Part shown: positions 1-64,000 of the stretch, one piece after another
Position numbering within the stretch: position 1 is the stretch's first letter
Layout: each line of letters opens with the position of its first letter
DNA from: Neelides folsomi
Lineage: Eukaryota; Arthropoda; Collembola; Neelipleona; Neelidae
DNA: 64,000 bases
NCBI GenBank assembly: GCA_034687125.1
Contig: JAQGBZ010000013.1
Span: 372,001-436,000, forward strand
Direction of reading: 5' to 3'
Program-made: the position numbers and the translations under genes
Notes under the pieces: generated by a model
The model's input: the letters and a program-made list of their open reading frames with translations, nothing else
Told to the model about the DNA's origin: nothing
Databases searched by the model: none

Positions 1-3000
1 TCTTTTCTAGGGAAAAGAATGGATTTGCCCAATTTTGTCTAAAGAATGGGTCGAGTAAGGAAAAGAGAGCAAATTAAAGTGATTATGTTGAATTAATCAT
101 TTTAATGGGCCTATGGAGAGAGGTGGAGGCTGAATGGAAAAGGTAGGGAAGATAATGAAAGAGGCAAAGTGGTGTGGAGACGCGGCTGAGAGACACTTGA
201 GAATTCTTTCCTCTCATTCATTCCCATTATTCCTCTGTGGTCCGGGGATCCTGGTCGTCTCATTAAATATGGGCCCAGTGATGGGGATAATGCGAAGGCG
301 ACCGCAGACGGAGACGGCCGCCGTTGTAGTCTCTTTCATAATGAGCTTCTCCGGCTTTTGTTTGCCCGCCGATGTGTGGCATTCCCTTGTGGAATATCCA
401 CTTTTGCTCCCACATTAAACTTGGGGGCGATGGGAATGAGAGGGGCAGTGCGGTTGGGATGCAAATGGAAACAATAGGAATTACCCCGAAGAACCTCTGG
501 GGAGAAGACTCGTCTTCTTCTTCTGGGCTCATTAGTCTTTCTATTGTCGTCCTGATAATAAAGGAGGGATTAACTACCCCAGATACCTGCCTGTTCCCTC
601 ATTTTCTTTTCTTTTTATCTGAAAGCAGTTTTCCCTCCGCTCAGCGGCAGATTGCTAATTATTTTTTCCGAAGAAAAGCCTTAATCTTTTCCCTCCTCCG
701 CGTCCTCTCATTCAGATCTAATTCAGACCTGGAGTTCAAAGGAAGCCCTTTTTACAACCGTCATTCATTTTTAAAACTTTTCTTCACTACTTCCCGTTTC
801 CTATAATCCTATTGATGAATTTTGGAAATGAGTGCTTTTTCGCTTTTTTAATTCCAAGTTTTTAGCCTTATCTTATTAAATTGGAAAGAGCAAAAAACGA
901 TTTTTTTGAAGTTGGCTCAACTTTTGTTTAAATCTTTATGGAAAAGCCGCTTACCTGGAGTAATTCATTAAATTGGTATTTCATCTGATAATAAAATAAT
1001 TACTTATAAAAGCTAAACCAAAGTACGTATGCTTAAATGTAATAAATGTAGCAAAAACTCCTCAAGTCATTAAAACTAAAATAGTAAAATAAAATCCAAC
1101 GGATAAATATCTTGACATGTTTCACATTTTAAAATGTACACGAATTGTTGCAGGTTTAAAGATAAGGGCTCAAAAGAGCAAAGCGCGTCTCTGATCCGAC
1201 ATGAGAATAACTATCATTACTTCAGGCAGTTAAGATAAAGGTGGAAAAGTGAATATTGAGCTATGAAGATTAGATTGTTAGGAATCGACCGTAGGTGCAC
1301 TTTTACACTTACCTGATTCATCTTTATCCAATATGTTCAATTCAATCAAAAGAGCCCATAGGTTTAATCAAAAGTATCTCATTTCTTGTTCTTAAAAGAC
1401 TCGAGTCTTATGGCTCATTACTTTTTGTATGTCGTGAGAAGAGGGTCGAATTAATTTGGGCTTCGAGGCCCTGCCAGCTCACCCGCCGTGTTTATTAATA
1501 TCTCATTAATCAAGCATTTAAAGGCGTGATAGGGATCTGACGTGTAGGCAAGGAAGATTAACCTCCTCGCCCCCTTCTCATTTGTTAGAGTAGGAATGAG
1601 CCCATCTCAGTCCGAGAGGCTCAATGGGAGACTTGAGGTATTCAAATCAGATCCATCATTGTTTGATATCGCGCCCTTCTTCACCACTCTTCATTAAAAA
1701 GAATGAATTTTCAAATGGGAAACTTGTATGTAAGAGCTTGAGCTCGTATACTACATTTAGAGAAGTATTTATTATAAAAAATATTCGCTTATTTCAATGA
1801 ATATTTTACAACAAAAATACTTTTATATTAAAAAAATAAAAACAATAAAAACCAAGATAAAGCTAATTAAAATTAAAATTAAATATAATTTAATGTTAAC
1901 AATTTTAAAATTTGTATGACGGTGACGATTCTTGGTCATTTTTTGACTGTTTTCAAGATAATCATTTATTAATATTCTACATGTCATTGAATGGTTCATT
2001 TTTTTGACTGTCCCTCGAGCTTGTCACCCATTTACCCTCATCAAAAATGGAAAGGACAGGGGACATTGGATCCAATTATCTCAATTGATTGGCTCATGTT
2101 GGTGGAGGAAAGGAGTGAAATGACGTGGAATTGGATTCTCGGCGGGTTAAAAAGGAAACGGATTTGCCCTGACCCTCTATTACTTTTTTCCCGAATTGGA
2201 AGAGCCAAAGGGCAGGAATGCCCTGGCCACCCTCTACAACCCCCATGTCTCTGTCACTCTTTATTGTGAAGGGATTAGTGGATGAGGAGGCAATGAGGAA
2301 TGTGACACAGAGAGAAGAGTCTCTGTGTGTGACTTTGGGAGAGCTCATGTGGAACTATTTAAAAGTCCCTTCAATCTCAATAGCTCTGGATGCCCATGGA
2401 GTAATCATAAGTAATTTTGATTGGGCGCATTGTTACGAGTGGTGGCATTGTGTGGATCCTCTCGCCCCTTTCCTCGTCTCTTTACTCCAAGAGAGAGAAG
2501 GAGAGCAAATAGAGGCGGCGGTGGACCTCCGATCCTCTTAGGAATTTACATTCTGATGAGTCACGCGCTCCGGATTCTTGACCGAGTCATGAGGACCGGT
2601 GTTGGAATTGGACTGATCTCTTCCATCCTCTCTACCGCCCACGGAGTGTGACAATGGTTGGTCGGCCAGGGACGCCCAGCCGCATCTTCCATATCGATGG
2701 CCCATCACTCAAACAATTGAAAGTATTTATCACCACTCACACGGCATATAGAGGACCATATCCTTCCCTCCTTCTCCCTTGGCTATTCACGATTCGGCAG
2801 GAATGGAGAAAAGTTCATTCATTCGCTCCTCTTCATTATTCATTAATTCATTACCCATTCATCCTCTCCCCCTCATTTACATTTGAAATCTGAGAACTCA
2901 AGATTCACGAGATCTCACTTTTATACAATGTAAATAGTTAAAAAACGACCAATTCTTTTTTTGCATTCCAGGGTGAGAAAGAGAATCGTTGAATTAAAAG

Positions 3001-4859
3001 GCTAACTTATTGTTAGTATTATGACACGGCTCTTTTTAATTTCATTAATCCTTTTTCGTAAAAAGACCACTTGTTCGATTAAATAAATAAAGGATGATGA
3101 ATGATTAACAATACAAATAATCAATGAGACTTTAGATTTATAAGTTTAAATGTAATAATAATGCTGAAATGTAAAAGAAATTACAACTTCACATTAATTA
3201 ACCAATCTAAATGGCCAATTAAATAAATTTTCGCTTAATTCAAGCGAAAATTATCTCATTGAACTTGAGCCTAGAAATCTTGCATTCTTTCGCTAAGTCT
3301 TTGTGAGATTAAGTTCATAACTGTACGAAATTTTTGTAATGAAAATGAGTAATTATAATGAAAAGGGGAGTTTATTAAGCTAAAGGCGTAAGAAAGTCAC
3401 AATTTCATTTCTCGTTAAGTTTCTTAATTTGGAGGTTGTGAGAGGGACAAGTCAAGGGAGCTGTTAATTCTCGTAAAGAGGGAAAGTTGTTGAGTGGGCT
3501 GGAAGACAAGTCCACAGTCTTGTTGATACGGTTCGATGAGTCCGATAGGCTGAAAAAACTTTCTCAAAATGCAAAGTTTGTCCATGAAGAAAGCAAAACC
3601 GAGGGTAGGATGAAATCAATTTAATTACGAGGGAGCTCAGCTCTGATTAAGAGAGAAGTTAGTGGGGAGGAGAAAGTATTATCTCTTTACATGAATGCAT
3701 TACGGTAGGTATGAGAGGGAAAAAAGTTTAATCTCACAGAAGCCTAACGAAGGAGACTCATTCCAGCTCCTTGTGGACAGAAAGGGGATCCACATCAGAG
3801 GAAAAGTTTTAATTAATCTTAGATTAAATTGTGGAGGCTTTTTTTCATAATAGTGAAGCTATGGGTCTCTTGATGAAAAAAGGATTAAGATGGTATAGCC
3901 CAAAGACTATGCTTTTTTTTAAACGAAAGAACACAGAGAGGGAAATATGTATGTATATGAGAGAATGTGTGGAGAATATGTGTCTCCGCCCGGCGGCTCG
4001 GACCCGGGTAGGATGAGTGAGGGGAGATGTTTTTGAATTTTTCTCTCGTTAATGTCCCCTCCTAAACCATTCAATTATATTGCTCTCATTCCGAAAAAAA
4101 CTCGGGGAGAGAGTTATTTAGTTAGTGGCTCTTTCTTTCTGCTCTCCTTTCATTTTTTCCCCTTCGAGAGTAGTAATCCTTAAAACTTCTCTCATTTCGG
4201 ATTTCCCTTTGGTCTATATGGTTCTATATGATGCTTTCCCAATAAGAGTCCTCCGCTCTCTTAATTTGTCGCCCACCATTATGATTATCGTCTCTCGGTC
4301 TCTCCGCAATGGAAATGGATCTATGGTCCGGAGAGCGAGTGTCACAGCTGAGTGAGTATAAAGAGGAGCTCAGCGTTTTTTCTCATTACTTAATCACCCC
4401 TTTTTTATACCAGTCGAAGTGAAGGGGGTTGTTTGCCACTATCATGTCTCCACACTCAATCCCCCTCCACATTCACTCCGTTTTTTCCACTTCCCCGTTT
4501 TTAATTCTCTCCTTATGCCCTTCATCTTCTCAGCTTGGAATTTTGATTCATGAGCAATCAATCGATTTGGACGTACACAACTGCTTCCTTTCCCACACAA
4601 ACTTTTTTTCACATTATACAAACTTTTATTTTCGCTTCAACGACACGCTCATGCAAACACCTCCATATATTACCAGGATTCCTACTTATGTATTTATAAG
4701 TAAATACCCTTATCGAAAATTGTTGAGAAAATCTTACGCATGTTTTAATTTGAATGAAATAAATCTCTTCATAAGTTCATAACGCATTTTAGGGGTTTTC
4801 GTATGATGTTTGGGAAGTGTTTGATTTATGATGTAATCAAGTATGTATTTTGTTTTCAG
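1..4859. other. Gene-free region upstream of METTL9 exon
   Basis: No exon of a recognisable protein was found on either strand. Open frames here are short, lack family similarity and lack paired splice sites. Patches that are clearly richer in G and C than the surrounding AT-rich DNA lie at about 130-800, 1300-1700, 1990-2880, 3400-4040 and 4100-4560. They contain many CATTAA/TTAATG and TAATTA words of the kind homeodomain proteins bind. The missing 5' exon or exons of METTL9 must lie here or before the window, so much of this could be a first intron with regulatory elements. That reading is inference. An 11-bp perfect inverted repeat with a 5-nt loop lies at 3226-3252. Confidence 0.5.
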
Positions 4860-6848
4860 CTTCCTGAATCGCGGTTCCATGTTTGTGTTTTCTCCAGCTC
4901 AATTCCGAAAGCTGATGGGTCTGGATGAGGGTTTGGTTCTGGAGAGTCTACTCGACATTGGGGCAGGGGATGGTTCAACTACTCTTCAAATGAGGAACTC
5001 CTTCACTCACATATACGTCACAGAGATGTCAAGAACAATGAAGTGGTCGTTGTCGAGGAAGGGCTTCACGTAAGTGACATCCCGACTCTCAACCCTCTCC
5101 CTTCCCGATGGAAAAAAATAATTAAAAAATCCCAGAAGGCCACCAGCTCTTACCGATGGGGATTAGGGAGAAAAGGTTATAGGGAAGAGGAATCGAATAA
5201 TTTGAGAGTCTCATCATCAATTCTCTCCCGGACAGGGTAAGAGAAAGCTCAGAGCTTCTTCATCCTGACAAATGGAGGAGAAGGAGGAATGTAAATGAGT
5301 CTAGAGTTTAATTTATAAGGTGGAGTTTTATCCGAGGACGCGCAAAGTTAATTAAAGGAGAATTTATACACCCCTTGGAAAAGGCGAGATTTCGCGGAGA
5401 GATTTCAGCTCTGGATTTCTCCATACGAAGCATTTCCCCTGATTAAATTTGACTTTTTTTAATTAATTAGGGTCGTTAGAGAGGAAGAGAGGGGCAATTA
5501 AATTATACCATCCATGTCATTGAGCGTGTGGAGGCGAGAGGAAAAAATAGTGTCATTAAGTTGGGCGAGAGGATGAGGACCCTCAATGGTCTAACGCGTG
5601 AAGACAGTAAGGCTTTGCCGCAGCGATGGTCCTGATTTAATTAGAGGACGTCTCTTGAATAATTTTTTTCCCTCTGCTCCTCTCCCTTCATTTACTCCGG
5701 GACGGCTGGGGATGAAGATGATGAGATCCCCTTTTTTTCAACGTGTTGAATATGCAAAAATTTTTATCAGCTCCCGTTTTTTTCCACCCTCTAATCTAAT
5801 ATAATGAATGGGAGTCTATTTTCACTCTGAGCCTCTCACTTCCCATATATTCCCTTTTTAATCCCGATCCTATTTAGTATACTCAGATCTCAAATCAAAT
5901 TCTTCCTAACTCAACGAGATTTAATTTGTTGAGAATATCCGAAGGGACGAGAGGAAATGACTCCACTGCTCATTCCGGTCTCATTCCCTTTCATCACCTA
6001 CTTCCACGAATATTCAATATCCGCACTCGTCTAGATGAATTAATTGAATTTTCTTATATAAGATGATTATTTTTCTATTTCTCAACGAAGCTGTTAATTT
6101 TGATTTGAAAGTTTATTGGTTTATCTTTGTAATTTTATAGGGTCCTTGATGAAGACTCGTGGACTCAGGAAGATACAAAATTCGATGTTGTTACTTGTCT
6201 AAATGTCCTTGATAGAGCTGACAAACCACTGACTTTACTACGAAAAATCAAAGATGTCTTGAAAAAGAATGGAATTGCTATCATCTCTTTCGTTCTGCCT
6301 TTTAAGCCTTATGTGGAATTTGGTAATGAATGCTGACAAAATTAATAAAATACAAAATTTTATGTTTATAATGTTTGGTTGTAAAAAACATTTTATTTCA
6401 AATTTTAATTACGAAAGTAGATTCAAGGTATACGCTAATTAAACAGTTAAGCCATTATTTTGCATGAGAATTAAATAACACCACGAAAGATAAATATTTA
6501 TGATAAATGATAAATACAATAATGCGAATTTACGAGTTATTTGAATTTAATATCGACTAATTTCGTAATATTAAAATCATATACCTAATAGGCATTTTAA
6601 AATTATTTACAGGTCCAAAAGATGAAAATGGAAAAATAACAAATAAGCCTAGCGAAGATATGTTAATCTCCGAAAATGGGAATTTTGAAAAAGAAACTGT
6701 GAATTTCATAGAACACGTCTTGAAGCCCAATGGATGGGAGTTGATACGATGGACAAAACTTCCATATCTTTGTGAAGGAGATATTAACCAAGCTTATTAT
6801 TGGCTTGATGATGCTGTTTTTGTAATTAAATCTAATGAAGGTAATTAA
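4860..6848 (+). CDS. METTL9: METTL9 (DREV) protein-histidine methyltransferase, 5' end missing
   Basis: Exons: 4860-5069, 6141-6322, 6613-6848 (stop TAA); phases close. The protein is a SAM-dependent methyltransferase of the DREV family, known in vertebrates to make 1-methylhistidine in HxH motifs. Visible marks are RGSMFVFSPAQF at the start, the SAM-binding motif LLDIGAGDGSTT, the CLNVLDRADKPLTLL stretch, LPYLCEGD, and the C-terminal LDDAVFVIK, all matching METTL9 in order. The first visible exon follows a TTTGTTTTCAG acceptor and begins in phase 2, so at least one upstream exon with the signal/N-terminal region is missing; I could not find it in 1-4859. Intron 5070-6140 is unusually long for this neighbourhood and carries GC-rich patches. 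The last exon ends 104 bp from the stop of FAM32A on the other strand, so the transcripts probably overlap at their 3' ends. Confidence 0.93.
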
Positions 6849-6952
6849 AATTATACATAACATGTGTTCCATAATGTATGGTAATGTAAAAATATATTAT
6901 CCTTTTACTAAACAGATTTGGAATTTGGTGAGTGTCGGAGAGACTGAAGAGC

Positions 6953-7736
6953 TTATTTTGTCCATGATACTTTGGGGATGTCAAAGTGCTCAGTGAGATT
7001 GTCAAGTGCTTTGTTGAAATCTTCAACTCTCATTTTATGTGTTTTAGAAGCTTTGTCCATGACTCGTTTCTCTTTCTAAAAACAAAATAAAATTTCATTA
7101 ATCAATACAAATTAGGTACCAATACATTCTTAATTACATGATAAATTATACCCTACTGTTAGCATATTTAAAATTTTATAACTTTCGTATTATATATTAT
7201 GAGACCATCAAATTTTTATATCTTTTTAAAACAACAACAACTATTGTACTTGTTCAAGACAATGTGATAATTCTATTTTAATTATAGACATTAAAATAAA
7301 TTACGAAATAACTTCATACCATTCTTTCTTGCATTTGAATCATTCTAATTTCTGCATTAGTTTTGTACTGAAGGGCATTTCTCTCCCTGATCTTGGCTTG
7401 AATCGCAGCTTCCTCGATATCTTGAAGATCTTCATCTCCTTCTCTTCTCGATGATTTTGAATTGGAAACAAGTGAGTCAAGATGGGTGTTTTCTTCCTTC
7501 TTCTTCTTTTTCCTAAAACAAAATTAAGAAAACCTCAGTCGTAAAAATTATAGAGTATAGGCAAGGAGTGAAATTAGTAAATTATAGAGTATAGGTAAGA
7601 TAATAAAACAAAGCAATCAAAGGACAAAATATTTTTAAATTTTAACTTTTACTTTTTCTTACTTTTTAATTGTATGGTCGATCTTCTTCAGCTTTAAGCC
7701 TCCAGATCTCGGAACCACATCATATTCTGATGACAT
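6953..7736 (-). CDS. FAM32A: FAM32A homologue, nucleolar/spliceosome-associated small protein
   Basis: Exons in transcript order: 7736-7663, 7512-7320, 7075-6953 (stop TAA), giving 129 aa (human about 112 aa). The ending KTHKMRVEDFNKALDNL then TEHFDIPKVSWTK is the diagnostic FAM32A C-terminus (human ends DIPKVSWTK). The N-terminus has the family's GGLKLKK motif followed by a lysine run (KKKKKEE). Human FAM32A is seen in the late spliceosome, where its C-terminus reaches the active site; that role is from the family and is not shown here. The gene shares a divergent promoter with SF3B3, another splicing factor. The start ATG at 7736 is the first in frame and is well supported by the phase of the first intron. 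Confidence 0.92.
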
Positions 7737-8216
7737 TTTCTGGCTTGATAATTATGGTGTTTTATTTAAAGTTTTAAAAGTAATTATTATAACTAATGGA
7801 ATTAAATAAAGTTTTCGACAATTTCGACTTCTGTTATGAGAAATTGGAGAAAATACGAAATTAGAGAGGTTCAGAAACACGCGGGCTTCACAAGCTCTAC
7901 CTATTGGCAACTCACAAACTCATGGTTTATCATCCGCGTCTTCTCCTTCAACCACGCCGGAATCGTCTCTGCTCACTCGGCTGCTCCGGTCATGGAAGAC
8001 ATTTAATTACAATTAATTAACTATTTAAAAGTTAGAAACGGTAAGATATTCATCTTAAGCACATATTCTTATATCCCATTTATTGAATTTGATTTGATAT
8101 CAGTATCCCTTGCTATTAAACTTGGATTCTCCATTGCTCTCTCCTTTCAACCTTGGATTGGGCCGGCTAAAATCCAAAATTTTACCAACATTTTTAATTA
8201 TTTTAGACCGAGCATC
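7737..8216. promoter_or_regulatory. Divergent promoter FAM32A / SF3B3 with a 5'-UTR intron of SF3B3
   Basis: The two start codons are only 480 bp apart and point away from each other. The middle (about 7870-8000) is much richer in GC than its flanks and holds an inverted CCAAT (ATTGGC at about 7911). On the plus strand a good donor (AACG|GTAAGA, intron from 8041) and an acceptor (ATTATTTTAG, ending 8206) suggest a non-coding first exon of SF3B3 ending at 8040 and an intron at 8041-8206, just before the ATG at 8217. Confidence 0.6.
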
Positions 8217-11200
8217 ATGCATCTTTACAATTTGACGCTCCAGCGAGCCACTGGGATCACCCATGCGATCCATGGGAATTTCAGCGGCTCGAAACTCCAA
8301 GAAATAGTCATTTCAAGGGGGAAGATCATGGAGCTCCTTCGACCCGACCCCAACACCGGCAAAGTCATTACACTGCTGAGCGTCGAAGTATTTGGAGTTA
8401 TTAGATCTATGATGTCGTTCAGACTAACTGGGGGAGTAAAAGGTGAATATTTATATATCACAATATACTTAATATTAATTAAAAATTAAGTGCGAACCTA
8501 GAGTCACAAATTTGATACCTTATCACTTTTGTGCTATAGGATTCGAAAATTAAAAGCTTCTAAATTATGCACATGCATAATGCATTCATGTAAGTTCATT
8601 TCGTGATTGCCTGAACGGTTGCGACAAATTATAATATTAATCAGATTATAAGAATTATTAACGATTTCATTTAGCGACAAAAGTTTAAGTTTCATCTTAA
8701 TTTTTTTCAGATTACATCGTTGTTGGTTCGGATTCGGGACGAATTGTTATTTTCGAGTACAATCCATCAAAAAATTCTTTTGATAGAATTCACCAAGAAA
8801 CATTTGGCAAAAGTGGTTGCAGAAGAATTGTTCCTGGACAATACTTAGCAATTGACCCAAAAGGAAGAGCTGTTATGATTGGTGAGTTAAAATTCTTACT
8901 TTATAATTTTTACTATGCTACATTTGATAGACAATAATTAAAATTGATTTTTATTTATTATAGGAGCAATTGAGAAGCAAAAGTTAGTATATATTTTAAA
9001 TCGAGATGCCCAAGCAAGACTAACAATTTCATCCCCTTTAGAGGCTCATAAGAGCAACACTTTTGTTTATAACATCGTTGGTGTTGATGTTGGATTTGAA
9101 AATCCTATGTTCGCCTGTTTGGAAATGGACTATGAGGTAAATTATCTGCTAAAATTAAACCCGATAAGTTAAATGCTTATACTTATATGCAAAGTGCGAA
9201 CCTAGAGTCACAATTTTGATCTGTATCAATCGTGTGCTATAGGATTCGAAAAGTAAAAGGCTGCTAAATTATGCACAAACATGCAATTTGCCATTCCATG
9301 TTTGCCACAGATGCTGCAACATTTTTAATATTTTTAATATTTTATTACATTCATGAATAGTTTTAAGTATTTGGATCATTTCATATTTTGTATCAATAAG
9401 TTCTAATAATTAAATTTCAGGAAGCCGATCTAGATCCAACGGGAGAAGCTGCTCAGAACACAAAACAGACTCTTACTTTTTATGAGTTGGACTTGGGACT
9501 TAACCACGTTGTTAGAAAGTACAGCGAACCTCTTGATGAACATGCCAATTTTCTTATAACTGTTCCTGGAGGAAATGAAGGACCTAGTGGAGTTTTAATT
9601 TGTTCTGAAAACTACATTACTTATAAGAATCTTGGAGATCAACCTGATATTCGATGTCCTATTCCAAGAAGACGGGTAAATCATTTTGTACTAATAAGCT
9701 AATATGGCTATTTATCACAATACAAAAGTTAGTAGACATAACGATAAACAATATTATACTAGCTTCACATAGATAATTTCTTAGTTTAGGTTCATTCACA
9801 TTTAGATAAGATTATTTTAAACTATCATGCATTCACAAGCGACAAATTAAATATAAGTAAAGCACTTCGGTATCTCCAATATTTGAAAATACATATTCAA
9901 TATTGGTCGTTTTGGTGCAAAAGCAAATTCAGATCATCGTTAGATTCTTTGCTATTAATGTAAAGTATCTTGGTTTTCATTTCTGATACATTTGCTCTAG
10001 CTAAAATGAAAAAAAAAGAATTCGATAATTTGTATTTGTTGGTTGTGGCTACGCAGAATGATTTGGACGATCCTGAACGTGGGATGATTTTTGTGTGTTC
10101 AGCTGCCCATAAGACGAAGAGCATGTTCTTCTTCCTGGCCCAAACTGAGCAAGGAGACATCTTTAAAATCACGCTTGAGATCGATGAGGATATGGTGACT
10201 GAGATTAAGCTCAAATACTTTGACACAACTCCGGTTGCAATTTCGATGTGCGTCCTCAAGACTGGATTCCTCTTTGTAGCTTCTGAATTCGGAAACCAGT
10301 AAGTAATTTTATTAACATAATTTATTTGCATCGTGCTATTTAAAACCTTTTTGATTATAATGACTTTATTTTCATTTTAGTTACCTTTACCAAATTGCTC
10401 ATCTTGGTGATGACGATGATGAACCAGAATTTAGTTCAGCTATGCCACTCGAAGAAGGGGATACATTTTTCTTCGCTCCAAGACATTTAAGGAATCTTGT
10501 TCTGGTCGATGAACTTGATTCTTTATCACCTATTATTAATTGTCAAGTCGCTGACTTGGGTAAGGATACTTTTAAATATTTTTTTATATTGTAAAATTAC
10601 ATTGAAAATGAAGTTTAATAGATTTTTCCATGATAAAATATTTATTTGCTTTATTTTTATTCAAATAGCAAACGAAGATACTCCTCAACTTTATATGCTT
10701 TGTGGAAGAGGTCCACGCTCTTCCCTTCGTGTCCTTCGGCATGGTCTCGAAGTATCTGAAATGGCCGTATCTGAACTTCCTGGTAACCCTAATGCTGTAT
10801 GGACTGTGAAAAGACGAGCTGATGGTAAATAACATTTTATAGATTTTTTACATTATTTCAAATGATGTCTTTCATGTTAGACTTATGAATTTCATTGATT
10901 CAAAAATAAAGCTGATGTTTTCCATTTAAAAAAATGTAAAAGGGGATCGATTAACAATTAAAAATGAATATTGTTATTTTATAGATGATTTTGATTCATA
11001 CATTATTGTATCGTTCGTGAATGCCACACTTGTTCTCTCGATTGGTGAAACAGTTGAAGAAGTAACAGATTCCGGATTTTTGGGAACAACTCCAACACTC
11101 AGTTGTTCTATTTTGGGAGAAGATGCCCTTGTTCAGGTAATTTGATACTTATTGAATTATAATTTTATACATTTTATGGTCGAGCCTAGAGTCACTTTAT

Positions 11201-14200
11201 TGCTAAATATCCATGCAAAAAAGTGCTAGAGGTGTCGAAAAGTAAATGGCTTCTTCTCTTATGCACAAACTTGAATCATTATTTCATTTTTGACACAACA
11301 GATGCAACAATTTCTTTAAATTATAATCTATGATGAATTTATTTCTCATACAATTACATTTTATTATCGCTATTATAAATTACCTATATCTTTTATGTTT
11401 TACTTTAGATTTACCCTGATGGTATTCGTCACATTCGAGCTGATAAGCGTGTTAACGAATGGAAAGCTCCTGGGAAGAGATCCATTCTTCGCTGCGCTGT
11501 AAATCAGAGACAAGTTGTAATTGCCCTTACTGGTGGTGAACTCGTTTATTTCGAAATGGACCCGGTAATAATTTTTCGATTTATTTTAGAAAATGGGTTT
11601 TAAACCTTTAATGTTAATTATATTGTTAGGCATTGCATTGAAAGGTTATTTCCTCTACCTCATTAGAGGTGAATGTGTCAATCAATGCAAGATCAAGTCC
11701 CCATCAAAACCATTGGGCAAAATACTTTATTTTGTCTTCACTGATAGAATGGGAACATTATATTTTTCAAAAATGAATTCCTGTATTATTTAGAAAAAAA
11801 TAGAATTGGATAGTTAATAATATTGAGTTACCTTTTCGGAAATAAGAATATTTTCTTATATTTTAGACTGGACAACTGAACGAGTACACAGAACGAAGAG
11901 AAATGCCTGCTGATGTTCTTTGTATGAGTTTGGGTTCAGTGCCTGTTGGAGAACAACGATCTAGATTCTTAGCAGTCGGACTTGCTGATAACACTGTTCG
12001 AATCATTTCATTAGATCCTCTCGTAAGTCTAATTTATAATTTTAATTGTAATTTTTTGCTTATTTATTCTACTAATATTAATTATTGTTTTGTGATGATT
12101 TTAGGATTGTTTATCGCCATTGAGTATGCAAGCCCTTCCTGCCCTCGCCGAGTCTCTTTGCATAGCAGAAATGGGTGGAACTGAAGATGCTCAACAAGGC
12201 GTTATTTATCTTAACATTGGTCTTGAAAACGGTGTATTACTTCGGACAATATTGGATCCAGTGACAGGAGATTTAGCTGATACAAGAACGCGATATTTAG
12301 GATCAAGACCAGTCAAGCTTTTCAGAATTAAAATGCAAGGAGGAGAAGCAGTTTTGGCCATGTCAAGTCGATCATGGCTTTCATATTATTTCCAAAATAG
12401 GTAAATATTTAACTTTTTAATATGATAATTGATCTAGAAATTAAAATGATGATATAAAACTTTGAGTTGCCTTTCACGCTGATGTTTTGTGATTAGTAAA
12501 AGTTATACACCCTGATTATATTATATTTAATTATAAATTCATAATTTCGTTTTAAAGTTTTCCATATTCACAATTTTTTGTATTAATTTCAGATTTCATC
12601 TTACTCCGCTTTCCTATGAAACACTCGAATATGCATCTGGTTTTTCATCAGAACAATGTCCTGAAGGAGTCGTTGCCATTTCTACTAATACTTTGAGGAT
12701 TTTGGCTATGGAGAAATTGGGAGCTGTATTTAACCAAATGTCATTTCCTTTAGAATACACTCCTAAAAAATTTGTTATTCATACCGAAACTGGTAATTTG
12801 ATTATTATCGAAACTGACCATAATGCATATACAGAAGTTGTTAAGAGCCAAAGAAGAGTACAAATGGCTGAGGTGAGAATTTATTCGGAATTAATTTATT
12901 TTATCTGTCAAACATTGGTAATTGGTGTTTAAATTGTTATTTAATTTATATAAGGAAATGAAAGAAGCAGCTGGACCCGATGAACAAGAATTAGCCAAAG
13001 AAATGGCAGATGCCTTCTTGAATGAAGACCTTCCTGAAGGGACATTTGGAGCTCCGAAGGCCGGAGCCGGAATGTGGGCTTCGATTTTACGTATAATGGA
13101 TCCCATTGAAGGCAAAACTCTCTTTTTACATCGGTTTGAACAAAATGAAGCAGCCATGAGGTAAATAGCCCAATTCACACATAATGTAGAACGTATTTTA
13201 ATAATTTATTAATTCCTACCCTCAATCGAGGAGTGGAAAGTGATGAAGTTTTATGAATAATTTATTTTCTTTCCCTTAGTTTGGCCTTTTGTAAGTTTCA
13301 ATCCCAGGGAGAATATACTCAATATCTCGTTGTTGGCATTACCAAAGGCCTCGAACTCGTTCCTCGAGTTGTCAATTCGTCTTATCTTTATCTTTACAAG
13401 TAATGAAATGACACTTTATAATTTCTTTTTAACTTCTATGTATTCACTGTATTCTTCATATCTTATACAGTAATCTTAATGCTAACCATGTTTAATGCTT
13501 ATTTAGGATAAATTCCGAATGCACTCAATTGGACTTTATTCATAAAACTTTAATTGATGAAGTCCCATATGCAATGACATCTTATCAAGGAAAAATTCTT
13601 GTCGGTGTAGGAAATGCTCTTCGATTGTATGACTATGGAAAGAAGAAACTCTTAAGAAAAAGTGAAAATAGGGTGAGTAAATAATAATATTTTTAAGCGT
13701 TTATGATTACGATGATGTAAATTAACGCCTCTGACTTTTGAGTGAAGACTATTGGTGTTCTGCAGTACTGAGTAGTTAATAATTAACTTATAATTTAATG
13801 AATATTCTCGATTTATGAACAATGGAATATTAATTTTTAATTTATTTTATAGCATATTCCTCATATGATTGTGCACATTGCCACAATGGGATCGCGGATT
13901 TACGTGTCGGACATTCAAGAAAGTGTCCATTTCATTAGATATAAGCGACCAGAGAATCAACTTGTACTTTTTGCCGATGAAACGAATCCTCGATGGGTCA
14001 CGACATCATGTGTTCTTGATTATGATACTGTTGCGGTTGCAGACAAATTTGGAAATATTGCCGTCGTAAGTGTTAATTTTTTTTAATGGAACAGTATTCC
14101 TAACTAGTATTGAATTTTATTTTACTAAATGTTTTCTAGTGAATCTAATTAATTATATTTATTTAACAGTTGAGACTTCCAACAAATACTTCTGATGATG

Positions 14201-14919
14201 TTGATGAGGATCCCTCTGGAACAAAAGCTTTGTGGGATCGTGGGCTTCTTAGCGGAGCTTCAAACAAATTGGAAGTTTTGTGTAGCTTTTATGTCGGCGA
14301 AACAATCCTCTCACTACAGGTAAATGCAATACCCTTTAAATATTCTAATTTTAAACAGTTATCTGATGAAATTTTAGTCCGTGTTTCACCTGATCTAATG
14401 ATTAATATAACTAAACTGAGAACTTTGTTTTCGAAAATAATTTTTATAAATAATTTTTCGCATTGCTTAAAATGGTAATTTAATTTTCAGAAAGCCACGT
14501 TGATTCCTGGAGGAAACGAGTCTTTGGTTTATACAACTTTGAGTGGATCGGTTGGAATATTAGTTCCATTTACATCTCACGAAGACCACGATTTCTTTCA
14601 ACATCTCGATATGCATATGAGGAGTGAGAATCCTCCTCTTTGTGGACGTGATCATCTTTCCTATAGATCTTATTATTTCCCTTGCAGAGTGAGTTATCAT
14701 TATAAATATTCAATTCAAAATTTCAATAAATGGTTATAAATTATGCAACGGGTCAATAATTGATTTATTTTATTTTAGAATGTCATTGACGGTGACTTGT
14801 GTGAACAATTTAATTCGCTTGATCCAGCAAAACAAAGAAGTATAAGCGAAGATCTCGATAGAACTACTAACGAAGTAGCTAAAAAGCTTGAAGATATAAG
14901 AACACGTTATGCCTTTTAA
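8217..14919 (+). CDS. SF3B3: Splicing factor 3B subunit 3 (SAP130)
   Basis: Nineteen coding exons: 8217-8442, 8711-8881, 8964-9136, 9421-9675, 10057-10298, 10381-10559, 10669-10824, 10985-11136, 11409-11564, 11867-12022, 12105-12400, 12593-12872, 12955-13160, 13280-13399, 13507-13672, 13853-14065, 14170-14319, 14491-14688, 14779-14919. All phases close, giving 1211 aa (human 1217). Similarity to human SF3B3 runs from [14 protein letters not shown] to the last residues [12 protein letters not shown]. Family architecture is three WD40-like beta-propellers, with an N-terminal MMS1-type region and a C-terminal CPSF_A domain. It is part of the SF3b complex of U2 snRNP, which helps fix the branch site in the nucleus. 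Introns 1, 3, 8, 9, 11, 15 and 17 hold candidate snoRNAs listed separately. Expected to be constitutively expressed. Confidence 0.98.
8490..8629 (+). ncRNA. Candidate H/ACA snoRNA, copy 1 of 3 (SF3B3 intron 1)
   Basis: The 5' hairpin has outer stem CGAACCTA with TAGGATTCG (one bulged A), a pocket with arms GAGT and CTA, and upper stem CACAAA with TTTGTG topped by TGAT/ATCA. It is followed by an H-box-like AAATTA about 14 nt below the pocket. The 3' end has ACA followed by AAT (ACA at 8624-8626). Two related copies lie in introns 3 and 8. The 3' hairpin is not clear to me. Transcription would be with the host pre-mRNA. Confidence 0.65.
9194..9324 (+). ncRNA. Candidate H/ACA snoRNA, copy 2 of 3 (SF3B3 intron 3)
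   Basis: It has the same outer stem (CGAACCTA / TAGGATTCG) and the same pocket arms GAGT and CTA as copy 1. The upper stem differs: CAC / GTG with TTGAT / ATCAA near the loop. H box AAAGTA, then a second hairpin with a perfect 8-bp stem CAAACATG / CATGTTTG, and ACA at 9319-9321 followed by TTT. Long stretches are nearly identical to copy 1 (for example the first 20 bases and CTAAATTATGCACA), so the copies arose by intron-to-intron duplication. Confidence 0.68.
11179..11312 (+). ncRNA. Candidate H/ACA snoRNA, copy 3 of 3 (SF3B3 intron 8)
   Basis: More diverged member of the same family. The pocket context CCTAGAGTCAC ... GTGCTA is kept, but the upper stem is CACTTT / AAAGTG where copy 1 has CACAAA / TTTGTG. 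Both strands changed together, as expected for a maintained RNA helix. H box AAAGTA, shared TTATGCACAAAC in the 3' domain, and ACA at 11307-11309 followed by ATT. Confidence 0.66.
11630..11760 (+). ncRNA. Candidate H/ACA snoRNA with both hairpins intact (SF3B3 intron 9)
   Basis: The 5' hairpin has lower stem TTGCATTGA (11633-11641) with TCAATGCAA (11682-11690), pocket arms AAGGTT and GTGTCAA, and an upper stem ending in CCTCTA / TAGAGG (11652-11657, 11664-11669). H box AGATCA at 11690-11695 begins 15 nt after the pocket top. The 3' hairpin has lower stem CCCAT / ATGGG (11700-11704, 11749-11753) and upper stem CAAAATA / TATTTTG (11718-11724, 11728-11734), extended by G-U/G-C pairs. ACA at 11755-11757 is followed by exactly three bases. 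The spacing fits the 14-16 nt rule for H/ACA guides. It is unrelated in sequence to the three-copy family. The target was not identified. Confidence 0.82.
12442..12520 (+). ncRNA. Possible C/D box snoRNA (SF3B3 intron 11)
   Basis: A perfect C box ATGATGA (12446-12452), a C'-like CTGATG (12479-12484) and a D box CTGA (12512-12515) lie at normal spacing in an intron. The terminal stem is weak (two A-T pairs) and no good D' box is seen. I could not match the guide upstream of D to rRNA from memory. It could be chance in AT-rich DNA. Confidence 0.4.
13706..13776 (+). ncRNA. Candidate C/D box snoRNA (SF3B3 intron 15)
   Basis: C box ATGATGT (13712-13718), D' CTGA (13731-13734), C' GTGAAGA (13742-13748) and D CTGA (13768-13771) are in order. 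A 5-bp terminal stem ATTAC (13706-13710) with GTAGT (13772-13776, one G-T) closes the RNA. Total length is 71 nt, normal for the class. Guides just upstream of D' (TAAATTAACGCCT) and D (GGTGTTCTGCAGTA) were not matched to a target from memory. Confidence 0.65.
14357..14424 (+). ncRNA. C/D box snoRNA with LSU rRNA guide, U38-like (SF3B3 intron 17)
   Basis: Boxes: C CTGATGA (14363-14369, core TGATGA perfect), D' CTGA (14390-14393), C' ATGATTA (14398-14404), D CTGA (14416-14419). Terminal stem AGTT (14357-14360) pairs with AACT (14421-14424). The guide GTCCGTGTTTCA (14377-14388), one base before D', is perfectly complementary to the conserved LSU rRNA segment UGAAACACGGAC, the site of the common fungal LSU primer LR3R. 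By the D+5 rule the predicted 2'-O-methyl site is the middle A of GAAAC. From memory this matches the site served by the U38 / yeast snR72 type guides, but that name should be checked. Confidence 0.82.
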
Positions 14920-15396
14920 TAATTAAGTGTTAGTTTCATATATTTCAATTTTTATTAAACATTTGAATTTTTAAACAGATTTTAAATTGTTTTAAATTAT
15001 TATGTGTGTTTATGTATGTGTCTTTAATTGCTAATCTAACATTCGTTTTGTATATTTAACATTTTCTCATATATACAAATGTACATTTAGTAAATTAATG
15101 TTTATAAATCAATAAACTTTTTTATAAAACACGAAAAATGAATAATTTATTTATTCAGCTAATGACGGACCTAATTAGGTAATTAATCTTTACATAAGAC
15201 ATCCACTTTAGTAATGAACTAATGAACATTAGGTAATTCAATTCATTAGATAGATTCATTGGTTAGATTGTTAGATAGCAATTAATTGAAAAAACCCCAA
15301 GAATTAAAGTTAAAGTAAAATTATTAATACCTAAATATTTTAATTTTAAATATTAGTTAAGCAGTCCATTTAGTTAGGTTTGTTTAATAATTACAA
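14920..15396. other. Convergent 3' ends of SF3B3 and the CILK1-like gene
   Basis: No gene. A canonical AATAAA at 15111-15116 (plus strand) is the likely SF3B3 poly(A) signal. TTTATT at about 15147 gives AATAAA on the minus strand and could serve the kinase gene, so the two mature 3' ends may meet or overlap within this AT-rich spacer. Confidence 0.55.
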
Positions 15397-18300
15397 TTAC
15401 GATTGGCCATAAGTCAAGTACTTTGCTGCCCAATCTATTCGACCTAATGCTGCAGCAGGTTTGGTTTTTAATCCAAAATTTCCAGCTCCTTGAATGAAGG
15501 CACTCTTACGAGATTCATATGTTGAAGAAGGGAATGAGTGAGGATTCCTAATGTAGCTACTCTGAATGACAGTTGGTCCTTTTGGGACATTCGATCGTCC
15601 ACTTAGGATTAAGCTCATCTCCACACCTGTAATAAATCCAATGGGTGTGTTTCTTATTTATATTCGATTAGCCTTTGTGTAAGTGTGCAAAAAGGTTAAA
15701 GGACTCAAAGTTGTTTAACCCATTATTAATAATTGTTATATACGTACCTGAGGGCTGTTGAAAAAGGGATTTGGTATTTGCCTGTCCGGAAATGTAGCGT
15801 GCAATGGAGTTATTTTCTAGTTGGGCCAATGAAGAACGCTCGATTTTATTATTTTCCTCTTTATTTGGCATTCTGAGTCCTATAACAGAGTCGGCATATC
15901 CACCGGTTCGCCCGAATCCACCGAAAGTCTTTTCCAGCTCGTTCAAATTTCTATATAACCAATAACAATAACATAAATAATGCATTACCTATGCAAGCAA
16001 CGTCAGATATTAACATCGAAGAGTTCTACATTATTATTTACTTACTTAATAAGCCCAAATATCCATTTAGAATATTTATTTACTATAAATGCATAGCATT
16101 GGATAAGGAAGCATTAAAGTAAGAATGATGAATTTGACTAATTACTCGACAAGTGGGTCAATATTTTCGTCACGAAGAGGTCCCAGGTTTGCAAAGTTGA
16201 TTTTCCTATCGTAGATGTTTAAAGGGTCGAAATTCACTTTGGATGTAGCGAAAGGAACATTGACGTTGACGTTGACTTGGGGTTGAGTCTGAGGTTGTTG
16301 GGTCATCACAAGTGTTTGGGTCAAAAGATCTGGTTGTGATCGTTCTGGCCCTGCTGTGCTGCTTTTCCGTCTCTGTCGAACGCTCCCAAAAAACGCGTAC
16401 CTTTGTTTGATTTAATATTGTTAGTGGAGGAAAAAATTAGAGAAACAATAAAATCCTTTGTATTTTATTAAATAGAGTTTTATATTGATTTTTGATATCG
16501 CAATGATCTTAATCTAATGATAATAATTAATTCACGCTGTGTATTCATTTTAGTAGAATGTTTCGAGTCGACAACGGCTATTAGATGACTTTCTACGTAA
16601 TTTATAATTTTAGATAAATTAAAGTAGGTAAGTAAATATGCCATAAATTGAAAGTATGATTTTATTTCTGGATAGTAAATATGTAATAAATGGATGTTAT
16701 TAAACATTAATGGACTATCAAATTCCTGATGAAATATTTTTTGTCTTTCATATGGGTTAAGGTCTGTATCAAAGCGATTTTGTCAACTACGCATCAATTT
16801 CGTATTTCACTGTTTGCATGCACATGTTGGTATTGTATGTCTGTTTTATTGAGTGATGAAATATTGATTTCCGAACATTGCACGGAACTCACCTTAAGGA
16901 CTGGTTAGCGGTCGGTCGCTGTTTGGGATTCCACCGTAGCATGTCTTCGATAAGAAAAATTGCATTTTGACTCGCATTCGGGATTATCTTTCTCAAAGGC
17001 GTTGAATCAAATTGAGGAAGCTTCAGGTTCATGTGTTTGGCCAATACAAATGCTTCCGGCCAATCGGCCTGTAGATAACGAAATAATGACGCGTTTAATT
17101 ATAATTTTAATTATATCAGTAATTTATAATTTTGTAAGTTAAAACTTTTATATATTTTCTAAATTACAAATTTAAAGTACCATTAGTACGAGAGTATTTA
17201 TTATTTAGGATGTATGCATCACTAGTTTATTGATCAAAAGTTGTGACAGTATTCTAGGGTAAATACTTAATTGACGTTTCAAAAATTTGGGCTAGTGAGC
17301 AGTGAGCATACATTAAGCAAAAATGGGGCACGGGGTTTATTGTGTTGATTGGTTTGATTCAAGAATTCGTACTGTTGATGGCAAAACCGATAAAAAATCG
17401 ACAAGTTTTGATGAAAGCAAAGACCTAGAACTCTACTTTCTCCAGACCTTTTAGTTCAAACACAAATAGTGTGACGTGTGACCGTTAAAAACAAAATACA
17501 AAAAACCAATGCATGTTAAAGTTTTAAGTAAATATTATTAAATAGAGCAGAAAAGTTTAAAGAATGGACAATTGGGGATACAAAGGAATAGAAAATATGT
17601 TAAATGAGTTATGTAAAGTAAAATAATGAAAAAGAGAATAAAGTACCTTATCGGGAGTCCCCAGAACGGAGCAAATCTTAAAAATTTCGTCGATTTCACT
17701 CGTGCCAGGGAAAAGAGGGCGGAAAGTAAAGAGTTCGGCCATTATGCAACCAACGGCCCAAATATCAATAGGGCTATTGTAGTATGGAGCTCGTAATAAA
17801 ACCTCTGGAGCTCGATACCTAAAATTATAGATTGAAATAAAATTATAAATTATTAAACAATCGAAAGAATTTAATCAATTTTCCTAAAATAGTTATATTT
17901 TCCAAGATCAAAAGCTATTGATCATAAGGCGGATATTAGATAAAAATCACTTTAAAATTTTCATTACCATCTTGTTGAGACGTATTCGGTATATGGAGGT
18001 CTCGAACGAATTTCTCTAGCTAAACCAAAATCCGCTATTTTGATAAGGTCTGGACCCATGCAAAGCAGATTTTCCGGTTTCCTAATAAAATTACTCTTTG
18101 CATTCATTGAATGATGTTGGTGTGCAATTTCATTTATGATATAATTTCACTATAAGAATTCATAAATAAATACGAGTAATACATGTCACGATGAAAGAAT
18201 CCATGTTTATGCATAAAAGCTAGTCCTTCTAATATTTGATATATCATATTGGCAATGACGTCTTCCGGAAATATTTTTTCTCTGAAAAATAAATAACTTT

Positions 18301-19916
18301 CACTTACATTTACATACAAACTACCTTAACATGTTCCGATTCCGTGTATTTGCTTATATTGGGCACAAAAGATAAGATTGGTAATTGGTGAAAGTGGAAT
18401 TGCAAATGATTTTGCACAAGGTACACAAGTCTCAATATTGAATTAAGATTATGTATTAATAAATACTTCCCGATTAAGATTGAACATAGGATTGTGAAAA
18501 TAAAGAGAAAGTCATCATAGCCAATTCAATCAGCACGAAACTGATGAGACAAAATGACCCAATCCAACTCAAAAAGTATGGGCATGATTTGAATATTACA
18601 TTTTTGTACTTCCACATAGGTATACATAATATGCATCTGTATTAGGATATTTGTAATATTGAAAGATTTACAATTAGTATTAAAGGCATAAGGAGTTAGA
18701 GAAATCTATACAATACTGTTAATGAATTGGATTTGGGAGAAAATAAAAAAGAGTTATTTGTGAAATGGATTTTGGGTTTTCTTTGTGTTGTGTCAATACC
18801 CTCGTTCGTATCGGCTTTTCATGAGTTGATAAAGGTTTTCCTTCATGTACTCGAAGACGAAGTATAGGGTGTCATTCTCGCGAATCACTTCCTTCAACTT
18901 CACGACGTTCGCGTGGCTCAGTTTCTTCAATGACTGCCAAAAGAACAATAAAGGGCCATGTGTTTTAATATGCATGAGAATATCATTCCATGTCATCGTG
19001 CCACGTTTTAATTATTCATCCAAAGGCCCCCGCCGTGACATGCCTTTTCTTTGGGTCATTGGATTTTTAATCTTTTGAAGGAAGAATTCATTCCGTCCTT
19101 ACTTCCTTATTAGTTATTCATGTTTATTTTAGCAATTTCGGCAAAGAAAAGTATTTCTCATTAGTTTGCAAAAATACCAATATTTGATTAGATAACATGA
19201 GAATATTGTGGAAAGTGCGTCAGGATTCTAAATATAGTGTGCATACAGAATATTTGTATGTTATATAACACAACCATCAGATTAATTAATTTTCTTGACT
19301 AACAATAAGAAACAGTATTTTATTAAAAGCACTGGAGCACGTTTAAATTTTCAGATTGACCTCACTTATGTTATCTATAGTAATTATTAAAAAATCAATT
19401 ATTTTTATTAAAAATAACGAACATACTGGTAATAGAAAAAATGAAAATAATCAGGATAATTAAGTCCAATAATGAGTTTTTGACAGTGAATTCATCAATG
19501 CCAACTTTTCCTGCATTTACAAACAGGCAGGAAAAGTTTTTAATATTTTATTACTCTCTTATAAAATACTACAATTACCAAAAAGTTTGTCAATAGACTT
19601 GAGTAGCGTAAATAATTGATAGAAAATGAGTAAAGTTCATGGTGTAATTTCCTACCTTAACTTCTCTGAGACTCATTGCTTCATCCCATGTCGAGTATTT
19701 CTTTTTCATTCTATGGAGAAACAAGAAAATATTGATTGGATTTGGGTAAACGAAGGGGTGAAACATTTTATTGAAATATTGAACAGAAAAGAAGAGAAGG
19801 GGTGAAAAAGATGACCTTTTGATAGCGACTTTTTCCCCTGTGTCGATCCTTTGCCCCAAAACAACAGATCCATACGTCCCATCACCAAGAGGCCCTAATG
19901 TCTTGTATCGATTCAT
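15397..19916 (-). CDS. CILK1: CILK1/MAK-family ciliary kinase (RCK kinase)
   Basis: Exons in transcript order: 19916-19816, 19710-19656, 18933-18800, 18281-18183, 18081-17968, 17818-17647, 17068-16893, 16400-16146, 15950-15748, 15626-15397; 512 aa, phases close. The kinase domain covers residues 4 to about 285: glycine loop LGDGTYGSV (10-18), Lys33 in VAIKR, catalytic HRD (127-129), DFG (147-149), activation motif TEY (161-163). [20 protein letters not shown] and [13 protein letters not shown] are hallmarks of ICK/MAK. The C-terminal tail is low in conservation but ends GRIDWAAKY, as ICK/MAK tails do. Family members (human CILK1/MAK, worm DYF-5) control intraflagellar transport turnaround and cilium length. 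Human ICK/MAK carry TDY; this one carries TEY, as MOK does, so CILK1 versus MAK versus a single ancestral gene is open. An ATG directly upstream (19919) is also possible. Confidence 0.93.
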
Positions 19917-20404
19917 CATTGTGTTGTTAAACCATTTCACAATGTTAATTTTCCTTGACCTTTCTCCTAATTACTTCCTGCAGCTATTTCATACTTCAAA
20001 CTTCCGTTGATTTATAACCGGAACTTTATGAGTAAATATTAAAAGAAATTAGAAAAGAAAGGTTGGATAATGTTTGCCCTTTGACCTTTCTCCTAACCCC
20101 TGAAAAACTTTCACTTTATAAATTGTTAAATTTCCTATGTTAATATACAATTTTAATTAATTATGGATTATTTTCAACAAATTAACTTAAAAATTGGACA
20201 ATCTTTTGACTCCAATGGGATAGAAGTCAAAAAGAGAGAGAGAGAAAAATGTCAATCTTTTATTTACTACTAATAAACATTGTTATTTAAGATAAATATA
20301 GGTAGATTTATATAAAATGTATTTTTATTCTTAAACTGTTGACTTCTCCTTCTCTCCATACAATGCGGACGACAGACTGAGTAATGCGGGCTATGGCTCA
20401 ATAC

Positions 20405-20500
20405 CTTAAGAACAGGTCGTCGTGTGTTGTTCCTCATCACCAAGGTGCAGGTGCTCGGGTTGATTGAAGTAAGGAAACTCGAGTGCCTCTGTCAACCACA
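20405..20500 (-). other. Possible non-coding 5' exon of the CILK1-like gene
   Basis: Read on the minus strand, a GC-rich segment ends in a good donor (CTTAAG|GTATTG, exon end at 20405). It lies about 490 bp upstream of the kinase ATG, with several AG acceptors available between. The upstream edge is unknown; 20500 is a placeholder. It could equally be promoter DNA. Confidence 0.3.
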
Positions 20501-22050
20501 CATATCCTAGTTCTAATATACACATTCCCTAAAAGTATCCATGTTCATTTTAGTAACGGGCATTATGGAGGTACACAATATTGCTTACATAATGTTTTTT
20601 ATAAGCTTTTGACTAGATTCACATTTTCGGGTTGCAACTTTATAAGTATTACGATTAAGTATTTAGTCGTATTTGCTTCATTTAGCGTAGTTATCCTTTT
20701 ATATAAGTAATGCATTTAAGCATTTAGTATAAAAGTTATTAATTTATTAAAATTGACATTGAGTGGGTATTCAGTAGTGAGTAATATAAAATAAATGTGA
20801 TCCGAAGAAAGTTTAAAGAGTTTTATTTCAACTTGATACATTCCTATTTTGGCATTCAGCGAATAAATTAAAGTGTCGAAACGTAATTTTTCTATTTAGA
20901 ATATATCTACATAATGTATTTTGATGTAATGTTAAGTTTAACCACAGAATTTTTAATACAATATAAAATGTAAATATGCCTTTACTTATAAGGTTAATGA
21001 TTTATTTTAACTTTTTAACATTAATTTCTGAATTATAAAATTTGATGAAAAATATTTTAGGTATTATGAGTTTGGTTTGAAATTATAATCATCGAAATGC
21101 TATTTTACTAAAAAAAAGTACAAGTTTAGAAATAGTATAGAATATTTGTAATTTTAATTCACATAAATGGGTAGATTTACGATACTATATTTATGTACCT
21201 AGAGATTATAATTATATATTTATGAAGGACACTTATTATAAGAGTCTCGATAATTGTTAGTGTCCTAAATTGTGTTTAATTTTCCGAGTTATTATACTGT
21301 ATAACTGAACAATTAAATAAGTTATTATTAACTTTATTTTTCACAATACTAGTATTTTTGACATTTTATATGATCCCCACTAAATGTAAACAAATGATAT
21401 TTGACAAAAATATTAGTGATACAAAGAGGGTATTTCTTTTCAATAATGAATACTTTAATTACTAATTACAATGTTATATAAAATAAGTATTATCTTCACA
21501 ATATAATATGTAGAACTTATATTATTATCACGCTTCGAATACAGGCAAAATTGCCAATAATAAGGGCCCATTTGATAATATTTGTTAAAATTTGGAATAA
21601 ACATTAACTCGATTCTATTATAAATATATTGTAAAGAAGTAATCTTTTGCATGGACCTGTTTGGACCATACAATTTAAACAGGTTAAAATATTCTAATAT
21701 TACAAAGCTAGAAACTCTAGTATAAATTGTTAGATATTTTGCTAACTGTAGCATATTATAAATATTTTAAGTACAAGCACCTGGAGCACCTTACTTTACA
21801 TTATTTTTAAATTATAATGCATAAGCTGTCGGTTTAAAATCTAAGAAATTATATTTATTAGCTAAATATACATATAATTAATGACAAATTGAAAAACCAA
21901 TATATACTGATATTTATATCAACCTTCATTAAAGACTATGACATTATTGACAATAACTAAAATCACACAATTTGAAACATTAGTTTGAATATAAGAATTA
22001 AATACACGTTTAAGAAATAATACAAGGAATCAATTGTCTTTACAAATAGA

Positions 22051-22087
22051 TATCACGTTTCAACATACGTAATGTTGAAACGTGATA
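22051..22087. repeat. Perfect 16-bp inverted repeat (hairpin) downstream of EEPD1
   Basis: Left arm TATCACGTTTCAACAT (22051-22066), loop ACGTA, right arm the exact reverse complement (22072-22087). It lies 49 bp beyond the EEPD1 stop codon, so it would be in that gene's 3' UTR. No second copy was noticed in the window. Confidence 0.85.
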
Positions 22088-22135
22088 AATAAAACTATCC
22101 ATCTCTCATTTAAATATTAAATGCCTGATAGAGAG

Positions 22136-25100
22136 TCAGGAGTCTTTTTGAGAAATGAAGTCAATGTTGTAACCCGGAAGGAACTTGAGGATGCTCGCTG
22201 GCAATTTCTCTTCGATATTTGCAAGCGCTGAAATGTTTGGTAGCGGAATTTGTCCAACATCAACTTCATCCTCGTCATCACTCATTGTAATTGCCGTAAT
22301 GTGTGGGATGTTGTAAAACGTTGCCCAAAGCGGTCCATGCGACGTAGCTTTGCCGCCCCAACTCCAACCATTTGGGATTGCTAGATGGGTGAGGCCTTCT
22401 TCGACAAACCCGCAGGTTCCTAAAATCATCCGTCATTTCCAATGTTAAATCTTATATTTTTATAAAAATGTTTAAATCAGTGTTCTGGGAACAAACCAGT
22501 CAGATGCTCTTTGAGTCCAGATGTAGTACAGAGAGTCGAAGGAATATTTTTGTCTTCTAAACCATCAGGACAAACCCTTTTGTTATCCTTCAAGCTACCC
22601 AAACCTGCATTGTACAAAAATGTGTTTTAGTGGTGTTGGATAATGTATTTAAATTTATATGATTTAGTTTAATTTTATTTTATCTTTGAATTATTTACCG
22701 TGCTCTGCAGAATTAAAAGTAAAATGGCCAATGATAATTCCACCTAGCAATTCTTCATCTTTGATTATTTTCTCAAGAGCTGCATTAACATCAGGACGTT
22801 CGGAATTTGCATGCCCATTTCCAGAATGGGGTTTCGTGAGAGGATTCGCGCAGACATTTACAATAGCTAATGAACCACTCTTGATCTAAAAAAATAAGTA
22901 GATAATATGTATAAACCTTGGATCTTGGATTTATGATGTGTGACCAAATAAAGAAATTTTATGAGCAGACCTTAATTTTAAAAATTCCAAATTGCCATAA
23001 ACTTCCATTTTTAAAAGATGAGAAATCGTCAGATTCGAGTATTGAAGCCGCCTCCACAAGTTCTTCATTAAAGAGAAGTCCCAAGTGCGAAGCTCCCTGC
23101 CAAATGTCAATCATCCATTTTATTCATATTGTTTAAAAAGTTCATCAAACATTCCGTCAGTTCTGACTTTGACTCCGAGGTTATTACTTATTTCTTGAAA
23201 CGAATAATACATAAATCAAAGGTTATAGGTATGTCAAAATTTCAATGTCCTATTGTATCTGTATTCTATATTAGTTTGGTATTACATAAAATTGAGTAAG
23301 TTGTCATTCAACATTCATTGAACACAAAAAGTTAAGTTTGGTACTCTGAAAAATAAATGAAAGAATGCATTGCATTATATTGTATATTTAGACAGGAACA
23401 GCTATTCTTATATCATTATGTATCTGTGGATGTGAAAGCATCTCAAATATTTAACTCTTTGAGCCAAATGCCAAAAATATAAATAAGGTGAGAACAAAAA
23501 GATAATGAATGGAAAGTCAAGAAGCTCTAGCTTTAATACATTGGGGGAATTAAGCTAAAAGGATCAAGATTGGCTGAAATCTATTGTAGTTATTTGTGCC
23601 AAAAAGTTTAATTTAGCACTTGCATGTTATACCTATAAGATTCCTGAGCCTATCTCAAATTAAAGTTGAATGAAGGGATTTTAATTAGAATAAGCTTCTT
23701 TGAAGCTAAACTTAGAGTTAATCAATAGGAGGAGACTTTGATTTCAGAAAGAGCTTTTTCTAAATCAGAAATACGTGTGCTACGGTAATTGAAGTTAAAG
23801 TGGGAGACCTTTGTGAAGTGAATGGGTTCTTTGTGTAGGAGGCTCCGCCACTTCCCAATGCAGTCAACTCCAGCTCCGTGTCGTGGAGAATTCAGCTCTG
23901 AACATATCTGGAAAAATGAATGATCAATCAATCTTACATTTGACTCGAATCCGCCCCCTTATTTTTAGGAAAAAATTATATACGCAACAAATATGTAATA
24001 TAGGTACATTATACTAAAGTATTTATGGTATATTGTAGAATAAGAAAATAAACCTACATGTATCTGATCCAATGTGAATATGATATTTACAGATAGTTAT
24101 TTGGTGTTATTTTCCTCTTTTACTTAATAGTGATACAATCTTGATTTTATTTATAAACTTGGCTGACGAAAATTGCAAGTGGAATGAAAGCAAAGGGATT
24201 CTTATCCTTTGCATAATATATTCCTCAATTTTCTATAAATAAAAGTAGAAGAGATTTAACGAACCGTATTCTGAGAATACATTTCGGGTTGAGAAACACA
24301 CTCTGGGAATCTTTAAATACATAATATCAATTGTGAGGACAAGAGTTTCTGGCAAAGAAACTCGATGTCAACTGGCTCATAGAAGAGATTAAGGCGAAAA
24401 CCCCATTAGTCATTCATGATCTTATAAAGTTACATCGTTGTGAGTTTTGGGTCGGTTTAACTCAACCGTAAAATCCACACTAATTCACCTTTTACGTAAT
24501 TTTAAGGGATCATTAAAGAGGAAATGTCAGCTTTTGCATTTCATTGATCAAAATGTTTCTCATTCATCAAAATGTTGAAAAAAATTGTATTGAATGTAAA
24601 TGCGGAGTTTGATATTATCAATTGGTATCATGACCCTATTACATGATCCAGAAATAACCTATGCGTAACATCTTTCCAATCCCTATCAACATATTTATTA
24701 TTACATTTAATCTTCTTTAATCTAAATTTTATAGTATGTTTCAAATATTCTTTTTGTTTTGAGAGATCATGAAACTGTTTTTGTTCTTTTGTCCATGAAA
24801 CAAATTTATGTAAATACTTATTGTAAGTATACAAGAATAATAAAATAACTTTTGTTATATAATATCAGTATGTAAGGACAGCATTACTTTCATTTTTACT
24901 TTTTTTAACTTTGAATATTAAAAAGTAATATTTAGAAATTAATTTCTTAAACAAATAACAAAATGCATAGTAGATTTGACAAAGCATGGCAAAGATTTTT
25001 ACAAACCTTATCTAGAGAGTTGACATCATAGATCTCTTGAACGGCAACGACGGAGAAACTAAACAGAACCATGCCCATGAATATTCATTATTCATTATCC

Positions 25101-27791
25101 AACCATTTGTTTAAGCCATAAGATCTTTTGTCAAATTGTTGTTTTGTCAAATATTTACCCATTTTCTACAATCGTCCTTGTGAAGACTTCAAGGACTCCG
25201 GGGTTTTCTATTTTCTCAGAAGTGAGTTGTTCCAAGTTCCAAGTTGCGATCCGATAAGCCGGAAGACCGTTCTCGGTGAAGTTGAACGAAGAGAGTTTGG
25301 AAGGTCTGGAGGAACGGGTGGACATGAGCTCGAAAATGTCTTTCATATCGTCCTTTGGTTCTATCACCGGATTTTCACTGTTACGACTCCTCAGAGAACT
25401 TCGTTCGAAATTTTCTTCTTGGATTCTTTGTTCTAATGGAACTGAGCTGCCTCTTGAATGACCTTAAATTCCATATAAAAAGTTAATGCTAATAAAAGTG
25501 TCTTCATAAAATCAAAGTTTTTACTTGTTAGAATAAAGACGAAATAATATATTAGGATATTCACCATAAAATATATTATTATGTAGTTAGCATATTTATA
25601 GTTTAAAGTGAAAGGGCAAGAGTTGAAGTTCAAGAAAGAAGGTGGATTATATTATATAAGGTTTTATTTATACCTTTAGTGATGTAGCCATTCTGACGAT
25701 CATTTTTATTTGGCCCAGGAGAATTATTGTTTGAGCAGAGAGAACCCTTTTCTGAAATATCCGTCGAATCAGCAATGAGATATCCCCTTATTGCCCTCAA
25801 CCTTCTGTAGCTCATCCCCACGTTTTTCAACTCATCAACGGTCTTAAATGGCCCTTTTCTTTCTCTGAACGTGATGATCCGAGCAGCCAATGCTTGGTTG
25901 ATTCCGTTCACTCCCATGAGATCGAACACGGTCGCACTGTTGATATTTACCAGTTTTACTCCCCGACTCAATCTCAGGGATTCGACGGCACTTGGAAGGC
26001 TCTCGAGAGAATTCGTCTTTGAAGAATTCCGGCTGTCAAAACAAAACGAGGAGACTCATTAAATGTTTCACCCATCTTGTTCTGGATTTGAAATCATAAA
26101 ATTAATACGATAAGGCCAAATGGAGGTTTTGAGTTAAAGAGATTTAGGATTCGGTCAAGAACTAAAAATAATTTCTGTATAACATAAAGCCCATCTCAAA
26201 CGCTAAATAAAGGACTTGGAAATTATTCGGGTTGAAAATTCCTTTAAGTTACAGCTTATGTAACAACGATTGGTTTATGGTTTATTTTTTATAAATATAT
26301 CGATTCGGATTTTAACTCATTGAATAACAACTGAACATTAAACATTAGATTATTAAACATAATTTACAAAATTATCAAAAGTGAAGGACAAGAAAGTTTA
26401 AATGATATAAACTTAGGTAATTACATATTTAATTTTCCCTCGTTAAACTTTGAACATTTTGCTATTTAGCAAAAAAATAATTATATGAAATGATAGGAAA
26501 TAACAATTGAATGAAAGGAATATTATTACATCATTATACTGATAGTTTGGGGTAATAATTTTGATACACCTGCAATAAAGTTTGCAAAGTACAAAATAAT
26601 GAGGCTTTGAAAGTGATATAGTGTTATGTAAATATAGACATATTTATATAACATCATCGCAGGATGGAATGAGAGCTGATTATACGATTGACGTTCTTTA
26701 CTGATATTACTACAATAGTTAAATTAGGAATTTGAACAAGGAAAATGTAAAACCTTAAATTTTTTCTTTTCATGATGCAGATTTCAGGGCGTATCATATC
26801 AAGCTTCATGGCTCCCATTCCAGAGACGAGGGCCAAATCCTCAATTTTACGAAACCCTTCGATCAACTGCCGGTGATTCACAACGTTACGTGCCAGGGTT
26901 CGGTTAATTCCTGGCAAAGTCATCAGTTCTTCTTCAGTCGCCAAGTTCACGTTAATAAGTTCCACCTTCAAATTGACCTTCCCAATTAGTTTCTCTTTCA
27001 AATCCAACTCTAATCAACTCATCGTAATATCAAATTCTGTAGCAATCTAAATTCACCCTTCTTTGCCAATTCGACCATTTGTTTATTATTATGTAATGAC
27101 TTGAGATTAGCTATTCGTTTTTCCTTAATTAGAGGAATAATGATAAAATAATGAAGGTTTATTCTATTAATGTTCTTTGAGTGTTTTCTCTACTTCCTAT
27201 AATCTACAATCTACAACGGATAGCAAACTCATTATTTGGACATCAAAAGAAAGTCGAGTAAACAACTTTGCCTGAATGACAGAGAATATTGGAGACGTAC
27301 AAGAAAATGATGTTATAGGGGTAGTTATTATGTGAATAATGAATGATCTATTTATTAACTTAGGATTAGAATTGAAAGAACCATATGATTTTATACCTTT
27401 ATGTCATTTTCATTAAGATTGAATGAGGCACTTAATGAACCTCGACGCTTTCTCCATCTCCGTCTTTTGAATAAGAGCGTTAAACTCGTTGTTGACCTCC
27501 GACTTATTTGAGACGCATTTCGAAGGGTATTTGCGACAGTAGAAGGTGAATCCACATCACTTATTGGGCTAGAAGAAGGATCGAGTAAAATATTCGGATT
27601 CGATTTCCGTTTTCCTGTTCGGTGCCCGGGCCTTGCATGGAGACTTCCAAACTGGCCCATCATAAGAAGCTTGAGTCTGTTGGGGCTTCGTGTTTCGACT
27701 ATATCAATCGCCGTCTCTTCACTCTTCGCCTTCCGCAGTCCCCCGAAGAGACGACGGCGGAGACTCACGTGAGGCGACAGCTTTATTACTT
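22136..27791 (-). CDS. EEPD1: EEPD1-like protein (two HhH units plus EEP domain), first exon missing
   Basis: Exons in transcript order: 27791-27397, 27007-26754, 26032-25674, 25462-25159, 25058-25007, 23907-23809, 23096-22971, 22885-22699, 22604-22497, 22419-22136; at least 655 aa, all phases close (human 569). Order: a basic Ser/Arg-rich N-terminal region of about 130 aa not seen in human; HhH unit 1 (LINVNLATEEELMTLPGI ... EDLALVSGMGAMKL); HhH unit 2 (LVNINSATVFDLMGVNGI ... GPFKTVDELKNVGM); an EEP-type domain (IATWNL, VVAVQE); and near the C-terminus EEGLTHLAIPNGWSWGG. In mammals EEPD1 acts at stalled replication forks and in homologous recombination, and also in cholesterol efflux. Where human has LGDFG this protein has IGHF, and VNLHLA is VNVCAN, so the nuclease may be inactive. 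The first exon opens after a TTGTTTAG acceptor in phase 1, so the start codon lies further upstream and was not found. Confidence 0.88.
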
Positions 27792-30700
27792 CTAAACAAC
27801 ACCAAAAACAAATACCATTAAACTCGGATTTATTGAATTTGTAAATATTTCACTTACTTCAATATTTAACATCAATGTTACTAATAAACAAATGCCTGGT
27901 CGATTAAGTAATCTAAAATGGGGAGTTACGTCTTTTGTTGTTTATTACAAAATGCTTCATAGGCGAAACGAGAATATTGATAAGTTTGTCTATTTTTTAA
28001 CGTTTGGTTTAAAGGCGTTATTATCGGATTACGTAAAGGCGGTGTAGGAAGTCAAATGAGAGTTTCAAATTTTTAGCATTTTAATGCTTCATTTCCCTTT
28101 TACCCTTCAAATATCATCTATTTATTTATTTGTTCTAAATGGTGATTTCTTTAATTTCCAGGCACTCGTTTTCTCTTTCATCGCCCAGTCTCAAATTCGA
28201 ATGTAAATATTAATGTAACCTAGTTGGGGACGGCAGGTGGATGAACTCATCGTCTACCTTCTCTGATGTCACACAACACGCGTCAGAAGCCCAAATTGCA
28301 TTTTCAATTGCACTTTTCTATAAACATATGTGTGCACAACTGACTATGAGCTATTAGGAGATTTTTCTGTTTCCGATTCGTATATTATTTTTATATGTAT
28401 TCTGAAATCTGACGCCTTGTTGTTTCATTTAATCACAAATGGGGGAATGCCTAGTTTGTATGATTGCCTTGTGGGGATTAAAGGATTTTTAATTTTTATA
28501 ATCAATTAACAACAGCCAAACATTGAGAGTTGGTTAATTACGGATTTACGGAAATGATTCCATTGAAAAATATATTGAGAAATATTTTTTGTAATGGTTA
28601 AGTATGTATAGGCATTACATAAATACAACAATGTCATTTTAAATAGGCATGTTAATAATAAAGTTGTAATTTATGTATTAAATTTCGGTAATGCGGTACA
28701 TGTAACTCCATACCTTAAATGTCCAAACATTTTCATTTTGAAAGAGTTTCAATTTATCAGTTTTAAAAAGATAATATTTTATGTAGCACAAAATCACTTG
28801 AGTTGAGTTTAGATAATCTTAAATTGCCTACAAAATTATACGACTGTTCTGAGTGAGTACGAGATAAATGATATTTTACTCTCTAATATTTAATATAAGT
28901 ATATAATTGTTCCAACTTTAATTTAATAAAACTTGTATTTTATTTATTGCATACTAAGTTATATAAAGGTATCAGACACTGACTGAGTTATACAAGTCAA
29001 TATTATTTTCTCTCAAACACTGTGTTTTTAGTGTTTATAATAAAACATAAGAAATAATTATTTCTCAATGATACATTAACTTTTTAAAATTATCAACTTA
29101 TCACTCACTTTTAGTTTAATTATTGTATTAATTTTTTGGATAAAATATAATAAAATTACCGCTTTAAAATCCTATTAAAATTTGATAAAATTTTATTGTT
29201 AAAAAAGATTGATTTACTAAAATATGTTCACAGTTTCTTCGAAATCAAGAATGTTTTGTTGAAATTCAAATTTTGTTTCTTAATAAATCATTGCCAATTT
29301 GCAAGTTCACCAATTTTCCGTTTTCAAACTAACAATGCTCCAAAAACTTGAACTTTTACATGGTGTAAAAATGGAATTCACTCGCGAAGACTGCTGGCAA
29401 TGAATAATGTATGTGAGTATTTATGTATTAAAGAAGAGCAAGGGAAAAAGTTGATGAGGAATGACGGAATGGAAGTATATAAATGGTAATGAGGGTGAAG
29501 TTCCGATATTTCATAGGCCCATCCTCTCATTAGTGAAATGAAATAGTAAATTATCTCGTGCATTATCGGTGTTCGACTATATACATACAACGAGTAGAGA
29601 TAAGCATGTTTTTATTATCTCTCTGCATTACAATGCTAACAATATAAATGTCCGTCAAATTCCAAATTGATAAGAATATGTCAGAGGAGATACCTCTGAA
29701 TTATTTCCTAAAACTCTTAAACTAGATATATCATCCTTGGTCCTGATGACCCATCCATGCCATACACAGTTTCCCTAAATTTAACCGTTTGTGAGTTAGC
29801 CTTATCCTCATAATATTCCGATGACTTCATTCTTTTTAACTTCATGTACTTTCAAGACCAATTTATTCATTTTCAACCCACTATTTTTATTTTGTTATTC
29901 AATCTAACAAAAAAGAGCAGGCGTTCTTGGTTAACGAGAACATTTAGACCACATGTAGGATATATTGCTGGTATAAAAATCAAATGTTATTGTATCATTA
30001 ATGCATTGTTAATTTGGATATTACCAGAAATTATTTTACTCGATGGAATAAATATTTTAACGAAATCACAAAATATAGTCTAATTTTACGTAAGGCAAAT
30101 ACTTAGTTATTATTTCATTAATATTAAAATGCTCTTCATTTGTCAATTCAAAATCATGCGAGCATATTTATTATTAAGTATGTTATTATTAACGGGCATT
30201 GCATACACTAAAGATGAATTCGTGTTTTTAGCCATTCTCACGAATGCATGATGAGTTGGGTGAGAGAGTTTTTCCCTTTCGGGGTTTCAAGGTAGCTCAA
30301 GGTGAAATGCACAGAGAAGAGATATACAACATTAAGAGTCACCCATATTAATTTATCGAATGCTTGAACTTGAAAGCATACCGTGCATTTTAGTGTATAC
30401 CATACCTAATCAAACATACACCAACGATTTTCATATTATATACACCTACTCTTATTACTAATACATACTTGGTAATATGCAGTACAAATCACCATTACGC
30501 TTATTAAATTGACTACTAACATCAATACGTTTGCTTACCTACTGTACATCATCCATACCATGCGAGTATTAATACAGGTATCTTCTACAGGTACTAATTA
30601 GTATGGTATATTCTCATGTTCACCTTTGTGCTTCTAATAAATGCTAATAATTTTTTGATAATATAATAAATAGTTAATAACATACCCTTCATTTTTTATT

Positions 30701-33700
30701 CTAATTTATATCCGTAATATGTAATAAATACAACTATGAATATTATTATTAAACCACTTTCGTAATATGAATGTTTTCCTGATGGTATAAAGATTTGTAT
30801 TTGTGTTGTTTGTGTAATTTTATTTTTTATTAATGTGCGCTTATTGATATTAGCATTCTGATTTCATTGTAGTTTATTAGTATAAAAAGTAAAAGGCTAA
30901 CAAATATAATTGTAAGTTATAATAAATATTGGGACAATTCGTGCATGAATTCTGAAATCTGAATAGTTTCACTTTCAGTGACTTTTAGCATTTAACAATT
31001 TCCGTCTCGCACTCGATCAAAAGACCCTTTTCTTTTATCGCAAAACTCTCTCACTCATTCAACGAAATAAGTTCGAACGTTCGAAGTAATCTTATCCATT
31101 TCTGTACAAAGAGGATTGTGGGGTCAATGGTCAATTTGTATGTAATATAATATTTGTGTCAACTCAAACTCGGAACACATTAGTCACTAACAAACTAACG
31201 ACTTTCTTACATTCATCACATGGATATTTACTTCATTATCAGTAAAATAAAAAAGTAGAGTAAATATTGATGGTACTTAAAATGTTATTATATTTTACTA
31301 ATTTCATTAAAATTGCGTTTTTTATAAATATTTTTAAATTCTAAGCTGAAATTGGAGGATATACGATAAAATCATATTAAATTCTAACAAAAAATTATAT
31401 TATATTAATTATTATAGTATGTAGTTGACAAGATTTCTTGAAAATACAACAAATTAATAGTTTGAGACGAATTGATTAAAGGTATGTTGTACTATAGAGC
31501 ATATAGTATTTAATATTACATTTGCCACTTGATCCTGTTTTGATATACGAAGGGTGAAGAATCTCGCTGAACTTGATTATTGATGCCAAGGTAGAATTGA
31601 ATGTTAAAAGTCAATTTAACCTCCTATTCCTCCTCCTTCACACTCGCCGCCTCCGTCACATTCAAGCTTGATTCACATGAATAGGTAATCTCATATCTAC
31701 CCATGGCCAGTGAATCAAATAACAACAAAAATTTAAATACAAACATTAGAAAATTCATTGGTGAGGTAAAAATCAATAATAAATGTTAGGATTTTTATAA
31801 TTCACTCAAATTCTATCTATTTACAACTCACCATTTGGCCAGCAAAACAATTGAGTTTCAAATGAACTTATAATTACTTTAAACAATTAAAATGAAACCT
31901 AAAATATTTTTCAAACCATTGATAAACCAAACTAAACTAACGATTTATTTTAATAAACTGATGAGTATTTATAGTTAGAATAAGATATGGCTGAATATTT
32001 TTCGGTATAACCCATTGTCCTTAAAATGTGAAAGCTGGAATTCTTTATGAAATTAAGTTCATGAAATAAGAAACTGATTAACAGTTAGAGAGGAAATTGA
32101 GTTAAAAGGAAACTTGTGAATTCTCACAGATTCCTGAATTGTCCTAAATTACAGGTCCTAGGTTTATATTCGCAAATGTTGAGGCGCCATACCTTTTATT
32201 ATTATACCTTTGCGGCTTGTCGTGTGGTAAACTTGATTAATTCCAAAGTCAGAATTTAACCATGCAAACTTTCTCCCTTTTCCTCACATTTCAAAACCAC
32301 AATTTTATTGATTTACCGACTGCTGGACTGCACCTTCATTATGCTATTGCTATTATAAGTATGCTTGCAAAAATATGGTAGTTATTAGAATTAATCCCCT
32401 ACATTGTAAAACATTTGTTTTCAAATGTCACCATCAGCACTGCAGAATTTTAGTAGTCCCAAGTTGTTGAAAGTTAAGTACATGTGCACTCTTCACATGC
32501 TATTCAAGTTGGGATCAATTTTATTAACACACTTTGCCACATTAAACATTCTCAACAAAAAGTGGCATGTCTCTTATCATAGAGACTTTGAGCTTCTCCC
32601 AAGTATTGGAGTATACGTGTACTTAAAAGTTTAACGTACGACGGATGAACCTGTCTTCAATGTGTATTAAACTTTTGCAAAACCTCCTATATGTACTTGT
32701 TTATAATGTACATATTATCTAATGTGAGAGTTGAGAGCGGAATCCTCTCAAGGACAAAATATGTAAAGTATGTATTTTCAAGTTATAATGTAATATTCTT
32801 AAAAAAACATTTTATGTATTTTCAATGTGATTAAAATTTGATATTCAATGAGAATTGAAAACCACACCTGGCTATGGTATAATCATACTTAAAATTAATA
32901 AATTATTTCCTTTTTAATTCTAAAAATGGTGTAAAAAGTAAAATTAGGAATAAACGATAAGTTTTAAATAAACTCACTTCAAGTCAATCAGCTAAATGTA
33001 AGTATTTTATGGTTAAGAGAATTAATTTTCTTGTAATATTACATTGCACTTTATAGAATTTTTTGTATGGCAAACGAGCATTTCAGATATAAATATTCAT
33101 GGCCAACATGAATGAGATGATCTGAACAACATGAAGAAAAACGCCAAAACATTTCTTCCCTCGGGGTTTTTTAAGCACACGAGAACTTGAAGGATGAGTT
33201 TTAGCATAAAAATTTCAACATCCTTCTGCTAATCTTTAATTCGTCTCCAGAAAATGTATAAATATTTAGAACAAAATGATTGCAATTGCAAGTATGAAAA
33301 TACAGTAAATGGACATTACTGAGCATTACATAAGCTTTTGTCGACAAAAATATGTATAGTAGTATTATGACATACAAATAAAATATTACTTTATGTCAAC
33401 ATGCATTGTCATAAGTCTCATATGAACTATTCCATTCGCGACAATTAATTATATATAAAATAATATTCTGGAAAAGATAACAATAATGTATTTAAGTATA
33501 CCTCATATGTTTTTATAGGAAATATTGCCTACGTTTTATACCACTTTATCATTTTTCCAAACCCACGAACTAAGAAAAGTAAATTAAATGTTAAGACAGT
33601 AAATGAGTTTGAAACACATAGATAAAAATACTTGTAAAAAATTAATAGTTTTATCGCTTTATTGATTGGGTATTTTTTTGAGCAATACTTACTTGGAATT

Positions 33701-36700
33701 TATTATTAATATTATTAATAATCATTAATTCATAGGTATTAATAGTGATAATGAGACATATCCTACATACCATGCATGACACGCAAAATATTGATATGAG
33801 TAATCATTCAAAGATGCTTCCTCACAACTTTTTAGCTAAAGATAAATAACGATAGAAAAAATATGTTAATTTAATTATGTCAAAAATCCATTTCATATAC
33901 CAAATGCTTAAATATAATATTAGTGTTGTGCATTATTTTTGCGAATTGAATAAAAAGGGTATGATTATTCTATTAATAATAATCCTTATAATTTATTTTT
34001 TTCTCAGTCAGAAGTTAGAACATGAACTAATCAAATAGTTAAGCTCACATGTGAGTTAGTTTAAAGTTGAATGGAAGTTGTAAATGTAAATTGAGATTAA
34101 ATACGTAGGATAAAATATCTAAGAAAATATGAATAATTGTAACATTATATGAAAATATGAATGGAAATTTTACCATTATAACTACTACTTTAATCAATAT
34201 TAAATAATTATTTATTCAAAATATCATTTTCAAATACGATTTTATAATAGGAAATTATTAATCAAAATACAAGTTAAAACAAATACAATAATATAACATT
34301 ATGCTTCATTGAATGATTAAAAGTCAACTCTTTCCTTCATTCAATGATTAAACGATAAAATATTTCCTGTGCATTCAAGGTTTGCAAGAAGGCTCCCTTT
34401 TAACTAATTTAACACATATCAGAGTTCTTGAAACTGCTCAATGATTCAATGAATAGAGAATGTGTTAATCAATGATTTAAGCGAAAGTTTTCTAAAGATT
34501 TAGACGCTATGTTACAAATGCAAAATACTATTAAGTGTTTCTTAAGTATATAAATAAGTAAACTTAATGTTTGACAAGTTGAGTTCCAATATAAAAATGG
34601 AATTACCTTAAATGGATGAAGGGAAAAAAGAGTTGAGGTCTTGAGTGGTGCGAGTCAAGGAGAAGACTGCAAGGGGATTTCCTTCTCTCTCATGAAACGA
34701 CCAATTCTGTCTCACTTTCCTCGCCAAGCACGCAACATTCGCAAATTCGCAATGTCCCCGTCAACCCACTCTCCCCCACCAACGAGAAGTTGAGAGTTAC
34801 ATATACTTTAATGTAGATATAGTTAAGTAGGCATGCACCAACTACTCTTAAGAACTTTAACAAAGTTCCAATCCCAAGGCCCATCCTACACAATGTTAAC
34901 TCAATTGAAGGCAATTATGCCAACAATAAATGTAAGAACTAACGCATAAACTCGTTACAATTCGCGAACTCCCATATCTGATCTGATTGTTAATACACGA
35001 ATCATAAATATTACATTGAATTTTTTAAAGAAAATTAATCATCAAAAGCAACGCTAGGGATGATTTGACGTTAATATCTGTATTAAGCAATTAATATTTC
35101 TTTCACATCTTTACACCTAGATTTTAACATTTTAGAAGTATTTTTTAAATTATTTGTTTTGTGTTTTTAAAAATCTAAATAAATGAATTTTAATGAGTTT
35201 TTATTAAGTGTAATTATACTAGAAATATTATATTTATGCAAATTTAAATGCGCGCTTATTTAATTAAGTGTAATACTACTTATTTAAAATTCACACGACA
35301 CTTTTAAAATTGCTAATACATATATCAATGTGTAGAAGTAGAAATGGATTCGAATGTAAATTCTTATTTCGTTCTATATTACAAATACTAGTTCTCATTC
35401 AATGCAAGAAATAAATTCACAAATACAAACTTAAAGTGAGACATTAAAATGTTAATTTAACAAATTATAAGAAATTGTTATAATCAGTATTTGAATGTAT
35501 TTTATGTATTAGAAAAAGTTTGCTTCTCGCTCGGTAATTAATGATTTCAATCAAATTCTTTTTTAATAGTGTGATTTAATCAATAAAGTAAATTCCAATA
35601 TAACACATACAACATTTTAAACAAGTATTTTACAAAATACGTGGTTCAGGAATCGCACAATGTTTTAAACAGTAACATCATTTCGTCTCATACATTCATG
35701 AGTTTAAGCAAAATATTGTATTTAGTATATAATAGGTATAATGGTTTGTGATGTTAATTTCTACAGTTAGTAAATTGGACTGTTGTTAAATATTAATGAT
35801 AAACCAATGATTTATCAATTTTTAAGTATTTTCTCATTAAATCCAATGTAAATCTAATGGCCATTTTCTACAAGAAACAATCGTTAAAACGGGTATAAAC
35901 AATACATGTATACTTAAACTTAAAGCCAACATACCTGTACATAAACATCTATATAAATTATGTTAATTTTCGTGATTTAATAAATAACATAATAAACATA
36001 ATGTCTTTTAAGTTTTTGAATATTCACTATTTACTCATAAATATCGATATGATAGCTTTAAATGAAATATTAGCTGTAAATAATTACGAGAGATGTCTAT
36101 TAGCAATAAGTGCACAGATATCTGTAATACCCATGTAGGTAGGTATACGGATATATTATAAGTTTTATAAGTATATTAACTAACTTTAAGTAATACTTAG
36201 CTAATAAGTAATAATAAGCTTTATTCTTCACTAATATTAAGGTACTGCATTTTACTCGCACATACACATAAGACAATCAATACTCAAAGGAAATAACAAT
36301 TTTTTTGCTAACTATTGTGATTTCAAAATCTTTTGTCATATATAGAGTATGTGAATGTTAACACATCGATAAAATTTTGGTTCTGACTTGTTGAAACACA
36401 TTGGCGTCATTTTTTACATGCGTGCATATTCCATACTGCTTATATCATAATTTCATAATTGAATTTTAAATTTTAATTATCGTAATACAAGTAGTATTAT
36501 TAATTTAGCTTTTTTTTCAATCATACCAATGATTTAAAATTAACTACTACAGCATATAAAAATGTTTTATATAGGATTTTCCCAATTATGTTACCTAATT
36601 TGTTAATTTTCATCAATAATAAATTAATCTGATTGATTCGAAAATTTGTTTCATGTTTCATTCAATAATACATTGTACTTACTATTTAATATAATATTTT

Positions 36701-37393
36701 AATTTGTAAAATACCAAAAAGTGAATACGAATATTTTAAATTGTATAAATTTTGAACAATTGGTCTATAAAGGCACAATGTCTTTTAAATTTCATTCTTG
36801 CATAGCTTGTTATAAATCTTGTTATTTTTAATTGGAAATCTTGTTAAATAATAATTATTTTAAATAATTTTATTTGAATGCTAAAATATGATATACAATA
36901 TACTGTAATTGTAAAAATAGTTAGTTAGTATATTTAGCTGCATTTCTGTCCCTATTCGATTCTTTATATTAATCGTTGGTGTAAATTCATTTTAACAATA
37001 ACGTTCATTGATTCTAAATAAATGTAGTGTATTTAGTATTACATGTAACATATAATATATATTAAATTAATACAGATTTATACCCCTTTACTTTCGTTAA
37101 TACACTTTTAAGAGATTACAATGTAGACTTAGCTTTTGAAAAGATTCTGTCCATATAACATGTATGTGCTATACTATTGTATACTAAACACTATTTCTTA
37201 TTAATTAAGAGTTTAATTAAATACATAATTAAACTGTAATATCTCTGTACATTTGTGTTAAGTTAAATTGAAAATTATTAAGGTAGTAATACATATTTGA
37301 TGTAAATATCACTAATAAACGCAGTACAAAATGAAGCTGAAGTAAGGATTTCCATTACAGGAACGCCAAAGAAGGATGGGGTTGATTGTGAGA
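27792..37393. other. Large gene-poor region
   Basis: About 9.6 kb without a recognisable coding exon on either strand; very AT-rich. Small GC-richer islands occur at about 28140-28330, 29380-29590, 31560-31720 and 34620-34910 and may be regulatory or may hold 5' exons of EEPD1, whose first exon must lie upstream of 27791. I saw no transposon terminal repeats, no reverse transcriptase or transposase, and no tRNA. A 14-bp perfect palindrome (TTCGAACGTTCGAA) lies at 31072-31085. Confidence 0.5.
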
Positions 37394-38300
37394 TTAATAA
37401 GTTGGAGAATTCGACGTCGTGGTCGTTGTCTTGTTCACTTCTCTCTGCCCTTGGGCAATTTCTCCAGCTCTCCAGGCAATGAATTTCAAGTATCCGTCAA
37501 AACCATAAACGCACATCGCCACATAGCCGAAGAACTAAACGTCAAAAATATGGACATCTTAATTGGCTCTAAATTGCTGATATAAAGATATAAGAATTAA
37601 TTTATCATACCGCTGCAGCAGCAAATGCTCCTTCCAAACCGCCTAAAGTCGCTACAGCGGTCGCGGCCGTGAAGTAGAAAAACGCCCATAGGGCATTGTA
37701 AACCCATTCCTATCATTGTAAAAGAGGATTTGAACAATTGATATATGAATTTGCGTTGAATCTCGTGTGAAGAGACGTATTTTGTGGTCATAAAGAAATT
37801 ACCACAAGGAGCCATGGAACGAAGTAGAGCTTCTCGATCACGTGAAAGAGAAATAAGACATAGAGGATGAGAGTGATCCAAAGTCCGCCCATTGACACAA
37901 AGCTGAACCAATTTGCTTGAGTCCAGCTATGTCGAAGGGCACATGTCACGCAAATAAATCCGACCAAATTAAGTACCTAAAATATAAATCATCAATCAAA
38001 TCAAATCATCATTAATTCAAAATTTATATTAATTAGATCGATGTATTTGGGAATTTGATGAATAAATCCGTATTATTATTATTTATTATTATTATTAAAA
38101 ATTAATTAAAATAAGTTTCAGTTTACAGTTACATATTATTTGTTTTTAAAATGATTTTTAATTACCATTTGGGCTGTTTTGAGAGTTCCAGGCAGTGTTC
38201 TGACATATGAAGGATCAAATCTTATGGTTGTATTAACAGCTGTAGCTGTCGTCGTCGTTGTCGTTGTATGAGAACGAGGAAACCCGGCTTCTGCGTCCAT
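37394..38300 (-). CDS. CMTM-like MARVEL-domain four-pass membrane protein
   Basis: Exons in transcript order: 38300-38166, 37976-37803, 37709-37611, 37534-37394; 182 aa, phases close. Four hydrophobic segments: around MVLNLVGFICVTCAL, SMGGLWITLILYVLFLFHV, NALWAFFYFTAATAVATLGG and AAAAFFGYVAMCVYGFDGYL. Residues such as WITLILYVLF, the FYF in TM3 and the small-residue-rich TM4 followed by a charged stretch (KFIAWRAGEIAQGQRE) fit the MARVEL family (CMTM/plasmolipin/MAL), which acts in membrane apposition and vesicle traffic. The N-terminus has a run of threonines (residues 12-18) and the C-terminus another. An acceptor just before the ATG (TTTGATTCTACAG, ending near 38314) implies a separate 5'-UTR exon. 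Which CMTM it is cannot be told. Confidence 0.85.
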
Positions 38301-39903
38301 TTCTTATTCAACTGTAGAATCAAATAGAGTAATTAAAACTAAATATCTAAAACACCAGTGAAGCATGAACTAAGTATTTTAATAAACATAATTTTAAAAG
38401 TTACTTATTGAATAAACAACAAATCTAGTAAATTTTTCAATATTTACAATTCACATGTAAAATTGAATAAAAGAATACATAAATGGAATTTTACAAGAAA
38501 GAGAAACAAGTTAAAATAGAAAAATAAGGTTAACGCACTGTTTCACTTGGAGGGGAAGTAAGGAGTGTAGTTATTTGTAATTAGCTCTTGGCACAGGAGA
38601 ATAAATTATTTGTGGTTTGGAGTTTGGAAAGAGATCTTCCAGAATCTTTGTCGATAAATTTAATTGTTTCTTGGTTTGTACATTAATCCAAGGGCGGAGA
38701 TGAGTGTCAATGTGAAAATGAATCTTTCAATTGAAGAATAATTGGGGAGGATGTATTAAGTTAGAGGAGGATTAAATAGAGTAATTTGATAGGTTGCCCT
38801 TATGTAGCTCACTCCCGAGTGGAGCTGAGAATAATAGAATTCGGCTAGGCAGGATCAAAGGCTTGGTTTTCGTTGTGGGAGACAGCTGAAGTTCCCTGGG
38901 AACTTCCCCTAACATCCTAGCCAAAGAGGTCGGCATGCATGGTAAGAATCTCCTATTTGGACATACACACGGTTACCCTTTATAGATAATGATTTCTTCA
39001 AACTTCCTTCAACTATTTTTGCTTTACACTTCAAAGGGTTTTAAATCTCAACCATTGCAAAAATTACATTATAAATAATGGATAGGTATATAAGTAGATA
39101 ATAAGCATGTAGTTATCAAGTGAATCTTATACCAATCCAATACTAACGATATAAGCACATCTGGAAATTATACTTTAGGGAAATATGTAGTAATAAACAC
39201 CTTTGGTCAAAAGTATCTGTTAAAAACAACATAGGACAAAATATACATACCCAATCCATATTATGTAATATTAATGTTAGATAATATATGAATTATGAAA
39301 TGACATTGAATGTTTCGAAAATTTATTCTGCAAATATCTAATGGCCCTCAGTTTCAAACAATTAGCAGAAATGTACGATGAATTTAAATAAGGAAAATTA
39401 TTGAATTTTACATTTTTCAATATTGTATGGATATGCTCAAGCTCAAGCAAATATCTTTTAGTAGGTTATTATTACTTAAAAGTATTTGTATATCCTATTT
39501 ATTTTATATAGGAAACGGTTTATGCTTAATTTTTAAACTATCGAGCACTTTTTAGAACCTTCAAACTAAACGCATACTTGAAATATTTTTTTCTTATCTC
39601 CCCTATTCAAAAAATCCAATTGCCGTTCGACATACTTATTTTAACATTTAAGACGCTAACTACACTAAAGTAATGTCAAGCATTACATCTTCTCTTGAAT
39701 GGAATTTTTAATTTGGAATCAATCATTAATTTCTTTATTCAGAATATCAATTTGAAATCCCCATTAAAGTGCAGGACAAAGGTTTAAAAAAAATAAACAG
39801 TTCAAGAAACACCCAGCTCAAGTTCAGGTTCGGTAATAATAATAATTATGGTTAATCAAGTTGCTTTGAGGAATTGAGTAAATGCATTGTCCAGTCATCA
39901 TGA
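38301..39903. other. Intergenic region between the MARVEL and Kelch genes
   Basis: No coding exon seen. A GC-richer stretch at about 38520-38960 is probably the promoter or 5'-UTR region of the MARVEL gene, since that gene has a splice acceptor in front of its ATG. The rest is AT-rich, and an (AAT)n run lies at about 39834-39846, close to the 3' end of the Kelch gene. Confidence 0.5.
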
Positions 39904-42472
39904 CTAATTTCTTGGGATGTCGGCGATGACTTCCATATCGTCCCTGTTCCGAGGGATGTAAAGTGTAGTGCACGCGTGTTCCCAAATATCTTGTGGATAT
40001 CTATCAACTGTCGACCATTCTTTTTTTTCAAGATCAAAACATTCTATCACACCTGAAAATTAAAAAAATATAATTAAATTATCATAATTAGAAATTTAAA
40101 ATATTCTCTTGTATTCCAATTAAAAATATTCATTTACCTGTAGTTCTGTCAAAAGTAGCATCGCTGTGGAATCCACCAATGATGTATAACATATTTTGAA
40201 CAATGGTGATTCCAGCGTGATAGCGTGGAGTTGGAACTTCAGTAACAACACTCCACCTGTCTTTGAGAACATCGTATTCGTCAATTGTAGTAACAAGAGA
40301 TCTACTTCCGAACTGCGTCTCGTCTTCGCACCATCCTCCGCACACATAGAGTTTATCTTTATGTGAAACCATCGAATGATCAGCTCGTGGAGTTAGCAAA
40401 GAGCTTTTGGCCTTCCATTCATTCAATCTCACATTGTAGCACATCACTGAATTACTCACTATGTCTCCTTCTAAGCCACCTATAAATTAAAATTATTATT
40501 TAATAATTTAATTAAACAATTAACAAAAGATAGTTTGGCATTTTCAGAACCATAATATACATTTAGAATAAATAGTAATTTGAAATGTTACCTGAAATGT
40601 AAAGAAAATTTGTCCAAGAAGCTCCAGCATGTTGAGTTCTTGGTAGGGTGAGTGGAAGAATTTCATGCCAAGTATCACTCACAGGTTCATAACATTCACA
40701 AGCGCATCCATCATCAGTAGCAATTTCCTCTACGGTTTCACTGGCCCCACCAATAGCATACAATTTATCTTCGACAACATTCAATGTAAATCTGCATCTT
40801 TCAATAAGCATTGGAGCCATCGTTGTCCATTTCGAATATCGTGGATCATAGCAAAATCCAAAGGGGTGAATGTTTTCCTAAGAAAATATAAATCAGTGAA
40901 AATAATACAGATAATTCCATATTGATTATAATTATTGATAGAATAAGAATGATAGTTTCTAATAACATACTTGTAAGCATTGGTTGAAACATCCGCCAAC
41001 AACAAACAGTTGGTTTTTGACGACTGCTGTTCCAAAATTGCATTGTTCCACATGTGGAATTGTTGTAAGACGTTTCCAAGTTCCAGCAGAAGGAAGATAA
41101 TAAGTGACTTCGTTTGTAACTCCGGCCATTCCAAATCCCCCGATCTTGATTATTGCAAGTTCCATGCCGCGGGAGTTGACTAGACTCTTAAGACTATTCT
41201 TCCTCAATGAGGAAAAGTCAGATTGGTCGCTCATCATCTGAGCAATGATGTTCTTGTACACGGAGGAGCTCTGAGGAGTCACGACGTGAAGGAGAGAGTA
41301 GCTCCACATCTCACTCAACAGCTTTGGACTTATCTCCTATAAAATTTATATAAAAATTCATTGAAAAGTGTTACGTATTATGGGAATTGTACATTTCAAG
41401 TCATTCACTAGTAAATGTATGTAATAAAGAGAGCCTTCTGAATCAAATTTCCCTACTCTCTTCACCTTCGCAAAAATAAATATCATACGCGCATAATTAG
41501 GGAGGCAATGCTATTGAAAGCAGTGAAGTGAAACTGAGTGAATAGATTCGCGTGAGAAAGTGAGGATTCGTGTCTCACCTCAAAGTGAATCTTTGAAAGA
41601 ATTGGGAGAGCAAATGGAATTCTCTCGCTATTGAATTCAATCCATTGAATGACAATTTGAAGGACATCTGCTTCCGAGCAGTCAACTGGATAATCACAGC
41701 TTAACAGATTTTCTAATTGTCCAGCCGACAATCGCTGGAAGTCTTGACTTTGAGAAAACTCATTTAGTTGCTCACACATGAACCGATAAACCTTCTTCTT
41801 GAGCTGGTGGAGTGAATAGGTTTCCGCCAATGTGGCAATATCAACGCAATTATCCAAGTCCAACTGAGCCTACAAAATATTGAAAAAAATAATTTAATGA
41901 ACCAATAAACCATGAACCCAAGAAAAACCATTCATTTTTTAGTCTGCTATTTTCACACACCTGTAGATAATTGGAACATGCTTCGACTACTGTATTGACT
42001 TGTACATGAGAGGCGGCCGAGAGAACATCTTGAATATTGGAGAGGTTGAGGGCAAGTCGGGAGGTGTAGGCGTAGTCAAGGAGGAAATGCATCCCTCTCC
42101 CTGAGACTCCTTCGAGCGTGATTTCTTTCTGACGGCTCTCTCTCACTTCCGTCGTGAACATGGCCCGAAAATAGTCGGAGCATGAGGCGAGGACGACGCG
42201 GTGGGCCTATATCACAAACCACATAAGATCCCATATAGCTCTTCATATGAGAAAAAAATTAACCAAAAGTTTACCTCAAATGCTTGCCCTCCTGCAATAA
42301 GCGTGACATCCACAAGAAGACCTTTAGTTCTGAGAGCGTTTAACCCGCTGAGGAGCGTCCCTGTGTGAGACGGAGATTCAAATTGAGTACAATGTTCGTT
42401 ATGACTTCCAGGGACCAAATCGTCCAAATCACGAAGTTGAGAACCGAGCCCCATCCTACACAGCATTGTCAT
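39904..42472 (-). CDS. KLHL26-like BTB-BACK-Kelch protein
   Basis: Exons in transcript order: 42472-42275, 42206-41961, 41869-41579, 41336-40971, 40877-40592, 40479-40138, 40052-39904; 625 aa, phases close (human KLHL26 615 aa). BTB domain from about residue 40 (LLVDVTLIAGGQAFE, then AHRVVLASCSDYFRAMF), BACK domain about 150-260, and six Kelch blades from about 305, each with a GG doublet (IIKIGG, LFVVGG, LYAIGG, LYISGG, LYVCGG, LYIIGG). Such proteins are substrate adaptors of cullin-3 ubiquitin ligases. The BTB/BACK segment and length look closest to KLHL26 and the KLHL9/13 group; the exact orthologue is uncertain. An acceptor directly before the ATG (GATTTTTCAG) shows that an upstream non-coding exon exists. 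Confidence 0.85.
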
Positions 42473-45400
42473 CTCTCACGACGTTAATCCTGAAAAATCA
42501 CATCGATTTTAAATTAAATAATCCAAACTACAGATACTATTAAAGTACTAAACTCTTTAATATTTTGTCCAATTTAAATCTATTTTATTAACCCATTTTA
42601 AATAAGAGAAAATGAGATTAAAGTAACAATAAGCTCTGTTTTTCTCGCGCCTCAATTTCTACTTTTAACTGATAAGAAAAGGTAGGAACATCTGGGTCTA
42701 ATCAAAGTAAATTAAGAATGAAAGCCATTCTCGCACCATCATTATTCTAATTGTAAATTACAATGAACAGGGAATATACTCTCTTATTAAGTTTTCCCTA
42801 ACCATAAAATGTAGGAGATTTCTTGTAAAATAGTTAGACAGAATTCGAATGTGCGAAGTCATGAAGCCCAGTTGTCACTTCGCCAATGGTGTGAGATATA
42901 TGTCAGTCTCTTTACCTCTCTGCGTGCTTTGACGACCTGCATGAGAATCGAGAATAATGGGTACAAAAAGGAAGCGGAACTTGGAGGGAAAGTTTGTCCA
43001 ATTGTCTATAGTTATAAGACACTGTGAAGGGGGAGTAATTAGAAGGATGATAATTTGATTAACTGCTGCGGATGGTGAATGAAAGATGTTGGCAATGATA
43101 TTCGTAAGAGAAATCCATTCAAAGAAACCAAAGGAAGTTAGAAAAGCCCTCAACTATGTTAAATTCACAATAAATGTTCAAAGGGATGAATTCTTTTAGC
43201 AACTTATTCTGTGTATGTAAAGTAATCTTCAGTTTATTGTTAAAATGTTAAGGAATGATAATTTAATTAGGAGCGAGCACGCTCTTCTATTATTCTCAAT
43301 TGGGCCATTTTTATAATACTGAGGTCACATCAACTCCCGTGCGACTCATCCATTCTTGGGAGAGTCGGGAAATGAGGTGGGGAGGATCCCAAACGACGAC
43401 TGACCCACTTTCAATGTAAAGTCTACTACACTAACTTATAACCAAGCTTCGACAATACAGACGTAAGAGAACCCGTAGTTCGTCACCATTTTCTCATTAT
43501 TCACCTCTTATCCTCGTGATCCATCATCGCATATTACGAACACCCTAAAGATGCATTTCCACTACTCACTCAGGTAGATCTTGTAATATCAGTAGGAGAA
43601 TGGCATCGGCCGCCAAAATATACGCTTCAATTTGGCCACAACAACGGCATTGCTTTAACGCTCTTGTAAGAACCATTATTACTCAAGATCCATCTGAGGC
43701 ATGAATCAAGCATGAATGATTTTCCCCAACAGCAAAATACTGATTTATTTTGTACAAGTGTCTGGCCAATATTATTGGCTTCTTCATTCCCATTCCTGCC
43801 CGATGGCATTTGGCCTTTAAAAATACAAGTCTTTATAATACGATTGTTATTGAATTGATAATGTATTTAAGTAATGGATGTTGGGAGCGAGAATTTCTAC
43901 ACAGTGTGTGAATATCAGAGGGAATTCTCATTTGTTCCCATTCGAGTTTGACCAGAAGGCCTTCGCTGATTTCAATTAAATGAATTGTAATGAGCAGAGG
44001 CGGATGAAATAATGGGAATTTGAGGGAACTGGGGAATGAGTGGTTTTATCTTTACTTGAACTTCGACTCCTGTTAAAATAAAAGAGGGTGAACTAAATTT
44101 TTTCGAAGAGTGGGAGAACGAGATGCGTTTAATATTATCTCATCCCCAATCCGGTGTATATTTCTCATAATGTGCTTCAATGTTTCTTATACGTATTACA
44201 TTGTTGTGCATTTAGCTCGTGAATGTTGAGAATTGAAGATCTTGTTAGTCAGAGTTTGAGTTTTACCTCCCAGCTCTTATGAGCTCCAAATCAGCACTCG
44301 TGAAATGTAGCATATAAACTAAATAAAAAATGAACAGTTAGTTGTTTCAAGCTTGTAAGATCACCGCTTCACTAGTACATCTAGATCAAAGTTTTATGTA
44401 GTACGAAAAAAACACTTATTAGCGCACCATAATACAAAATTATTACTCATGTCTTGATGATTCCCAACAGGACTCTTGAACTTTTCAAATTTCACTCTAC
44501 ACGATTGAAGCATATAACCGATTTTAATTGATCTCCTCCTCTCTCTCTTCGATTGCTGATATTGAGGAAACGGGTTCTATAATTTATGACTTTTCTTTTT
44601 ACGTTCAAAACTGTTCTCCCCACTTGTAATATTTATCTTCATGCCGTAGCTTTGTTCGCCCCCAACAAGGGAAAGGAATGTAAACTTCCTTAAACATTAA
44701 AGTTACTTAAGGATTTTTTCTATATGAGTTATTGTAATGGGTAGCTCACTTTGCATTTTCCATCACAATATTCCCATTCCCAATTTGAATAGGTATTACG
44801 GTCGCGTTCTTGAAATATGTAAATAATATTGATTTATTCTTTATCTGATTAACCTAAATTTTAATTTGTACTGAGCAGAGACATTATTGTGGGATTGTTG
44901 GGAGAATTTTCTTATATTCTTCAATTGGCCAATAGTGATCTGAAAAAAGTCAAATTGGCAAGTTGGAGGAATTTTATGATTTATTGACCAAAGGAGTGGA
45001 GAGTATTTTTGTAGCAATTTATTAAAAATGGTAACTCTTATTAGTAGTTGTGTACTTGATGAAATTTTGAAACGCTTCAGAGTTCCCACATATGAAACGG
45101 CAATTATTCAGCATTAAAAATTATATAGTGACCTCTAATATGATTCTTAATTGGAATAACCTTCTCTTTCTGATTTATGCCCCTATTATACTTGTAGCTT
45201 ACGCATGTAACAAAGATTCATTCAACTTGTATATATTCCCATTAAAAATGTGATCTTTTTCTCTTATTATTATCTTTTGTAAATTGATGCTTGAGGCTGT
45301 TCGAGATATGCCATATTCAACATTTCACATATGAATGTAATTCATGTGAGACATAATAAAAAACATAATAATATACCATATCTAATGTTCAAGTTTAATA

Positions 45401-47728
45401 TTATTTATTCTAAAAAGGAAATGTCAGCGTACCTTTAGATCAAGTCCAAGTGAGACGACAAATGATGGAGAAGGAAGGATAATTAGTTTGTAGCTCAAAT
45501 GAGCCTCATTCACTCTTTCTCATTGACCCTCGTCACTTTTCACTATTAAGTAGTCTTTAATAGACCCCTTTGTTCCGTTACAAGTATTCCTCAAAATTCC
45601 AATTTTGCCTTCAGAGATATTCCTGTTGCAAAAAAGAATAATAAGGTAATCAGTTTAAGAATTTACAATATCAATAATTAACTCTATTTATCTTTAAAGT
45701 ACAATATTAGTAATATTAATACATATTCCGTTTTTGTCAAATGATTAATAAATAAACTTTATATGAAATAGTAAAAGTAAAATAATCAATCTGCATTAAA
45801 ATCACGTAACAAACTTTGCATTGTCATTTGACAAAGAATGCTAAAAGTAAACAATAGAACTTTTACTAATAACCTTCTAATTGCTTATAATACTAATAAG
45901 TTTCTATTTATAAGTCGCATATAATTAAAAGTTTAAACATTTTGTAGTGATATAGTTTTATCAGATTCACGCATTATTTTCGACTGTTAATATTTTGCAA
46001 TACCCAAGAAAAACTTCAAGATAGAGAAAACCGATAAATAAAGAGGATTCGATAATGAGCGAGTAGAGTCAAAAAACTCTAATAAAACATTGTTCTTACC
46101 ATGTCGATTTCCAAATCCTCTGAATAATCTTCAATGTCTGAACGTGTCCAATTTGTGAAAGGTGAAGGAATGAAGATGGTTCGTCTGAAGATCTCGTGAT
46201 TCCTCTTGCTGATGAGAAGGAACGAAGGAGAGGTGTGGAGCAGCTGATGTTGTTTGTGGCTCTGAGGGAAGAGTTCAATGCTCAAGAGGAGAGAGATGTC
46301 CAATTGGTATGTCTGGGGTTCTCCCATACATTTCTTTCTTTACTCCCTGGGGATGAGGAGAAATAGCCAGGAGCTCGATCCTCCATCAACAACATGTCAC
46401 AGACAAAGGAACACAATGAGGGCTCTTGATGGAAAATAAGGGAGAAAAACATATCCACATCCGTTCATTTGCTCCTCACATCTTCATGATGTAATTGAAT
46501 TTATATGGTTGGAAAATTATTAAATTATGGCAATAAAAACCAAGTATTACCGTTCTCTTGACTTAATAATTCTTTACATGCTTCTAGAGCATAAAAATGA
46601 TCTACGCGTATATACTTCAAACACTTTAACTGCTATTTATTGCATTTTCAAAGTATCTCAATTTCCCAATGCGCTTTAATAGTATTATAAGTATGTTCAA
46701 TGGCTTTCATACTTCATTTTGCATGAAGTATGTCACAATGCCATTAGTTTTTATAACTCATTGTATAGAGATAACAAAGGTTCTTAGAACAAAATAAGCA
46801 ATATTTCAAGTGGTTAGAAAAACTGCATTTTAGCAAAAGTATTCTTAAAGGCTCTTCAGCCATCAAAGTAACATTTTAAAAGCATTTCTCTGTATAGATA
46901 GATTGTTTGACTTTATAACAGAAAAAATCCAACCATTTGGCGATTGTTTTCTTAACAAAGAATTCAAATTGATGTGTTCTGAAATGAGACTTTTGACTCT
47001 TTATTTAAATGATCGTTTCGTTCTTTCATTCGCTTAAAGTTAGTTCGGGATGTTCGACAAGGGATACAATTTTTAGCCTGAAAAGTCTCAACCTGTGGTT
47101 GTTGATGAGCATGAGAGAGACCAACCTGGGATTGCGGTCCAATGATCCTCCAAAGAATTCCTTTAGTACTGTGGGAGGAACAACTTCCGGAGACTCCACT
47201 TCCTCACCTCATAACAAATAGTTTAAATATTCAAATGATGAGATTATGACCCTATTCACTCTACCATTAACAGAATGCATTAAAATACGATTTGCCTCAG
47301 ATAGGAAAGGTATTGAGATGAAAGTAATGTTTTTCTTTTATAGAAATAAACCATGATTTATAAAATATAAAATATAACTGTGAATGAAATTCAAATGAAA
47401 TGAATGTTATGAACTGTGAAGATGCTACATAATAAATTGAATTTTGCTTTTATCATTATTTTAATAAATATTTAGAAACTTAATTTTCTATACAAATATT
47501 TAGATTCTAAATGGTTAAATTAAAATTTAACAATTGAGTCAAATATAATTTGTATAAAACGTAAAAATAAACAATTTTTTATATTTAATCAATTTCTCAA
47601 TAGAGAAAATAAAACAAGATATATAATTTACTCAAATAAATAAAGTTGAATAAATTCTTTTTAAAGAAAAGGTAAAAATTAAAAGTTTTTTTTGAATATT
47701 ATTGATTTTGATAAATACTAATTATTAG
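42473..47728. other. Intergenic region upstream of the Kelch gene
   Basis: No protein-coding exon with family support. GC-richer blocks lie at about 42830-43180, 43270-43640, 43860-44290 and 46080-46480. One carries a candidate 5' exon (46100-46327). A 10-bp perfect inverted repeat with a 5-nt loop lies at 46708-46732. RAD50 ends at 47729. Confidence 0.5.
46100..46327 (-). other. Possible 5'-UTR exon of the Kelch gene with an upstream ORF
   Basis: On the minus strand a strong donor ATG|GTAAGA (exon end 46100) follows an open frame of about 76 codons starting at 46327 (MGEPQTYQLDISLL...). The frame resembles no family I know. If joined to the Kelch first coding exon, whose acceptor is followed by GATTAACG, the frame would stop after one codon (GAT TAA). 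It would then be an upstream ORF in the leader and not a protein extension. The upstream edge of the exon is unknown. Confidence 0.35.
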
Positions 47729-50700
47729 TTATTCAGCGTTTCTTGTCTTCCGGAGTATTTTAGAACATCCCCTGAAACAAACATTAAATCACAATCACAT
47801 TAAATCACATGCATCCAATGATTATCACAAAAATAATTTATAAATTGTAAAAAAAAACTAATAAATTACCGTGAATCTCTGGTTATTTCGTAAAAGTGGT
47901 CAACACGATCAACATGGAGAAGTCGATCAATGAAATCTTCATCGTGGGTGATAACGACAAGCTGGAACGTTTTCGAGTCTTGCATTTTAACTGAAATGCT
48001 GAATAAATAAAATAATAATTAATGAACACTTGAAATGAAAATTAATAACAATTTCGTTGGATCAAAATTCAAACTTACTCAGCTAGAGTATCAGCCAAAG
48101 CCCGACTGTTTTTCATGTCCTAAATAACAATAATGAACCAAAACATCAGAAGCATGTTATTTAAATTAAATTATTATTTGTGAATACATATTTTATTCAT
48201 TATTCGTCATACCAAACTTGAAGTTGGTTCATCAAGGGCGATAATTCCACACTTGGTATTGAACGCCTCAGCAATGGCAATTCTAATTATGAGAGACGCA
48301 AGAATCTTTTGACCAGCACTGCATCGATTTCTCATGTCCAATTCGACATCTCCACGTTTCATTACAACTCTAATGATATCAATCAGTGATTAATGTTTTC
48401 ATTTAAAACTAAAAAGGTTTCTTTCATAAGCGTAAGTAATAAAAATTTCCAAAATTACCTATATGAATAACTCTTCTTCACTGTTGATTTATACGGCGTT
48501 CCATTCATTTTATCTTGATCAGGCCCCCCAGTTTTAATTTCAATGTAGTCAATGTCAGAACCTTTATAGATGCATTTCCAAAGTTCTTTAACTCTCTCGT
48601 TAATGATTGTCATCTTTTGTTCATGGTATGCCACAATGGAATCGTCAAGAGCTTCTTTGTAATTTGCTACTTCTTTGACAGCCATTTCATGAACTGTTTT
48701 CCTCACAAGTTTTTCCATATAATCCTCCTCTGCACTTGAATAGGGTTTCTTGGACAAATCCCTTTTCAGTGTATTTACCGACGACTCGGTTTCTCTTCTA
48801 AGGCTTTGTACTTCGGCAAGTTTGGCCGTAAGTCCTTTTACAATTGTAGCAAGAGCAGCCCTTTCACCCGCAGCTCCTTCATTGGCATTTGCCAAGTTTT
48901 GCTCTTGTTCTAAAAGGTCACTGCGAAGTTTCATCACTTCCTCTTCTTTCCTCTTGTACACTTGGTTGTCAAGAAGATCTCTTTCTTTCATGTCTTGAAG
49001 ACCAATTTCAGTCCGCTGAATTTCAATGTATTCGGTTAATTCCTTTTTCTTCGTTTCTCCCTTCTCGATGGTTTCCTTACACTCGGTGTATTTTTGTTGA
49101 CTCACATTGAACTTGGTTTTTGCCTCTTCAAAATCGGCAATTTGATGTTGAAGCTCATTGAGACGAATTTTATGTCGCTCGATTAATTCTTTTTCAGTCC
49201 GAATCGTAGCAAGTTCTTTGTCTTTCTCAATACCCGAGGCAGTTCGTTGTTTCTCGGTGTCCAAAATACCAATCTTAAAATTTGGGATTGATAAAGTAAG
49301 AGCTTCAATTTGTGATTCCATCTCTTTGTTTTCTTCTTCGAGTCCTTTCTTCTGTTCTAACAAAGAATCCCGGTTTTGCATTTCAAGACTAATTCGGGCT
49401 TTTTCTTCAAGGACTTCCAATTTCTTCTGACGAAATTTGTCCAAAATTTCACGATTTCTGGCAAGCATTTCTTCCTTATTTTCCTTCAAAGTTTTCTTTG
49501 CATGAAGATTCGCTTTAAGATCTAAAAGTTCAGTCTGAGCAACGAGGAAATTCATGGAACACTCTATAAAAACATTAATTTAGAATTACAATAAAATAAA
49601 CAATGATGCAATTACTGCAAAGAAAGAATTTTTTTCTTCAAAATAATCAACTTAATTTAATTACCGTTAGCTTTTGGATTTCTGAGTCCCTCGATTTTTT
49701 CGAGAAGTCCTTGAAACTTCCGAACGTCCTTCATGTATGAATCGTAGAGCGTGTAAGCATTTGAGAGTTCAACGATAAGGGTAAATTCTTTTTTGGTTAT
49801 CGCAATTTTAGCTGTGAGCTCTTCTACTTCACGGATCAATTCAGAAGTTCTCTTTTCAAGTTCGATCTTTTCTTCTTTCAGTTTGGGAATGACCAATTGA
49901 TGATGGTTCCTGTCTTGGTCCCAGCTTGGTTTCAACTCGGAAAGACTCGCGTGAATATCCCGAAGTTTCTCAATCATGATGAGATCTTCTTCTTTATTTC
50001 CCATCTTCTTTTCGATCTTCTTCAACAACTATTAACAAAATCGAAATTTATATTTGTTAAAATATTGTTAATTTTTAAATATTGAATCAAATCAAATAAA
50101 GTTTAAGAGATTTGAGACAAACCTTTTCTTCAAGAATTTGAAGAAATTCTGGACTTTCGAAGTCTCTTTTACACAATGGGCATCCATTCCTATAATAATA
50201 TGAATTATTTATTGTGCTTAAACAAATTAAAATGGCTATTTATTTGTTTATTTTAATACTTGGCTTTCATCTTCTGGATATATTTATTGCATTGAAATTG
50301 AAGGGCATCAGAATAGTAATTGTCTTTTTCAGTTTTAGTGAGCTTCTCAGTAATTTCTTGATAAAATGAATCAAAATCGCGACCATCCAAACTCTCCCGA
50401 AGTTGCGTCCTCAAATCTTTATAATAATGAAAGAATTTATCCCATTAAAGACAATTACTATATTTGTAGGTAATTAGTTGATGAATTATTTAATATTTAT
50501 GTTATTCTTACTCTCCATCTCAGATTCCTTCTTCTCGACTTCGACTTTTTTCTGGTTGTAAGAATATTCCACTCTTCCATGTTCAAGTTCCTTTTTTTTG
50601 AGGTCCATTTGCATGTCATTGAGATCCTTTCTCTATAATAATTTAAAAGGTTAACGTTGATGACATTTAACTTTTACTACCAATTTTACTAATTCACTAA

Positions 50701-53328
50701 AAACAAATGCACTAATCGTTGATATTTTTAGTTATTTGAAAAGTTTATAATAATGAAAGTTTGCTTCAATACCATTTCTTTGCATTTTTCCTTCAGAATC
50801 GTCGCAATATCATCTGTAGGTGGTACATCAGTAGGGAAAATAATTTTCAAAGAATCTTCCCACTTTTTAGTTCTAAAATAAAGATAAAATATGACATTAC
50901 AATCGATTAAAATGGAGAATTGGATACAACCAAACGGCCATATCCTGGTTGCTCAACATGGTAGTACATCGATTAATAAATTATAAATTGCTACTAAAAA
51001 GGTAAATAAAGTTGTATTTTTACATCTCAAGACACTCCTTTTGCTTGTCGATAATTTGTCGGCTGTAAATTGAGATTTGATCAACTTTATGTTTATCATC
51101 ATTGAGAATATCAACATCGTCAGCAATGGCGTTGATCTTCTCTTCAAGCTCTTTGCATTCTTCAGCATAAGTTTGGATCTCATTTTCGAATTTAACAATA
51201 ATTCCTGATTTCTCGATGGAATCAATTCTTTCTGACGCTTGTTGCTCATCTCCAATCAAATAATTTATGGTTTCGTTTGAGCTCTCGATCGAAATGATTC
51301 TCTTGTGAAATTCATCAATTTTCTTTTTGTTATCCGAAATCAACTTCTCTTTTAGCTCGATTTCCTTTTCAGCTGAAATTTTCTTTTCTCTATATTATAA
51401 ATTATGATATTGGAAAACGAATTACAAACAATATCTATAATCATTAAATTAAATGATCAAACTATTTTTCTTACCTCCATTCATCAATCTTTTGAATCCA
51501 TTCCTTGTCAGCAACGTCCATGGATATTTTGAAATTGTTCATTTCAGACATCTTTGACCGAGTGGCCATGACTAGCACTTTCTTGACGAGCTTTGAATCA
51601 ATGAGGTCGATGTTGTCCCCAGACTTGTCATGTGATTCAATAAAGGACACAAATGCCGGGTCTTCAGGAGACTCTTCCTTTTCAGCCAGTCGACGGATAA
51701 TTGGGACAATTTCTCCAATAAGCATTTTATAATTCACACGTCGCTCCTTGTTGATGGTCTCCTTTTCAATAAATTTTCCCTCTTCAATAAGAAATTTTTC
51801 ATTACTGGAATGAAGATGTCTCAACTCATTCGTCAAGTCAATCAATTCTTTTTGGACCTAAGACGAAAAGATTAAGATTAGACAGACCAATACATTTTAT
51901 AAAAAAATTTTAAATCAATTTGAAGTTTTTCTCACTATGTTAAGATTATTCTTTTTCTCTTTGAGATCGCTTGAAAAATTTTCATAAAACTCATTAAGTG
52001 AAGCCAAGTCGCCTTCAAATGGTTCTTTAATTGTTCCTTTCAGTTCTTCGACTGCTTTCTCTCCATTTTCAATTCTAAGCTTGGTGAATACAACTTTATT
52101 TGAAAGATCAATATAAGTCTTTTCCAAAGCTTCCAATTCCTTCAGCTTCGTTTCCTGTGTGTTTAATTCTCCTTCTTGAGTTCCATGTTCTTCTAAAACA
52201 GTCTTTAACTTTTCTTCCAACCCTTCCAAATCCGTTTTCTTCTGTCGAGAAAGTGTGACTGTTTCTAATGCATATGTGAGCCCGGCTTTGTGGTATAGTG
52301 CCACTTTAAATAAAATGTATTTATAAAATTTCGTGATTAAATTCCTCAAAAATGAAAATATTTTTGTGTATGATTAAATATTTTATTAATGTCTATTTTC
52401 CTTACAGCGCTTCATATCTTTTTCTACTTTGTTTAGGTATTCAAGGCATTTGATGTAATCTTCTGTATTAAAGATGGAATCGAATTTTTCTTTTACAGTG
52501 CTGCTTTCATCCAGTGGCCAGCAAGAATCCTCTTGATGACAAAACACGACATCGTTGAGGATTGATTGAGGAACTCCAATTAATTGACAAATTTCCTCCT
52601 GTGAGAAAATTAATTAATGAGTATTTATTGTTTTATAGTAGAAAATGAATGAATTAAGGTTATAATTAAGGTTAAAGTAGATATAATTTATTGGATACCT
52701 TCGTGTCAGGAAAATTTTCTACCACATTGGTCACTTCATTTTGGCCGCTCTCTTCATTGAGCACTTCAATTACTGCTGAAGTAGTTCTCTGAACTGAACT
52801 TCCAGAACTTTTCAAAGTGATATTTTCTGTTTTGCCAATTGGAATCACATTAATCTCCAAGTTTCTCTTTACGGTGACTACTTCGTTTTTAGTGTCGTGC
52901 AATTCAAGTTCAACAGCTGCCTTACTCTATAATTAAAAGGCAAAACAATGAATGTTAATTTTTCTATCACATAATATATCATAAATCATAAACTTCAAAA
53001 TACCTTCAAAACATTTGACAACTTCGGATCATTAATGAAAGTTTGGCCTCGGGCAGAGTTTGGAGGATATTCTCCAGTAAGGGCGTATTTCAATGCTTCA
53101 ATAATGGTCTATAGAACATTAAAAAGTTAAATTCGAGTGTTCAGCCAGCGGAAAAATTATGTCATTATTTTTAATGTACAAAATACAGAAACTTACAGTT
53201 TTTCCACAACCATTTTGTCCTTTAATGAGAGTTAGTGGTGTCGAAAACTCAATGACTTGAGGTTCTGATTTTTCATTAGGATCAAAACTTCTCAATCCTT
53301 TAATCTTCAATTTTTTAATCTTCGACAT
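47729..53328 (-). CDS. RAD50: DNA double-strand-break repair ATPase RAD50
   Basis: Seventeen exons in transcript order: 53328-53197, 53108-53004, 52926-52699, 52598-52406, 52303-51936, 51857-51475, 51389-51024, 50872-50773, 50632-50512, 50416-50260, 50189-50123, 50028-49665, 49563-48459, 48369-48213, 48119-48079, 47998-47870, 47771-47729; 1352 aa (human 1312), all phases close. ABC-type halves surround a long coiled coil: Walker [10 protein letters not shown] (37-45), zinc hook CPLC (721-724), signature RCSAGQK (about 1245-1251), Walker [12 protein letters not shown] and the H-loop [12 protein letters not shown]50 joins MRE11 and NBS1 to tether and process broken DNA ends and to activate ATM in the nucleus. 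It is divergent from MRPL37 with 503 bp between starts. Confidence 0.97.
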
Positions 53329-53831
53329 CTAAAAATAATGAATTTTTGGAAAATTAATTCGAATGTTTGAAATTATCTCTCTGCGATTGAGAATGAATTA
53401 ATACTACCAATAATTATTAGATTCTTACCTTTAAGAGCTTTAATTGTTGAAAATTATTTTTGGCGCAGTGAAATTTGAATAATCAAAATATGAAACGACT
53501 TTTAATTATCTAAACGTGTTTAGCCTAAACAGTTTAGGTCAATGGAGAACGCCGGAGCCGGGACATTATTATAAAGTTGTGAAGCGAAAGTTAAAATTGC
53601 GGTGCTTTTGAATTATATCGAGATATAAGTAATCGAATAAGACAAATGTTCCAAAGCACCCCGAATCTTATATCCAGTGCCAGTGCTGTGCCCTGTCTAT
53701 GGTGCGACCATGCATGCGGGGAATATAAACTTGCCGGACGGTCGACTGTCGACTTGTTCAATCTAATTTTACTTTTTACTTAAACTCTTTCCAAGTCTAT
53801 TTAACTAAAGTTGATTAATTAGTTTATCAAA
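53329..53831. promoter_or_regulatory. Divergent promoter of RAD50 and MRPL37
   Basis: The start codons of the two genes face away from each other across 503 bp. The centre (about 53530-53760) is GC-richer than either flank, with GCCGGAGCCGGGAC and CGGACGGTCGACTGTCGAC. Such a layout normally means one shared bidirectional promoter. Confidence 0.6.
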
Positions 53832-55611
53832 ATGAGGTTCACGCAACCATTGCTTAGATTAAGAATGAATTGGTTGAGTGATGCCAGTTGGCAAAAATTT
53901 CGTAAAAAGGTCCTTTATAATGATGGGATCGAAGCGAAATTGAAAGAATCGGGGATTGAAGTCATTGATGCCAATGAGTTTGTGAAGACAAAAAAACATT
54001 GGTCTCCAACGTACATCGACATTACAAAAGTGTATGTTCATTAGAGATAATAAATATTTGACCTTTGCAAAAGTTAATAATTTAGTGTAAAAAATAAAAT
54101 ATCCTATAATGCTTATTGGAATGTTCATTTATTTACTATCTTTAGGCCTTCAGCTCCAAAGTTGTTTCCAGAACCTCCCAAAAAGAATTCTCTTCATCCA
54201 GATTGGCACGATACTACTAGAAAGATCTTCGACGATCAGTGTTTCCCAATTGAAGGTGTTGCACAAGCTCAAGTGCTGACAAAGAGTGTTCAGATCAAAA
54301 AAGGACTCCCAGTTTCAATTCTCGAACTTGGTCACTTCACAAGAATTAAGGACCAAGATGCTCTTGTGCAGAGGCCAGTTATCTTTATCAAAATTATAAG
54401 CTATAAGCTTTAACAAAATACGACAATACTTAATTTAAATTAGAATCTTATAAGCATATTCATTTTATTCAATATAGGATAATCAAGCAAGCCTTCATAC
54501 ATGACTCTACCAACGTTGGTCTTCCAAAGCTGAAAAATTTTGATTATCCTGCTTACAGCTTTAGAAAAGAATTTGGAATTCCTAAAAAGCGATCAATGTA
54601 ATTATTATTCAATTCAATGCATATATAGAATTTTGGGGGAAGCGATATATTCAATTACTAATAACAATTTTCACTTAATGTAGGGATATAATGGTCAGAA
54701 ATTTCCTTCGTCTTTGCGAGAGTCACTTGAGTGGGCTAGCAGTTAAGAGAGCTTTTATAGAGGAAGAAACCTACAGAGCTAATTTTGAAAGAGAAGGTCA
54801 AATTGTGCAAATAAAGTTGAAGCCATCTCTAACTCTCATAGGAAAAGATCTGTTGGGAGCAGCAATTTCAGAAGAAATGTCAGAGGAAGCAGAAAAAATT
54901 CCAATTCCTGAACTTTTTCCCTTCTCTCCGTTGGCAAATTTTGAAGTAGAAAATGTTTATAAAGAAGATGACCACCTGGGTAAGATAATTTCAATTTCGA
55001 ATACGGTTAAATCGTAAATAGTAAAATATAACATTAAAGCTTATAATTTTAATTTATTGAGTTTATACTTTTATTTTAGTGTTCAGGGAAAATTGCCCCT
55101 TTCCCTTCATTCATACCACTTTTCATTCTCATTCGATTCCTGGTTCTCACACTCACATTCATCCGAGATGGAATGACGACCGATTTGGAGGATCTACAAT
55201 TATATATGCCTTCGCACCAGCCATGCTAAATGCTAGAAGAAAATATGGAGTATGTTCCAAATACAATAAAAATAGAACAATTGATTAATGATCTATTACA
55301 ATTTGGATGCATTGAATGAAATATTAATAAATTTTGTATTTTAGAATGATGTCAAAACTCTTCCTGAACCCGTAACGACTCAAGTAGTTCATCTCATCGA
55401 TAATGTTTTTCAATTTGCGGTGTTCCAGCTCAATACTTTAGATTTGGAAGGCCATTGTCAAAAGAAGAATATTTTATGGATTACTGACAAGATCCCCATT
55501 TTTAAAGTTTGTCGTGATGAATATGGAATTGAGAGATTTGAAGGATATAACCCAGAAGTATTTAAACACTTTATTGCTTTCTACGCAAATGAAAATCAAG
55601 AAACTTCATGA
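53832..55611 (+). CDS. MRPL37: Mitochondrial large-subunit ribosomal protein mL37
   Basis: Exons: 53832-54031, 54146-54373, 54478-54597, 54684-54979, 55080-55249, 55345-55611; 426 aa (human 423), phases close. Matches to human MRPL37 include EGVAQAQVLTKSVQIKKGLP, YGNDVKTLPEPV, FAVFQLNTLDLEG and the ending YNPEVFKHFIAFYAN. The protein is a metazoan-type mitoribosome component with a basic, Arg-rich start (MRFTQPLLRLRMNW) suitable as a mitochondrial targeting sequence. The intron after 54373 seems to use a GC donor (AG|GCCAGT), the only non-GT donor I needed in this window. AATAAA at 55662-55667 is the probable poly(A) signal. Confidence 0.93.
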
Positions 55612-56051
55612 AGATAAGATATCTCCATTTTCATGTAAACTTTTTCTTACGATTTTAGTCGAATAAAAATAAATACCTTTCTTTATTCAATTTTTCACTT
55701 AATATTAATGTTAATTAGAAGTACAATACATTTATCAATTTAATACAAAACATAAACATCACGCCTAGTATGGGTTCATAAATAACTTACTAAATTATAG
55801 CAGATGATTAAATTAAGCCATATTGTAACAGGTGTAAAAGAAACATTTAATGTTGTTGAGTCTTCAATTCAATAGTTCTTTTACACTAAAAATGTTGTTT
55901 TTTACAAGTTTGAAGGATTTAAATCACGTCCTTGGCTAAAATAATATAAAATGTAAGATTTAATAATTGGTTACCCATCTTTGATGATTTACTCGATAGA
56001 CTCTATTCTAACTCTATAATTTAAAATTGAATATTGAACTTTAACAATTTT
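55612..56051. other. Convergent spacer between MRPL37 and the DHHC gene
   Basis: AT-rich, with no gene. AATAAA at 55662-55667 (plus strand) is close behind the MRPL37 stop. Confidence 0.6.
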
Positions 56052-57291
56052 CTATCTGCTCTGACCTCTAAGGTCTGACAAATCAGTAATTAAATTGAAT
56101 ACCTGTGGCTTTGATTTCTTTTCACAGGGGGTCCTGCTCAATAAATAAGGCAAAGTGCAAGCTCCAATGACTCCAATTACCAGACTCATTAAAGTGTATG
56201 ATGATGTTAATATCTCCAGAGTTTGCTTTTCATTTAGGCTGATTGCTTTGAAAACAAAGCCATTAATTATTTTCCTCGTCAAGAATATTAAAGCATTTTA
56301 GAGTTTATTTAAAGTTTAAAATGCGTAAGAAAGAGAATAAACAATTTTACCAATTGCCGTTTCAAATGGCACTCCACCCAAAAGTATAATATAGTAAATT
56401 ATTACTGTAGAGGTCATCATATAGAAAGAATTAATATTTCTTCGTCCAACGCATCCACCAAAAATCGGACAATGATGATCATGGATTTCTATTATATGAA
56501 AAGTTTATTTGCTCACAATTCATAAAAACATTTGTAAATTTCATTTAAATTAAAATGTTAATTTCATATTCATATTGTAATAAATGCAATCTACCAACAC
56601 AAGAGTCGCATCTTAAGCAGTGATAAGCTCTCGGCGGTCGGAATTGATAACAATTATAACAGTAAGTCATCTTGACATTTTTACCTTCATATGCCATGTA
56701 TTTGTAAGGGCCTCTCATGTTACTCAACCGCAAGATTCTAATAACTTTCTATAAAAGTTAGAAAAGGGATTTCTCTAAATGAATAGATTAGACAAACCTT
56801 CAAGGGCGTTTTCCTTGGCTTTTTCAAACGAAGGTCTCCGGATGTACCCAGGATTGAGAAACAAAGTCTTAAAATTAGAAACAGTGACAAGGCAGAAGAG
56901 GATGAAAATCAATGCAATATACCAATACGACCATTTCTGATACCTAAAAGCCAATTGGTTATTAACAGTATGGTTATTAAAGGGATATCACTTGCTCGAA
57001 GAAGAATATTGCTGCGATGAAAAAGTTGTAAAAGATGAGGAGCCACCACCAGGAACGAATTGGGCCAACGAAGATTTTCTCATAACAGAAGGCTCGGATC
57101 ACAGACCCATACGGTTTCCAATTCTCTTCTGATTTTAATAGATCCAAATAAGTTCGACTTTCTTCAAGAGGCGTTGGAACATTATTACTATTTAAATCAA
57201 TTTCACGAATAGACTTTTCCTGATTGGGTTTTTCATTAACTTCGACGGATACGAGAGATTTGGGGATTTGGATATCTTCTAACTTTTCCAT
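56052..57291 (-). CDS. DHHC-type protein S-palmitoyltransferase
   Basis: Exons in transcript order: 57291-56992, 56936-56798, 56744-56595, 56488-56351, 56245-56052; 306 aa, phases close. Four hydrophobic segments, two before and two after a cysteine-rich domain: [20 protein letters not shown] then [20 protein letters not shown]. The DHHC cysteine is the expected acyl carrier, and the spacing of the zinc-binding Cys/His residues is kept. The usual PWVGNC after DHHC is PIFGGC here, so it is a divergent member, nearest in form to the ERF2/ZDHHC9-14-18 type. To keep frame, introns 1 and 2 must use the second of two closely spaced AG acceptors; this is a weak point of the model. It lies 294 bp downstream of TMEM67 on the same strand. 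Confidence 0.82.
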
Positions 57292-57585
57292 GTTTTAAAT
57301 ATGCACAAGTTAACAATTTAGGATAAATATTTTTTACTCGCCCATTGGTAATTATTACACGGCTATACTTAATTGTTTTGTTTGGCATTTTCAAAATTGA
57401 AAAAACAGCGAAATGAAATGAGATCTATTGACAATACTATAATCCAGTGAAGTGATTTATTAAAGATTTTAAATAGTAATTAAAGATTAGTACATAAATT
57501 TTTACATTGTAGTTAATATATAAAAATTAACCAAAACTAGAATCATTTAATAAGTATTAACATGAATTAAAAAATATAGGGTCAT

Positions 57586-61930
<4,345 letters not shown>

Positions 61931-63005
61931 TTCGAACTTCGATAACTATCAATTGATCCTAAGAAGTTATGAAATATTAACTTTAAAAGGAACAATTAAT
62001 ATTATTGTTGTTTTAATTCTCAAAACTCTTTGTAAATGTGATTTCGAACATGATGTTGGTGTCTTTTGAATGAAATCAATCGTGATTTGCAGCTACGTGT
62101 CACTTCTTTTGCTCTTTGTTTTGCAAAGCTTCAAAGAGTTGGGTAGCAACGCTCATCCCTAACGTGTACACAAATATAAGAATGTTGAGTTTTATCATAT
62201 TTGTTTCAATTTTCCCTCATCTGTCCTCTTTGTTTGTAAAAATTCTTATATGCCTAATTAAACTAAAGTATTTACCATTTACTATAATCATATGCAATAA
62301 ATGACGAGTGGATTTTAACGGTGAGCTCAAAATTTTAATATTTGCTATATTTCATAATTATAATACGTAAAAAATCTTGATTGTAAAAACTGTCATATCA
62401 AAATGAAACTGCATGACATAATCAGTACGTAACGTTTATTTGTAAGAGGATTAGCAAGATATTATACAACTACAGATTCTTATTATATGTAGAAGTATAA
62501 TGATGATGATAATGCGAGAAGTTTGCATATAAAGTTTTTTTAGTGTTTGTGCTGTGTGTTCAAGTGAAGGCATTGAAGGACAATTGAACATTATGAGGAT
62601 GTTAAATGTGAAAGGCAGCCGGGCTATCTAAAATAAATTTACGAAATAGAGAGATGAGATATTCTTTGGATTAAAATTAAAACGACTCAAGATAAATTTA
62701 TTTTTTGATAGTATTTTAATAGATATTTTTTTAATATGAATTACTTCTGTTCATAAAAGTTATTATAACTGGTGCTAAAATGTTTTCAATTTCTAAAGTT
62801 ATCTTATTTTAAAATCTTAAAACAATTTAAGTCTCAATCTGTATAGGTACTCAAATTTAATGGTGAATTCTACGAAATATATAAAGACATTTATAATAAA
62901 GTTATACAATCTTAAATGTAATTATTATAGGTAACAAATAAACTAAACTGATTTTAAATTTTATTTTCAGATTGAAACGTTTCATGATCTCTTATTTGCT
63001 TTGGA
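61931..63005. promoter_or_regulatory. Divergent region between TMEM67 and the coiled-coil gene
   Basis: The two genes start 1075 bp apart in opposite directions. The first part (about 62040-62180) is GC-richer and contains GTTGGGTAGCAAC (62138-62150), which resembles an RFX X-box, typical of cilium genes. An acceptor TTTTATTTTCAG ending at 62970 shows that the plus-strand gene has an upstream non-coding exon within or near this region. Confidence 0.45.
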
Positions 63006-64000
63006 ATGGATGTGAGCGTTTCTTCAGCGGACTCATTGGCAGAAGGAGACGGAGAAAATTGTGACCTTGACCAATCGTCAATTTTAATTCCAAATTCTGA
63101 CAAAGACAATACTAATGCTCCACAAGATGAAGACTTTCCAAGAGTTCCTGTTTCAACTCCAGTAGAAGAAAATGGAGATGATGGGGAATCTTATATTACT
63201 GGTTGGAAAACAACTTATAAAATGTTTAATTATATAATTATAATAATTATATAAAATCTAATATAAAGAATATTTTAAAATGCAAGGTATAATTTTTTAA
63301 TTTTTAGGTATTATGGATCAGATTACTGAGCTTTATAAAGCAAGACTCAACATAAATAAGATAAAAGCAAAGCAGCAATCGAATGGGAAACCACCAATTG
63401 CCTCCGCAGATGTAATTTTATAAAAACCTTCGTGATTTCATGGTATATTTAGATGAATTTTTCTTTTCAGGAAGAAGTTTTTCAGAAATGGATCAAGGAT
63501 CTTCAAGAGCAAAATGCAACTTTAGTTAAAACTATTGGAGAAATGAAACTTGAAGCAGAATTGAGATCGGAGAAACTCGAGAGAAAAATATCAGAACAGA
63601 CCGAATTAGCTCAGGTAAATTAAGAACATAAACATAACATTAAATGTAATATTTTATTAGAGGTCAATTTAATAATTTTGATCATATGAACAGGTCCAAA
63701 TGACTATGTTGCATGAATATGAGACTCAATTTCAAAGATCCCTAAAAGAGAGAGATTTCACTGAACAGAGACATTTGGTAATAATTATTCCAATTATTAA
63801 TTAAAATTGCTTAAAAGCATATAAACCATTTAAGTACAATTCTGCATCTGAATTGAAATTAATTTAAATACTATTTATTATTAATTAGGTAATGATGAAA
63901 GATATGGCTGTTCTTGAAAGGGAAAAATCTATATTGGAAAGTAAGCTGGAACAGTCAGAAAGAGAATGCGAAAACCTTCTTACATTAGTCATGAGAATAA
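63006..64000 (+). CDS. Unidentified coiled-coil protein, cut by the window end
   Basis: Exons: 63006-63201, 63308-63411, 63471-63614, 63694-63777 and 63889 onward to the window end; phases close. After an acidic, Ser-rich N-terminal part of about 65 aa (MDVSVSSADSLAEGDG...), the sequence becomes a long charged heptad-like helix (EVFQKWIKDLQEQNATLVKT, MTMLHEYETQFQRSLKERDF, LEREKSILESKLEQSERE), so it is a coiled coil. I do not recognise the family. The ATG at 63006 follows a splice acceptor by 36 nt. An earlier ATG at about 62984 is out of frame. Because it is divergent from TMEM67, a centrosome or cilium role is possible, but this is only a guess from position. Confidence 0.75.

Follow-up and report, generated by a model that had tools for sequence, protein, structure and literature searches.

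Three paralogous box H/ACA snoRNAs in introns of the Neelides folsomi SF3B3 gene, with 5' pockets predicted to fill the SNORA3/snR11 role

The closest described relatives of the RNAs reported here are SNORA3/SNORA45 (ACA3; Rfam RF00334), ceN100 of C. elegans (RF01607) and, by target only, yeast snR11. In the available part of the yeast modification table (PMC8307265), 25S rRNA carries Psi2416, guided by snR11, together with Um2417 and Um2421, and the available entries of the human table (PMC6182160) include Psi3899 (100%) and Um3904 in 28S rRNA. In these entries the spacing from Psi to Um is five in both human (3899/3904) and yeast (2416/2421), which supports equating the two sites. The 5' pocket of a chicken ACA3 relative, hosted by RPL27A, is described in the accessible portion of PMC2653536 as pairing 7+3 nt with 28S-3409. 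As the neighbouring chicken sites given there (ACA31 at 3223, ACA54 at 3311) are numbered 490 below the human sites for SNORA31 (3713) and SNORA54 (3801) in the accessible portion of PMC9941101, chicken 3409 would become human 3899. The same sections of PMC2653536 describe cis-duplicated snoRNAs whose paralogues lie in different introns, with the guides kept and the remainder diverged.

The window, the whole 64,000-nt stretch that was analysed, was found to carry three paralogous box H/ACA snoRNA genes in introns of one SF3B3 gene, an arrangement like that of the chicken duplicates; their host differs from that of the chicken ACA3 relative, RPL27A. A preliminary description had placed the copies to within a few bases of the positions below; the 3' ends of the snoRNAs are inferred.

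8217..14919, + strand: SF3B3 (splicing factor 3B subunit 3), host gene, from the first ATG read to TAA, by exon translations
8443..8710, + strand: intron with copy 1 (GT at 8443, CAG end at 8710)
8493..8629, + strand: copy 1, box H/ACA snoRNA, by fold, boxes and Rfam matches (CTAGAGTC 8498-8505; GTGCTA 8531-8536; H box AAATTA 8547-8552; ACA 8624-8626)
8565..8581, + strand: inverted repeat UUAUGCA-CA-UGCAUAA in copy 1 (-4.8 kcal/mol; 2/200 shuffles as good)
9137..9420, + strand: intron with copy 2 (GT at 9137, CAG end at 9420)
9197..9324, + strand: copy 2, box H/ACA snoRNA, by fold, boxes and Rfam matches (CTAGAGTC 9202-9209; GTGCTA 9234-9239; H box AAAGTA 9250-9255; TTATGCAC 9269-9276; ACA 9319-9321)
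11137..11408, + strand: intron with copy 3 (GT at 11137, TTTAG end at 11408)
11180..11312, + strand: copy 3, box H/ACA snoRNA, by fold, boxes and Rfam matches (CTAGAGTC 11186-11193; GTGCTA 11223-11228; H box AAAGTA 11239-11244; TTATGCAC 11259-11266; ACA 11307-11309)

The first coding exons of the host (187 aa) matched, at 3.8e-106, PDB chains carrying the name splicing factor 3B subunit 3, and the exon at 11412-11567 matched Pfam Beta-prop_RSE1_2nd at 7.9e-14. Outside the snoRNA copies, nothing comparable to their likeness was seen among the three introns. All three copies show the order hairpin, H box, hairpin, ACA, with an ANANNA box in the hinge and the ACA near the 3' end, and the shared frame reported earlier held, CCTAGAGTCAC and GTGCTA being invariant. 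In H/ACA RNAs about 14-16 nt separate pocket and box. In every copy 14 nt lie between the opened 5' upper stem and the H box; copies 2 and 3 have the same distance between the 3' upper stem and the ACA, the 3' pocket of copy 1 being undefined. The exact 5'-pocket pattern occurs in the 75-Mb assembly at three places on the forward strand, all within SF3B3, and at none on the reverse, while the reversed-pattern control occurs at one and none.

A search of the whole window with 4227 Rfam families at gathering score gave no match. Below gathering, SNORA3/SNORA45 was the best family for all three copies, with 35.3, 32.5 and 37.0 bits (E 1.9e-4, 8.8e-4 and 7.6e-5 for copies 1, 2 and 3) against a threshold of 51 bits; ceN100 followed with 34.7, 29.4 and 31.0 bits (E 4.7e-4, 8.4e-3 and 3.6e-3) against 80 bits, all E values referring to 3051 bases. 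SNORA3/SNORA45 has the same 5' guide arms, CUAGAGUC and GCUA, within the consensus CuAGaGUCaC...GuGCuA, but differs in its second hairpin, which was mostly skipped in the RF00334 alignment of copies 1 and 2. ceN100 resembles the copies in its 5' hairpin (AGaGUCaC...GuGCuA), in its hinge (CGAAAA) and in the AUUAuGC with which its 3' pocket begins.

Compared with dinucleotide shuffles, the 5' hairpins are strongly folded in copies 1, 2 and 3 (z -4.96, -3.32 and -5.35; 0/200 shuffles as good in each), whereas the 3' halves are not more stable (z -0.50, +0.89 and +0.49). At full length only copy 1 stood clearly above its shuffles (z -3.22, -0.58 and -1.61; 2/200, 55/200 and 10/200 as good). Towards a hairpin-hinge-hairpin-tail structure, a 3' hairpin can be drawn beside the strong 5' hairpin, but it is no more stable than shuffled sequence. 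The foot of that hairpin preferred by RNAalifold, UGCA/UGCA, was set aside since it leaves the pocket without a 5'-side arm; the foot chosen instead, GC.UNC/GNUGC, contains mismatches, and the 3' structure drawn is therefore provisional. Paired changes in the 5' upper stem had been proposed across the copies. They are borne out between copy 1 (CACAAA/TTTGTG) and copy 3 (CACTTT/AAAGTG), in which three A-U pairs become U-A, but copy 2 has A.G and U.C at two of these three positions. Over the three sequences both sides change in 4 of 32 pairs, a count equalled by 33 of 500 shuffles; with the partners shifted by -1 column there are 5 such pairs, and with -2 columns 4, although 85.4% of cells pair in register against at most 50% when slid. 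Covariation by itself is therefore modest evidence with three sequences. The proposed constancy of the guide arms proved exact (8/8 and 4/4 guide columns identical in all copies), whereas identity extends to only 11 of 31 columns across the 5' upper stem with its loop and to only 11 of 36 across the 3' counterparts. These invariant guides amid diverged stems and loops, together with the H/ACA family matches, are stronger evidence than the covariation.

Searches for the species' own rRNA in the assembly with 72-base 18S and 106-base 28S queries were negative, in a DNA search that skips very common words, and neither the 5.8S family nor a 20-base 28S pattern matched. Targets were accordingly scanned in rRNA of unrelated eukaryotes from public contigs, namely two overlapping LSU pieces (L004 and L005) and part of an SSU piece (L006), 5579 bases in total with L003 and L007 left out. 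The SSU part amounts to only 728 bases, so other targets of the 3' pocket may be missed; the genomes from which L004 and L005 derive did not yield the 18S stretch, and further scans for fuller rRNA were negative. As the pieces were retrieved by patterns containing the candidate sites, the presence of the sites in them is not itself a result, and the weight rests on the shuffles and the published pseudouridines. Among snRNAs, four U2 and two U6 copies were found. COX1 in the assembly contains 11 TGA codons and is open throughout under the invertebrate mitochondrial code.

With the C-G pair at the foot of the upper stem opened, the 5' pocket arms are CUAGAGUC and GCU(A), and they fit 5'-AGC-[UU]-GACUCUAG with 3+8 Watson-Crick pairs in both LSU pieces. 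The site GAGC[UU]GACUCUAG scores -20.0 in both, the next site -10.7, and the SNORA3 consensus selects the same best site. Eleven Watson-Crick pairs were reached in 1/1000 shuffled target sets, rising to 105/1000 when G-U counts as a full pair, and 18/1000 equalled the stacking-energy score. If one position may be skipped per arm and G-U is allowed, another L005 site ties at 11 pairs with the arms of copies 1 and 2, copy 3 giving 9; the stretch that holds it looks like an insert. The predicted target U corresponds to yeast Psi2416, equated with human Psi3899, and the arms expected of a SNORA3 member for this position are those found here. The predicted stretch in 28S is GAGCUUGACUCUAG, and the target goes unmentioned in the available parts of PMC7033134, PMC3511168, PMC5122169, PMC12288042 and PMC10227372. 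We consider it very probable that the three duplicated SF3B3 intronic snoRNAs all guide this U through their 5' pockets, in agreement with the earlier proposal of one common pocket and, most likely, one common target.

The 3' pocket is predicted with less certainty than the 5' pocket. Its 5' arm contains a 9-nt stretch invariant in all copies, including TTATGCACA, and in copy 2 the pocket fits 18S GUGG-[UG]-GUGCAUGG with 4+8 pairs, matched by 17/1000 shuffles on Watson-Crick pairs, 35/1000 with G-U and 24/1000 by energy, before allowing for the other copies' pockets also tried. Copy 3 fits the same site with a mismatch, one position being skipped on both strands; under the strict rule it had no site in the scanned rRNA pieces, and under a scan with free arm ends none of at least 9 pairs. 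In copy 1 the inverted repeat can pair with the guide arm of this pocket and mask it, and in the free-end scan this copy attains 3+8 at the 18S site once three guide bases are omitted. In the same scan copy 1 forms 11 pairs, and copy 2 forms 10, at an L005 site. The suggestion that each copy has its own second target is not favoured by an invariant TTATGCACA, one 18S site fitted by copies 2 and 3 (the latter with its mismatch) and a masked arm in copy 1. By our own placing beside Gm1271/Gm1328, the 18S site is yeast U1272 and human U1329; this U is absent from the available entries of the yeast (PMC8307265) and human (PMC6182160) tables, and those of the yeast table assign the adjoining nucleotide to the decoding A site. 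For copies 2 and 3, a role of the second pocket in guiding GUGG-Psi-GGUGCAUGG, within the predicted stretch GGGUGGUGGUGCAUGG, is put forward tentatively, as a possibility somewhat doubtful on balance. If true, it would be a lineage-specific 18S mark adjoining a decoding-site nucleotide, with copy 1 as a natural mutant. The 3' pocket of ceN100 misfits the site in the same register, and ceN100 was rejected as support for it, its best site in a looser scan lying at another U of the same 18S stretch.

Duplication inside SF3B3 would have produced the three guide genes, new examples of a well-understood H/ACA type from ordinary duplication within a host gene. The snoRNAs would be released from spliced SF3B3 introns as RNAs of ~130 nt and would assemble with dyskerin, NHP2, NOP10 and GAR1. 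Provided that the conserved target is present in the species' own 28S, as presumed, each 5' pocket would hold it by the arms CUAGAGUC and GCU, and dyskerin would convert the first U of the [UU] to pseudouridine; most likely all three direct one long-known modification. Copies 2 and 3 may additionally use the 3' pocket on 18S, and copy 1 probably does not. The set offers a small natural experiment, in which three diverged copies leave the first guide unchanged and the second is kept, weakened or masked. It does not alter the understanding of H/ACA RNA action, but a clear target is proposed, with a corrected pocket, for snoRNAs that Rfam thresholds miss in this genome.

Other readings of the likeness were weighed. 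Just one or two copies could be functional and the remainder decaying duplicates, alike through descent; the masked arm of copy 1, the two mismatches in the copy 2 upper stem and the second-pocket 3' arms, in which any two copies share only 3 or 4 of the 7 bases, would suit decay. Loops and introns now align poorly, yet the 5' guide columns have remained identical throughout, and between copies 1 and 3 both partners of three 5' stem pairs have changed, all of which makes decay unlikely. The target form UAG-UN-ACUC, proposed earlier, would require an snRNA or another rRNA site as target and presupposes a closed upper stem; this narrow pocket was rejected as one base pair too tight, giving weaker sites. 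Its sites reach 5+6 with copy 3 arms in L005 (5+3 in the other LSU piece; 3+3 and 3+6 with copy 1 arms), but the two LSU pieces give different best sites, at -8.0 to -12.4, and three of the four U2 and both U6 copies contain no site of at least 7 pairs for it, nor one above 7 pairs for any of five pocket versions (U1, U4, U5 and 5S left out). With the pocket widened, 3+8 pairs form at a site where Psi is known, and a different target appears very improbable.

That the copies are a repeated splicing-regulatory element of SF3B3 and not snoRNAs would agree with their confinement to introns of one gene and the absence of the pattern elsewhere in the assembly. Such an element would not account for H and ACA boxes at 14-nt spacing, strong 5' hairpins and consistent, though sub-threshold, H/ACA family matches in all three, and this reading is scarcely credible. 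SF3B3 is also a snoRNA host in chicken, where, in the accessible sections of PMC2653536, introns 3 and 6 carry a C/D box relative of SNORD111B, whereas the snoRNAs found here are of the H/ACA class.

The preliminary description of this stretch marked three H/ACA RNA-like segments, which are real and whose coordinates were right to within a few bases. The three copies (~8493-8629, 9197-9324 and 11180-11312, numbered 1 to 3) lie one per intron in the same gene, each in sense orientation, with the following intron boundaries:

8443-8710, sense with the copy, intron with copy 1
9137-9420, sense with the copy, intron with copy 2
11137-11408, sense with the copy, intron with copy 3

By sequence similarity the host gene is SF3B3, since its first coding exons match SF3B3 PDB chains (E 3.8e-106); a later exon matched the RSE1/DDB1/CPSF1 propeller family. 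When the three whole introns were aligned, strong likeness began at CGA(A/G)CCTAGAGTC and ended at the ACA, with nothing comparable beyond this span. This is cis duplication as in chicken snoRNAs, whose guide regions and structure were conserved while the remainder diverged (PMC2653536).

The H box reads AAATTA in copy 1 and AAAGTA in copies 2 and 3, ACA is present in all three, and the open upper-stem foot lies 14 nt from the H box in every copy. For copies 1, 2 and 3 respectively, the 5' hairpin gave z-scores of -4.96, -3.32 and -5.35 (0/200 shuffles as good for each), the 3' halves were no stabler than shuffles (-0.50, +0.89, +0.49), and the full-length fold gave -3.22, -0.58 and -1.61. A 3' hairpin with the foot GC.UNC/GNUGC can be drawn; at one position of this foot copies 2 and 3 have G-C and U-A pairs, respectively, against U.U in copy 1, and the drawn upper stem can form in full in copy 2 and partly in copy 3. 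Both sides changed at 4 of 32 pairs, three of these being the change from CACAAA/TTTGTG to CACTTT/AAAGTG that had already been noticed. This count was equalled by 33/500 shuffles, the covariation score was reached by 66/500, and two slid partner registers contained as many two-sided changes as the true one, or more; pairing cells amounted to 85.4% in the true register versus at most 50% when slid. With three sequences, covariation is modest evidence.

The guide arms proposed earlier for the first (5') pocket, GAGU and CUA, proved too narrow: opening the C-G pair at the upper-stem foot extends them to CUAGAGUC and GCU(A). These were scanned against LSU pieces of two eukaryotes (L004 and L005; LSU_rRNA_eukarya) and an SSU piece (part of contig L006). 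The top site in both LSU pieces was GAGC[UU]GACUCUAG, with 3+8 pairs, all Watson-Crick, and a score of -20.0, the next site scoring -10.7. The rRNA pieces come from other eukaryotes and were chosen for carrying candidate stretches, so that weight is carried by the shuffles and not by the presence of the site: among 1000 shuffled sets, 11 Watson-Crick pairs occurred in 1, 11 pairs including G-U in 105, and the stacking-energy score was reached by 18. When one position per arm was skipped, another L005 site tied at 11 pairs with the arms of copies 1 and 2, not those of copy 3.

Independent support for this target comes from its being a known pseudouridine. We take yeast position 2416 to be the first U of GAGC-UU-GAC, a placing consistent with Um2417 and Um2421. 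Published tables list Psi2416 (snR11), Um2417 and Um2421 in yeast (PMC8307265) and Psi3899 (at 100%) and Um3904 in human (PMC6182160); as a Um lies 5 away in both, the two pseudouridine sites are taken to correspond.

No Rfam family reached its gathering score in the window. In a permissive-threshold search of 3051 bases containing all three copies, RF00334 (SNORA3/SNORA45) was the best match of each (35.3, 32.5 and 37.0 bits for copies 1-3; gathering 51) and RF01607 (ceN100) the second (34.7, 29.4 and 31.0 bits; gathering 80), every remaining hit having E of at least 2. As their scores stay below gathering, the copies are not formally assigned to RF00334. The SNORA3 consensus has CuAGaGUCaC and GuGCuA, and its arms choose the same LSU site as the copies. 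In the chicken study an ACA3 relative pairs through its 5' pocket (7+3 nt) at 28S-3409, and the nearby sites of ACA31 and ACA54 are placed at 3223 and 3311 (PMC2653536); the human sites of SNORA31 and SNORA54 are 3713 and 3801 (PMC9941101), 490 higher, so that chicken 3409 corresponds to human 3899. The nematode ceN100 family has both the first pocket and the start of the second (AUUAuGC) in common with the three copies, a likeness hinting that the second guide may be old too.

In the second (3') pocket TTATGCACA is invariant in 3/3 copies (9/9 columns), against 11/36 invariant columns elsewhere in the upper stem and loop. Copy 2 fits the SSU sequence GUGG[UG]GUGCAUGG through 4+8 pairs that include two G-U; its 10 Watson-Crick pairs were reached by 17/1000 shuffles and its 12 pairs including G-U by 35/1000. 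The fit is less neat than that of the first pocket, because the upper-stem foot C pairs with rRNA and leaves its G partner free. For copy 3, the scanned rRNA pieces held no site under the strict rule and none of at least 9 pairs with free arm ends, and the same 18S site is fitted once one target-adjacent position is skipped. Just downstream of the arm, copy 1 carries an inverted repeat of it, with which the arm can form a small hairpin. In the available part of the human table, the interval from Gm1328 to ac4C1337 holds no Psi (PMC6182160), and 18S-1272 is not among the entries in the available part of the yeast paper (PMC8307265); the fit would therefore reflect either a lineage-specific modification, the less probable of the two, or chance.

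The analysis shows how the host gene is built, which boxes the copies carry and at what spacing, and how their arms can pair with rRNA. The three copies belong to an already known class, in which they are ordinary, and are predicted to work like SNORA3 and snR11. Most likely, each RNA would be trimmed out of the spliced SF3B3 intron, bound by H/ACA proteins and direct conversion of the conserved LSU U to pseudouridine, the target in N. folsomi rRNA being inferred.

Within the 75-Mb assembly, CTAGAGTC-gap-GCTANAGG as an exact pattern has 3 matches, every one in SF3B3; the reversed pattern, used as control, gave 1 match. Copy 1 as a DNA query matched copies 1 and 2 only, so that any diverged copy elsewhere with altered arms may have escaped detection. 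A weak match to the three-copy model at 18153-18251 (-), of 20.6 bits, rests on TTATGCATAAACATG, is without the 5' pocket and is probably due to chance.

Another SF3B3 intron holds a C/D-box-like frame at 12446-12515 (ATGATGA ... CTGA, TGTGATT ... CTGA), which folds no better than shuffles and whose would-be guides had no match in the scanned rRNA pieces. An ORF at 48455-49579 (-), possibly RAD50-like, had no match in a Pfam search, and meckelin (TMEM67) exons lie at 59202-59762 and 60395-60979 (-). Elsewhere in the genome, L014 (C479:26434-26625) is a U2 snRNA-like locus, either a variant or a pseudogene, whose RNA body is well diverged from those of the U2-like loci L012 and L013. Among the comparison sequences, the public viral contigs L006 (3632-4543) and L007 (4059-4305) join a eukaryotic SSU rRNA piece to other sequence, which we take to resemble levivirus-type phage, and these joins are likely assembly chimeras. 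L004 and L005 are eukaryotic LSU rRNA deposited under bacterial metagenome assemblies; in L005 the conserved LSU core seems to be interrupted by a long insert near 830-1200, and the sequence has GGGGTTT repeats at its end.
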